64,000 nucleotides of DNA from Hexactinellida sp. DTS-2022. Taxonomy: Eukaryota; Porifera; Hexactinellida. The stretch is taken from contig JAPNXP010000001.1 in assembly GCA_028753945.1 (NCBI GenBank), positions 4,764,501-4,828,500 on the forward strand, in the 5' to 3' direction. Position 1 is the first letter of the stretch, and the number at the start of each line of letters is the position of its first letter. The notes below the pieces were generated by a model. It had not been told where the DNA came from. It did no database searches and was given only the letters and a program-made list of their open reading frames with translations. Below, one piece after another: positions 1 to 64,000 of the stretch. The translations under genes and the position numbers were made by a program.

Positions 1-78
1 CAGTAAACTCTCGTTATAACGAAGTGCTTCAGATATCCATTTCGTTATAGCCGACTTCGTTACAAAGGGAGTTCACTG
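1..78. mobile_element. pogo/Tigger-like MITE, at window edge
   Basis: A short palindromic element starts at base 1 with CAGTAAACTCTCGTTATAAC and ends with GAGTTCACTG followed by TA. The internal text (CGTTATAACGAAG and its reverse) matches the Tc1/mariner-pogo style of miniature element seen repeatedly here. The left TA duplication lies outside the window. Confidence 0.6.
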
Positions 79-148
79 TAACTGTTTAGTTAATTATTCA
101 GATAGTGCCCAGTACTCAATATTTATTATTTAATAAAACGAAAGCCTA

Positions 149-349
149 TTTAATTAAGAGATATCTTATATGTAGACCGTCTATTTCTAGACCAGGTTTT
201 CTTACATATACATTAGTATTACCCATAAAAAGCAGGGCTTTTGGTCTACAGAATTTATAGACGGTCTACAAATTTTTGGCTTATTTGTATGGGCTTTAAT
301 AGACCGTCTAGAAATAGACCGTCTACATATAAGGATGCTCTTTAATTAA
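149..349. mobile_element. MITE with about 45-bp inverted ends
   Basis: The arms at 149-195 and 304-349 are near-perfect reverse complements, starting TTTAATTAAGAG and carrying the phrase TAGACCGTCTA. The same phrase recurs inverted in the interior, so the transcript would fold into a long hairpin. No coding capacity. The superfamily cannot be assigned because no clear target duplication is seen. Confidence 0.55.
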
Positions 350-377
350 ACCACCTCATATACGGATGTTGCGTCAC

Positions 378-475
378 ACGAGTAGCGCATGCGCCAGGTA
401 CTAGTAGCGCATGCGCCAGGTACTTTTAGCGCATGCGCCAGGTACTAGTAGCGCATGCGCCAGGTACTTTTAAAT
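378..475. repeat. Four tandem 22-bp units with GCGCATGCGC palindromes
   Basis: GCGCATGCGC occurs at 385-394, 407-416, 429-438 and 451-460, exactly 22 bp apart, each followed by CAGGTACT. GCGCATGCGC is the core of the known metazoan NRF-1 binding consensus. Helical phasing (about two turns) would put all four sites on one DNA face. No gene start is visible just downstream, so a regulatory role is only a possibility. Confidence 0.6.
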
Positions 476-480
476 ATATG

Positions 481-3437
481 CGATTTAATTAACTATAAAG
501 CTCTGGCCAGGCACCGTCTACGGAGAAAAAAATAATCCAAAATTGCAGCCTGTGCCGACGCATGTTCCTTTGGTGGCACTATATTTTGATTGTGGTTTAT
601 TGATAGTGCCTCCAAAGGAACATGCTGTCGGTACAGGCTGCAATTTTTGATTTTTTTTTGCCAAGTCATCAACGCCTCAAGGTGTCAAGAACCGTTTGTT
701 AATTGGTCCGAGTCACAAGGAACGGTGATAAATTTGAAGTTTGTTTCTATCATAAACCATTTTGAGTTTAATGCCATTCATTCATTATGTATTGATAATA
801 AATTATATTATCAGTTATATATTTTAGCAATGTTATCCACGGTTGGTTGAGTTGAGTCAACAAATTCCTTATATTATATTATTATATTTAATCCATTGTA
901 TAGTAATACTACAATTAAATAGAAGCCAGCTGGAATTTATAAGTTAAATCAATATAATTATCGCAAGTTGAATCAATAGACTGAATAGAGCTTATTAGAT
1001 TTAACAAGTTAAATCAATATAATTATTACAACTTGAAACAGTAGAATTAGATTTAACAGTTTACTGAATCTGAAGTGTGAGGAAATACAGGAGATTGGTA
1101 CCCCAATTGTAGCTCAAACGTAGGCCAAATTGAACTTTTGTGATTTTCCAAAAGGTGTAGTATTTAATTCTCTATCCAAATATGTAAATCTTATCAAGTT
1201 CATTATTAATTAGTTGCTGTTAAGAGCCATAATTAGCTTAAATGGATGTTAAAATTATTTGATCAAAATCGTAACACCAGGTGCAAATTAGACGGTCACT
1301 CCGAACCTAAATGCCAAGTTTCAGCCCTCAATGTATCAAGGTGTGGTCAGGGCACCGTCTATGGAGAATTTTTTTTCCAAAATTGCAGCCTGTGCCGACG
1401 GATGTTCCTTTGGTGGCACTATATTTTGTTGGTGGTTTATTGATAGCTGTCGGTGAAGGCTGCAATTTTGGATTTTTTTTTCGCCATGTCATCATCACTA
1501 TTAAGGTGTTAAATTATTTCAGAAAGGTGTTTCAAAAGGCAACGACCCTTAGTGAGTGGGAAGTTTCCATTTAGCTCACATCATTTGAGAGATATTCAAG
1601 TTTCAGTAGAATATAATCTGTGATGACTCAGCATTTTTTAAAGTGCTTGTTGGGTATTCACCCAACTCCAACCGATCCATGCGAATTATTTAATTCACAA
1701 AATTGTAAAAATACATTTTTTGACGGTGTCATCATCACCTCAAGGTGTCAAGACCCACTTGTATAGGTGGTACGTGGCATAAGGACCAATTGATAAATTG
1801 AAAGTTTGTTTCTATCTTCTATAATCTCTGAGATTAATGATATTTAATTAATTATTTATAATATAACACCTATTTCAATGTCAACTTACAATTATTAAGT
1901 TAAATTATTTTGTCATGAATAATACATTAATTTATTTGGCTATCAAATTTCAATTCCGCACACTCGAAAACCCCTAATAAACAAATTGGAAGCATCTATA
2001 TATGTCATATACTGACTGAATTAATTATAATTAATTACGTCAGTATATTTATAGGGCAACAGTATTCCTGCAGTAAATATTATCACAAAATCTGTCGTTG
2101 TTAAGGAATGTAATATCTTAGTTTTCAATTAGAAAATAGAAGACTACTCGATCTCACAAGTTGAATAAATATAATTAGTACAGGTTGAAACAATAGATTC
2201 TAATTAACACTTTCATTTGAACTGAAGTGTTTGTAAACAAAGGGAATTTGCAACTCAATTGTGGCACAAACGAAACCCAATTTAAATATTCGTGCACTGT
2301 GAAAAGGTGTAGAATTAGATTCTCTATCGAATGCATATAAATTGAATTTTCGCGCACTATTTATTGATCCTTTTCTAACATTGAACAGGTGTAAAATGTG
2401 TCCAAAAAATCTAATAAAAAATCGTGACCCCAGGTGCACATCTGTAACCCATGAGACACCTGTTCTGAAATTTCAGTTCTTACTAAATTTAACTGTTCTG
2501 TGGAGAGGATACGGAAGGATAACAAACCAAAGCAGTAAGATTAGAACTGGGCCATTATACTATAGTATAGTCGGCACAGTAATAAAATCCAAATTGCAGC
2601 TGTGCCGAGGCATGTTCCTTTGGTGGCACTATATTTTGTTGGTGGTTTATTGATAGTGCCTCCAAAGGAACATGCTGTCGGCACAGCTGCAATTTTGGAT
2701 TTTTTTTCCGCCATGTCATCATCACCATGAAGGTGTTAAATTATTTAAGAAAGGTGTTTAAGAAGGCATCGACTCTTAGAGTGGTGGAAGCTGCCATTTA
2801 GCTCACTTGACTTTAGAGATATTCAAGTTTCAGTCGAATATAATGGTTGATGACTCAGCATTTTTTATGTACGTGTTGGGTGATCACCCAAAACCAACCG
2901 ACCCATTTGAATTATATAATTCACAAAAATGTGAAAACACATTTTTTTTACGATGTCATCAACACCTCAAGGTGTCAAGACACATTTGTAGAGGTGCTAC
3001 GTGGTATAAGGATCAATTGATAAATTGGAAGTTTGTCTCTATCTTGCATAATCTCTGAGATTAATGTTATTTATCAAATCAGTATAAATAATTAGAAATT
3101 TATTAATAATATAACACCATTATTATGTACAGCAAAATTAATGAAGTCCAATTATTTGCAATTATTATTAATTTTAATTTAATTTAATTATCATACTTGA
3201 ATTCAGCGTACTCGATACCCCAATAATCTAATTGGAACCGTTTCTATAAGTTAAACACAGAGCGAATTAATTAGAATTAAATACGTCATGTATCCATTCC
3301 ATTGTGCAAGAATATTCCAAAATTGCAGCCTGTGTCGACAGCATGTTACATTGGAGGCACTATCAATAAACCACCAACAAAATATAGTGCCACCAAAGGA
3401 ACATGCGTCGGTACAGGCTGCAATTTTGGATTTTTTT
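481..3437 (+). repeat. Family R: tandem copies of a hairpin-bearing repeat
   Basis: At least two units of 1.1-1.2 kb lie head to tail, sharing blocks such as the region around CACCTCAAGGTGTCAAGA (about 675, 1737, 2970) and the block starting CCAGGTGCA. Each unit carries a long imperfect hairpin: 535-650, 1376-1475 (right arm partly deleted), 2585-2705 and 3316-3432 (reverse orientation). The same family is present inverted at 30112-35830. Open frames inside are short and not conserved. A non-autonomous transposon family is likely; the class is unknown. Confidence 0.7.
2585..2705 (+). other. Best example of the family R hairpin
   Basis: The arms, about 50 bp each, read from ATCCAAATTGCAGCTGTGCC through CATGTTCCTTTGG and back again, separated by a loop of about 20 bases (TTTTGTTGGTGGTTTATTG). 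Other copies keep the pairing even where the sequence differs (GCAGCC versus GCAGC pairs with its partner arm). A transcript would give a dsRNA stem long enough for small-RNA processing, but no promoter is identified. Confidence 0.6.
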
Positions 3438-4439
3438 CTCTCGCTCGCTTCGCTTGCTCGTCTAAAATGTAAATCTACACTTATATTGAAACGAATAACA
3501 CTAACGAAAAGCATTTTATTATGTGTGTCAAGATATACATACGAACATGTTATTTATTCTTATTAAGTTTGACATAAATCAAAATAATCACTTAGGAACG
3601 CAGATAATATTGAAATACTATATAGTTTGTAGTACAGAGAATCCCTGTACGCTTGAATAGGGTATTAATTTACACAAAACTAAATGCTACATTTAGGGTT
3701 AGGCATTTTTTATGTATTATTCGACAAACAATCAATAATTTATCCATCTAGTAATCCATATACAAATTTATTACATCCCTGTACGCCTTGACAGAACATC
3801 CAAAATGGTTGAAATCCCTGTACGGTTGACAGGAATGGACTGTTAGTAATCTAGATGCGCCTTCTAGGATATTCCTAGTTATTTTGGCAACTTTGGTTCT
3901 AACTTCTAATTAACTGTTTTACAAACCCAATACACCTTTTACTTTAGACCTGTTACCTGTCAAAATTGACTTTATACTGTCATTTAGCTAGTAGTTAAGC
4001 TGTAGTATTTGCTGGGGTTGAAAAATTCTTGTTAATGTATTAATTTTGTAGGCTACATTTCATACTTTGCAGGATATTAAACTAGAAAGCTTCATCTTTA
4101 TCGGCTAGTTTTTGGTAACGTCAACTGCTAGATCTAACACCAATATAATGTCCCCCCCCCCCCCCCCCTGGCATTTCTATGCCCCCCCTAGGTGAAAAAT
4201 CCTGGCAACGTCCCTGAGTACAGAGATTCCAACCATTTGGCTGTGCTTTACATGCGTACAGGGAATTATTACATTTGTACAAGGATTTTAAGATTTGACA
4301 AATTACTGATTGCAAGTCTAATAATACCTAAAATGAAAAAGAAAATTGGGGTTTCCAGGGATTTTGGCCAATGTACAGGGAAAAATTGGAGCCCCGTATA
4401 GAGATATGAATGTACAGCAGGGCTACTCATTGCCAGCGC
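3438..4439. other. AT-rich stretch without a gene
   Basis: No coding region is recognised. It contains several copies of the phrase ATCCCTGTACG (about 3641, 3777, 3815) and a 17-base C run at 4152-4168. The segment 4158-4214 ends in CCTGGCAACGTCCCTG, which looks like one end of a hAT-type miniature element whose other end I cannot place. Confidence 0.4.
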
Positions 4440-4570
4440 CACTTGTTGTGAGGTGTGGGTGTAGTGGGTGTCACTCTATAGTCTAGTGGGTGTCACTGTA
4501 CAAGCACCGCTTCATTTCCTTGAGGCAGTGGGTGTCCGGACACCCAGGACACCCCCGGTGGCGCCGGACT
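4440..4570. mobile_element. Small hAT-type MITE with 8-bp target duplication
   Basis: GC-rich 131-bp insert flanked on both sides by GCTACTCA (4432-4439 and 4571-4578). The ends share the complementary core GGCGCCAC / GCGCCAC. The interior is a run of GTGGGTGTCAC-like repeats. An 8-bp duplication is the hAT signature. Confidence 0.65.
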
Positions 4571-4789
4571 GCTACTCAAATAAAGCTGATTGATAACATG
4601 AAGACGAAGTCAAAACAATACAAAAGGTTGAATCACATATTCTATAGAACTCTATAGAGAGTATATTTTCCCCAAAGATTTACATCTGTTTTAAATTACA
4701 GATTAAATTGGAATTTTTAGCACTTTTAAAACTACACGGGACTATTTAGGTGCCAAACCGGGCCGGAAACTAAATATAATATTATTAAA

Positions 4790-4831
4790 GTATGGAGAGA
4801 GCTCTATCTCTCTTTCTCTTTCTCTCCATAC
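4790..4831. other. Pyrimidine/purine hairpin
   Basis: GTATGGAGAGAG pairs with CTCTCTCCATAC across a CT-rich loop. This looks like an isolated mirror/inverted structure rather than a gene. Confidence 0.4.
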
Positions 4832-4873
4832 TCTTGTCTATTCTATCCCTCGAGAGAGGAGGATAATTAAATA

Positions 4874-4960
4874 AGGGGCAGTTCAAACATTAAGTAACGT
4901 TTCCAAGGGGGGGAGCCCCGAGGGGGGAGTTAATTAACCATGTGTGACAGACATTGGTTA
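4874..4960 (+). mobile_element. Unpaired left end of a MITE family
   Basis: GGGGCAGTTCAAACATTAAG, followed by the G-rich block and CATGTGTGACAGAC, is the same as the left end of the element at 5994-6151. A matching right end is not adjacent, so this copy may be truncated, or its partner may be the right end at 6151 with everything between nested. Confidence 0.4.
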
Positions 4961-5330
4961 TTGTGAGACAAAATGCATGGATTTTTTTCAGGTTGAGACC
5001 TTAGTGTAACTCAGCGTGGCCTTGGTGTAACTCAACACTGCAGCGGCCGCGGCCGACCCATAATCGTGGTGTAACTCCAAAAAATCTTGGTGCAAAATTT
5101 ACACCAAGATCTGCCTTAAATAACCCTATGCTAAAGTTTAAATTTATACTTAAGTTTTTGCAAAAACACTCTAAGTTTTGGCATTGATTGGCATGTTTGC
5201 TGCACGCAAGTTTATAGTATTAAGTAAATAGTTATTTATATTTACTATATAAACTCGAGATACTAGCAACAGCAAAAGTAACAACAATAACAAGAACAAT
5301 AACACCACAATACTATTAAAAACATAAGTA

Positions 5331-5515
5331 CAGAAGACTCCGCTTAATCGGGACACCGGTTAATCGGTTTCTCCGCTTAATCGGGTCAAAATTTCACCGG
5401 ATTTATGCGACGGAATTACAGTTTGGCTTAAAATATTTTCGGTTAATCGGTTTCTCCGCTTAATCGGGTCAAAATGACCTGGTCCCGATGTGACCCAATT
5501 AAGCGGAGTCGACTG
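5331..5515. mobile_element. pogo-like MITE (AAGCGGAGTC ends)
   Basis: The 185-bp element is flanked by TA at both ends. It starts CAGAAGACTCCGCTTAATCG and ends in the complement ATTAAGCGGAGTCGACTG. Subterminal copies of CGGTTTCTCCGCTTAATCGG occur twice. Related copies are at 34189, 43608 and 55189. Confidence 0.75.
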
Positions 5516-5993
5516 TATTTATATTTTAGATATTCAACTGATATTAGTTAATTTTAATCTTGTTTTTTTATCAAATAAGCATACGAATATATAAGGGCAT
5601 TATCAATCCTGGAAAAAGGATTGCTAACCTAGGTTCTAGAAGGATCTAAGATCCTATCCCAATCCTGGAAATTGGCTCTCGATTCGGATCGAAATAAATA
5701 TTAATAAATATTAAATTAAAAAGTATTATGTAAATCTCAAAGACAAATATGTAATCTAATTATTTAAACTATTACTTCAATTCTTCTCACACATATGACA
5801 TAATCCCTATGAACACATACAGTTCAGTATCCATTACAACATGTGACATCTTAGAATAGGTAGGCTTGTAGTGTATATAATATCAAACTGGATTATCTTT
5901 GATTTAGAAATGAGAGATTTATACTGCTTCTGTTTTATATTTGTGAGTTTGGTAAGTTTTAAGTAATTAAAATAAATCAGAGCAGAGTTAATA

Positions 5994-6151
5994 AGGATAG
6001 TTCAAATGTTTCGTAATGCTCTCAAGGAGAGGGGGCGGTAACCTATGTGTGACAGACCATCCTTTAGTATTACAAAAATGCTTGACATTGGGAAGGGGTG
6101 TGTGTGTCTAATTTTCTTGGTTCTTAAGTTACATAATGTTTGAACGCCCCA
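5994..6151. mobile_element. MITE with GTTCAAA-type inverted ends
   Basis: Starts AGGATAGTTCAAATGTTTCG and ends TACATAATGTTTGAACGCCC, imperfect reverse complements. It shares the internal block CTATGTGTGACAGACCAT with 4940-4965. No frame of interest. Confidence 0.5.
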
Positions 6152-6959
6152 TAACTTTTGTCTATAATAAATAAATATCTAAAAATATTATACTATAGTA
6201 TTTTGTTTGGATTATATGCTCATTTAGCAAGTAATAGATATGATCACTATAGGGATATTATCACTATGTTACACTCAACACTTCGTGCCTTGCGATAAAA
6301 CAATTAATTTTATTCAGAACAAAAGTATTTTATAATTTTTTTGTATTATCATGATGACGACATATTTTGACAATGAGTAATCATATTTGAGATTTTGGGT
6401 AGAGAATATATTGGTACTATTAATGTACAATGTTGTGTAAAATTTTACACTTTTAAAAAGGTGACAATATCGTCATAATTCCATGCTAGGTGTGAATTTT
6501 CGTTCAAGACTCGAACATGTCAGAGCCAGACCAAAAATACCCCTGTATGCCAAAATCAACCCTGGGGACATCGTAGTTACTTCAATCAATTCTGGAAATA
6601 CAAACAAATATCCATATTACGGGAACCAGTCAACTCGTACAAGTTACTATCTAGAGTGGATGCTGGTTATAAGAACACCCTGGTAAATACTAAACTTAGG
6701 TGAGAAATACTAATCTTGTTTAATAACATCCAATAAACCTCAACCAATAAAAATTATAAATATGATAACTTATGAAAAGAATATTATCTATTAAGTGAAG
6801 TATCACTAGTGATTTATCATAGGTAAGTTTGAGATAAACAATGATTAGTCCTTCTATTGAGCATATTATTTGACCACATTCGTCTAGTTACTAGTAGGTG
6901 TTTTGAGTTTCTCAGAGTCATCGTTTTTGCCCTATAGTTTTCCCATGCTTTACATATCA
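6152..6959. other. AT-rich stretch, Helitron-derived remnant inside
   Basis: No gene is seen. The part 6520-6615 (CCCCTGTATGCCAAAATCA then TTCAATCAATTC) resembles the subterminal sequence of the Helitron at 6960-7470 and of the one at 17507-17767, so it is probably an old Helitron fragment. The rest is unassigned. Confidence 0.4.
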
Positions 6960-7470
6960 CTAGCGCGCTTCGCTTGCTAGGTCGCTTCGCGGCAGAACAC
7001 AACGACACACCAACCGCTTTGCGGTTGGTGTGTGGTTTATATACTCCTAATATTGATTATAAAGCGTAAATAGGCCTAAAATAGTCAAATTTAACAATGT
7101 GAAATTTAGTGATTACGTCATCATGCGATAATGAGTAAGCAGTGGCAATCTGGTGTGATCAACGTGTCCGCATCATTAATATACATGTTCTATTAAATTT
7201 TCAGATTTTTTACTCTTAGAGGGCGCGAATTATTTTCGATTAAGTGAATTTTCATGGTACTCGAAATGTGACAATGACGTCATAACTTGTCGAGGTGTGA
7301 GAAATTTTGAGTGGAAACCTAAACTTGTTGGCGGGTGCGAAAAGTTACCCCTATATGCCAAAAATCACATTTGGAAACCGTCCATTTTCTTCAATCAACT
7401 CGTAACATACAAACGAATATATACACATATATACACATATACACCCAGCCTTGTGTTTTAATAGTATAGA
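6960..7470 (-). mobile_element. Non-autonomous Helitron, about 0.5 kb
   Basis: Read on the - strand, it begins TCTATACTATTAAAACACAA (at 7470) and ends in a GC-rich hairpin segment followed by GCGCGCTAG (6960). The flanking bases are A before and T after, the hallmark A|T Helitron insertion without duplication. It has no coding capacity. It shares both ends with the copy at 36290-36682, which differs in its interior length. Confidence 0.8.
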
Positions 7471-7781
7471 TTCCTTGGCACCATCGATAACGCCGCCTTT
7501 GGCGTTTGGTGAGTTTTTCATTATGTTGCAAGCCTGAGTGCAGATCAACCAATTTAGCCTAAATAAAACTAACAATAATCTAATGAGCAATAATTTATAT
7601 AATATATATTTAAATAAATAGAATAAATAGAATACTCGCCAATTTACCTCTCTTGAGAGCAACTCATTGTAGAGCTCTACAAGCAAATAAAATTCCAAAT
7701 TACTTCTTGCTGCGGATCGATTCAAACTGGAGTGCCAACCTTCGACATCATTATTTGTTCTTATTAACTGGTGGTAGGCAC

Positions 7782-8560
7782 CAGTGGTGCTCTGCTCAAT
7801 ATGGGAGCGGTAGTGTGATTCCAAAAATTGAATAAATTGACAAATAAATGATTAATTAATTACTCACAAAAACCAAAAAACTAGTCAGTCATTATAACCA
7901 AGTCGGTTATAACGAAGTGCCTGCTTATAACGAAGTCCTTCAATGGTTGGAAAATCATTCTATCATATTACATTATTAAAAATTTCGTTACACCGAAATG
8001 GAATTAAAGAAATTCGGCTTAAAACGAAGTGATTTAAATCCCATATACCCTCTAAGCTATTGATTTTATTCCGGTCATAACAAACTCTGATTATAACTCA
8101 ATGAAACCACGGTCCCGAGCACTTCGTTATAACGGGTGTAGTATAGAGTTAGTCGAGCGATGTGTGATATCCCAACACTTACTAGCTAGTAGGGAACACA
8201 TTACTAGGCAACTATATAAGCGACTAGCGCCTCTATTAGTTATGTAGTTTACTATTATTTTAGTTATTGTGTATTACTTTCAGTAAGTATTATTATCTAT
8301 TTACCAACTGCTTCTTCACACGGGGGTTAAATGTACTTCAATATCTCATTATATTCCTGAGATTGGGAATTACTAGTTTTAACTCCACGTATATATTGGG
8401 AAGAATTCTAAGCCATATCAACCTAGATGTAAATAACTTGTTATAGTCTCACCAACAGCAAATAATATAATTTAAAAGTAAAGTAAGGGAGCGGCGCTCC
8501 CACAATCTGAAACACTATGGGAGCGGCGCTCCCACCCGCTCCCACAGCAGGACACCACTG
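7782..8560. mobile_element. hAT-type element in a coding exon
   Basis: Flanked by perfect 8-bp duplications GTAGGCAC (7774-7781, 8561-8568). Starts CAGTGGTGCTCTGCTCA and ends GCAGGACACCACTG. Near the ends are GGGAGCGGCGCTCCC palindromes. No transposase. It contains a nested pogo-like element at 7886-8141. Confidence 0.8.
7886..8141. mobile_element. pogo-like MITE nested in the hAT element
   Basis: Starts CAGTCATTATAACCAAGTCG and ends in ACTTCGTTATAACGGGTG, with CGAAGT and TTATAAC subterminal repeats like those at 1-78. The right end has lost the canonical CTG, so it is the older, eroded kind. Confidence 0.5.
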
Positions 8561-8703
8561 GTAGGCACTCCAACAATTTGGTTTCCACATGCTGTTTATT
8601 ATCCAAGTTTGATAAATGTAGTTAGTTAGGTCTGTTAATTGTGGTGTATTCGCCTTTTGGCGCAATTGCCTAATTTGTAAGCAATAAATCAATTGACTAT
8701 TAG

Positions 8704-10041
8704 CAGGGACTTCTTTAATATAGGGACTGTAAACTTCGTTTTACGGTAAAATTAGCGTAGGCCTAAAACAGTATTGTTACTTATTGATATCCCGTAATCC
8801 GCTAATGTTAGACACAGGAAATGTATTATTGTCGTATAGGAAGTCATATTTTGGGAGTCCAACGGTCATATTGGTTTATCGAAAATATTTGTGGGGAATG
8901 TAAGTTATGCGATTCTCACACCTTTCCATATATGGTAATATTGTTAAAATCTCGAGATTAATCAGTTTTATACATTGAAATTTATTATTGGCGAATGGGA
9001 AATGGGAATTCATATTTAGGGACTCAGTTGATCACATTGATTCACCTAAGGCGTTTCCCTTAGCCTATATTATTATTTTGGCACTCTCCACAGGAGGATT
9101 GCCCCGACCCTGTTTTGTAGTTTAGCTAATTCTTACCTATCAGATATCTGTCATTATGTTGTTTATTAAAAAATCTTGATAAGTTTCTTTCAAATCTATA
9201 TTTAAATCAATGTTGTCCAATAAAATTTATTAAGTGGTGATGAGAAATGGATTTAGGACAACATATTCTGATAAAATTCAAAAAAATTAATACTTTATAC
9301 ATTAATTTCCCAATAACTCTGCTGTTATTCAATAGACCGGCTAACTGGTTAATAAAATCTATAACCGTTAACCGATGTCAGCAACGGTTAACCGGTTAAC
9401 CGAATCCAGCCTTGTTGTTTTTTAATAAACAACATAATGACAGATATCTGATAGGTAAGAATTAGCTATACTAAAAAACAGGGTCGGGGCAATCCTCCTG
9501 TGGAGAGTGCCAAAATAATAATATAGGCTAAGGGGACGCCTTAGGTAAATCAATGTGATCACTGAGTCCCTAAATATGAATTCCCATTTCCCATTCGCCA
9601 ATAATAAATTTCATATGGATAAAGCTAACTAATCTCGAGATTTTAACAATATTACCATATATGGAAAGGTGTGAGAATCGCATAACTTACATTCCACAAA
9701 TATTTTCGATAAACCAATATGACCGTTGGACTCCCAAAATATGATTTCCTGTACGAAAATGATACATTTCATATGTATATAGTTAAGTAATCTCGAGATT
9801 TTAACAATATTACCATATATGGAAGGGTGTGAAAATCGCATAACTTACATTCCACAAATATTTTCGATAAACCAATATGACCGTTGGACTCCCAAAATAT
9901 GACTTCCTATACGACAATAATACATTTCCTGTGTCTAGCATTAGCGGATTCGGGATATCAATAAGTAACAATACTGTTTTAGGCCTACGCTAATTTTACC
10001 GTAAAACGAAGTTTACAGTCCCTATATTAAAGAAGTCCCTG
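8704..10041. mobile_element. Fold-back element with arms of about 400 bp or more
   Basis: The ends CAGGGACTTCTTTAATATAG and its reverse complement open two long arms (roughly 8704-9175 and 9435-10041) around a short centre that includes TCCACAGGAGGATTGCCCCG. Flanks are CTATTAG on both sides (8697-8703, 10042-10048), a 7-bp duplication. The right arm contains an extra tandem copy of about 160 bp (AATCTCGAGATTTTAACAAT at about 9631 and 9789). No transposase. It sits next to the acceptor of the MULE exon. Confidence 0.75.
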
Positions 10042-10120
10042 CTATTAGATACTAAAGATCAGTAAATTATAATAAGTCCGCATGTTTTTGAGACGAATGA
10101 ATTACCTGAAGGTTTCTACT

Positions 10121-11202
10121 CAGTGATGTGCTCCGTTACTAGTAACGGAGTAGTGGTAACGGTAACGGGTGTCGACAAGTAACGGTAACAGAAAAAAGTA
10201 ATGATAACGGGCATAGGCGCCGATGTTGGGGTTCTGGGGGGGGTCTGGACCCCCCCAGGTCGGAAGGCTGGGGGGGTCTGGGGGGTACACTGGGGGGTAC
10301 TGGGGGGGTCCACTGGGGGAATATATAAACTAAATTTATTAAAATTGAATACGCATAGTATATAAATTGTGCAATTATATTCGTGCAAAAGTAAATATAT
10401 TAACATCATCTGTAATTGTTATATAATTTATAATAGAAGCTACTCGATCTCACAAAGTGACATCGAATAGCTTCTATTTTCAATTTGAAAACTAAGATTG
10501 TATATAAGATTATACACTACCATACGCGTAAATGTACCTATCCTGGTGGGCTCTGGAGAGTTAGGATCTACAAGGTCGTTGATGTGCTAGCATCCTGTTG
10601 AGTGAAGGATTACCCATGCCATAAGGTTGTAAATTTAATGTACTATATTTGTTTAAACCATTAGTAAGCATCATCATTGGCCTCCGAATGATCAAGTCGC
10701 TCGATCTTGGAACGAATTGACCTTTCTAATCAACCTTCGACCTTGGGCGGCCAAGGTCAAGGTCGAAAAATGTTGGTCCAAAAAGTTGTCCCCCCCCAGG
10801 AAATACCTCACTCCTACAAAGATCGGCGCCTATGATAACGGGCGTCGCGGAGTAACGGTAACGGACATCCGATACTTTTAACTAGTTACCGTTATCTTTA
10901 ATCAGTTACTCTTACCATTACATTACCGTAACACAGTAACAGTAACCTTATTCCATTGCCGTTACAACGTTATTTTAAATCAGTTACCGTTACATTAAAG
11001 TAACTGTACTGAATAAAGGTAAACGGATAAACTTAACAAAAGTAACGGAGTAACGGTAACGGAAGAAATAAAGTAAAAGTAACTGGAAAAAAAAGTAACG
11101 GTAACGGAACAAACAAAGTAACGGTAAAGGAGTAACGGTAAGGGAGATATATAGTAACGGTAACGGAGTAACGGAAGATTTAGTAACGGAGCACATTCAC
11201 TG
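10121..11202. mobile_element. GTAACGG-repeat MITE, outer element
   Basis: Ends CAGTGATGTGCTCCGTTACT and AGTAACGGAGCACATTCACTG are inverted. Much of the interior is degenerate GTAACGGTAACGG repeat on both sides of a nested element (10212-10834). Relatives are at 55854-55931 and 57987-58380. A matching 8-bp duplication is not evident for this copy. Confidence 0.65.
10212..10834. mobile_element. hAT-type element nested in the GTAACGG MITE
   Basis: Inverted ends CATAGGCGCCGAT / ATCGGCGCCTATG lie between perfect 8-bp duplications ATAACGGG (10204-10211 and 10835-10842). The first part is G-rich (repeats of GGGGGGTCTGG). The rest is AT-rich with a short hairpin around GAAGCTACTCGATCTCACA. No transposase. 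Confidence 0.75.
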
Positions 11203-11550
11203 TAAATTCTACGATGTGTTCAGCAGGTAGATAAGGCAGTGACATCAACCGTTTAATGTATTTATGACGGGAATCATCTTGTCTAAATATAGATTATAGA
11301 ATGTTACTTTTGTCAACAAACATACCAACAATTTATTACCTGTATGCTATTACGAGTCCCAATTCCTGTATTTTCTCCATACAGCCTGGTTCCAATGAAA
11401 CGCACACCCCATTAAACATACCTCAGCAAATACAATTGGAATTGAGGCTCACATAGCTAATTCAAAATCCCAAACTATTCTTGTAACAGATGGATAAGTA
11501 GGTAGAATATTCTCAATTTCAAGTAGAACCAATTGATAGTCGCTATTCCT

Positions 11551-12110
11551 TCATTTTGACATAAGAATAAATATCAGGGGAACCTGATTATATACTGCTC
11601 CATGTTTTACAAATGCGTGAATTGAAAACAATACACTAAAAGGATACTTAACTACCTTAAAAGTAGCATCTAAATACCAAACTTTATCACGAGCAAGAAG
11701 TTCAAGCATAGAAGCAGTAGGAAATATAATATGTCTATAATCATTGCACACAATGGTTATATGTAGGAATCCAGCTGGTACATGGTCGTAAGAGAGAGCA
11801 AAATCCAAATGTGGAAGGGTCTTTGGGGACGGAATCGTTGGTGGTGGCGATTTGCTGATCTGGCTAAAGCTACAGGTTGTGGTAATGACTCAACTGACAT
11901 ACTAGATTTAATTGTATTTATAAGTACATAATTGGCAATAGCTTGTGCAGATCAATATTGCGAACAGCCTGGCGACATACATACATCTTGAGAAACGCCA
12001 GTTCCGCAAATTCTATGAATCCAACGTCCACAAAGTTCACATTGTAAACCTTGTTGTCTGGGTGTCACACGTTTTTCCACAGTGGATGCATAATTCTGAC
12101 ATGCATTTGT
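11551..12110 (-). pseudogene. MULE-like transposase, N-terminal exons
   Basis: From about 11860 down to 11551 the - strand reads a DDE-core segment with RHIIFPTASMLELL, then KVWYLDATFKVV, then FSIHAF and VPLIFILMS. The W-Y-L-D-x-TFK motif holds the first catalytic aspartate of MULE transposases (family knowledge). Upstream, about 12105-11985, is a zinc-binding segment with CELCGRWIHRICGTG, which in this family precedes the core. It is followed by a stop unless spliced. With 7640-8672 this would form one old gene on the - strand, now separated by about 3 kb of transposons. Confidence 0.65.
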
Positions 12111-12162
12111 AGGCGAAATAATATATTTAATTGAGAATTTTAAAATATATAGAATTCAATAA

Positions 12163-12665
12163 CAGGGGCGGATCCAGGGGTGGGGGGGGGGTTAGGGGGT
12201 TGCAAGTTGCAACCCCCCCTTTTGTGTTGAGTGGTAACTCTATCGCATTACTTTGTGAGTTTCCATTCTACCACAGATACTTGTGCTGCACCTCATGACA
12301 AGAAACACACTCTTACAAAGTCCACCGAATAGCTATACGATGTATGTTTATATTGTGTATGCTCTTGTGCTATTAATTTTAACCAAACATTAGATTCATA
12401 TACGTAGTCACTTTAGTCACTTGTATTTGGATAAGATAACTAACTTTCGCAATAACGCTGTGATAGTAGTAAACGAATCAATTGAATAACATAATAAAAT
12501 TGGATAATAATAGTATGTTTGCTAGTCATAAAACGGCATCTAAAATCATCTCCAGATGTATAAGGGTCGATTTTTCTTTGGGAGACACGCCTCCCAGACC
12601 CCCCTTGGAATGCTCGCTTATGTATTAACAACCCCCCCTTTTAAAAAACTCTGGATCCGCCCCTG
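12163..12665. mobile_element. hAT-type MITE (CAGGGGCGGATCCAG ends)
   Basis: CAGGGGCGGATCCAGGGG at the left and CTGGATCCGCCCCTG at the right are perfect inverted ends. The internal flanks are G-rich and C-rich, respectively. No exact 8-bp duplication is visible, so this copy may be old. No coding capacity. Confidence 0.7.
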
Positions 12666-14139
12666 AATAGCAATAAGAATATCCAGAGCTGGCTGCTTCA
12701 TCAATAGACGTGATATTTGAAAACAGGTAAAAACGAATTCGAATATATCAGTGGAATTAACTAATATTTAACAGGTTTCATAGAGCCCAAACTTTTACTC
12801 ATCCAACCAGTATCTATCAATCTATTTACAATTTGGTCAATTGGACTATCTGCTTAGTAGGAATTGACTTACAAGTCGACCTGGTACGAGTCGACCTGGT
12901 ACAAGTTGGTCTCTGGTACGAGTTGGTATCTAGTAGGAGTTGGTATATAGTACGAGTTGGTAAGTGGTACGAGTTGACTGACAATCATATATACACACAA
13001 AGATTAATTGTGTTATATTATAATACTAAGCGCTTCGCTTGTTAGGTCGCTTCGCGGCTGTACAGTTTATTAATAAGTGAACTAAAGAAACATCCCATCC
13101 CAGGTGGCCTTGGGCCTACATCCTACAGAAAGTAGTTATAGTAGATCCGATGGTGATTTTTTTTCTCGTAAAATTTATATGTCGATCTATGCAACCACGG
13201 GTGGAATAAGCTTTTCAACACATTTTACAAATTTTATGGCCTAATACTTCGTTTCCCGGAATGTCAAAGTCCAAACTGAAAGTTAATTCAATTTCAATTA
13301 AAAGTGAAATGGGATTTTAATATTTAGACCTTTTACCACAGGGCAACGAAAGTTAAATCGTCATGAATTTCCTGAAATCTCAAGATAAATGTCCCGTAAA
13401 TTACGAGAACTTTTGAAGAAATTTAAGTCTGCTACAGCTAAGTATATCTAATTTTTAAAAACATACTCTGTAGAAACTTTTGAAATTATATTTAAATAAT
13501 AATCTATCTACATGTATTTCGTTTTTCTTGTATCATTGCATACATTGGGTCAATGCGAGATACGCGGAAATAAATTTGATAGCAATAACTAGAAAAATTA
13601 GCGTTTCCTAATTGTAGATATCCAAACATACTAAATAATGATATTCTATCGTTCTATTCATGATCGAATTTTAAAAATAGCATATATAATATATATTGAG
13701 TTTCCCGCTTTTCTCCCGCTTTTTCATCTTCGATCTCCCGATTTTTTGGTAAAACTTCCGCCAAAATGGCAAAACCTCCCGCTTTTTAGTTTCGAGAGGT
13801 AGGCATCCCTGTTAATTGGGTGAAAATTACGCAGGATTTATAGGACGGAATTTCAGATTTATAGAGCGTATGGTATTTCGTATAATTCTGGACAAACGCA
13901 CACAACAATTGTTTTTTAAAATAGAGATAGATAATATTGGTGAATCAGCGCTACGCAAAATCTTGGGCGGTGGATAATGAATTTGTTGCTAACTTGTAAT
14001 TTGCAAGTATACTTTTTTAATTAATTAGGAAAATATGAGAAAATATGAACAGTGGTACAATTTCAGTTTCAACTATCATATGATTCCTCTGCTATAAGGA
14101 GGTACAATTAATACTATTGTGTTTAATATTATTAATTAG
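12666..14139. other. Non-coding stretch upstream of the MNNL exon
   Basis: No gene recognised. 12870-12975 holds 15-18-bp repeats of GGTACGAGTTGGT. 13034-13062 is a decayed Helitron 3' end (AAGCGCTTCGCTTGTTAGG). 13700-13800 has CCCGCTTTT repeats. If the MNNL gene has a signal-peptide exon it should be here or further upstream, but I could not identify it. Confidence 0.4.
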
Positions 14140-14421
14140 GGAACTGTTTTAAGCACAGGGAAGCTATCAATCCACTTCTTCTACCTGGATACCAGAGGAG
14201 AGCTATGGAGCGGAGTGCCATGCAACACTAAATGCAACCCTGGTCTAACAATATGTATCAGCTTGGGAGAGACAGACTCACAACTCGACTGCAACAACCC
14301 AGGAACTCTAGAACCTACTATTAGAACACAAATATACTCCCATGTCAATAACATTACTTTTGGAGCTAGTTTGGGAGAAGTAAATAATCCTGTTATTTAC
14401 AAAACAACAGATGAGTTTAAT
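14140..14421 (+). CDS. Notch-ligand-like MNNL domain, first visible exon
   Basis: The acceptor TTATTAATTAG is followed by a 94-codon phase-0 exon ending at the donor AAT|GTTAGT. The translation holds GKLSIHFFYL, then PCNTKCNPGLTICISLGE, a further Cys, NNITF and NNPVIYKTTDEFN. In Delta/Jagged proteins the MNNL domain has G-x-L/F-E/S-L/I, C...C...F/L-x-V/I-C-L/I, Cys, and NP-I/V before the next strand (family knowledge), and the order and spacing agree. It would lie outside the cell, in the ligand N-terminus that binds Notch or lipids. Missing: the signal peptide. It could be a diverged homologue rather than a true ligand. No initiator Met lies in the exon. Confidence 0.6.
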
Positions 14422-14467
14422 GTTAGTAAGGATATTAATACATAGGATCAAAACTTTATAAAAGGAA

Positions 14468-15157
14468 CAGGGGCGTAGCTAGGGGGAGGCCCCGGGCGGC
14501 ATAAATTGTAGTCTGTCTAGTTTACGGCATAAAAAGAGCAGACGATAATAATTATCTATGATATTAATATTCAAAAGTAGGAAACCAAACATTACATACC
14601 CTTTCCTATTATTTGTTCAGTAAGATATCCACAAATTCAAAGACCATAAATTGTCTGAATTAGTATGTTTCAATTCAATTCAATTAAAAATATCCAGTAC
14701 CAGCGGATCCAGAAATGTTGAAAAAGGGGGCCCAAGAAATAATGCGAGCTTAGCGAGCAACTTTTAAGGGGGTCTGGGGGGGCTGCATCTAAATTTTCGA
14801 CTTATATACACTCAAAAGTAATTTTAAACGCTTATTGTTTATACTGAGCCCTAATTCAATCATGAAGCTGTAGTTCCTTAGTTATTTTGTTAATTTCAGC
14901 CTCAATTTCGGTCAATATCAGTACCGAAGGGGAACCAGGCCCCCTGCACCCCCCATGGAACCACCTCGATCATTGTTCCTCGGTTGTTAAAATTTCAGCG
15001 TTTGTCAATGAATAAATGATACAACCAATATATATAAAAGTTGTAAATAACACAATAATTTACTGAAATAGACATCCAACTTGAGATTGATATGGGTGCC
15101 GAAGGGCGGCATGAAATTTATCCGCCCCGGGCGGCATAGGTGTAAGCTACGCCTCTG
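14468..15157. mobile_element. hAT-type MITE inside the MNNL intron
   Basis: Starts CAGGGGCGTAGCTAGGGGG and ends GTAAGCTACGCCTCTG, between perfect duplications AAAAGGAA (14460-14467, 15158-15165). It makes up 690 of the 812 bp of the intron 14422-15233, so the intron was about 114 bp before insertion. A CAGCGGATCCAG motif at about 14702 suggests a fragment of another hAT end nested within it. Confidence 0.85.
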
Positions 15158-15233
15158 AAAAGGAACAATTTCAGATCCCATGGGTGTATCTTTAAAAGAA
15201 TTTTTCTCAATTTATATTATATTTTGTTTACAG

Positions 15234-15474
15234 GGTATTGTTGACATTTCAATAGTAGTAAACAACTACAACTATCCTAACAGCTCCTTTGAGACTATAG
15301 ACAGAGTATACATACGTATTAACACCTCTCTACATACCCCACATAGTGAGGTACTAAGGTATAGAGGAACCAGGAGAGCTAGTCCCACTCTAACAGCTCT
15401 ACAGTGCACATACAGCGAGGTGTCAACAGCCAGCCAGCTGGACATATCTAATGGAGGGATGGGGATAATCAAAA
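15234..15474 (+). CDS. Notch-ligand-like MNNL domain, second exon
   Basis: Acceptor TTTTGTTTACAG; opens in phase 0, matching the previous exon. It reads GIVDISIVVNNYNYPN, then IDRVYIRINTSLH, then PTLTALQCTYSEV, and stays open to the donor AAAA|GTTAGT at 15475 (phase 1). In Delta proteins the corresponding stretch runs from G-T-F-x-L-I-I-E, through an I-x-R element, to a Cys at the DSL border (family knowledge). The expected DSL signature (YYG..C) is not in this exon. It ends phase-compatible with the transmembrane exon at 24667. Confidence 0.55.
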
Positions 15475-15638
15475 GTTAGTATGTCTAAATAAGTGAGGTT
15501 AAGGAAACTTTTCTAGGCGCGCTCGAATTCGAATTCGGATATGAATATTTATTGTTGTTGTTTATAAAATAGGTAAACAAATTAATTTAAAAAAATCAAA
15601 ATGAACCTAGAAGCTAGCTGCAACGAGGATTATAGGTA

Positions 15639-15887
15639 ACGAGCCCTTCGGTCTCGGTCGCTTTGCGACAGATCGGTGCTACACACCTCGTGTTAACGGC
15701 CGCTGTTCGGCCTTACTCCTCACCCTTTTTACAATGGAAAATGGTAGAAAGGGACGTTATATACATCCCTTTAAAGATTTCCATAGTTTAAACTTGTTTT
15801 TAATATTCAAAATTTATAAAAGCGAAATTCGAGTTCAGTATACTTGTTTACCTATTATAACATTAGGAAGTTAGTTTATATCTCATA
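15639..15887 (-). mobile_element. Helitron 3'-end copy upstream of the satellite element
   Basis: The block beginning ACGAGCCCTTCGGTCTCGG, with the hairpin-forming CGGCCGCTGTTCGGCC and the TTCTACCAT / ATGGTAGAAA arms, is a partial duplicate of the 3' terminal module of the next element. It appears truncated. Confidence 0.5.
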
Positions 15888-16470
15888 CGAGCCCTTCGGT
15901 CTCGGTCGCTTTGCGACAGATCGGTGCTACGCACCTCAAGTTAACGGCCGCTATGCGGCCTTACTCCTCACATTTTCTACCATGGAAATGGTAGATAGGG
16001 ACGTTATGATTTTGATTTTCATTAATTTGTTTACCTATTTGTGTAAACAACAACAACAACAAAGACTCATATTAGAATTTTATAAATGCGAAATTCGTGT
16101 TAAGCACACTTGTTTACTTATAATACCTATTGAAAGTTAACTTCAGGTTGATTTTGAATTTTCATTAAATTGTTTAGCTATTTTGAGTAAACAACAACAA
16201 CAACAACAACAAATATTCATATTATAAAATTTAAACGCGAAATTCGTGTTCAGCATACTTGTTTACCTACAATACCCGTTGAAAGCTAACTTCTAGGTTG
16301 ATTTTGAATTTTCATTAATTTGTTTACCTATTTTGTGTAAACAACAACAACAAATATTAATATGAGAAATTTATAAACGCGAAATTCGTGTTCGGCATAC
16401 TTGTTTACCTATTGAAAGTTAACTTCTAGGTTGATTTTGAATTTTCATTAAATTGTTTAGCTATTTTGAG

Positions 16471-16504
<34 letters not shown>

Positions 16505-17413
16505 ATATTCATATTATAAAATTTAAACGCGAAATTCGTGTTCAGCATACTTGTTTACCTACAATACCCGTTGAAAGCTAACTTCTAGGTTGATTTTGAA
16601 TTTTCATTAATTTGTTTACCTATTTTGTGTAAACAACAACAACAAATATTAATATGAGAAATTTATAAACGCGAAATTCGTGTTCGGCATACTTGTTTAC
16701 CTATAATACCCGTTGGAAGCTAACTTCTAGGTTGATTTTGAATTTTCATTAATTTGTTTACCTATTTTGTGTAAACAACAACAACAAATATTAATATGAG
16801 AAATTTATAAACGCGAAATTCGTGTTCGGCATACTTGTTTACCTATAATACCCGTTGGAAGCTAACTTCTAGGTTGATTTTGAATTTTCATTAATTTGTT
16901 TACCTATTTGTGTAAACAACAACAAAAAATATTAATATGAGAAATTTATACACGCGAAAATCGTGTTCAGCATACTTGTTTACCTATAATACCCGTTGAA
17001 AGCTAACTTCTAGGTTGATTTTGAATTTTCATTAATTTGTTTACCTATTTTGTGTAAACAACAACAACAAATATTCATATGAGAAAAATATAACCGCGAA
17101 AATCGTCTTCAGCATACCTGTTTACCTATAATATCCGTTGGAACTAACTTCTAGGTTGATTTTGAATTTTCATTAATTTGTTTACCTATTTTGTGTAAAC
17201 AACAACAACAAATATTAATATGAGAAATTTATAAACGCGAAATTCGTGTTCAGCATACTTGTTTACCTATTATAACATTTGAAAGTTAGTTTATATCCCA
17301 ATATTAATTGCGGTTTCTATTCCCCCATCACTTTAATATAATCCGGACAAACAAACAAACACACACACACACAAACACACACACAAACAACAATCGAGAT
17401 TTAATAATATAGA
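15888..17413 (-). mobile_element. Helitron-like element with a 141-bp satellite array
   Basis: On the - strand it starts TCTATATTATTAAATCTCG (17413), passes a CA-rich microsatellite, then about eight tandem units of about 141 bp (133-159 because of variable CAA tracts; AGGTTGATTTTGAATTTTC at about 16145, 16295, 16428, 16587, 16729, 16871, 17012, 17153). It ends in a GC-rich stem closing with GGGCTCG next to T. The same architecture recurs at 53393-54742. No Rep/helicase gene, so it is non-autonomous. Confidence 0.7.
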
Positions 17414-17506
17414 CATAAACGCGGTTTCTATTCCCCCACCATTTTAATACAATCCGGACAAACACACACACACAAACAAACACACAATAATTGATTTTTA
17501 ATCATA

Positions 17507-17767
17507 TGAGCACTTCGGTCTCATTCGCTTTGCGACCGATCACTTATTTAAATTTATACTAATCGAGTCATATTTACTAAAGTTATTAAGGAAAAGGTAC
17601 CGTGTGATGTCATACTCACAATATTTCGCATAGAAAACCAATAGACCCATGTCGCTATGACAAACTACTCCTATATACCAAATCTCAGCTTTCTAGGTTT
17701 CATGGTCTTTTCAATCAATTACGGATACCCCCACAAACACACAACAATTGTAATTCTAATATATAGA
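17507..17767 (-). mobile_element. Short Helitron, A|T insertion
   Basis: On the - strand it begins TCTATATATTAGAATTACAA (17767) and ends GACCGAAGTGCTCA (17507), with A and T as flanking bases. It lies inside a second, partial copy of the CA-rich 5' region (17414-17506), so it is a later insertion. Confidence 0.6.
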
Positions 17768-17769
17768 TA

Positions 17770-17952
17770 CAGAAGATGTCGGATATAAGCACACCGGTTA
17801 TAAGAACAATTAGAACATATCGGATATAAGCACACTATGTTGGAAAACGGTTGCAATGTACCCTGTATAATTTATGTCGGTTATAAGAACATGTCGGTTA
17901 TAAGCACATTAAGTGCAGTTCCCGACGATGTGCTTATAACCGGCATCCACTG
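17770..17952. mobile_element. pogo-like MITE (GGATATAAGCACAC family)
   Basis: Starts CAGAAGATGTCGGATATAAG and ends TTATAACCGGCATCCACTG, with TA on both sides. A nearly identical copy is at 54968-55141. Repeated TATAAG-CACA / TATAAGAACA motifs fill the subterminal regions. Confidence 0.8.
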
Positions 17953-18280
17953 TATATTAATCATGCTAAACACGAATTTAATCAATTTATAGTCTTCATG
18001 CGAACATTTGCTTTTGTTGTTTACAAAAAGAGATAAACAAATTTAAAGTTCAAGATGAACCGTGACCTACGTTATATAAGGCCTGTTCACCAAAATAATT
18101 TTCCTGCACCATGGATAAAAGGAAGTCCATTGTTTCAAACGATGTTATAATACTATATATAATTGTATATGTTTGTTTATTAACATAGTCTAACTATTGT
18201 CATGTCTTAATCAAGTCAGAAGCACAGTGAAGTGCAATATAACTAGTAAAGGACGATTAAACATTAATCATAATGATAAG

Positions 18281-18345
18281 GAACTAGTAATAGCAATATA
18301 GAAAGGAACTAGTAATAGCAATATAGAAAGGAATTATAGGAATCT
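18281..18345. repeat. Short tandem duplication 3' of the transposase
   Basis: GGAACTAGTAATAGCAATAT with AGAAA is repeated in tandem downstream of the stop codon. It is a small duplication in the 3' non-coding part of the P-like element. Confidence 0.5.
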
Positions 18346-18369
18346 AGAAAAGAGTAGTTAGAGATTCTA

Positions 18370-21228
18370 TCAAATGCTTTTAAACTTCTTCAATTTACGT
18401 GTATTCTCAACCTCGAGTCTATGCTGAGCATTCAAGTTCTTCACTTTGTTGGAGAGAAAACAGTTGGCGCCAGTAGTGATTAGCGTGTTTAATATATCCC
18501 AACCAATTGTATGACAATTCGGGCACTTATTCCTCCAGTATTCACTTTCTTCATCTTCCAGTACTCTTAATGTTAGGTTAACGAGAATTCGTCTAGATGG
18601 TCCTTCAATAAGCTCTTGGAAAAGTTTAGGCTGTTGTTCGATTGAGGTGAAAATTTTCCACAAGCAAACTAGAACGTGAATTACTATACCAGATGGCCAT
18701 TTTAGTGCACCGCGATCCATTACTTGTAACAGCTTGTAGATTGATTCTGGTGATGCATCTATTTCCATTGCTTTATCTTCTGTAAGGAAAGATAAGCAAC
18801 TGTGACACCGGGCTGAGTTTTTGAAGTAACTATAAACTGTATATCCAGCAATAAACACAAGTACCTGTAGAGTTGGAGTGGGAACTCTAATTACCGAGTA
18901 TTCTTGTATAGATGATAAAAAATGTTCCGTTGGAAGAGTACTAGCTGGTTCTGTTGAAGTTGAAAATGAATCAATAAATTCTTTAAGAGATAAATCATTC
19001 ACTGTACCTTGACTTGAAAAATATTTTAAAATACTAGATAATTTTAAGCGCCGCTCGCTTTCAAGGATCTGACAGACGCTAATATGATATTGAGCACCAG
19101 CCATCATTCTGTAAATACCAAAATGATGCTCAAGGGGGTCATTTTGCAAGAAAGAAGTGAGTAGATATGAAAAGTTACAGTTCTGTGTAAGATGGTTTAC
19201 AATTGAAGTTAAAGCCAGACAAGAGTGGCGAAAGCTTTTGAAAGTCTGAGTAGTAAGTTTCCCAGTCTTGCCAGGTAATTCTTGCCATTTTTCAAGCCAA
19301 TCAGTAACTCTTGATAAATAACTGAATCTGGAATCGTTTTCGACAAATGGGCGACATAATTCATCATTTAATCGAATTGCTTTGGTTGGAGTATTAACAT
19401 TAAACATCTTCCAAATTTCACAAATTATACGAATGAATTCAGCTGTGTGATGATAAGGATAGTGGCTAGGAAATCTAAGAAATTGAACCTTGAGTGCAGA
19501 ATGTGTAGAATCATCAAACACTCTCAAAGCTAAATTTACATTTTGACGTTCCAAATTGGAAGGCCAGCATGCTTTGGCTGTTAACCGAGGAGCCAATTTA
19601 GCTACAGAGTGTTGATCAGCTTTATATAAAGATCGGATAACTTCGAATGAAGCACTATAGATGGTGGAAAAATCCTCAAAGTTAGGGTAACTAAAGCTTC
19701 TTCTGTAATCTTTTTGGTTCACCCAGTTATTACGTATAGTTTTAAGAATATGTACAAAATCGAATATCAAGAATAAAGGTCGATCAGCATCTATAATATG
19801 TGGAACAACATGATCTAAGGTGTTAGTTGGTGAGAACAATTTGAAGATACTCACATTCATTGGGTAGTTATCTGAACACAATACTTGAACATATAAACCA
19901 CAACGTTCAATATCCTCGATAACCATTTTTATAATGGGGAACAACTCTGCGGCTGAGGAGTTGGAACAAGGTAACAGACGAACAATTGTGGACCACTTCT
20001 TAGATAGACTGGAAACCATGAAAGCAAAGATGGTTTTGGCAGGTTCATTAGTATTTGAAGATGAGCCCAACACTCTTCCTCCTTTATAGGTTAATTCTGA
20101 TTTAACATGAATTTCGTCCATTTGGACTATTACATGTCTTTCCCTTTGGATAAATTGGGATGTAGCACTTTCCAAAAACGAACTAAATTCACTGTCCAAG
20201 CCAAACTTTGAATATAAACGCTTGAGTGTTGAATGATGAGGGAGGAAGAGAGAGTCGAGTGATTGTAGGTATTGATAACATGCTGGGGAAATAAGTTGAC
20301 ACTTCAGTGCTACTATGATAGTTCCAATATTGTAGCTACGATGGTGTTTAGAACATAGGAGGTTTTCTAATTGACAAATTATAAATTGTATGGCAGATAA
20401 CTTGTTATCTTCCTTACAAACATCGTCCTCTGATTTTGAGATATCATCAACTGCTAAACGCAACAACTTGGTGGCATCATTTATATGGTGTTTATAAGTA
20501 TGGTTTGAATTTTCTGTATTATGATTATTGATACTTAGATAAGACAGCTCTTTCAATAAGTTTTCAATATCCCTAAGATCTTGAATCTTCATTATCGAAA
20601 CGGGAACCTGATTGCTATTTAAGAAACCCTTAGTACATAAAGATTTGTCGATTGTTAACGAACACTCAATAACAAGAGCTCCATTCATATTCGAAATAGA
20701 TGGCTTGATAAAATTCAGTTGGTTCATTCCAAGAGACCATGGTAGCCATTCCACTGGAAGGGTTAAATTATTCACTTTTGAATTTAACTCACAGAGTGTA
20801 GATACTTTGAACCTCTCTTCATCTTTTTGTTGTTGTTTCAAGCTTAGTGTTATCCCAACATCCAACTGATCTCGTTCTTTAGTACTAAGATCCAAACGAG
20901 TTTGTGTCTTAGTTAAAACAGAGAGATAATTAGGACAACCAGGTAGGAGCTTTGGAACAGCATCTCGGTGAAGTCTAGGCATGCTACGTTTGACTTCTAA
21001 CTTAGTTCCATCAGGTTGAGGAATTAAAAAGTGTGTTTCCACATCTTCATCATGGAAGTGTTTCAGACACACATGTACGTTTTTAATATCTTCAACATTT
21101 TCTCTATGAAGAAATGATTTCCATTGAATAACAAGTTGAGGTGGTCCATTTGGCATCTTGAATACAGGTGTAGGTGTCTCGCCAGAGTAATTACTCCTGC
21201 AGCCAGGTGCTGAACATCTATTTGGCAT
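18370..21228 (-). CDS. THAP-domain P-element-type transposase, intact, 952 aa
   Basis: A DNA transposase of the P/THAP9 superfamily, expected to bind its own ends and carry out cut-and-paste transposition in the nucleus. The N-terminus is a THAP zinc finger: Cys5 and Cys10 (CSAPGC), Trp36, then C54-x2-H57 (CLKHF) and AVPKL at 90-94. The catalytic RNase H-like core shows D371 (QMDEIHVK), D453 (CSDNYP), D490 (IFDFVHILKTIRNNW, the region of the GTP-binding insert) and E700 (NDPLEHHFG). All are expected positions of the family, so no key residue is visibly missing. Single exon, no stop or frameshift. The start is the Met directly before the THAP Cys pair; a later Met would remove the finger. It lies antisense to the host gene whose intron holds it. 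It could be a domesticated gene, but the perfect terminal repeats argue for a live or recently live transposon. Confidence 0.9.
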   Translation of the reverse strand: MPNRCSAPGCRSNYSGETPTPVFKMPNGPPQLVIQWKSFLHRENVEDIKNVHVCLKHFHDEDVETHFLIPQPDGTKLEVKRSMPRLHRDAVPKLLPGCPNYLSVLTKTQTRLDLSTKERDQLDVGITLSLKQQQKDEERFKVSTLCELNSKVNNLTLPVEWLPWSLGMNQLNFIKPSISNMNGALVIECSLTIDKSLCTKGFLNSNQVPVSIMKIQDLRDIENLLKELSYLSINNHNTENSNHTYKHHINDATKLLRLAVDDISKSEDDVCKEDNKLSAIQFIICQLENLLCSKHHRSYNIGTIIVALKCQLISPACYQYLQSLDSLFLPHHSTLKRLYSKFGLDSEFSSFLESATSQFIQRERHVIVQMDEIHVKSELTYKGGRVLGSSSNTNEPAKTIFAFMVSSLSKKWSTIVRLLPCSNSSAAELFPIIKMVIEDIERCGLYVQVLCSDNYPMNVSIFKLFSPTNTLDHVVPHIIDADRPLFLIFDFVHILKTIRNNWVNQKDYRRSFSYPNFEDFSTIYSASFEVIRSLYKADQHSVAKLAPRLTAKACWPSNLERQNVNLALRVFDDSTHSALKVQFLRFPSHYPYHHTAEFIRIICEIWKMFNVNTPTKAIRLNDELCRPFVENDSRFSYLSRVTDWLEKWQELPGKTGKLTTQTFKSFRHSCLALTSIVNHLTQNCNFSYLLTSFLQNDPLEHHFGIYRMMAGAQYHISVCQILESERRLKLSSILKYFSSQGTVNDLSLKEFIDSFSTSTEPASTLPTEHFLSSIQEYSVIRVPTPTLQVLVFIAGYTVYSYFKNSARCHSCLSFLTEDKAMEIDASPESIYKLLQVMDRGALKWPSGIVIHVLVCLWKIFTSIEQQPKLFQELIEGPSRRILVNLTLRVLEDEESEYWRNKCPNCHTIGWDILNTLITTGANCFLSNKVKNLNAQHRLEVENTRKLKKFKSI

Positions 21229-21679
21229 TATTCTAGTAGGAGATAGAATTCCAATTATTATCTAATTAAACAGGTATGAAATCAACATATAATAGAGGTA
21301 GGAATTGGGATAGTATATAAATACTAGAAGAATGTTTGAGATGATGTAAATGTATCGTGAGAGTTAATTGCAAATATAAAATATAACCCGAATGTCATAT
21401 AAAAATTATCCCTAAATATTATGGTTATCCATAGCCTACTCTATATATGGCCTAACAGTAACCTAGAAAATGTGGACCAAGGATGAAGGAGAAGATGGTA
21501 ATATTTATCCAACCACAATATTTAATTTCAAAAATAATAATCATAATCAACCACATTAATTAGAAATATTCTTGAAATATATACAATTATTGATCAGATT
21601 TTATTCCAAACACTTCTATTGACGTAAAATCTCATCCTTTTAATTTCGCTCTGGTATTTATTCATATTAGCTTCTATTC

Positions 21680-22123
21680 ATGCCTAACTCGTGTTCTGTC
21701 CCCGGATGCAAGAGCAACTACAACCCAGATGACCATGTTCCTGTGTTCAAGATGCCTCAAAATCCACCAACCCTGAATCATGCCTGGACATACTCTCTTC
21801 GTCGCGAGGATATCGGTGACCTGAAGATGGTCTATGTATGTATCAACCATTTTCAGAAAGAAGACATAGACTACACTTTCCAAGTCCCAAGAGGAGATAG
21901 TACTTTTACTGAAGTACCGCGGGCGAAGCCAAAGCTGAAGGAAGCCGCTGTACCAAGTTTACTAACTCGCTGCCCAGCGTATTATTCATCCAAACCTAAC
22001 AAACAGAATCGCTTCTCATACGATGCAAAAGAGGAAGAATTGATGAACCAAACACTACAACTCAGCTTGAGATCCGAGAGTCAAGAGAAAGAGAAGTTTG
22101 TGGTAACTCTCCACAGGACTTGA
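21680..22123 (+). CDS. THAP-only open frame of the nested P-like element, 147 aa
   Basis: The frame reads a complete THAP finger (CSVPGC, Trp36, CINHF, then AVPSL at about 90-94) plus a linker, ending at a TGA after KFVVTLHRT. It is about half identical to the N-terminus of the intact transposase. A copy with the same stop is at 37030-37473. In Drosophila, truncated P products that keep only the DNA-binding part act as repressors (established for KP-type proteins); a similar role here is inference. The 16 or so amino-acid differences between the two copies versus about six silent ones look neutral, which argues against strong selection. Confidence 0.6.
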   Translation: MPNSCSVPGCKSNYNPDDHVPVFKMPQNPPTLNHAWTYSLRREDIGDLKMVYVCINHFQKEDIDYTFQVPRGDSTFTEVPRAKPKLKEAAVPSLLTRCPAYYSSKPNKQNRFSYDAKEEELMNQTLQLSLRSESQEKEKFVVTLHRT

Positions 22124-22139
22124 AAGATAAGTTAAAACC

Positions 22140-23660
22140 TTGATTTCTTTATCTAATAGTTGGTTGGTGTGGTTCCGTAATGAAAGCAACATAACGTTTG
22201 TTCTCGCTAAAATGGTTGAAAAAAATATCTCAGTAGATTTGTACCTTGAAATCAATGCTTATTTATCCACCTCAGCCTATTTTAATAGACAGAGTATATC
22301 CGTTTCCATTGCTGCAATTAGTGACATTCGAGAAATTGAATCTGTTTTGCAGAAACCTGCTTTAAAATACAACTCTAGTTCTTATTGTGATTATCCCCTT
22401 AAGTTCGGTTGTGCATCATTTGAAGATGTATGTTAATTATATAATTCAGAAAGAACAAGTTATCCAAGTTAGCTCCTCATTTGACTATGGTGTCATGTTT
22501 TCCGTCGCATAGAGCTTCAAAATGTAAAACTGGTTTTGAAAGTCGTTAACGAATTAACAATATCTGCGCTAACTATCCAGAATATAGAAATAATACTCCG
22601 GAGTTTGTTGATACCCTTCTTACTGTTTGGAAATTATTCAACGTTAACACACCATTTAAAGGAATACTTTTGAACGATAATTTCTCTAGACCTTTGACTT
22701 TTAATTGACGAGCGATTTCTATTTTTGACTCATGTAGTTTTGGTTAGATGCTTGGCAAACTTTACCAGAAAAAATTGGCAAACTGAGTAAACAAACATAC
22801 ACCAGTTTTAGACATGCTTGTATTACCTTACCACAAATTACCAATCATTTGACTCAATATTGTGGCTTTACATATGTGTTGTCCTCCTTTCTACAGACGG
22901 ATCCCTTGGAACACCATTTCGGTCTATACCCTATGATGTCGGGTTCTAATTATCACATCTCCTATCTTCAAATCCTTGAACCGAGCGTCGACTTAAACTT
23001 TCTAGCATAATCAAACATATTTACTGACCAACAAGACACTTCCTTTCAATCTATTCAGTCATTTGTTAAGTCATTTTCTTCTCCGTATAGTGTATTCCAC
23101 TACTGATGGTGAGTTCAATTTGGAGCCATTTCTTGATGCGATTAATAATTTATCAACAATTGATTGTGGTTCACAGTTGAAACAATCATTAGCCTTTATT
23201 GCATGCTATACTGTCCATCAGTACCTGAAACAAACAAAACCGTGTCATGTCTGTCTCATATGCTAACAGTTGATAAAGAATTTCTCCTTGATTTAAACTT
23301 GGACTCTCAGTATAAACTTCTGCAGCTAACGGACCGTGGCGGACTTAAATATCCATCTGAGCCAGTTTTAAAATCCATATTTGTTATATGGAAGACCTTT
23401 AGTGCCATCGAAAACAATAAAGAGCTGATGGCGAAGCTTGTAAGTGGACCTTCTAGAAAAATACTAGTTGACTCACGTTGGTGTATTTGGAAGTTAGCGA
23501 TAATCGTCATCCAAGTATTTGGAAGTCTACTTGTATTAGCTGTGGTGTGTTTAGTTGGAACATCTTATCGAAGCTCGTCTTTACCGCAGCGAATTGCTTT
23601 CTTGCAAACAAAGTTAAGAATTATAACTCGCTGGTTCTTTCAAAAAGTATAGAAAGCGTA
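22140..23660 (+). pseudogene. Remains of the P-like transposase core
   Basis: Downstream of the THAP frame the same strand shows homologous pieces in shifting frames: a stretch ending ISDIREIESVLQKP (about 22330), TVWKLFNVNTPFKGI (about 22630), PLEHHFG-like text (about 22910) and the C-terminal part with QYKLLQLTDRGGLKYPS (about 23320) and SGPSRKILV (about 23455). Relative to the intact protein the segment with the first catalytic aspartates is deleted near 22440-22590, and several stops are present. It cannot encode an active enzyme. Confidence 0.75.
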
Positions 23661-24666
23661 AATTTAAGAAATTCTCTTAATTATGTGTTTACTTATTTGT
23701 ATTTACCATTATTTGTATTACTCTGTTATTCTTATTTCTATTATGTAGTTAAGTGTGTCGTGTGTCACTGCTAGAGCCAGAGAGAGAAAGAGGAGAGAGG
23801 AAAGAAAGCAAATAATTGTGCAGTATTTACTGTATATTACTATTAGAAATTGTACTGTTTGTGTTTATTATTACTATTAAATTATGAAAATCCAATCACC
23901 CTTCTCATTACAGCAAATATTAATTACGGGCTAGCACGGCTGAGTTATGTTTACGACCTAGAGACCCATAAAGAACTAAGTATTCAATATAGAAAACATT
24001 AAAAAATTAAAATTTCCCATCTTCTTGTGCATCCTTGGTATATCTACTGTCAGGCCATATATAGAGTAGGCTATGGGTTATCTAATAAAATGGACTTCCT
24101 TTTATCCATGGTGCAGGAAAATTATTTTGGTGAACAGGCCTTATATAACGTAGGTCACGGATGAACTTAGAGACTAACTTCCAAATGTTAGATAAAGAAA
24201 AGAAGTATGCTGATTACGAATTAAAATTTAAAAATTTTATGTGAATATTTGTTGTCTATTGAAAAAAGCGATACCGCGTAGTGGTTGAGTTATTCGTCGC
24301 GTAGCGACCGAGACCGAAGAGATCGTACTATCTAAAAATCATTTACCATATGAGCAGTTTTTTTAAAGTAAATTTATACTGCGATTACACTTTAAGGTAG
24401 AAAATTATCAACTTGTTGCTGCACTCACACACTAATTTACACTCTAATTTCTAAGATTACACATTAATCAAATCCTTAAAAAAATTGCATCCAAAATTAC
24501 GTATACAGAATATATTTTGTCAATCCCAAAGTATTCTTATGTAATGCCTTTAATTACCCCCATGACCAACCAGGTATGTATTAATATCAAACAGAGATAA
24601 TTATTTGAGCTAATCCTGAAGGAATCATCTTTGGAAAAATTTTAAACAACAACATATCTCCTCTAG

Positions 24667-24908
24667 ATACCATGCAGATGGTGTTACTGGTTATTCTACT
24701 TGTCATTGGACTTTTGTTAATATTGAGTGTTTGCTGTTGTTTACTTATTATAAACAGAGTGAAGTCGAGAGAGAGAATAATTGTTGGCAACATTCCAGAT
24801 TATACTAAAAGGCGTAAACAAAGGAGGAGTGACTCGAAAACTGGATTGTTGACAAATAAAGAAAATGTAACCAAATACAATACGTTCAACGATGCAAAAA
24901 ATAACTAA
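24667..24908 (+). CDS. Putative last exon: single transmembrane segment and basic tail
   Basis: After the acceptor ATCTCCTCTAG the frame reads TMQM, a hydrophobic helix of about 25 residues (VLLVILLVIGLLLILSV, then CCCLLII), a stop-transfer NRVKSRER, and a 45-residue polar tail (KRRKQRRSDSK) ending at TAA. The exon starts with two bases of a split codon, which is in phase with the donor at 15475. It may therefore be the C-terminus of the MNNL-type membrane protein. A small exon at 24509-24573 (acceptor GTATACAG, donor CAG|GTATGT, reading YFVNPKVFLCNAF) is also phase-compatible with this exon, but not directly with 15474. It may otherwise be a separate small membrane protein starting at the Met at 24672. 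Confidence 0.45.
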
Positions 24909-25090
24909 CAAATACTATATTCACAAATGAATAGATATGTTACCTGTATGGTATACATCTAAATTATTAAAATTTAACTCTTGAAAGTTTGTATATTTGT
25001 TCAAATTGTTCTAAAATGATAGAATAAAGAAATTGCCGATAAAGAATTTAATATTTATGGTTCTAGTTCACAAAATAGCAAGGTTACAAC

Positions 25091-25290
25091 TGTTACAGTT
25101 ACGTAATAGATAGAATACTACTTAGGTTAATAATAAGGACCCATAGCAGCTTCATTAGATATTAGTACGTACTCTAGTATTTAGCTTAGTTAGTATGATT
25201 TGTCGATAACGTAACTTAACTTGTTATTCTATTAGAACCTATATTATATCTTAATTGTATTTCGATATACTTCAACTCGGATTCGTCACA
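25091..25290 (+). repeat. 5' LTR
   Basis: Begins TGTTACAGTTACGTAATAG and ends CGGATTCGTCACA; identical to 28091-28290. A primer-binding site should start within a few bases at TAATAACAAG, but I could not match it to a tRNA. Confidence 0.92.
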
Positions 25291-25311
25291 TAATAACAAG
25301 TTAGTTAATTT

Positions 25312-28044
25312 ATGGCAGCCCCACTTAACATATCAATCCCACCGCTGAAAGAAGACCAGCGAATTGAGGAGTGGCAACCGCTATTTATCGCAGCCACAAG
25401 CGCACTTGTAGTGACCTCTACGGAGAAGGCAGCAATTCAAATCCTACCGTCCTTCATATGCCGTAATGGTTACGAACAATCGACTGTCTTGGAAGCAATT
25501 AAAGAAGAAACGCTGGAAGCCGCGTTTGCATTGCTGTGTACCAGCCTTGACCCCCCTATCGATCAGTTCGAAGCGATGTTGAGCTTTCGCAGAATGCAGT
25601 GGGCGCGAGGCGCGAGAATAGAAGTGTTCTTCGATCAGCTCAGGAGGCAAGCAAAACGAGCAGGACAGTCAAACTTAGCGGCCTGTACAGCTCTAGTGGG
25701 AGAATTACCCGAGCAGGTCCAACCGGCAACCAAGACATGGGTGAAAGGGAAAGAACAATGCACCGAAAAGGAAGCAAGGGAGTTTGTCATGCTGGTTCAG
25801 GCGACTCTACGGCAAAGAGGATTCTCGTTAGACCACGGAGCCCGTCCGGTACTCAGCGGGGAAACTATTAGAAAAACCGAGGAGACGACAAGTAAAACTA
25901 TGGATTCGGAACCGGAGGAAGGCGACACAACAAACCAAACAGAGGTATGCAAAGTCTGGTCTTCACAGAGAACCGAGAGAGAGAGAGAGAACTACCGTAA
26001 AGAGGGGAGAACGAGATTCAAATGCTTCACCTGCGGGAAGTTAGGTCATGGGTGGAGATTGTGCCCAGATTGGAATAGGGAGTTCGTTGTAGAATCTGAC
26101 GCCAGCTCGGCGGCAGTTGCTGCAGTATTATCCCAGCGTGAAACCGATACCGGACGACTCTGCCCTATTGACTACTTCTCGTCCTCCCTAAGCCAGTCAC
26201 AGAAAAATTACTCAGCGGGACAGTTGGAGGCCTGGGGACTAGTGGCAGCATGCAGGAAGTGGCGGACCTACCTGAGAGGGGCAGATAAGGTACTGCTGAT
26301 TACCGATCACAACCCATTACGATGGATGCGTGCTCAAAAAGATCCCAGACACACATTTGCCCGTTGGATTATGGAACTGGAAGAGTATAAGTACGAGATA
26401 GTATACCGACCCGGCAAAGAAAATGTACTGCCCGATTATTTGAGCAGGATTCCTGAGCAAAACATGGATATGGACATTCAGGACGAAGGTATATTTGAAG
26501 ACAAAATATTTATGGCCTTACAGGACGACCTAAGGGCACGCGTTCTCCAAGAACAGGGTCGGGATCCAGTAACTCGCGCTGCAATTGAGCAGATGAGGTG
26601 TGGGGGAGAGATTGCCTCGGGGCAATTGAGAAGGAGCGCCTCTCACCTTAACCTACATGAAGGGGTGCTATGCTTCGACAAGCGACTAGTAATCCCAAGG
26701 GCGATGCAGATGGAGATATTAAATCAGGTACACGCAGCTGGACACTTTGGTCAAGCGAGGACCTTACAAGTTCTTAGAAGGGACTGCTTCTGGGTAAAGA
26801 TGGCCCGTGATACAAAGAATCATTGTAGATCGTGCATTACGTGCCAGCTTGCAAAGCCCTCCAATGCAGCGAAACAACCTTTGGGTACATTCGATACGGA
26901 CGGAATCGGACCAGGAGACCTCGTCGCTATGGACGTGGCTACTCTCCCGTGGTCGGATAATACATACAGGTACTTCCTATGTATGGTGGATGTTTTCACG
27001 CGATACATCGAAGCCGTACCATTGAAAGATCAGAAGGCACAATCGTTGATAAAGGCATTCGAAGACGGTTGGATATACCGAGGCCATGGCGTACCAAGAG
27101 CGCTGCTTACAGATCAGGCGCATAATGTAGATGGTTCTGAAGTGAGGACGTTATGTGATAAACTCGGGATCAAAAAGCGACACACCTCACCGTATCACCC
27201 ACAAGCTGATGGACTAGCTGAAAGAAGTATAGGCCTCGTGAAGCAGGTGGCCAGGTGTCTAACACTTGATAGGAAACTAAGTAAAGAGTCATGGCCAGGT
27301 TTGCTGCCGGAAGTCACCTTCTATTGCAATAACTCCGAAAACTCCTCCACTAAATTCTCGGCTCAACTCTTGATGACTGGTAGACAGCCATTGTCCCCAA
27401 TAGATGCACAGCTAGGAACGCGAGGAGGTTCGGGTGCGGAGTCCTATGAGCGCCACTTGGACAGACTGGTGGAGCTAAAGAACGAAATTAGCAAAATTGC
27501 TAGGGAGAATGACGGGATAAGCAAAGTAAAGAGGCAGGAACGCTACGACAAGGGTACTAAGGGAACGGTGATAGAGCCCGGGGACTACGTGATGGAGCGG
27601 AACGAAACGAGGACAGATTCGCTCGACGTGAGATATAAGGGACCATTTCGAGTGGTGGCGCGTAGGGGCACCAACTTTAAGATCAAGCGGAGGAGAGGTA
27701 CGAAATGGGTTCATGCCAACAGGTGCAAGTACTATAGCGGGAGTGGAAATGGCGAGACCATATCCGACCAGACACCGATATACGGCGATAACAGGGAACA
27801 TGCGCCCTGTTACGATTATGGAACGTCCGAGATGGAGAACAATCACGAATCCGAGATAATTGAGACTTCCAGTACTGCACTAGGAGCGTCAGCCCTAGGC
27901 GAAGGAACTACAGAAATACAAACCGATCCAGGAGCAACTCCTGAATGTAGTGATGAAACGGGGATGAACAATACCCCAGCCCGTCAACGTAGATATCCTC
28001 TGAGAATCAGGAAACCAAAAGATTATCAGGATTATATGACTTAG
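25312..28044 (+). CDS. Fused Gag / RNase H / integrase polyprotein, 910 aa
   Basis: A retrotransposon polyprotein with an internal in-frame loss. Residues 1-235 are Gag-like. The zinc knuckle CFTCGKLGHGWRLC (C-x2-C-x4-H-x4-C) is at 238-251. It then runs straight into the RNase H domain (FVVESDASSA, QLEAWG and LITDHNPLRW carry the expected acidic residues, about 258-345). The integrase follows, with the H2C2 finger (HAAGH ... CRSCITC, about 473-505), the DDE core (AMDVA; LLTDQAH; PQADGLAERS) and a GPF module (RYKGPFRVV). Protease and reverse transcriptase are absent with no stop or frameshift at the junction (about nt 26065). Such a copy would need RT from a relative. The start is the first Met after the LTR. 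Confidence 0.9.
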   Translation: MAAPLNISIPPLKEDQRIEEWQPLFIAATSALVVTSTEKAAIQILPSFICRNGYEQSTVLEAIKEETLEAAFALLCTSLDPPIDQFEAMLSFRRMQWARGARIEVFFDQLRRQAKRAGQSNLAACTALVGELPEQVQPATKTWVKGKEQCTEKEAREFVMLVQATLRQRGFSLDHGARPVLSGETIRKTEETTSKTMDSEPEEGDTTNQTEVCKVWSSQRTERERENYRKEGRTRFKCFTCGKLGHGWRLCPDWNREFVVESDASSAAVAAVLSQRETDTGRLCPIDYFSSSLSQSQKNYSAGQLEAWGLVAACRKWRTYLRGADKVLLITDHNPLRWMRAQKDPRHTFARWIMELEEYKYEIVYRPGKENVLPDYLSRIPEQNMDMDIQDEGIFEDKIFMALQDDLRARVLQEQGRDPVTRAAIEQMRCGGEIASGQLRRSASHLNLHEGVLCFDKRLVIPRAMQMEILNQVHAAGHFGQARTLQVLRRDCFWVKMARDTKNHCRSCITCQLAKPSNAAKQPLGTFDTDGIGPGDLVAMDVATLPWSDNTYRYFLCMVDVFTRYIEAVPLKDQKAQSLIKAFEDGWIYRGHGVPRALLTDQAHNVDGSEVRTLCDKLGIKKRHTSPYHPQADGLAERSIGLVKQVARCLTLDRKLSKESWPGLLPEVTFYCNNSENSSTKFSAQLLMTGRQPLSPIDAQLGTRGGSGAESYERHLDRLVELKNEISKIARENDGISKVKRQERYDKGTKGTVIEPGDYVMERNETRTDSLDVRYKGPFRVVARRGTNFKIKRRRGTKWVHANRCKYYSGSGNGETISDQTPIYGDNREHAPCYDYGTSEMENNHESEIIETSSTALGASALGEGTTEIQTDPGATPECSDETGMNNTPARQRRYPLRIRKPKDYQDYMT

Positions 28045-28090
28045 CGGCTGCGTTCGTGTCAATATCAAAGCACTATACCCGAAGGGGTGA

Positions 28091-28290
28091 TGTTACAGTT
28101 ACGTAATAGATAGAATACTACTTAGGTTAATAATAAGGACCCATAGCAGCTTCATTAGATATTAGTACGTACTCTAGTATTTAGCTTAGTTAGTATGATT
28201 TGTCGATAACGTAACTTAACTTGTTATTCTATTAGAACCTATATTATATCTTAATTGTATTTCGATATACTTCAACTCGGATTCGTCACA
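28091..28290 (+). repeat. 3' LTR
   Basis: Same 200 bp as 25091-25290, with no difference seen. Followed by CAACC, matching the CAAC before the 5' LTR. Confidence 0.92.
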
Positions 28291-28324
28291 CAACCAAAAA
28301 GTTCAAAAATCTGTTTGGTCAAAT

Positions 28325-28506
28325 CAGGCCCATATCCAGGCGGAAGCTAGGGGGCTAATTTCTCCCTGAATAATTTTTGGCTGCGGCTGAAATTCTTACT
28401 ATCCAAATAAACTCTGTCGAATATACCTAGGGTTTTCATAATAAATGAGACTCACCCCCCTCGAAATTTTCACACCCCCTACCATCACATTCTGGCTACA
28501 GGCCTG
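28325..28506. mobile_element. hAT-type MITE (CAGGCC ... GGCTACAGGCCTG)
   Basis: 182 bp between perfect duplications GGTCAAAT (28317-28324, 28507-28514). It contains AATTCTTACTATCCAAATAA, shared with 55795-56126. A fragment of the same family is at about 63570-63625. Confidence 0.8.
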
Positions 28507-28870
28507 GGTCAAATACCAAATATTTCATTCACTTTGTTTCCGAATAACATTATTTGGTATCTGGTTTGGAGACAATATATTCGGATGAGCAAATATGCTT
28601 AGTTATTATTATTATTACATGGTTTAGAGTTGTTCTATAGGGCATTTCTATATGTTCGGTTGAGCAACCATTTTGTTAAATCGTAATCGATTGGAACGCT
28701 TCAACGTTACAAAATAGGAAGCAAATAATAAATGAGCTTTTCGATTTGGGCCGCTTCGCAAAGGATCACTCGCAGTGTCGTTATTCTTATTTATTTATTT
28801 CACCATAAAAACATAGATTAAAAATAATATTTGTAATTGACAATACTCTTTACGAAACCAGCATACTCAT
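28507..28870. other. AT-rich spacer, nothing recognised
   Basis: No gene or clear repeat is seen apart from TTATT/TTTA microsatellite text and a CATTTTGTTAAATCG stretch. Confidence 0.4.
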
Positions 28871-29171
28871 CAGTGGCGCAAACAGGGGGGAGTGGGCGCG
28901 AGGGGCGTGCGCTCCCCAGATAAAGTTGAAAGCGGCCAACATTAATGGTGCGGGTGTTACCGTACCCTCTGGATAAACAATATATTAGGAAATTTACATT
29001 ATTTAGAATGGACTTGTTACTCTATTTGTTCCATGAATGGTTACAAATCGATATCTGGGTTTCTCGCAATCAATGAATTTCAGGGGGGCAAGCCCCAAAT
29101 GTGTCGCTCACTACACTCGCTCGGCGCCCCCCCTAACTTTAACTTAATTCTTATAAAACTTTGCGCCCATG
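28871..29171. mobile_element. hAT-type MITE (CAGTGGCGCAAA ends)
   Basis: Starts CAGTGGCGCAAACAGGGGGG and ends AACTTTGCGCCCATG, between perfect duplications ATACTCAT (28863-28870, 29172-29179). The interior is AT-rich with G/C-rich borders. Confidence 0.8.
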
Positions 29172-29238
29172 ATACTCATTGCCTATTATACCCGTTTGAC
29201 GCTAGCCTATAGACTAATTTTTACTGTACCGAGTAGTA

Positions 29239-29569
29239 CAGTACACCCTCGCTAATCCGAACCCCGTTAATCCGAACCCTCGCTAATCCGAACAGGAGAA
29301 ACCAAAATATTCTTCTAATAAATGTGGGGAAAAATGGTAAATTGCAATGGAAGTATAAAAAATAAGTCTCAGGCAGGTGTTTAAGGAGTACACTAGATGC
29401 TTAGTGCGGATAACAAGGTTTGTACAAGTTTTGTTCGGATTATCGAGATTCTCATTTATAGATGCCCATAGAAAATGCATTACTTCACTAATCCGAACGA
29501 ATTCACTAATCGGAACACAGAAGATTTTTGAATCGGAACAACTCTGTTCGGGTTATCGGGGGTGTACTG
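29239..29569. mobile_element. pogo-like MITE (ACCCTCGCTAATCCGAA family)
   Basis: Starts CAGTACACCCTCGCTAATCC and ends TTATCGGGGGTGTACTG, flanked by TA. A relative with the same ends is in VPS41 intron 3 (42794-43434). Confidence 0.75.
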
Positions 29570-29574
29570 TACCG

Positions 29575-30110
29575 ACTATACTATAGTATAGTGACCCAGT
29601 TCTAATCTTACTTCCTTGGTTAGTTATTACTGTGCCGACTACGTATATTATAGTATAGTGGCCCAGTATTGAAATCACTGCCTTTATTATTATTATTATT
29701 TATTACTGTGCCGTCTATACTATAGTATAGTGGGCCAGTTCTAGTCTCAGTGCCTTGGTTAGTTATTACTGTGCCGACTATACTATAGTATAGTGGCCCA
29801 GTATGGAATCACTGCCATTATTTATATTTTTATTTTTACTGTGCCGACGGCGACTATACTATAGCAGTGCCGTAGCCACCAATTAAAAGTGGTCAGGTTA
29901 GACCGAGCTGGATACAGTACCAACAGGACCAAGGGTTCAGGTTAACCTGTCCAACCAACCAAAAGTGGTCAGGTTGAAACCTGACCAACCTGACCAGTGG
30001 CTACGGCCCTGTATAGTATAGTGGCCCAGTATTGGAATCACTGCCTTTATTATCGATATTATTACTGTGCCGACTATACTATAGTATAGTGGCCCAGTAT
30101 TAGAATCACT
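29575..30110. repeat. Array of CTATACTATAGTATAG palindromes
   Basis: The 16-bp palindrome CTATACTATAGTATAG, preceded by ACTGTGCCGA and followed by TGGCCCAGT, recurs at about 29576, 29641 (degenerate), 29714, 29778, 29853 (interrupted) and 30073, separated by AT-rich spacers ending CACTGCCTTTATTAT. Single copies are at about 2553 and 35849. It looks like a tandemly expanded short palindromic repeat. Confidence 0.65.
29865..30011. mobile_element. MITE inserted into one palindrome unit
   Basis: Starts CAGTGCCGTAGCCACC and ends GGTGGCTACGGCCCTG-like (CAGTGGCTACGGCCCTG). The interior carries GGTCAGGTT inverted repeats. The host palindrome is split, with TATAG on both sides. Confidence 0.6.
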
Positions 30111-33100
30111 GCCTTTATTTATATTATTATTATTTCTCCGTAGCAGGTGCCCTGGCCACACCTGTATACATAGAGGGCTGAAACTTGGCATGTAGATTCG
30201 GAGTCGACGTCTAATTTGCACCTGGGGTTACGATTTTGTATTAACAAATTTTTGACACATCTTTAACACCTTTCAAAATTTGTCTGGTCCATAACTCAAA
30301 AAATGTTTTACTAAACCCCAAAATTTTATTTCACATTTGGATTCGCCATAAAATTCTGCGTCTGATGGGAGAAGAAAACTTTCAATAAAGAGTTCTATTT
30401 CTGCCATAAATGGGGGTTGAAATTTCTTTGTTTACTCACACTTCAGTTTCAGTATAACTGTTAAATCAAATTCCATTGTTTCAACTTGTAATAATTATAT
30501 TGATTTAACTTGTTAAATCTTACTCTATTGATTCAACTTGCGATAATTAAATTGATTTAACTTATAAATTCCAGCTGGCTTCTATTTAATTTTAGTATTA
30601 CTATACAATTGATTAAATTAAATAATATAATATAAGGAATTTGTTGACTCAACTCAACCAACCATGGATAACATTGCTAAAATAAATAACTAATAATATA
30701 ATTTATTATCAATACATAATGAATGAATGGCATTAAACTAAAGATGGTTTATGATAGAACCGTTAAGATTTTACATTCCACAACAACGACAGATTAAGTG
30801 ATTATATTTATTTCGGCGAGAATATTCTTGCACAATCAATGTACTGACATATTTAATTCTAATTAATTCGCTCTGTGTTTACCGTATAGAGATGGTTCAA
30901 AATAGATTATTGGGGTTATCGAGTGCGTGGAATTCAAATATTATAGTGAAATTCAATTTAAATTAATAATAATTGCAAATAATTGAACTTAATTTATTTT
31001 GCTGTATATAATAATGGTGTTAAATAATTAATAAATTAATTAAATATTTATACTAATTAGCTAAATTTCATTAATCTCAGAGATGATACAAGATAGAAAC
31101 AAACTTTCAATTTATCAATTGGTCCTTATGCCAGGTACCACCTATACAAGTGGGTCTTGACACCTTGAGGTGATTATGACATCGTCAAAAAAATGTACTT
31201 TTACAATTTTTTTAATTCGATATTTAAAATGGGTTAGTTGATGTTGGGTGATGACCCAACACACACATAAAAAATGCTGAGTCATCAGCTATTATATTCT
31301 ACTCAAACTTGAATATCTCTAAAATTATATGAACTAAATGGAAACTTCCACCACTCTAAGGGTCGATGCCTTCTGTAACACCTTTTTGAAATAATTTAAC
31401 ACCTTCATAGTGATGATGACATGGCGAAAAAAAATCCAAAATTGCAGCCTGCGCCGACAGAATGTTCTTTTGGAGGCACTATAAATAAACAACCAACAAA
31501 ATGTAGTGCCACCAAAGGAACATGCGTCGGCACAGGCTGCAATTTTGGATTTTTTTTATTATTATTATTATTATTATTTCTCCGTAGACGGTACCCTGGC
31601 CAGAGCTTTATAGTTGATGGGCTGCATGTAGGTGCGGTTGGACCGTCTAATTTGCACCTGGGGTTACGATTTTTGATTAACCAATTTTGGACACATTTTT
31701 GACACCTTTCAAAGTTTGTCTGGTCCATAACTAAAAAGATGTTTTACTAAACCCCCAAATTTTATTTCATATTTGGATTCACCATAAAATTCTGCGTCTG
31801 ATGGGAGAAGAAATCTTTCAATAAAGGGGTCAATTTCTGCCATAAATGGGGGTTGAAATTTCTTTGTTTACTCACACTTCAATTTCAGTAAAGTGTTAAA
31901 TCTAATTCTATTGTTTCAACTTGTAATAATTATATTGATTTAACTTATAAATTCCAGCTGGCTTCTATTTAATTGTAGTATTATTACTATACAATGGATT
32001 AAATAAAATAATATAATATATGGAATTTGTTGACTCTACTCAACTCACCGTGGATAACATTGCTAAATTATATTACTAATAATATAATTTATTATCAATA
32101 CATACGTATAGTGGGGCAGCATAACAGCCATATTTGAGTGAATTGTTCAATTTTTGATACAAGCATGAAAATTGGCACAGACATAGATAAATGTATTATA
32201 ATAAGATATGGATATGGAGGCATCACGAAATTTTAATATTTTCGAGATGGCGGCCAAAAATTGTCGGAAAGTGTCGGACAAAAGCTCGCTCTCGCGAATA
32301 CTTGTTAAATGACCTCGCAGAGTGTTTATATGCACATAGTTATTCTCGAATGACTGTGCGGTGAAGAAAGAGGGGTCACTCGATAGGGTAGAAACAATAT
32401 TTAAGAATGGAATGTGTCACATTCCAGCGTTGTCAAGGAATGTCCTCCCTCCCAAACGTGGTCATGTGACCCCTATAATGACTGGAAATCTTATGCTGAT
32501 TATGAATATCAGCATTAAATATGGATTAAACTTCAATTGATAGAGTTAATTTGCTTTTGTATACATATATGTACAACAGTCTAAAGTCTCGGTTAGTACG
32601 TAACTGGGTTAGTACGTACTTCGGCTCAGTAAGTAGTACTAATTTTTTAACCATTTAATAAATTTATATGTACTATCTCAATATAATGTAAAGTCAGTTA
32701 GCACTGTATAAATCAAATAATAACTTTTCGTGTCTTCTATTTCGGATATTTTGCCCTAGTCTATTTGCACGTTCATCATAGACGTAGAATAGGGGGGGGG
32801 GGGCAGGGGGGGCGGCCATTACAAAATGTGTGTTCTCTCACCCTTTTACCCTAATAATACGCATAATCTATGTATGTTATTAATTGGTTGAAACCACACA
32901 ATCATTATCACATCAATGTAACAATGTTAATAGTTTATGACAAAATCAAAATTTGTTATCTCAACAAGTTTTATACGTTTTCTTAATATTTAAGCATGCA
33001 CGCAGTTAGTGTTGACCAGTTCTTCCCGGTTTAAATATCAGTTTTGATGTCCGTCCAAATCAATTTGGATAGGACAAAACCAAGTTACTTTTACTAATTT

Positions 33101-33461
33101 ATTCTAGGCACATAATATCTAAATTTTCCTGGCGGTAGACCGTAGACGGTAGGCCCCCTAGTTTTTTCCTCGCTCGCTATCACCCCTCCATCGCAAAACC
33201 ATGTTGCTACGCCAATGACGTTCATGATAACAAATTGGTATCAACCGGTGTTATTCGAATTGAAGATTCTTTGAAGGGTCAAAAAATTGTGTTCATCGCA
33301 ACTGGAAATTCGCATATTCGAAATAGGTTTTCGTACTAATGAAGTTCTACTGCATATTTCAATATTTGATTTAATTAGGATTGATTTTAGTTTAAGCGCT
33401 CAAAAAATATTTTGGGCGAGAACATTCAGGAGCTAAGGATTTTAAGAAACTATTGATGAAT

Positions 33462-33720
33462 CTATATTATTAAAACTCGACTGTTGTTTGTTTGTGTTGT
33501 GTGTGTTTGTTTGTCCAGGTTGCATTAAAGTGACGGGGAATAGAAGCTGCATGTATATACGAGATATAAACTAACTTCCAAATGTTACATAGGTAAACAA
33601 GTACAGTATGCTGATTTCAAATTTCGCATTTTGTGTAATTTTAATATGAATATTATTGTTGATGTTTACAAAAAAGGTAACAAATTAATTAGCAGGCTCC
33701 TATTTAATAAATAACGACTT
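33462..33720 (+). mobile_element. Helitron 5' end fragment
   Basis: TCTATATTATTAAAACTCGACTG, then a GT-rich stretch, GGGGAATAGAAGCTGC, and AACTTCCAAATGTTACATAGG-like text match the 5' part of the satellite-bearing Helitrons in the opposite orientation. A 3' end is not found. Confidence 0.55.
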
Positions 33721-33945
33721 AGAAGAGTTTATAACTGCAACTATTAATAATCGATGATCACTCGGTAACTCGAATGGCAGGGGCGTTAAGAGCCATTCAC
33801 CTGGAGGATGTAGTCCTCAATCGGTGAAGACTTTTACAATTTTTTTCTTAGAGTATAAGAGCCACTATTTTCTGGAAATAGAATACACAGTATTAATTTC
33901 TATTAAAACATGGATAAGATCTTTACATGCATGCCTATCTATATA

Positions 33946-34135
33946 CAGTAGAACCTCGTTAATACGAGCACCAACGGACGATAAAATTTTGTTAGCTTTA
34001 TCCGGAGTTCATATTAACCGGATTAATACCCATTGAATAGCCATTATAGCTTGTAGGGACCTGATTATGTTGAACTGTTTGTCGTCTTATCCGGGAAATC
34101 GTGTTAATCGTGTTCGTACTAACGAGATTCTACTG
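33946..34135. mobile_element. pogo-like MITE (GAACCTCGTTAATACGA family)
   Basis: Starts CAGTAGAACCTCGTTAATAC and ends GTACTAACGAGATTCTACTG, between TA duplications. Sister copies: 44717-44898 in VPS41 intron 1 and 62578 (disrupted). Confidence 0.85.
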
Positions 34136-34188
34136 TAATATAGAAATATCCGTTGAATATAGGATAAGTATTGGTGTCGATTAAACGC

Positions 34189-34310
34189 AGTCGACTCTGC
34201 TTTATAGAGCCACCAGTTAATAGATTTCTCCGCTTAATCGAGTAAAGTTTCACAGTATTTTTAGGACGGAATGACATTTTGGCTTAAAATACAACTCGGT
34301 AACCCCTCGG
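34189..34310. mobile_element. Half copy of the AAGCGGAGTC pogo-like MITE
   Basis: CAGTCGACTCTGCTTTATAG, then TTTCTCCGCTTAATCG and GGACGGAATGACATTTTGGC, match the left half of 5331-5515. The right half is missing. Confidence 0.5.
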
Positions 34311-35940
34311 GAGAGAAAATTTGTGCATATTATCCAAGTGTACGTACTAACTGACTTTACATCATATTGAGATAGTACATATAAATTTACTAAATGGTTA
34401 AAAAATTAGTACTTACTGAGCCGAAGTACGTACTAACCGAGACTTAGACTGTTGTACATATATGTATACAAAAGCAAATTAACTCTATCAATTGAAGTTT
34501 AATCCATATTCAATGCTGATATTCATAATCAGAATAAAATTTCCAGTCATTATAGGGGTCACATGACCACGTTTGGAAGGGAGGACATTCCTTGACAACG
34601 CTGGAATGTGACACATTCCATTCTCAAATATTGTTTCTACCCTATCGAGTGACCCCTCTTTCTTCACCGCACAGTCATTCGAGAATAACTATGTGCATAT
34701 AAACACTCTGCGAGGTCATTTAACAAGTATTCGCGAGAGCGAGCTTTTGTCCGACACTTTCCGCCAATTTTTGGCCGCCATCTCGAAAATATTAAAATTT
34801 CGTGATGCCTCCATATCCATATCTTTTTATAATATATTTATCTATGTCTGTGCCAATTTTCATGCTTGTATCAAAAATTGAACAATTTTATTGCTATGCT
34901 GCCCCACTAATAATGAATGAATGGCATTAAACTCTAGATGGTTTATGATAGAAACAAACTTCAAATTCAACAATCGTTCCTTGTGACTCCGACCAATTAA
35001 CAAATGGTTATTCACACCTTGGGCGTTGATGACTTGGCGAAAAAATCCAAAATTGCAGCTATGCCGATAGCATGTTCCTTTGGAGGCACTATCAATAAAC
35101 CACCACCAAAATATAGTGCCACCAAAGGAACATGCGTCGGCACAGCTGCAATTTTGGATTTTTATTATTATTTTTATTATTTCTCCGTAGACGGTACCCT
35201 GCCCTCACCTTTATACGTTAAGGGCTAAAACTTGGCTTGTAGGTGCGGAGTGACCGTCTAATTTGCACCTGGGGTTACGATTTCCGTCCAAAATTTCTTA
35301 ACACCTATTTAATCTAATTAAACCTCATAACATTAATTAATAAATAGTGAGCTTGATAAAATTTGCATATTTGGAAAGAGAATTAAATTCTACACCTTTT
35401 CACAGTGCACGAATTTTCAAATTGGGCTTACTTTGTGCCACAATTGAGTTGAAAATTTCTTTTGTTTACTCAAATCTAATAATATAAGGAATTTATTGAC
35501 TTCACTCAAATCACCGTGGATAACATTGCTAAAATAAATAACTAATAAATTAATTAATTATCAATACATGATGAATGAATGGCATTAAACTCAAGATGGT
35601 TTATGATAGAAACAAACTTCAAATTTATCTACCGTTCCTTGTGACTCGGACCAATTAACAAATGGTTCTTCACACCTTGGGCGTTGATGACTTGGCGAAA
35701 AAAATCCAAAATTGCAGCCTGTGCCGACAGCATGTTCCTTTGGAGGCACTATCAATAAACAATCAACAAAATATAGTGCCTCCAAACCAAAGGAACATGC
35801 GCCTGCACAGGCTGCACTTTTTTATTATCATTATTATTATAATACTGTGCCGACTATACTATAGTATAGCAATAGTGGCCCAGTTCTAATCTCAGTGCTT
35901 TGGTATATTATTACTGTGCCGCCTATACTACCCTCCCCTA

Positions 35941-36799
35941 CCAAAAGTATTCGTACACCCAAAAATTTCCTATGGAAATAGTACTATATAACTCTAATAT
36001 TTATCGCTAATGTATACAAATTCTATGAGATGTCGCCACTTTGGTTTCAGAATCGTATTCCACGCCACCGAATTGACAATTGTAGAAGCTTTCAACTCAA
36101 TTACATATTTATTAGTTTTAAAATTATCATCCGGTGTCACCATGTACCACTTCTTCCATTTGTCCCCATGGTACAAGATGGGAATAAGTGGTACATGGTG
36201 GCATAGGATGATAATTTTCAACCTAATGAGTAGCTAATAGAGTTTAAAACTTCTTTAAATGTATATTTCGAATGCGTAGATTACGAATATCTATACTATT
36301 AAAACACAACAACAAGTTGAGGTTTCCACTCAAAATTTCTCACGCCTCGAAAAGTTATGACGTCATTGTCACATTTCGAGAACCCTGAAAATTCACTTAA
36401 TCGCACATAATTCGCGCCCTCTAAGAGTAAAAAATCTGAAAATTTAATAGAACATGCACATTAATGATGCGGACACGTTGTCACACCAGATCGCCAATAT
36501 GCTTACTCATTATCGCATGATGACGTAATCACTAAAATCTCACATTGTTAAAATTTGACTATTTAGGCCTATTTGCGCTTTATAATCAATGTTAGAGGTG
36601 TATAAACCACACATCAACCGCGAAGCGTTTGGTGTGTGGTTGTGTTCTGCCGCGAAGCGACCTAGCAAGCGAAGCGCGCTAGTGAAATCTAAATTGCAAT
36701 ATTCCATGTATTTAGTGTACAATAAACATTATTATTGCACACTATATTACTATTTTCTATGGGAATACTTATGGAGTACGAATACTTTTGGTAGGGGAG
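35941..36799. mobile_element. Tc1/mariner-type MITE (CAAAAGTATTCG ends)
   Basis: Starts CCCTCCCCTACCAAAAGTATTCG in outline and ends with its complement (CGAATACTTTTGGTAGGGGAG), flanked by TA. It has inserted into a copy of the CTATACTATAGTATAG repeat. The interior includes a GTACCAC/GTGGTAC palindrome (about 36143-36200) and a complete Helitron (36290-36682). Confidence 0.75.
36290..36682 (+). mobile_element. Non-autonomous Helitron nested in the Tc1-type MITE
   Basis: Starts TCTATACTATTAAAACACAA and ends with the GC-rich stem (GCCGCGAAGCGACC / GCAAGCGAAGCGC) and CGCGCTAG. It is flanked by A and T. Shorter relative of 6960-7470. Confidence 0.85.
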
Positions 36800-36911
36800 T
36801 ATAGTACAGTGGCCCAATTATACCGTAGCTCATCCACAGAACAGAGTTTTATTAATTAAGAGCCCAAATTTTTAGGATGGGTGTGTGATGGATCTAGACT
36901 TTTACCTCAGT

Positions 36912-36932
36912 GGGGGGGGGGGGGGGGGGGGG
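36912..36932. repeat. G homopolymer, 21 bases
   Basis: Uninterrupted G run after CTCAGT, with a shorter run at 36957-36964. It may mark a hAT-type end (CAGTGGGG) or be an unstable tract; length may be unreliable in assembly. Confidence 0.6.
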
Positions 36933-36984
36933 TAACGAAGTCCAATTGAAGTCAGAGGGGGGGGTTATTTATATTTCGCTATAG

Positions 36985-37551
36985 TTAATTAATTTCGCTT
37001 TGGTATTTTATTCATATTAGCTTCTATTCATGCCTAACTTATGTTCTGTCCCCGGTTGCAAGAGCAACTACAATCCAGATGACCATGTTCCTGTGTTCAA
37101 GATGCCTCAAAATCCACCAACTCTGAATCATGCCTGGATATGCGCTCTTTGTCGCGAGGATATCGGTGACCTGAAGGTGGTCTATGTATGTATCGACCAT
37201 TTTCAGAAAAAAGACATAGACTACACTTTCCAAGTCCCAAAAGGAGATGGTACTTTTACTGAAGTACCGCGGGAAAATCCAAAGCTGAAGGAAGGCGCTG
37301 TACCAAGTTTACTAACTCGCTGCCCAGCATATTACTCATCCAAAACTAACAAACGGAATCGCTTCTCATACGATGCTAAAGAGGAAGAATTGATGAACCA
37401 AACACTACAACTCAGCTTGAGATCCGAGAGTCAAGAGAAAGAGAAGTTTGTGGTAACTCTCTACAGGACTTGAAAGATAAGTTACTCTTGATTTATTTAC
37501 CTTATAGTTGGTTGGTGTGGTTCCGTAATGAAAGCAACATAACGTTAGTTC
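36985..37551 (+). pseudogene. Detached copy of the THAP-only frame
   Basis: The stretch from TTCGCTTTGGTATTTTATTC to ACATAACGTTAGTTCTC is about 95% identical by eye to 21646-22205. It contains the full 147-codon THAP frame (37030-37473), CSVPGC and CIDHF intact, ending at the same TGA. The homology stops at 37551, where a family R hairpin fragment (37553-37582) is joined. No inverted ends remain, so it can no longer move alone. The frame is open but may simply be young. Confidence 0.7.
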
Positions 37552-37582
37552 TCTCGTCGGCACAGCTGCAATTTTGGATTTT

Positions 37583-37976
37583 ATGATCGATTTTCATTTT
37601 ACGATGCAACTATCCACTTTTTCTTTTTAATGGAAATGTACGTAACTTGCACTATTAAAATTATAGTATATACCACTGATACTTTTATAACATAGTTAAT
37701 GGGAATATTGATACGGATTCTGAAGTGGTTTCGGACAAGTTAACTCCTCAATTAATTCCTTCACTTTTAACCATCACTTTAAATGGTCTATGGCCATAAT
37801 ATTTATTCCTAATTATATGACATGACACTACAGTCGATTATTATTCTATTAATTATAAATTATTGCTAGCTATTATTGACCGGTCGACCGGCCGGTCGGG
37901 TCGGGTCAAATTTCCAACTGCACCGGTCGGGTCGGGTGATGAAAATCCCGAGCGGTTCCATCTCTTATACCGACAT
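37583..37976. other. Spacer, with a GC-rich palindromic patch
   Basis: No gene. 37878-37950 has GGTCGACCGGCCGGTCGGG and a repeated GTCGGGTCGGGT in an otherwise AT-rich setting. Confidence 0.4.
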
Positions 37977-38155
37977 TTCGTTACTGCGACATTTCGTTAC
38001 TAATTTCATTGGTTAATTCTAAACACCTGAGTGTTATTGTTTATAATGATATTGAATAAGGTCATGTTTACCTTTGTTGAAAATTAAAGGTTTTCCTCCA
38101 TCATTTATTGTGGAAATAAATAGGAAAAAATTTCATATTTCATAATTCGCAACAC

Positions 38156-38698
38156 ATGGCAACAACAATAATATCAGAAAATATTTATCAGTCATTTACC
38201 CTCATCAAGTCATCAAAAGGAGGCAATAAGCTGATTGAAGGAGGACTCATTTATGGTCAACAGAGGAGAGTAGGGGAAGTGGTACATTGGCAATGTGAGA
38301 GGATAGGGGTTGCAATTTGCAACCCCTATCCAAAGCCAGACTTCACACGAAGGGATCGCAGATAGTTAAGCGCACTAACGAGCATCTCCATGAACCAGAT
38401 GAAGAGTCAGTTACTTGTCAGAAGGTAAAAATAGGCGTCAAGAGAAAGGCGAGTGAAACGCAGGATAGTTCGCATTCATCGTAGGCGATTGTCTCCTCAC
38501 TGTCACCGACGGAGTTTCAGTTAAGCTCCCCAAGTTAACCAGCCTCAAACGCACTATTCAGCGTCAACGGGAGCGAATACTTGCAGCACCAGCACAGCCT
38601 CTTACCCTGGGGGAGCTCATCCTCCCCCCTGACTACCAACAGACAGCTAAGGGGGAGAACTTCCTTTTCCATGACTTCCTTTTCCATGACCATGGCAC
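38156..38698 (+). pseudogene. FLYWCH domain and linker of a MULE transposase
   Basis: Reads SSKGGNKLIEGGLIYGQQRR, then HWQCER: the W-x-C and flanking aromatic pattern of FLYWCH fingers. It is broken by a 31-bp palindrome (38301-38331), after which the frame continues in another register with IVKRTNEHLHEPDEESV. Past a stop at 38482 a third register gives LPKLTSLKRTIQRQR and the motif LTLGELILPPDY, usual linker text of FLYWCH-MULE proteins. Non-functional. Confidence 0.65.
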
Positions 38699-38767
38699 TT
38701 AATTAACATGTGTAGTGTATCGGAGGTCAAACATACCACAAACCACAAATTTCTGATACATACGTAT

Positions 38768-39208
38768 CAGAGTGGACCATGGGTCAACATTGGTGACCCA
38801 TGACCCATCTGAACCATCGCATTTATGACCCATGACCCATTGACCCATTGACCCATGACCCATCAAGTGACCCATTGACCCATCAAGTAACGCTTTGACC
38901 CATCGTGTACCCATTGACCCATTTAAAATATAATTATTTATATCTAAACATTATGTAACACAATCCGATTACAATATATGTATGTTGTTTGTCAATCAAT
39001 TAATTTTGGCAGACTTCTAATGCCAAAGTAATACCCTGTAATGTTTCTGGGTTAATTTGAATCGTGCTATAACTGGACGAACATCGAATTTCCAAATGGG
39101 TCATGGGTCATGGGTCACAGAGCCGTGACCCATGACCCATCTGACCCATCGATTTAAGTGACCCATCTAACCCATGACCCATGACCCATCGGGCCATGGT
39201 CCACTCTG
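38768..39208. mobile_element. hAT-type MITE, CAGAGTGGACC family, copy 1
   Basis: Starts CAGAGTGGACCATGGGTC and ends in its complement, between ATACGTAT duplications (38760-38767, 39209-39216). Subterminal regions are GACCCAT/ATGGGTC arrays. The core differs from the other two copies (55282 and 56876). Confidence 0.9.
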
Positions 39209-40085
39209 ATACGTATATCAATTGTATAATGCTGTTGGAATGAGTGATAATCAAGGAATTATCCAGGAGCGCGAGACGCTCCTTTTGGAGTATGATTTTT
39301 GGAAAATTGGAATTTAGGAGCGCGAAATTTTGGAATCCTCTCCTGTACGGTAACAATAATTTGTGATTTAGGCGTATGAAATTGCATCAGACCAGGATTA
39401 GAAGCGTATTTACAAATGGCTGTATAATACACTGGTGATAATAATTATTTAAATAAGAAATATTTATCAATATGATAGAAATAGAGTAAGGTTCTAGCGG
39501 AATCTAGCCAGTATTCTATTTTTATAAAGAAAATGCATTAATAAGTTGTAGTATCACATAAATAGCGTTTAGAGGACAAAAATGTGAATAACTCAATGGG
39601 AAGATATGGAAACCATAATGAAATTTTCTACACAATGACTTAAGACTACATAGAATAAATTACCAAAAAATAAAAGAGATCCGAAAATATACATTTTTGT
39701 TACGTCATGGTTCCGGTTCTACTTCCGGTATTGGTTTCAGTTCTAATTTTCACTAATAAAAACAACTGATAACTTAATATATCCATCTGATTTGAATTCT
39801 CCATATATAAAAACATAAGTATAGCAATTTTTAAAAGAATTGGATGATTATATCAAAAGTTATACGAGTTTGAAGTGAGATGGTGCTTCAACATTTTGAA
39901 AAATGTTTGATAATCAACAAAAAATGAAATTTTGTGACGTCACAAATCAAAAACCACAGTACCGATCGGTCCAAAATTTTTAGAAAAGTAAAGACTTGCT
40001 AGTAGCTTGTTACACAGCAATTTGCAGACAAATCAATTGATAGTGGTGAAATGACTGGTTGACTTGACATGGAATTCCCCTACAG

Positions 40086-40919
40086 GTATATGTAATACAT
40101 GCTCTCCGAGGAGGACCTGACCCTCTACAGAATGGTCACCTGTTACCAAGCTTGTTCGTCTTGTTACCCAACAAAGCTCAGGCTACCTACACGAGGATGT
40201 GGCAACATATTAAAGCACTTTGTCCTAACGCTCATCCAAGCCAGATGATCATGGACTTCGAAAAGGCTGCAATCAACAGCTTTGAGCATGTATGGCCTGT
40301 CACATCTGTAAAGTGTTGCTTCTTTCATCTGACACAAAACGTTTGGCGCAAAGGACAATCTGAGGGACTGCAATCAGATTACAATCAGGATGCAGAACTG
40401 GCAATACGCATCCGCCTGCTGCCAGCCCTCGCCTTCGCCGCACCCCACGAGGTACCCCATCTATTTGGCGATGTTGTACAACAACTTCCCATGCCCCAAG
40501 CAACCGGTCTGGTCTTATATTTCGAGAACACCTATATCGGGCGAACACTACCAGGCGGCACTTACCATGAGGCGCTGTTTCCCATTGAGAAATGGAATTG
40601 CCATTTCGACACCCCATTCGGACTACCCCAGACAACTAATATTGTTGAAGCATGGCACCGTTCCTTTAATGCAACTGTTGGGTGCAATCATCCTACAATT
40701 TGGAAGTTTATAGCATCCTTAAAATATGAACAAGGACTGGTCGAGGTGCGACAAGCTATGTTCATTGCAGGAGCTCAGCCACCTAAACGTGTGAAGTCAC
40801 AAGCTAACGAACAAGCTTTGAAAGAACTCATCGCTAGCTATTTATATCGTCCCAGAATGGAGTTTCTAAAGGGGTTGTACACCATTTCAGTATGGATGCT
40901 AACTAGTTGTTATTGTTAA
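40086..40919 (+). pseudogene. MULE transposase catalytic exon
   Basis: After the acceptor CCCTACAG, the phase-0 frame reads VYVIHALRGG, then LFVLLPNKAQATYTRMW, MIMDFEKAAINSF, VKCCFFHLTQNVWRK and TTNIVEAWHRSFN. MIMDFEKAA holds the second catalytic aspartate and C-x-FH the following metal-type motif of MULE transposases; NxxEAWHRxFN is the usual C-terminal mark. This exon has no internal stop for 278 codons, but the upstream parts of the gene are broken. Confidence 0.8.
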
Positions 40920-41264
40920 TAATTAGTTTTATGTTACAATAGTATGTTACAATTAGTACATTATTTTACAGCATTCTAGCAGCTAAAATATCATTATAAA
41001 CAATAACACTCAGGTGTAGAATTAACCAATGAAATTACATAGTAGCGAAGTGTCGTGTAACGAAATGTCGCAGTAACGAAATGTCGGTATCCCTAAATAT
41101 TCACATTAATTGGAATATGTGGTGTTTTATTCTAGTTTAACTCCAAGTTTCTAGCAATTCGTATTTAATATAACATAATATAACATTCCAATAATCTCAC
41201 AATCCCAATATATATCCCCCACCAAACAGTACCGCTATACCAACACACAACATACAGACAGTAG

Positions 41265-44200
41265 CTACGTGATCACGTGTCCCTGCTTCCCAGTGGCTCT
41301 CCCACGCGTGTGACTAAAGTTACTACAGAACGAGCATCTGAGGGGAGCCCCAGCCTCAGTGCTGTTCCTCAAACAGGTCTCATGAAACACGTGACTGCAG
41401 TTAAACACTACCAGGTCGCGCCATAGCCCGCTAGCCACCATTGCCCCGTGGCCTATAACGGAGCCGTTACACAGCGCACAGGACCGCGAGTCCCTAACGA
41501 GCATGCCGCGACGCATTAACCGAGATAGGCGGTCTAGCAGCGCGTTAGAATCCTTGGTAAGAACGTCTCTACAGCCCCGGTTCAATGCTATCTGTAGCTG
41601 GAAGTCCTGTAGTATCTTAACCAGTGCGTCCCTTAGTCCCGGGATTGTGGTGCCGGCCGGAATCCGTTTTATAAGCGCAACTCTATCCACCTGATGATCC
41701 ACTATATTCTCACACAGCACCCGTATGAACTCTGGTTTCTTCATAGAGTACTCAATAAGGTCTTCCCATAAATCCTGATCATCCGTCTCTTTACAGAACT
41801 CTATTGCTTTATGTATGTTCTCCAGCTTATTGGTTATCAGGTGCAGGGCCTCTCTATTGTTCCCCATACGACCGTGTAGGTACACCTGTTCCTCTATAAG
41901 GCCCTTGCTCTTACAGAGCTCTAGCGCCTTTGGGAGCGGGATGTTATGCGTTGTGCGGCGTAAAAAGTTAAGCAGCTTGCTGCGGTCAAATTCAGCGTAG
42001 AGGTATACCTGTTTCTCGTGGAACTTCGTGTTCCTCTGAGGATTCTTCTCGAAGAGAGCGTCTAGATACAGGTTTAGGAGGTCTGGCCTGTGGTCCCCCT
42101 CTAGCTGCGACACGACCGAATCAGGAGGTATCCTCTCTTCCTGCTCTACGAGCATATTAACACCCCTATCCCTATCCAGCTCCAGGAGAGTCGATATCTT
42201 ATCTTGTACAGAATGATACAGACTGTATCTGTGTATTAGCTCGAACACATCTGGGTTCCTAAGCTCGAGGTATATAGCCAGTGCCTTATCGAACTGTTCC
42301 TGACCGGAATAAAGTAGGGCTAGACATGATAGCAACACGCCTCTGGCCTGTGGAAGCCTAGGGTACCTGTCTAGCTGCTCTAAAACAGCCGATATTATAT
42401 TGTCCGACTTGTATAGGTCGGATGGCCATTGCTTTAACATACGATGGAAGGTGTCGCAGTCCATCTTAAGGAACTCATTAAGCACCAGTTCGTATATGGT
42501 TGGGGACAGCTTAGGAGTATTAACGGGGATGAAAGGTGCCATTATGCGTAGCTGTCCTATCTCTATGAAGTGGTACACTTGCTCCTCCCATAATCCCTGG
42601 TCCTCTCTGTAGAGCTCCGGACAGAGCTCTGCCGCCTCTCGAAAGCGACGCTCCTCTATTAGGTGTCTGATGCAGTGCTGTCCTACCTTAAGGAGTAGTA
42701 ATATGATATGTATTGAATTGGGTTTATGTATTGTCTGGGTTTATGTATGTATTGTAATGGGTTTATGTATTGTATTTGGTATATGTACAGTAACAGACAC
42801 CCTCGCTAGTCCGAATAGGAGATTCCAAAATATTTTTCGTATAAAAGTGGGAAAAAATCGTTAATACGTATTTGTGTATACATTGGAATTATACAAAAAT
42901 AAGACTGACAGGTGTTTTGTTAGTATACCATGTGTTTTTTTAGATTAAAATGTTTGGACAAGTTTGGTTCGGTTAACGCAGTAGTTTTCAACTTTTTTTG
43001 TACTACGGAACCCCTAAATTGTTTGTGGCAGCACGCGGAACCCTACACTTCTAATTCCAATACGAATATATTTATAACAAATTTAGTTACATTTATTTAT
43101 TAACTAGTATCGTCAAATACAGTTTCAATGTGAGATCTGTGATTGTTTACTTTTGCATATTTGTTTTATTCGTGGTCTGATAGTCAATAAGCTGCTAAAG
43201 ATTGTATTTCCGATTGACTATTATGAATCTCTGATCTATTTACATCGATTTGCCAATAATCCCGCGGAACCCTTGAGGTTTAGTCGCGGAACCCCGGTTG
43301 AAAACCACTGGGTTAACGGGTCTCAGTCATAATGGTCAATATAAAATGTATTACTTCACTAATCCGAACTAATTCACAATTCGGAACAAAAATCTTGTGA
43401 ACGGAATCGGATTCGGATTATCGAGGGTGTACTGTATTGGGTTTATGTATGTATTGGGAAAATAATAGAATAGGAAGCAGTTTGTCAAAGGAAGGGTATA
43501 CCCTCCTGGTCAGTAAATAGACAACTTTCATTTTGTATTGTTGGACCATGTATTCAAGCCGGATTTTTCTAATATCCATGGTCTAGCAACACTGAAAATT
43601 CGAACTACAGTCACTCTGCTTAATAGAGTCATCTCGGGACCAGGTTGCTTTGACCCGATTAAGCGGAGAAATCTATTAAACGAAATTTTTTTAAGCAAAA
43701 ATGTCATTCCGTCCATTAAATCCGGTGAAATTTTGACCCGATTAAGCGGAGAAATCTATTAACCAACATAACTGCTGTCCTACCTTCAATAGTCTCAGTC
43801 TCTTAAGGAACCTGCTCTCCCTCCTGGCCACCTCAAGAGCTCGTCTATACTCCTTTCTCTCCAGCAGCCACTCTACGTGATCATCCACATCTCTCTTCTT
43901 CCCGAGGATAATATCGTGTGGACACACTATGTAGAACCTGTCCTCCCCAGGGACCCGCTCCAGCCTATAGTCGTTACAGCGCAGCACCTGGGTATGGGGA
44001 AATATTAGGAAACCAACTAGGAAACTGTTGGAAAAACCAAAATAGGAAACTGTTGGAAAAACCAAAATAGGAAATTGTTCGGAAACCAAAATAGGAAATT
44101 GTTCGGAAACCAAAATAGGAAATTGTTCGAAAAACCGGGTTAAATTCATCCGAACATAATCCTTAGTATAGTCAGGTTTCAGTGCAAAATCTCGCTTGGG

Positions 44201-45948
44201 AACAAATAAGTTGCTAATAGAGCAATTCCACTGTATTTCCTATTTGGTTCGAACTATTTCCTATTTGCTTACCTGGTGTCTGCGAACCTTTATGACGTCG
44301 ACAGACAGCTCGTCGGCCGCCTCGTACCCATTGAGTCTCAGCACGGATAGGTGCGGGGGGTGAGCCGGGTGGGAGGGGCTCAGGGGGGCTCCCTCTATCT
44401 GGCTAGCGGCCGAGGTCGTGTATAGCAGCACCACGATCTGGTCAGGCTCCTATAGGGGATACATAGGCAGATTAAACAGACGAATAAGCCTAAATAGTCA
44501 AATAAATAGTCAAATTCAACCTATAAAATAGTCAAAAATGGTGAAATTTAGTGAATACCTGAGGGTAATATTACTGCGTATAATACGTAATACGCTATCC
44601 ACCAGTAACATAGCAAGCGAAGCGCGCTAGTAACGATTAAAACGAAAGTTGTTCAAAGCAAATTCCATGAGCGCGATATTATAAGTATGGTATACGTATA
44701 ATACGTATTATATGTACAGTTGAACCTCGTAATACGAAACAGAAACGGACGGTAAAAATTTGTTCGCTTTATCCGGAGTTCGTATTAACCGGAGTAATTC
44801 CCATTAATGGCCATTGTAGGGACCTGATTGTGTGGAACTGTTTATTCATCTACCCGGAAATCCGTATTAACTGTGTTCGTACTAACGAGGTTCTACTGTA
44901 ATACGTATCTAATAAAAGACGTATTAAACAACTAAGAATTTAACTTTGTGAAATTCTAGTGATGTCCTGTGGGTACGAAAAATGTCAATAAAAATAAAAA
45001 ATGTCAGAAAAAACAAGAAAAAAAAATTCTAAATATTCTACTGATTACCTGTGGATAAGGAGCTAGACCTGCCACTAGATCCTCTAACTCCACAACGCTT
45101 ATTATCTCCACGAACTTATTCGGCATGTCCTTAGCATTAGGCTTATCCCTGACAACGCTTATCTTTACGGAATGTGCCCACCCCACTAAGAACTGCATAG
45201 GGCCCTGCCACACTATCTTACAAGGCGCCAATTGGGGCCTGGGTCCTCTTTTGTCACGAGTAATGCGAGATATTCTCAACTTAGATTGTGAGTCGAACAC
45301 GATAACTGCAGCTTCATTTGCCCAGGATATAAACTGGTTATGCCAACGTATTATGTTAATGGTACCCTCCCCTTCGTGTAACACCTGTATACTCTTTCTT
45401 ACCCAACCCTTTTCAACCATCATTAGCTTCTCATTACCCGTCACGAAGCCCCGATTAGCAGCCTTAGTATAGTCGGGTTTCAGTGCAACAGATTTCACAG
45501 GTCTCTCTATGTCGACCACCTGATTATGTTCGGAGGAATATAACCCGTTTATAACTACCTTTCCGTCATCCGAACAACTAGCTATATACTCCCCAGCTAG
45601 ATCTATGCTAATGTCATTAACGGTACACGAGTGCACTGGGAATTCCTTGCTAACTATGAGGTGCCCCTCGTGATCCGCTATAAGCACCTGACCATCATGA
45701 GTGCCCACTGCTAGGAACTTGGAGTGCACGGCCATACAGCTGACTAGATCATCTCCGATTCGTTCTAGAATGTTCTCTCCTATTCTGTCGTACTTCAGCT
45801 TGGGCTCCTCCTCCTCCTCGCTGTCGCTGTCGGACCCGCTGCTGCCCTCGCTCCCGCTGTCGCGTCGGTACTCCCCTGGGGTCCGGTCCTCGCTTCCGGA
45901 CCCAGAGGAGTACCCGCCCCCCCGCTCCATTAGCTGCTCAGAAGCCAT
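41265..45948 (-). CDS. VPS41: VPS41, HOPS-complex subunit, four exons
   Basis: Vacuolar/lysosomal tethering protein of the HOPS complex, also needed for regulated secretion. Exons (- strand): 45948-45049, 44449-44273, 43987-43784, 42686-41265; 300+59+68+473 codons, close to the roughly 850-residue animal proteins. All introns are phase 0 with GT-AG ends. The N-terminus is a Ser/Glu-rich leader (GSDSDSEEEEEPKLKYDR), followed by the WD40-type region (CMAVHSKFLAVGTHDGQV, ISIDLAGEYIASCSDDGKV). Middle: FYIVCPHDIILGKKRDVDDH and WLLERKEYRRALE. The clathrin heavy-chain-like repeat follows (LWEEQVYHFIEIGQL, HEKQVYLYAEFDRSKLLNFL, DLWEDLIEYSM, LRDALVKILQDFQLQIAL). The C-terminal RING-H2 has CALC, CSHVFHETC and CSFC. 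No break in any exon. The start is the first Met; a CT-rich segment lies upstream. Expected to be a housekeeping gene. Confidence 0.93.
42794..43434. mobile_element. pogo-like MITE in VPS41 intron 3
   Basis: Left end ACACCCTCGCTAGTCCGAAT and right end TTATCGAGGGTGTACTG followed by TA match 29239-29569. It is interrupted by the hAT-type element at 42979-43310. The exact left base is uncertain because two CAG triplets (42788 and 42794) are possible. Confidence 0.7.
42979..43310. mobile_element. hAT-type MITE nested in the intronic pogo-like MITE
   Basis: Starts CAGTAGTTTTCAACTTTTT and ends GGTTGAAAACCACTG, between perfect duplications GGTTAACG (42971-42978, 43311-43318). The subterminal CGGAACCC motif is repeated at both ends. 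The GGTTGAAAACCACTG end is common in animal hAT MITEs. Confidence 0.9.
43608..43763. mobile_element. pogo-like MITE remnant in VPS41 intron 3
   Basis: CAGTCACTCTGCTTAATAG, GGACCAGGTTGCTTTGACCC, then two copies of GACCCGATTAAGCGGAGAAA. Same family as 5331-5515 but rearranged at the right end, which runs up to the direct repeat at 43773. Confidence 0.55.
44003..44190 (-). repeat. VPS41 intron 2: 25-bp tandem repeat and an exon-derived fragment
   Basis: Five units of about 25 bp (AATAGGAAATTGTTCGGAAA or AATAGGAAACTGTTGGAAAA) are followed at 44161-44187 by 27 bases that match VPS41 exon 1 (45462-45488) with one mismatch. The fragment corresponds to the codons for LKPDYTK of the WD40 region. Confidence 0.65.
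44480..44630 (+). mobile_element. Helitron 3' fragment in VPS41 intron 1
   Basis: CAAAAATGGTGAAATTTAGTG and the terminal TAGCAAGCGAAGCGCGCTAG next to T match the 3' part of 36290-36682. The 5' end is missing. Confidence 0.7.
44717..44898. mobile_element. pogo-like MITE in VPS41 intron 1
   Basis: Starts CAGTTGAACCTCGTAATACG and ends ACTAACGAGGTTCTACTG, between TA duplications. Sister of 33946-34135. Confidence 0.85.
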
Positions 45949-46240
45949 TGCGACTGTTCTAGAATATTCTAGAATAGTATAATAGCTACCTACTAAAAAA
46001 AGAAATAGACTCTCTAGCCCTTATACTTTTCTTATTAGAGGACTGTTCGTGAAAGTGGAACTAGAAATATTTGCATTACGATTTATGCAAGTCCGTGAAT
46101 TGCTCAGTCCAATCACTATTTCGCTATGTGACTGATATCAGTTAATTAACTATGTAAATAGTGAAATAGTAGCCAGATAATAGTATAATAATAGCCAGAT
46201 AATAGTATACTAATAGTATAACTACTGTAAACCTCTTCCA
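45949..46240. other. Likely VPS41 5' flank
   Basis: Contains TTCTAGAATATTCTAGAATA directly upstream of the start codon and AGATAATAGTATA repeats (also at 55145-55190). The promoter is presumably here, but no TATA or other element can be singled out. Confidence 0.35.
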
Positions 46241-46389
46241 AACAGGTTAAAGGTACGCATAAGAATTTGGATGGATTAGTTAAATTAGGAATTATGCAAG
46301 AATAAGTAGTCCTAAATATTAAAACTCAAGGATGTTAATGCTACACTGAATGCTGAGTTAAGGGTACGCCGAAAAGGTTAATGGTACGC

Positions 46390-47178
46390 CATGGCCTACT
46401 TAATATACGGCTATATATGTCGCCGAGAAGGCCATAAAACAAAGAGGCCAGTTTCTAATTTTCATTCTAGGATAAACTATGCCTCCTATTGTTATTATTT
46501 GGGTTGTATATGGGGTAATCAACCATTGTGAGTCCATTAGAACCACTTTTGAGAATCTCAAAGTTGTGATTAAGCTATTTAGGCGCCATTTAATGATGAC
46601 GGTGACAATTTTTGGTAAAATGAAATTTTTTTTCCAATATCATAAATTTCAGTTACTTCCTACTTTCTAATAATTTTATAATAGGAAACCTAAACTAGGG
46701 GGATAGTTCATACCCCAAAGGCTACTAAATCACAAAATGGCGACATTCTAAATTTTTTTTAAATTATAAAGCAACCACATGCTAAAATACAAGTATTTAC
46801 CGAATTACAACTTACTATTTTCGTCCATAAAACGTATATAATTGCTGGATTTATATATATTCATTCTCATTATATATTCGGAAAATGTTTTCTAAGTATA
46901 TTAGCAAATTATTTTCATTTTCTTGTAGTTATTTAGACTCGAATTGTATATTTTTGTATATTTGTGGTGTCATCATTAAATGGCGCCTAAATTGCTTAAC
47001 CACAAATCTGAGATTCTCAAAAGTGATTCTAATGGACTCGCAATAGTTGATTACCCCATATACAAACCAAATAACAACAATAGGAGGCATAGTTTAACCT
47101 AGAATGAAATTAGAAACTGGCCTCTTTGTTTTATGGCTTTCTCGGCGACATATATAGCCGTATATTAAGTAGGCCATG
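46390..47178. mobile_element. P-type MITE with about 200-bp inverted ends
   Basis: Starts CATGGCCTACTTAATATACG and ends in its complement, with arms of about 200 bp and GGTACGC on both sides (46383-46389, 47179-47185), a 7-bp duplication. The tips resemble the nested P-like element's CATAGCCTACTCTATATATG, which supports assignment to the P superfamily. No transposase. Confidence 0.75.
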
Positions 47179-47228
47179 GGTACGCCAAATAGGTTAATGG
47201 TACGCCGAAGAGGTTAAAGCCTACCAAA

Positions 47229-47642
47229 GACGATGCAACAAAGTTGCATCGTGTATGTTGAAATGTTGCACCGTGAATGTTGTTTTGCATGCAACATGTT
47301 GAATTTTCGTGTAACTTTGTTGCACGCAAATATGGAAATCGTACATGTTTTTCAGATTATTTTCGTTTGCATTTTTCACCATCTCAAAACAATCGAAGAA
47401 TTCACAAGTTCATGACTTTCTAGTGTACCTATTTAATTTACTGCTCACTTTCTCAGTACCATTAATCAAGCCACCTAGACTGATTTAAAATAATATTTTT
47501 TCCATTTGTATTTGAGTAATTTCCATGCAACATTGTCGCTCTAAAGTAAATGTTGCATGCAACAATGTTGCACGAAATTGTGTTGCATGCACAATGTTGT
47601 ACCGTGATGTTACCTTGTTGCATGCAACAAATTTGCATCGTG
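47229..47642. mobile_element. GTTGCATGCAAC-rich MITE in the minisatellite
   Basis: Opens with ACGATGCAACAAAGTTGCATCG and closes with GTTGCATGCAACAAATTTGCAT-type text. Multiple TGTTGCATGCAACA palindromes occur inside. It splits the 20-bp array. The class is unknown. Confidence 0.5.
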
Positions 47643-47884
47643 TGTGGTGAGATTAATGGTACACCAAACAGATTAATGGTACACCAAACAGGTTAATGGT
47701 ACACCAAAGAGGTTAATGGTACACCGAACAGGTTAATGGTACACCAAAGAGGTTAATGGTACGCCGAACAGGTTAATGGTACACCAAACAGTTTAATGGT
47801 ACACCGAACAGGTCAATGGTACACCAAAGAGGTTAATGGTACACCAAAGAGGTTAATGGTACACCAAACAGGTTAATGGTACAC

Positions 47885-48121
47885 CAGGCCTTCATCTAGC
47901 CCTAAGAGATCCGCGCACCCTAGTTGATGTTGATTTTACAATCGCGCACCCAAATTTACCAAAAACAGTACATTTACGAAAAAATACCAAAATTTAGCAT
48001 TAAAAACACTCTGGGTGCGCTGTGCGCACCCAAATTAATTGCAATTTCACGCACCCCTCCAGCATTTTTCCTTAAAATTACGCACCCCTGGGTGCGCACT
48101 GCGCACCCAGATGAAGGCCTG
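47885..48121. mobile_element. hAT-type MITE in the minisatellite
   Basis: Starts CAGGCCTTCATCTAG and ends CAGATGAAGGCCTG, between TGGTACAC duplications (47877-47884, 48122-48129). The interior repeats CGCACCC / GGGTGCGC. A diverged relative is at 57690-57859. Confidence 0.85.
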
Positions 48122-48235
48122 TGGTACACCAAAGAGGTTAATGGTACGCCGAAAAGGCTAATGGTACACCGAAGAGGTTAATGGTACACCAAAGAGGTTA
48201 ATGGCACACCAAACAATGGTCCAGTAGGTTAATGG

Positions 48236-49007
48236 CAGGCCAAACAGTTCACATTGGACTCAAATTTTTTATTACAACGCCTAATTTTCTTATCTATTCC
48301 TCCTGTCCATTATTCAGGTAAATGCTACACTACATTGTTTAATGATACACTCGTTAATGATTGCATGTTGCCTTCCGACTCTATGTTATCAACTCTATTT
48401 GGATCCTTTCTGTAATTTCCTCCACTTTCCTTTCACTTATTCTTTTCTTCTACAATCATTTTCTCCTTACTCTTCTATTCGTAAATTTCAAATTCCTTAC
48501 AAATATCTTCATCTTCTTCTACATTCTTTATTTGTAATTTTTCAAATTTCTGACAAACTTTCTCTATTCGGATTTGATCTTCGATTTTCCTTTGCCTCTT
48601 TTGAATTTCTTCTTTCCTCATTCTAAATAACAATACTATAACCTTGTTTCCTGAAAGTACGTACAGTATTAAAAATTTTCTCTAACTTGACTATTCTAAT
48701 TTATCGGTTTATTCAGATTATTTGTGTTACCAAATCTTGTATGAAGTTCAAATTCACTAGCCGTTTCAGAATGTATTATAAAACGCATTTTGTATTCAGA
48801 TACCGTCTTATCGAGGTAATTCCGGGTACGACAGTTTCCAATGAACTTATACAAATTATAATTCTGACTAAAATATTTCGCAATTTTACAAATTTATCCC
48901 AAAATTATATTTTTATGTTTGTACCAATTTAGCGTATTAATTAACCGGCAATTCTGCCTTGTGGTGTGAATAATAGCCAATTCTATATTGAATAAGTTAA
49001 TACCAGA
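48236..49007. other. AT-rich stretch next to the Crypton-like element
   Basis: No recognised gene. Pyrimidine-rich 48400-48620. It may include the 3' part of the neighbouring - strand element, since the recombinase frame ends at 49008. Confidence 0.35.
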
Positions 49008-51250
49008 TTAATAATGCTTAAAATAAGCTGCAGAACTTGATTCTAATTCACTCAATTTTCCAATTTCTTCATACGCTTTGATTAAATGATCGCCGCCTCC
49101 TAATTGTCGATAGTATTTCTCCGCGGTTTGGTGTTGATGTTGCATAAAATCTGCCACTATTTGTGTCTTGTTTGGATTTGTAGTCGCAATGAAGGTTGCT
49201 GCCGCCTTTCTCGATCCTGTTGCTGTGATTTTGTCGGGGATTCCGATCAATTTAGCCAATATATTCAAGCTGGACTGTACACCCGCGTGTGTAATTATTT
49301 TCCGTTGTAAGAGAGGAAATAATGGTCTTGAGACTCTTCACAAGATACCTTTGGTAGAATTACTTCCTTGAAATTTAGCATCGCTTGTTTAGCAATGTCC
49401 TTCATGAATAGTACAGCAGGTTTAATCTTCCCCGTTTTATGGTTATGTACAACAATTTTTAAGACATCCTCCAAATTTTGCGAATAAACTTCTGAAGTTC
49501 TCATTCCTATTGCCACTCCTGCTCTTTGCGAGTTTCTCAGAATAACTTCCCCTATTAATGCGGCGCGAAATTGATAATAGTCGTTGCTGCTTAGGAGAGT
49601 AGTTGAGTGACAATTTATGATTCCTTTTAGAAGGTCTGTCCTGACTCCTGATATTGGATGTTAAATATGTCTGTATACAGACCATATTGTTCTTGGTTGC
49701 ATGCTCGATGATGCGTCTCTTTCCCATGCCTTCTCTTAAAGACTTCTTCTTCAAGCTAATATGCCACCTATTATTATTTACATTATATTTATATTTGGGG
49801 ACAAATAACGAGTTAACATTCTGGTATTGTTTTAGTTATATTCATAATTTCAGACTAATATTAATTAAGTTACAAATATTTTTTCGATTTTCAAAAAGAT
49901 TTAGTGATTAATTTGGCCCACGAAAAAATACGCGCCGGGCGCTTATTCGAATAATAGGAAACTAAAAATTCAAATAATTGTATAGTTACCTTGCAATTTT
50001 TTGATCCAGCTCTTTGTATTTTTCATACGGAAAGTAGTTTCTGTTTAGGTCGTGAAAATAAAAGAGGAAGGAAGAGAAGTAACGCAAATAAACGCTCAAA
50101 CTTGCTGCACATACTCCGCTCATAGTTTGATCTTTAGTAAAATAGTCGCACACCATTGTAGAGTCCATTATTTGTAATAGTGACAACTTGTTCAACATAT
50201 TTTTAACAATCAGAGAAGCTTTTTTGGATGTATCTTCATTATAACAGCCTCCATCTATGGTCGTTAGCCATTTATTAAAATCATCTACAAGAACTTCTGT
50301 TTTGGGGATCTCATATTCTGCAGTCCCTTCTTGAGTCTGAGTTGATGAATCTTGCATTAAAATATGTGTAGAATTCGTCTCTGGCGGTGTAAAATACACC
50401 GAAACATTCAGTAATGGCTCTTCCATATCATCGATGTTTTCGGCTTGGTTATTTTCCAATCCACAAGAAATAGTCACATCGTTCTCATCGATGCCTTCGA
50501 TTGGATTTTCGCTCTCGTGTGGCGTATTTTCCTCTGTATCGTAGATTAGATCGCGGGTATCTTTAATTTCTTTCTCCTCCTCGACAGGGTATTCATTCTC
50601 TCTTTCGGGCTCGTCATTTTCAGGGTCTGATCCTCCGATGTTTTCTTCCATGTCTAAGTCATTTCTATAGACTATTGAGTCTTCTTCTTTTCTGCTATTG
50701 TGAGAGTTATCTGAATTGTGTTAAGTTTGGATTTTGCAATAATGCTTTTCCCAACAGGACTTCTTCCCGATATCCCATGTTTCCTGAAAAGATGTTGATG
50801 GAATCTATGAAAAATGTATGTGATTGATCTATTAGCAAGTTACCTTTTTGTCCTAAGTGAATATTTTATGTTAAGTACACGCTAAATCCACTTTTACTTA
50901 GAATTTACTGTATAAGACGTATTCCTAATTTCGCATGAATAGTTTACTTAAACTTGAAATGAAAATTAAATAAATTGTTAATAATTATTGATTTAACTTA
51001 ATCAACTTACCCATTTTTCAACACGAGAATGTTGCATTGCTTCCTCTCATTTGTGTAGGAACATCTGTAATAAGATCTTTGGGGTTTGGAGTCTGAAGCA
51101 GCGCATTTTGTACTTCTCTGAGTTAATTTTGCTCTTTCCTGTTGTTCATATGTCGTAGTTTCTCCGTGTACTGTTTCTAAATGGCGCGATAAACGGCACA
51201 CGGAGATGCCACATATTATACAAATGCTCTTTGGTCGTGATGCCATGTAG
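49008..51250 (-). pseudogene. Crypton-like tyrosine recombinase gene, copy A
   Basis: Three parts on the - strand. 51246-51007: a C2H2-type finger (CIICGISVCRLSRHLETVHG) ending at a donor GTAAGT. 50651-49986: an acidic leader (MEENIGGSDPENDEPERENE) and a helical core-binding segment (FNKWLTTIDGG, CAASLSVYLRYFSSF), donor GTAACT. 49770-49008: the catalytic domain, with LRNSQRAGVAIGM, VVHNHKTGKIKPA, then ITATGSRKAAATF and TAEKYYRQL; these are the R, K/T, x-x-x-R and Y boxes of tyrosine recombinases. The frame shifts once near 49297 (A run) and once near 49650, so this copy looks inactive. Element ends were not found. Confidence 0.7.
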
Positions 51251-51418
51251 GAGTTTTTGAGTGTATTTTAGATGAATTGTGGCAGATTTTCTTACATTTA
51301 TAGTTCAGCATTTGGAACATTAGGTTGTTGTTACCTTCACACCAATGTTTAGCTTTATAGTTACAAATGAATCAGTATTCAAATGACACAGCCTACAGTA
51401 GCAACAGTGTCATTTGAT
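51193..51418. other. Spacer between the two inverted Crypton-like copies
   Basis: 226 bp holding the start of the zinc-finger exon of copy A and a small hairpin (AAATGACAC ... GTGTCATTT, 51377-51413) immediately before the homology of copy B begins. Confidence 0.5.
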
Positions 51419-52812
51419 CGCGCCATTTAGAAACAGTACACGGAGAAACTACGACATATGAACAACAGGAAAGAGCAAAATTAACTCAGAGAAGAACAAA
51501 ATGCGCTGCTTCGGACTCCAAACCCCAAAGATCTTATTACAGATGTTCCTACACAAATGAGGGGAAGGAATGCAACATTCTCGTGTTGAAAAAAGGGTAA
51601 GTTGATTAAGTTAAATCAATAATTATTAACAATTTATTTAATTTTCATTTCAAGTTTTAGTAAACTATTCATGCGAAATTAGGAATACGTCTTATACAGT
51701 AAATTGTAAGTAAAGTGGATTTAGCGTGTACTTAACATAAAATATTCACTTAGGACAAAAAGGTAACTTGCTAATAAATCAATCACATACATTTTTCATA
51801 GATTCCATCAACATCTTCTCAGGAAACATGGGATATCGAGTAGAAGTACTGTTGGGAAAAGCATTATTGCAAAATCCAAACTTAACACAATTGAGATAAT
51901 TCTCACAATAGCAGAAAAAAAGAAGACTCAATAGTCTATAGAAATGACTTAGACATGGAAGAAAACATCGGAGGATCAGACCCTGAAAATGACGAGCCCG
52001 AAAGAGAGAATGAATACCCTGTCGAGGGGGAGAAAGAAATTAAAGATACCCGCGATCTAATCTACGATACAGAGGAAAATACGCCACACGAGAGCGAGAA
52101 GGCCAAGGACGAAATGAGTAATGCAGAGAATGGTGAAGATATCGTAGTATGTGATACAGAAGGGTATATGAGATGGATAAAAAAAGAAATTAAAGTAAAA
52201 GCAACCACGAACAGGCTTTATGCATCAAACCTGGCTACAATGATAAAACAGGGTATGCAGGTACATGATCCAGATGATTATTTGATAGGAAAAGCAAAAA
52301 TGGACAACAAAGAAACATTTAGGAGAAGGTACTGGGCAGGGTTGTTTGATTTAAATCATTGATTTAAATCATGATTTAAATCAAAAATCTGATTTTAATC
52401 AAAGAAGTCTGATTTAAATCAAAAAAGTCGGACTTTTTTTATTTAAATCAGACTTTTTTGATTTAAATAAGATTTTTTATGTCTATTGTTTTTTGCGGGA
52501 AAAAAAAGAAATACATTGATAATGAGTCATTAATAATGTAATTAATCTATTAGCCAAATAATATACGCCAGTGTGATATAGATTGCAAAAAAAAACAATT
52601 AAAATCAAAATTCTGATTTAAATAAAAAAAATCTGATTTAAATCAAAAAAATCGGATTTTTTTGATTTTTTTTTAAAAATCATGATTTTTATCAACCCTG
52701 TCACTACTGGGCGTTGTGGTATTACTACGAATACCAAAAATCAACAACAGGAAAGGAGATACATACACTGAAACAAATAGGAGATTATATAACAGGTAAA
52801 CAAATAGCATAA
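51419..52812 (+). pseudogene. Crypton-like recombinase gene, inverted copy B
   Basis: 51419-52085 is the near-identical reverse of copy A (finger exon from RHLETVHGE onward, donor, intron, acidic leader). From the codons for HESE onward the protein differs: YMRWIKKEIKV, TTNRLYASNLATMI, FRRRYW, another core-binding domain type. It is cut at 52337 by a 367-bp MITE, and the reading frame resumes at 52705 with LWYYYEYQKSTTGKE until a stop near 52810. The first part of the finger and the catalytic domain are absent from this copy. Confidence 0.65.
52338..52704. mobile_element. hAT-type MITE (GGGTTGAT/ GATTTAAATC) in recombinase coding sequence
   Basis: Flanked by perfect TACTGGGC duplications (52330-52337, 52705-52712). 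Begins AGGGTTGTTTGATTTAAATC and ends ATCAACCCTGTCAC. The interior is built of GATTTAAATCA and AAATCAGATTT repeats on both strands. Confidence 0.8.
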
Positions 52813-52934
52813 ACGGGAGCAGAAATTAAAGAAAGGAGAAAAAGAGTAAAGGACAGGAAAAAACAGCACAATTTATATTAATGAATTTGGAATAAATTGA
52901 AAACAAATAAAATGAGAACAAAGTAAATTTGATA

Positions 52935-53290
52935 AAACAAAATGTTAATGGTACGACAAACAGGTTCATAGTACGCCAAACAAATTAATGGTAAGCCTAA
53001 AAGGGTAAAGGCACGTAAACTAGTTGAAAATATACTGAACAAGTTAATGGCAAATTGTACAGGTTAATTTTTCACCAAACAGGTTAGTGGTACATCAAAG
53101 AGGTTAATGGTACGCCAAACAGGTTAATGGTACACCTAACAGGTTAATGGTACATCAAACAGTTAATGGTACGCAGAATATTTGAATCGATTTTTAATTT
53201 GATTTTAATTGCTTTGATTTTTTGCTAATTGATTTTGTCCTTTGATTTAATTCATTTTACCCTGCGTCCTTTAACCTGTTTGGAAGAGGT
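52935..53290. repeat. 20-bp minisatellite, part 2
   Basis: More degenerate units of GGTTAATGGTACGCCAAACA, interleaved with TTGATTTTAATTG-type text at the end. Probably the far side of the array at 46240-48235, split by the Crypton pair. Confidence 0.7.
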
Positions 53291-53302
53291 TCCAGTGTCA
53301 AC

Positions 53303-54685
53303 CAGTGGCGTAGCCATTGGGGGGGGGGGTGGCAAGGGGGCCATGCCCCCCCCCCCCGAAATATTTGCTCATTAGTTACAATTATATATATACGAGCCCT
53401 TCGGTCTCGGTCGCTTTGCGACAGATCGGTGCTATGCACCTCAAGTTAACGGCCGCTGTGCGGCCTTACTCCTCACATTTTCTACCATGAAAATGGTAGA
53501 AAGGGACGTTATAATTTTGAATTTTTCATTAATTTGTGTAAACAACAACAACAACAAATATTCATATTATAAATTTGTAAATGCGAAATTCGTGTTCAGC
53601 ATACTTGTTAACCTATAATCCCCGTTGGAAGCAAACTTCTAGGTTGATTTTGAATTTCATTAATTTGTTTACCTATTTTGTGTAAACAACAACAACAAAT
53701 ATTCATATTATAAATTTGTAAATGCGAAATTCGTGTTAAGCATACTTGTTAACCTATAATCCCCGTTGGAAGCAAACTTCTAGGTTGATTTTGAATTTCA
53801 TTAATTTGTTTACCTATTTTGTGTAAACAACAACAACAAATATTCATATTATAAATTTGTAAATGCGAAATTCGTGTTCAGCATACTTGTTAACCTATAA
53901 TACCCGTTGGAAGCAAACTTCTAGGTTGATTTTGAATTTCATTAATTTGTTTACCTATTTTGTGTAAACAACAACAACAAATATTCATATTATAAATTTG
54001 TAAATGCGAAATTCGTGTTCAGCATACTTGTTTACCTATAATACCATTGAAAGCTAACTTCTAGGTTGATTTTGAATTTCATTAATTTGTTTACTTATTT
54101 TGTGTAAACAACAACAACAAATATTCATATTATAAATTTGTAAATGCGAAATTCGTGTTCAGCATACTTGTTAACCTATAATACCCGTTGGAAACAAACT
54201 TCTAGGTTGATTTTGAATTTCATTAATTTGTTTACCTATTTTGTGTAAACAACAACAACAAATATTAATATTATAAATTTGTAAATGCGAAATTCGTGTT
54301 CAGCATACTTGTTAACCTATAATACCCGTTGGAAGCAAACTTCTAGGTTGATTTTGAATTTCATTATTTTGTTTACCTATTTTGTGTAAACAACAACAAC
54401 AAATATTCATATTATAAATTTGTAAATGCGAAATTCGTGTTCAGCATACTTGTTAACCTATAATCCCCGTTGGAAGCAAACTTCTAGGTTGATTTTGAAT
54501 TTCATTAATTTGTTTACCTATTTTGTGTAAACAACAACAACAAATATTCATGTTATAAATTAATAAATGGGAAATTCGTGTTCAGCATACTTGTTTACAT
54601 ATTATAACAGTTGAAAGTTAGTGAATATCTCATATATTAATGCGGTTTCTATCCCCCCGCACTTTAATACAATCCGGACAAACAA

Positions 54686-54717
<32 letters not shown>

Positions 54718-54829
54718 AACAATCGAGATTTAATAATATAGATATATCCAAATCAGTGGAAACCCCAAGGGACTATGGGTTTGGAACTACCTTGGGCCTC
54801 CCGAATAAAAAAAGATGGCTACGCTACTA
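53303..54829. mobile_element. hAT-type element enclosing a Helitron
   Basis: Starts CAGTGGCGTAGCCATTGGGG and ends GATGGCTACGCTACTA, between perfect GTGTCAAC duplications (53295-53302, 54830-54837). Excluding the nested Helitron it is only about 180 bp long. Confidence 0.85.
53393..54742 (-). mobile_element. Helitron-like element with 141-bp satellite array, second copy
   Basis: On the - strand it starts TCTATATTATTAAATCTCG (54742), passes a CA microsatellite, then about seven units of 140-141 bp (TAGGTTGATTTTGAATTTC at 53640, 53781, 53922, 54062, 54203, 54344, 54485), and ends GACCGAAGGGCTCG (53393). Flanks are A and T. Units here are more homogeneous than in the 15888-17413 copy. Confidence 0.8.
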
Positions 54830-54967
54830 GTGTCAACTATAGTTATTCTAGAATAACGGATAACTCATGAATTTTGAATTCAGCAAGAATTACCTTAGTT
54901 AGTACCCTAGGCCTAGGCGATTATTAATTTTAATCGCAAGCAAAGTGGCTAGTGAATATTTCAAATA

Positions 54968-55141
54968 CAGTAGATGTCGGATATAAGCACACTGGTTATA
55001 AGAACACATCGGATATAAGCACACTATGTTGGAAAACGGTTGCTATATACCCTATATAATTTATGTCGGTTATAAGAACATGCCGGTTATAAGCACATTA
55101 AGTGCAGTTCCCGACGATGTGCTTATAACCGGCATCCACTG
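54968..55141. mobile_element. pogo-like MITE, sister of 17770-17952
   Basis: Starts CAGTAGATGTCGGATATAAG and ends ATAACCGGCATCCACTG, TA on both sides. Differs from the sister by a short deletion and few substitutions. Confidence 0.85.
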
Positions 55142-55188
55142 TATAATAGTAGCCAGATAATAGATAATAGTAGCCAGATAATAGTATA

Positions 55189-55765
55189 CAGTAGAAGCCG
55201 ATTAATCGGGATACGGTTAATTGGGAAATTCGGTTAATCGGAAGAACAGGATAAGCGGGACTAGATGCCTACTCCCGAGGCCAGAGTGGACCATGGGTCG
55301 ATGGGTCATGGGTCATGGGTCAGATGGGTCACCTAAATAGATGGGTCAGATGGGTCATGGGTCACGGCTCCATGACCCATGACCCATGGGTCAATTTGGA
55401 ATTTCAATGTATTCTTCAGTTAAAATACGAATCACTCATCATCATCATTATTATTATAACATTGATGTGCATTGAAAGACTAAACATATTCGACATTGCA
55501 ACAAGTAGGTTTGTTGAGGTAATTATACTGTTATTCTGTTATTCTGTTAATGTTACAGTATAGTGTATAGAAATTTAAAATTGTGTGATGGGTCAATGGG
55601 TCACTCGATGGGTCATGGGTCAATGGGTCAATGGGTCATGGGTCAGAAATGGGATGGGTCAGATGGGTCATGGGTCACCAATGTTGACCCATGGTCCACT
55701 CTGCCCGAGGCGTCCCAATTAAGCGGCGCCTCGAGAAATGCGTCAAAATAATTTTCAGATGATCC
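55189..55765. mobile_element. pogo-like MITE interrupted by a hAT MITE
   Basis: Left end CAGTAGAAGCCGATTAATCG. The remaining right part (after the nested element) reads GTCCCAATTAAGCGGCGCC and fades near 55760. The right terminus is not sharply defined. Confidence 0.55.
55282..55703. mobile_element. hAT-type MITE, CAGAGTGGACC family, copy 2
   Basis: 422 bp between CCCGAGGC duplications (55274-55281, 55704-55711), with ATGGGTC arrays at both ends. The core, with CATCATCATTATTATTATAA, is shared with copy 3 in the reverse direction. Confidence 0.9.
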
Positions 55766-55794
55766 ATATTTTGGTGGCTTCCACCTAAGCTGAC

Positions 55795-56126
55795 CAGGCC
55801 TGAGCCCCCTGGAGAATTTGGGAATTCTTACTATCCAAATAAACTCCTTTGAATAGTGATTTGCTGCTCCGTTACTCTTTAACGGAAATAAGTAACGGTA
55901 ACGGAAGATTTAGTAACGGAGCACATCACTGACTAGCTAGTCTAGTAGACAAATTCTTACTATTCAAATAAACTCGTTTGAATATACCTAAGTAGGGCCG
56001 GTGGAAGCAGTTATAAAGCGGTCAGACCATGGCTTGACCGCTTCTTGCTAAGGTGCTAAGGTGCTAAGGCTATAACAAATTTGACTCAGCCCTCTCTAAT
56101 GCTATAACTTTCTGGCTACAGCCCAT
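55795..56126. mobile_element. hAT-type MITE enclosing a GTAACGG MITE
   Basis: Starts CAGGCCTGAGCCCCC and ends CTGGCTACAGCCCAT, between AAGCTGAC duplications (55787-55794, 56127-56134). Same family as 28325-28506. The motif ATTCTTACTATCCAAATAAA occurs on both sides of the nested element. Confidence 0.8.
55854..55931. mobile_element. Small GTAACGG MITE, nested
   Basis: AGTGATTTGCTGCTCCGTTAC to AGTAACGGAGCACATCACTG in outline, 78 bp; inverted ends as in 10121-11202 and 57987-58380. Confidence 0.65.
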
Positions 56127-56173
56127 AAGCTGACCCTAGTGCCACAGATCCGGGGACAATAATTTGGTGGGAC

Positions 56174-56315
56174 CAGGCCGCTGAGACAAATTATGGGCCC
56201 GGGGAAGAACTAATATGGGGCTCCTGTATTTTATTCTAGTCGGCCTATTTTATGCTTCTGGATGGGCCCAAGCTGGGCCCCGGGAATTTGTCCCCCCCCC
56301 CCTCTCAGTGGCCTG
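56174..56315. mobile_element. hAT-type MITE (CAGGCCGCTGAG ends)
   Basis: Starts CAGGCCGCTGAGACAAATT and ends CTCTCAGTGGCCTG. Flanks GGTGGGAC and GGTGGAAC differ at one base of eight. Confidence 0.7.
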
Positions 56316-56431
56316 GGTGGAACTGAGTCACAATGGAGTATACCCGAATAATTTCCCATTTCCCAAATTGTATTTTAGACTTCTATTAAAGGTGTCAATT
56401 ATACGTACAGTCGAAAAGTGTCAATTATACG

Positions 56432-56573
56432 TACAGTCGAAACCCTTTTTTTCTAACTAATTCTTTAAAGGCAGAAAATCCGATAGTTAGAATAAACCAA
56501 TTAAAATGAAAACAAATTTGAAATTTCTTACACATTTAGAATAAATAGTTAGTTAGAAAAAACCGGTTTTGAC
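56432..56573. mobile_element. Possible pogo-like MITE
   Basis: CAGTCGAAACCCTTTTTTTC and GAAAAAACCGGTTTTGACAG are imperfect inverted ends around an AT-rich middle with CTAACTAATTCT / AGTTAGAA repeats. Confidence 0.4.
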
Positions 56574-56875
56574 AGAGTTGTCTGAAGAGATCTGAAGTTG
56601 CCATAAGTTGAGAATATATATGGAGTATGCATAGCATTCTATACTCTAAGGCAATGCCGCGATTGAATAGACTTGGACCAATTTTATGTAAAACGTGTAT
56701 AATCATTTGATTGTATTTTACAATAATCACAAATCTGAGAAAATTGGTTGGAGATAGAGCATCGAAATGTATTACCATTGAATAGGAAGTTAAGGACGGG
56801 CTATCGATTGGATCCATTTACTAAGCTGTGACTATATTCCTACTCGAGATATTACCTCAATCTTTGAATTCACGT

Positions 56876-57296
56876 CAGAGTGGACCATGGGTCAACATTG
56901 GTGACCCATGACCCATCTGACCCATCCCATTTCTGACCCATGACCCATTGACCCATTGACCCATGACCCATCGAGTGACCCATTGACCCATCACACAATT
57001 TTAAATATCTATATACTATACTGTAACATTAACAGAATAACAGAATAACAGTGTAAATTACCTCAACAAACCTACTTGTTGCAATGTTGAATATGTTTAG
57101 TCTTTCAATGCACTTAAATGTTATAATAATAATGATGATGATGAGTGATTCGTATTTAACTGAAGAATACATTGAAATTCCTAATGGGTCATGGGTCATG
57201 GGTCACGGAGCCGTGACCCATGACCCATCTGACCCATCGATTTAGGTGACCCATCTGACCCATGACCCATGACCCATCGACCCATGGTCCACTCTG
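56876..57296. mobile_element. hAT-type MITE, CAGAGTGGACC family, copy 3
   Basis: 421 bp between ATTCACGT duplications (56868-56875, 57297-57304). Reverse orientation of copy 2, with the same core. Confidence 0.9.
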
Positions 57297-57689
57297 ATTC
57301 ACGTTTCCAAGGCAACAGAGGAATGTGATAACATTCCTTAACTGATTCTGAGATATTTTATGTAAAATAGCTCCTAGATGGGTTAATCACACCAATTTGT
57401 TTGAAAAAGCGAAATTTAACATTTTACATGCGTTCAAAGTTTTGGCATATTTTTCCTATTAGATAATATGGTGACGTCATTTCGACAAGTGGCACCTCAA
57501 AAAATATGCGTCTTGTATATGACCACCTTTATATAAAACAATTACATAAGTAGAATCACCCTGGATTGCTTATTTCGAAGGATAATTGCATTACATATAT
57601 TTAGTTGACTATACTAGTTCATCCATGGTCCAAGTCATTCAACCGCGCCATTGCGTTAGAGTATAGAATGCTATGGAGTATGTTATAAC

Positions 57690-57859
57690 CAGGCTTTCAT
57701 CCAGGCACAAATTATCTGCGCGCCTAGATTAAGTTAGAGCTCGCTCGCACGCGCCTAAAATACTCAATTAGTATAGTATTAAGTCTATGTGAGCATCTCT
57801 CGATTTTTGCGGGCCTATAATAGTTTTCTTTCAAAATGATGCGCCTGGATGAAACCCTG
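57690..57859. mobile_element. hAT-type MITE, diverged (CAGGCTTTCATCC ends)
   Basis: Starts CAGGCTTTCATCCAGGC and ends GCGCCTGGATGAAACCCTG. No matching 8-bp flanks. Related by its ends to 47885-48121. Confidence 0.55.
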
Positions 57860-57986
57860 ATGGAGACTACTCAGACTAATCGCTGTTTTCTGCCTCAGTC
57901 CATAGGTATGTTACGTGGGTGGTTTCGTCCCATCGCAGATACTCATCAGGATGATAGAGTACGCTATAGCGGATCTAGGGCAGTAC

Positions 57987-58380
57987 CAGAGATATGCTCC
58001 GTTACTAAATCTTCCGTTACTCCGTAACCGTTACTTTATTTATTCCGTTACTCTTGTTAAGTTAATCCGTTTACCTTTAATCAGTTACAGGTACCTTTAA
58101 TGCAGCGATTCCCAACCTTTCAACCGTGGACCCCCTATAGTCATTCTGTGGACCCCTTCCCATTGACCGTAATCATCTTGTGGACCCCAGGTTGGAAACC
58201 ACTGCTTTATGTAACGGTAACTGATTAAAAGTAACGCAGTAATGGCAATGGAATATGTTTAACGTAGTACAGGTAATGTAATGGAGAGTAACTGATTAAA
58301 GATAACGGTAACTAGTTAAAAGTAACGGATGTCCGTTACCATTACTTATTTCCGTTACTGAGTAACGTAGCACATCACTG
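57987..58380. mobile_element. GTAACGG MITE enclosing a hAT MITE
   Basis: CAGAGATATGCTCCGTTACT to AGTAACGTAGCACATCACTG. The repeats CCGTTAC / GTAACGG fill the element. It is split by 58103-58204. It lies between two short open segments (57902-57985 and 58381-58490) that may once have been joined. Confidence 0.65.
58103..58204. mobile_element. hAT-type MITE, 102 bp
   Basis: Starts CAGCGATTCCCAACCTTTC and ends AGGTTGGAAACCACTG, with GTGGACCCC repeats inside. The flanks CTTTAATG / CTTTATGT are similar but not identical. Confidence 0.7.
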
Positions 58381-59278
58381 GGCTGTGCGGACAGTCCGGT
58401 TCCTGTAAGTGAAACCTCGCCTGATGCTCAGGTAGGCGGAGAGAGCGGAGCTGCTCCAGTGAGGACCAGGGTACGGGTGAATGCGTAGAAGAGCTTATCA
58501 ACTCCGTACCAATTAAGTGATAAAGTATACGAGTTGATAGGGATAAATATAATCTTACATATTGTAGAGTACAACTACAGTCCTAATGTGTAAATTTCAG
58601 GAGCAAATTATTGAACAAATACAAAATATAGTTCTACTAACATCGAAAAGCCAAAAATCTGCGAAAAACGATGAAATTTGATCTTTCGTCAAGATGTGCG
58701 ACAACTAGAGTTGCTTTGATTGGCTTAAGTTTTTGTAAGAGCAATACGAACTATATATAGTAAAATCCCCAGAGTTGTGGAGGAATAGAAGAAATTTAGA
58801 TCTCTATGATTCCCCTAATGCACAGACTAATTATGTGGTGTAGCCAATCCCACCCCACCGAACCCTGCAGTAGTGGGGCGGATTAGCTAAGATTTTAATA
58901 ACAATTGTGCATCTAGTAATAAAAGCATCAAATTTGTTGTGCAACTAGAAAAATGTATATACAATGATTTAAGATCGGGAGGCACATAGAATTCGACCTA
59001 TATGGTTCCAATTATGCCATTTTAATGCCCATATATGGTAAATTGGTAATATGAATAATACTCCGCTACTTAACCTTATATTGCTTCCAAATGTATTATT
59101 TAGGTATAGGAAGTCGGCTATTCCGAACATTTTACTGTTTGAAGCTAAACTCTATCTAGTACAGAAAATGTGTTGGCCAATTAGTTCCAATTATGTCCAT
59201 ATATGGTCATGTGACTAATAATTCGGCTAATTTATGAAACATAGTTTCCAAGTGCATTAGCTAGGTATAGGAAGTAGG
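58381..59278. other. Stretch without recognised gene
   Basis: 58381-58490 is open on + (GCADSPVPVSETSPD...VRTRVRVNA, then stop) but is not recognised. 59100-59200 (GGTATAGGAAGTCGGCTATT, AACTCTATCTAGTACAGAAA) is repeated at 59264-59278 plus 59837-59890, a tandem duplication into which the next element inserted. Confidence 0.4.
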
Positions 59279-59828
59279 CAGGGAATGAAAGGTTCACGAA
59301 CGGACAGAATTGACGCAATTCAGTTCATCTCAAATTGACGCACGTTCAGTTCGTTCAAGTTCACCTCCTAACTTCAGCTCCTCTAGCGTTCGTTCAGTTC
59401 GTTCATGGGCTAACCCGCGTTCGTTCAATCCGTTCAATCCGTTCAATCCGTTCAATTCGTTTAGTTCAGTTCATTCAGTGTACAGTGAGTGGGTCGAACT
59501 GTTCCGTTTATGATGACTGTTCGATCCTCCATACTGTTATTGAAATTCAGGTTAAGAAGCTAGAATCTAAGCTAAGAGACACGAGTCCAATAGGGATGTC
59601 CGGAATTACCACTTTTGCAGTCACCTATTATATTTAATAAATCAATATATTTATAATTTATCTTTATTCAGTTTAGTTCGTTCAGTTCAGTTCATTCAGT
59701 TCGTTCAATTGCCATTCGGAAACCGTTGGCGTTCGTTCAGTTCGTTCACCGTGAATTCCTTAAAAGCCCTGCGTTCAGTTCGTTCAGTTCAAGTTCAATA
59801 AGTTCGTTCGTGAACCTTTCATTCCCTG
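59279..59828. mobile_element. hAT-type MITE made of GTTCA / TTCGTTCA repeats
   Basis: Starts CAGGGAATGAAAGGTTCACG and ends CGTGAACCTTTCATTCCCTG, between GAAGTAGG duplications (59271-59278, 59829-59836). Long runs of TTCAGTTCG and CGTTCAATC; no gene. Confidence 0.9.
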
Positions 59829-59836
59829 GAAGTAGG

Positions 59837-60181
59837 CTATTCTTAACATTTTTCAGTTGGAAGCTAAACTCTATCTAGTACAGAAAATTTGTTAGCCAAT
59901 TTGGTTTCATATAAATATAAATCTGTTTACCTCTAACAAATATTATGTGATAAAAGTTTAAAATTTGACACAATCAAATTACATGTTCTGATGGACATTT
60001 AAACTTAGAGTGGTACCTGAACATATCATCTGTATTCAAAAGGCCATTACTAGGCCATAAACATTATTAGTGTATTTAATATGTATCACAACATTTCCCA
60101 CTAATAACTTAACTACCTATATGTCAAATATTATATTAAGAATTAGAAATCTTAAATTAGACCACAAAGTTGTTCAAAATA
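59837..60181. other. AT-rich spacer
   Basis: Right copy of the short duplication noted at 59100, then AT-rich sequence without recognised features. Confidence 0.35.
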
Positions 60182-60375
60182 CAGTCAGGTCTGCTTATTA
60201 TGAACAAGATTTCGTCTGCTTAATGTGAAGATTTTTTATTATGAACAAGCCCTATGGTCCCAATTTAACAACTTACATATGGTTTGTATTAAATTGAGTT
60301 CGCTTATTATGAAGTCTCTCTATTATGAACACAATTTTTGGTCCCTTGAATGTTCATAATAAAAGAACCTGACTG
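60182..60375. mobile_element. pogo-like MITE (TTATTATGAACA family)
   Basis: Starts CAGTCAGGTCTGCTTATTAT and ends CATAATAAAAGAACCTGACTG, TA on both sides. The motif TTATTATGAACA recurs inside. Confidence 0.85.
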
Positions 60376-60598
60376 TATAATGGAAAATAATCTAAATAAT
60401 CATAATTTTATCAATTAATAAGCTATATAGCTAGTTCTGCGCACACTCTCCTTCACATGCACAAAGAGCAGTGCATTGCAGATTAGCTAGTTTGCATTTG
60501 CATTGACCACGAAAATCTTTTTTGCAGCCACAACACAACAGATTAGTTCATAACATGCTTTCGCTGCTTCGGGGAGAGTAGTCCAGTTTGGCTCATAC

Positions 60599-60755
60599 CA
60601 GTGGCGGCGCTGGCGCGGTACCACTGGTGGGGCACAGCCTACCTTAGGTGGGGCACACTGGCATTAATTTAAGCCTTTGCCCCAACTCAGGTGGGGCACG
60701 CTCAAATTCAGGTGGGGCACAGGCCCCACCTGGCCCCAACCTCCCGCCGCTCCTG
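60599..60755. mobile_element. hAT-type MITE (GGTGGGGCACA repeats)
   Basis: Starts CAGTGGCGGCGCTGGCG and ends CTCCCGCCGCTCCTG, between GCTCATAC duplications (60591-60598, 60756-60763). AGGTGGGGCAC is repeated four times inside. Confidence 0.85.
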
Positions 60756-60778
60756 GCTCATACAGTGCATCATCATTC

Positions 60779-61049
60779 TTAATCCATCCCCAGTTCTCGG
60801 GTGAAGGAAGTACATGAGCTAATTTCTGTGTCTGCCCCCATATGTGCCCACCTTGTAGGCTGCTCTCTTGATATGTTGCTCAAGTGTAGCATATATGGTG
60901 GGATGGCTCCTGGTGATCGTTTCTTGTGGAACAACTTTCTTCTGGATTCATTTGTCAGTAGGTGTGGTTGTGCGGTCATACATGAGTATAACAAATATTT
61001 CTATGATGCTCAAGCACTCAAATCACACATAGCTAGGAGCACAAGCTAA
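60779..61049. other. Open segment on both strands, unrecognised
   Basis: Open for 82 codons on + (VHELISVSAPICAHLVGC ... LWNNFLLDSF) and 71 on -. Base composition is higher in GC than its surroundings and the + frame has four Cys. It may be an exon or a decayed transposon part; I cannot assign it. Confidence 0.25.
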
Positions 61050-61767
61050 ACTAAGCAGCTAAAACTAAGCAAACTAAGTGAAAAGGCCTTCCATGCTGCC
61101 CAGGCAGTTTTCTTACCATATCCAACAAAAGTAATTGAAATGGTTCGTTTTTGACATACGTATAACACGAATATTCCACTTACCTTATTATAGGAAATTA
61201 ACGCGAATTTCTCCAAATCGCGTTAATTTCATGGAGTGTTAATTTCCATGACCTTAATTTCCTGCTATTTAGCAAAATTCTACAATAGATGGATAAACTT
61301 CCGAGCTACATATTTTCAGATGTGCAACTAGTTTGAGAGGATATACCATGTCATTTATAATATACTAAGGCAATGGCACTCATGTTTTCTTTTGGACCAT
61401 GGACTGGTTAAACGAGTCATTTTCATATGGCTTTGATTTGCAAATTTTTAGTCCCCTATAGATCACCTCATTATTGTATATTGTTAGCATCATTATGTCA
61501 TAGCATACTGATGTCAGGCCTCACAATCGAATAATATTTTTGAACCTGAATTCAGTGGAATGGGAACTTATTAAACAACCACAAGTTATTTTTATGTTCA
61601 ATTTTATTTACTGTACACCCATTATGTTTGTATTTGGTCACGATACGATTAGTTTAATGTAAAAACGAAGTAGAATTTTCATATAAATTCTGTTTTTACG
61701 AATTATTACACTCTTGTTTGTCATAATTGTATTGATTTCTTGTGGTATGCTAGCTACTAAGTGAAAT
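61050..61767. other. AT-rich stretch, with an AT-rich hairpin
   Basis: No gene. At 61193-61228 GAAATTAACGCGAATTT pairs with AAATCGCGTTAATTTC around a five-base loop, followed by two more TTAATTTCC words. Confidence 0.4.
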
Positions 61768-62190
61768 ATGCCACTACATAGTTGTTCGGCTCCAAATTGT
61801 AAGGGTAACTACAAATCAAATGACCGGTTCGCGCATTTCAAGATGCACCAGAAAGCAGATCAACTCAGACAAGGTTTATTCGGGCAATTTGCAGAGAAGA
61901 GACACACCGGTTCCCAATGGAGGCGATACATCGCGCAACATTGCACGTGTGAATCTAAAGCTGAAAGATATTCTTCACAAGTTTATCTACCGGGATTTCC
62001 CTCCTACTATTCTCAATTTGTCACATGCACAGTAGTCTCGAATCAGATGAAGATAAATAGTTTTCTCAGCTCTATCACTTATCCTGAGTCATACAAAGAA
62101 GAAAAGGATTCCAGGAAATGCAAGGTAAGTTCACATTTAGTTCCCTCCCTGAAAATTGGTCATTATGGTATCCCGATTAATATAGCTTGA
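61768..62190 (+). pseudogene. THAP / P-like transposase relic
   Basis: Opens MPLHSCSAPNCKGNYKSNDR and FAHFKM, the start of a THAP finger like the one at 21680. A frame change then leads to NLKLKDILHKFIYRDFPP in the second frame (61960-62020), matching the region KLKEAAVPSLLTRCP. No C-x2-H pair survives. It is a separate, older P-like insertion, without visible inverted ends. Confidence 0.6.
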
Positions 62191-62577
62191 TACGTCCTCG
62201 TATAGAATACTATAGCATCATGGTAGTGACTACCTATTAGTTAATTTGATCTCTGTTCAAGCCAGTGTAAGGTATATTCTCCACTTTCGATAAATAAGTT
62301 GGTTGTAGGATATACTCTTCCTGCATCGGTGTAGCAACGCGGTTTTTTGCGCCACTTGTGTCACAAGTGGCCCATTGACAGGACCACAAATGCCACTAAA
62401 TTGATATGAGTTAGTTAAAATATTATACTATGATTACTATCGTTATAAACTTGAAAACCTAGTGTTTTCAGGTCATGTTATGTCTATATTTGTACAGGTA
62501 TATGTATCCCTATCATCAGCCACTTGTGGCACAAATTTCGGATTTTCAAAATACTTTTGGCCGGATAAAGTAGTATA
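62191..62577. other. Spacer with CCACTTGTG palindromes
   Basis: GCCACTTGTGTCACAAGTGG (62351-62371) is a near-perfect palindrome. Related words occur at 62518-62530 and 63204-63228, the latter within the Tc1-type MITE. Confidence 0.4.
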
Positions 62578-62820
62578 CAGTAGAATCTCGTTAGTACGAA
62601 TACCAGCCAGGGGACCATCAATATGCGTTCGTTCGCCTTATCCGGTGTAAGCGCGTTATGGGGACCCCAGCGTTTTGGGCCCCCTGGGCTTTAAAACATT
62701 AGCGATATGGGGACGGGGTTCCTAAAACGTTCGGGATTTAGGGACAGGGGCCCTAAAACGCTGGGGTCCCCGAACCGCGCTTACACCGGGATTCGTATTA
62801 ACCCAATAGTATTGTGTTGA
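62578..62820. mobile_element. pogo-like MITE disrupted by a GC-rich insert
   Basis: Left end CAGTAGAATCTCGTTAGTAC matches 33946. The middle CGCCTTATCCGG is followed by the insert 62643-62788 and then GGGATTCGTATTAACCC. The right terminus has decayed. Confidence 0.6.
62643..62788. mobile_element. GC-rich palindromic MITE nested in the pogo-like element
   Basis: Arms GGTGTAAGCGCG ... GGGACCCCAGCGTTTTGGGC and their complements give about 40 bp of near-perfect pairing. The interior repeats CTAAAACG/CGTTTTGG. The GC content stands out from the flanks. Confidence 0.6.
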
Positions 62821-62859
62821 AAAGGCTTTGCAAATATTATCAAGTTAGTTATTAGTATA

Positions 62860-63421
62860 CACTAACCGGCCAAAAGTATTTGAACAGCAATAATTGGTAT
62901 TCCGACATTTGAGGTTATACCAGCATAATAACATTAGTTGATGTTACAAGTGGCAATTTACATGAAACGATGTGTAAAGAATAATAAAACAGCAAAGTTT
63001 TCGAATTTACATTTTTATGGAGGTGTTAAACTCATTAAATATATAATTAGCTAATTAAATAATTAATTTGTAATCATTAAGATGGAATGTTAATATATTA
63101 ATTCTGATAGCAGATTTGAATTCCACATGGTTAAATTACTCTAAGTGCTTAATTTCAAATCAATCCGAATATTTTCTGCTGTGATACAGCCACATTTCCA
63201 TTTGTGCCACTTATGCCACAAGTGGCACGTGGCAGAAACACTCATGCTACTTCGTGAATTTTTCAAAATTGAATAGAAATCACAATATTTTGTAATTTAT
63301 ATCTATAATAATATATTTATAGTCATTTCAGAGTAGTTTAGATAGCCGTCAATAAGTTACCGGACGAAGAATGTGTCTGCATTAAAATCCCTATTGTTCA
63401 AATACTTTTGGCTGGTTAGTG
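62860..63421. mobile_element. Tc1/mariner-type MITE (CCAAAAGTATTTGAACA ends)
   Basis: Starts CACTAACCGGCCAAAAGTAT and ends ATACTTTTGGCTGGTTAGTG, between TA duplications; 562 bp, no transposase. Confidence 0.8.
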
Positions 63422-63695
63422 TATTTCTGAATTAATAGAGATCGAGTTTTTGTGATTCCATTAGGTATTGCGACTGCCCCATGCGAAATTTGTGCCCCCT
63501 GAGATTTTTCTTAACTTTGTGTGATATATCTAAACTTTGGATTAACATTTGGAATATTTTGAGACTCAGCCCTCCTACAAGTCTCATAGCCCCACTCACT
63601 ATCCCTTTATGGCTACAGGCCTGTATCAATTCTTGTAAAATCAAACTACTAATTTAATGAGTTTTAATTAATTAATTCTTATTTGCTTCTAGTTG

Positions 63696-63852
63696 CAGAC
63701 TATCAAGGCGAACCCCAACCTTTTTCAACCGTGGACCCCCTTTACCAAATACCAAACGTTCTATGGACCCTTCCCATTGCCCCTAATACAAATTTAGAGA
63801 TCTTGTCGACCCCCTACTTCCATCCGCGGACCCAATTTGAGAACCGCTTCCC
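63696..63852. mobile_element. Diverged hAT-type MITE (GTGGACCCCC family)
   Basis: AACCTTTTTCAACCGTGGAC and the closing TTTGAGAACCGCTTCCC are the same type of ends as 58103-58204. Repeated GTGGACCC / TCGACCCCC inside. Borders are not exact. Confidence 0.5.
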
Positions 63853-64000
63853 TATCAGATGTTTGTTAAGTGAAGAGTTCCTCTGACGAATTATACTGCA
63901 AATACAAGTTTCACTCCTAATCTCAATACTAGATATAAGTTATAAGAAACAAGATATAAGAAAAACCTAAGAAATATGCATCAACAATGTAACCTGACTA

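Follow-up and report, generated by a model that had tools for sequence, protein, structure and literature searches.

The origin of new spliceosomal introns is debated, and clear footprints of an intron birth are rare. In Daphnia pulex, new introns are found at repaired double-strand breaks, with junction repeats of 4-12 bp (available part of PMC4202315). Introns may also arise when an exon segment that contains AGGT is duplicated in tandem, as reviewed in PMC3443670, the accessible text of which further reports that, in Drosophila, repeats of at least 5 bp are as frequent beside old introns (26%) as beside new ones (25%). Introners, as described in the portion of PMC9860276 at hand, combine transposon sequence within the intron with a repeated target at its ends; in some earlier Introner families the repeats are of 3-9 bp.

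Intron 3 of the VPS41 gene described here shares features with each of these systems without coinciding with any of them. Like the break-repair introns of D. pulex, as far as the available text characterizes them, it has a junction repeat with filler between the two copies, but the repeat is of 14 bp rather than 4-12 bp, the intron is filled with transposons and its gain is inferred from one genome. As in the tandem-AGGT introns of the reviewed excerpt, the AGGT of both copies provides donor and acceptor and the coding sequence is retained, whereas here the interior holds no exon copy and only a stretch of 14-21 bp is duplicated. The resemblance to Introners, within the same portion of the source, lies in the transposon sequence and in the repeated ends, but no family of similar introns was found here. 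The caution that follows from the accessible Drosophila figures would stand for intron 3, though its repeat far exceeds 5 bp. Overall, the junction repeat of intron 3 is real and unusual, and makes the intron a good candidate for birth by break repair.

The VPS41 gene lies on the reverse strand of the window (i.e. the whole 64-kb stretch of DNA that was analysed) at 41265-45948, and consists of four exons (45948-45049, 44449-44273, 43987-43784 and 42686-41265) which, separated by three phase-0 introns, join into a frame of 900 aa without internal stop. Exon 4 matches the Pfam TPR_Vps41 family in a profile search (E=3e-112), and the window protein matches yeast Vps41 (E=2e-29). On the same strand, intron 2 (43988-44272) is of 285 nt and intron 3 (42687-43783) of 1097 nt, the latter reading GTAGGACA...TCCTTAAG and being placed by its GT...AG ends and by the frame. 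Intron 3 falls between the K and V codons of LLK|VGQHC, and a further candidate acceptor, also in frame, lies 9 nt downstream. When intron 3 is retained, the exon 3 frame reads into a stop after a few codons (ORF end 43742), so that removal of the intron is obligatory. Other open frames of the window include one of 963 aa at 18370-21261 on the reverse strand, by eye a THAP-domain/P-element-type transposase, with apparent broken relatives at 21671-23774 and 37021-37473 on the forward strand, and one of 911 aa at 25309-28044, also on the forward strand, which is RNase H- and integrase-like and, by eye, a piece of a Ty3/gypsy-type retroelement.

An earlier note on this DNA had claimed that intron 3 is flanked by a 14-bp direct repeat holding both splice sites, and that splicing restores a single copy in the mRNA. 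Both claims are borne out by the sequence, apart from a start at 42677 that is 1 bp off (the actual one being 42676). The repeat, AAGGTAGGACAGCA, is present on the reverse strand as two exact copies, one at each junction: copy 1 (43773-43786) spans the end of exon 3 and the donor site, and copy 2 (42676-42689) spans the acceptor site and the start of exon 4. The first bases of intron 3 are the GT of copy 1 and its last bases the AAG of copy 2, and splicing as AAG|GT...AAG|GT leaves one AAGGTAGGACAGCA with the 900-aa frame kept. Thus, the junctions carry the exact repeat in splice register, here of 14 bp, that is looked for in a break-repair neo-intron. With up to 2 mismatches allowed, these are the only two matches to AAGGTAGGACAGCA in the 64-kb window; shuffled windows (n=100) gave a mean of 0.27 matches, and two or more in 2/100. 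In the 112-Mb genome AAGGTAGGACAGCA occurs at eight sites, namely the two intron 3 junctions, one site in a partial VPS41 copy (see below) and five others. Four of these five lie in one common, unrelated repeated context, and the remaining one is single, which led to rejection of AAGGTAGGACAGCA as a piece of a dispersed repeat.

How exceptional such a repeat is was estimated in two ways. A simple model that assumes the base composition and the splice frequencies puts the chance of an in-register run of at least 14 at 2.4e-6 per intron, i.e. 0.12 such runs are expected among 50,000 introns, the intron number being also assumed. As an empirical control, intron gaps in the kinesin and chaperonin genes of the same genome were examined, and for each gap the longest in-register run was scored over all GT/GC-AG pairs lying no more than 110 bp away; the two families were picked for length and number and are, therefore, a non-random sample. 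There were 33 kinesin and 19 chaperonin gaps; removal of four kinesin overlaps (L075, L076), which are not introns, left 48, comprising every non-overlapping gap, model-less ones included. The runs were of 4 (n=11), 5 (n=20), 6 (n=9), 7 (n=7) and 8 (n=1). Identical scoring of VPS41 gave 6 for each of introns 1 and 2, and 14 for intron 3, which therefore rises above the intron background of its own genome (14 versus a maximum of 8), as a break-repair neo-intron should. Spliced alignment yielded candidates for 24/33 kinesin and 18/19 chaperonin gaps, and its top models (n=38 after dropping overlaps, several of them uncertain) had runs of 0 to 5. AG|GT is common at both junctions of the best-scoring control introns. 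The kinesin genes are themselves of mixed intron density, seven motor domains each being encoded without interruption and others being divided into several pieces. In one kinesin intron (L067, G000:C11:13432050-13434450) the intron's own intron/exon junction is copied in inverted orientation, within long inverted repeats (~605-749 and ~1311-1432).

The interior of intron 3 is indeed mostly transposon sequence, as had been claimed (900/1097 nt by annotation, in which the element at 42788-43434 rests on its inverted ends). All of the elements lie on the reverse strand. A pogo/Tigger-like MITE fragment (43608-43764) has copies, besides those in the gene and in the partial copy, that are 90-93% alike (40 scored of 1922 candidates), several of the aligned ones terminating in TA-CAGT...ACTG-TA. 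It is followed by a member of a second short repeat family (43512-43607; copies ~85-93% alike, 40 scored of 140 candidates) and by a TIR-ended, pogo-like element with inverted ends (42788-43434), most of which is found in the partial copy too and which is split by a hAT-like MITE of 332 bp (42979-43310). The latter, which differs by 3.3% from the majority sequence of 18 copies and is missing in the partial copy, has an 8-bp target duplication of its own, GGTTAACG, at 42971-42978 and 43311-43318. The labels pogo/Tigger-like, pogo-like and hAT-like are those which we take the end sequences to indicate.

None of these elements reaches the arms of the junction repeat. Between the 5' arm and the nearest recognised element there are at least 8 bp in the window and 23 bp in the partial copy, and on the 3' side the distance is ~98 bp, so that, among recognised elements, no ends abut a duplicated target in the way that a transposon insertion would leave them. 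Because they never abut the arms, they are read as insertions into a pre-existing intron; as makers of the repeat they were rejected, the hAT-like MITE having, moreover, its own duplication. Of the proposal that the locus bears the footprint of an intron birth, one part stands, in that the repeat is real, is far above the 48 other gaps and fits a duplicated target, while the attribution to recognised transposons is unsupported. The 101 bp adjoining the 3' arm (42690-42790) are matched nowhere else in the genome at the search sensitivity used, and an interior stretch (43428-43511) has no genome relatives except the partial copy, so that no Introner-like family shows: the many similar introns with common ends that define Introners did not appear in searches with these two stretches, the 5' end outside the MITE being too short for such a search. 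Besides the 14-mer, no repeats between the exons and intron 3 were listed (seed 11, score 14). Nor is the intron body a duplicate of the adjacent exon, as tandem AGGT duplication would make it, although a very short duplication subsequently pried apart would escape such a comparison; an origin from a long, tandemly duplicated exon segment was rejected, the interior being without exon-like sequence.

The age of the intron can be judged from a broken partial duplicate of VPS41, located 8 Mb from the gene (G000:C1 ~12.872-12.873 Mb; L021) and carrying exon 3 and intron 3 together with portions of intron 2 and exon 4; its exon 4 has a 33-bp deletion and a premature stop, the frame being broken behind EGQGL. 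Since the partial copy contains intron 3, intron 3 is older than that duplication. The gene and the partial copy differ at 10/207 positions in exon 3 (4.8%) and, over the 5' portion of intron 3, at 20/294 (6.8%); farther along, the differences are 16/110 and 44/168, with 125/721 over the whole intron and 26/344 in exon 4, counts that include poorly or wrongly aligned stretches. Judging from this divergence, intron 3 is not very young, as it predates a duplication which is 4.8% diverged in exon 3. In the partial copy the donor-side arm of the repeat is identical, and the acceptor-side arm has 2 differences, with a 6-bp insertion nearby.

The partial copy also hints at a formerly longer junction repeat. 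The end of its exon 3, GACTCCTAAAGGTAGGACAGCA, matches the end of intron 3 of the window, TACTCCTTAAGGTAGGACAGCA, at 20/21 bases from ACTCCT on, whereas the window's own exon 3 (ACTATTG) matches more poorly and without the 21-bp extension. The three nearby exon differences of the partial copy fall at the three mismatch positions of the window exon, and two of them turn into matches. Either the original repeat may have been of ~21 bp, or sequence may have been exchanged between the two junctions. In the region of the partial copy (G000:C1:12870001-12879999), the intron 2 minisatellite beside exon 3 has expanded to ~1 kb and is open in several frames.

A second peculiarity of the gene is found in the neighbouring intron 2, where a truncated MITE fragment (44186-44238, reverse strand) adjoins two patches derived from exon 1. 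The genome copies of the MITE stop matching at 44186 (query position 90), where the exon-1 patch starts; 3/4 of the aligned MITE copies continue beyond this point, the fourth being unaligned in that orientation. The first patch is a direct copy of 27 bp (44161-44187, reverse strand; source 45488-45462, 1 mismatch), and the second an inverted copy of 26 bp (44136-44161, forward strand; source 45547-45522, 2 mismatches). With up to 3 mismatches, the exon and intron 2 are the sole sites of each exon-1 piece in the 112-Mb genome. The arrangement looks like the scar of a break, perhaps at the transposon, that would have been filled by template-switching synthesis from nearby DNA. POLQ is the enzyme known for template-switch repair patches, and a POLQ-type gene is present in this genome, its single frame of 1803 aa combining helicase, POLQ helical and polymerase A domains.

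The explanation to which we incline, with confidence falling a little short of even, is that break repair duplicated an AAGGT-containing stretch of 14-21 bp and thereby created intron 3, which transposons subsequently enlarged. The position would then have been intronless beforehand. The starting point would have been an uninterrupted exon, in which a break occurred at an AAGGT-containing stretch of 14 bp, perhaps originally of 21 bp (ACTCCT[A/T]AAGGTAGGACAGCA). After the repair, two copies of this stretch would have flanked some other DNA. This outcome could have been reached in two ways: a staggered break was filled in and filler was captured in the process, or a short tandem duplication was later pried apart. 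As the stretch holds AAG|GT, copy 1 would have supplied the donor and copy 2 the acceptor, and splicing would have recovered the original frame exactly; with donor and acceptor arriving together in the two copies, the protein sequence would have been preserved. Later insertions of transposons into the interior would have brought the intron to its 1097 nt. In favour of such a birth we count the repeat in splice register, its low probability in the simple model, the control maximum of 8, the 20/21 extension, the absence of an Introner-like family among the relatives of the two stretches searched, the filler repair in intron 2, the POLQ-type gene and the junction repeats of new introns in Daphnia; against it, we count the length of the repeat, 14-21 bp exceeding the 4-12 bp of Daphnia, the 2 differences in the 3' arm of the partial copy, the lack of the 21-bp extension in the window's own exon 3, the Drosophila figures and the fact that the intron is not very young.

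The same scar in intron 2 lends credibility to an alternative, in which intron 3 is old and a later break close to its donor was patched with a short piece copied from where the acceptor meets exon 4, or vice versa, with the help of the AAGGT that the splice consensus gives to both junctions. The joining of exon-1 pieces to a truncated transposon amounts to templated patching at this very locus, and a conversion tract might account for the three exon-3 differences between gene and partial copy that lie no more than 6 bp from the junction; the frequency of AG|GT at both junctions of the best-scoring control introns points in the same direction. Such a patch would have to fall in exact splice register on both sides, and runs at the 48 control gaps never exceed 8; we regard this alternative as unlikely, albeit one to be taken seriously. 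A chance match between the start of the intron and the start of exon 4, aided by the AG|GT consensus, appears improbable. In its favour, ~0.1 such match is expected per 50,000 introns on the assumed figures, and the windows scanned before this one was chosen are uncounted and perhaps many; against it, the run of 14 lies outside the distribution of the 48 gaps, and the partial copy extends the match to 20/21, the placement of its three exon differences at the mismatches of the window exon, with two turning into matches, having a chance of ~1 in 80 by a post hoc hand estimate. Least probable of all is the target-site duplication of an unrecognised transposon that itself became the intron (e.g. 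a retroelement with a variable duplication of 7-20 bp), since, even if a length of 14-21 bp is in the range of non-LTR retroelement target duplications, a short-period repeat near the 3' arm, AATACATAAACCC, might be an element tail, and the 5' search covered the MITE only, with an arm-to-MITE gap of ~8 bp in the window, the 101 bp beside the 3' arm are without genomic match at the sensitivity of the search, terminal repeats beside the arms were not seen by eye, and the recognised elements keep the distances from both arms given above.

Genome contigs were scanned with the exon 4 protein and with a two-sequence alignment of the window protein and yeast Vps41, the latter being also used for one scan of viral contigs; patterns matched, but tblastn confirmed no orthologous VPS41 in these three scans, so that intron 3 is a candidate gain. 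In human VPS41, intron 17 is placed before c.1423, according to the available part of PMC8103106. The literature consulted on human VPS41 exon boundaries does not state the one that would correspond to intron 3. The human c.1423 site presumably falls within what is here the uninterrupted exon 4, if the human numbering is as we assume.

A broader reading is that introns 2 and 3 of VPS41 form a cluster produced by template-switching break repair using the gene's own exons, in one case as exon-1 patches and in the other as the self-copied AAGGT stretch of 14-21 bp. We consider it rather doubtful; if true, it would mean that these introns were born and remodelled by self-templated, POLQ-like repair and not as mobile introns. 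Should the position prove intronless in relatives, birth of intron 3 by break repair would be an example that can be dated, in a conserved gene, with a long duplication at its junctions and a self-templated repair scar beside it, and would tie the origin of an intron to end-joining repair.
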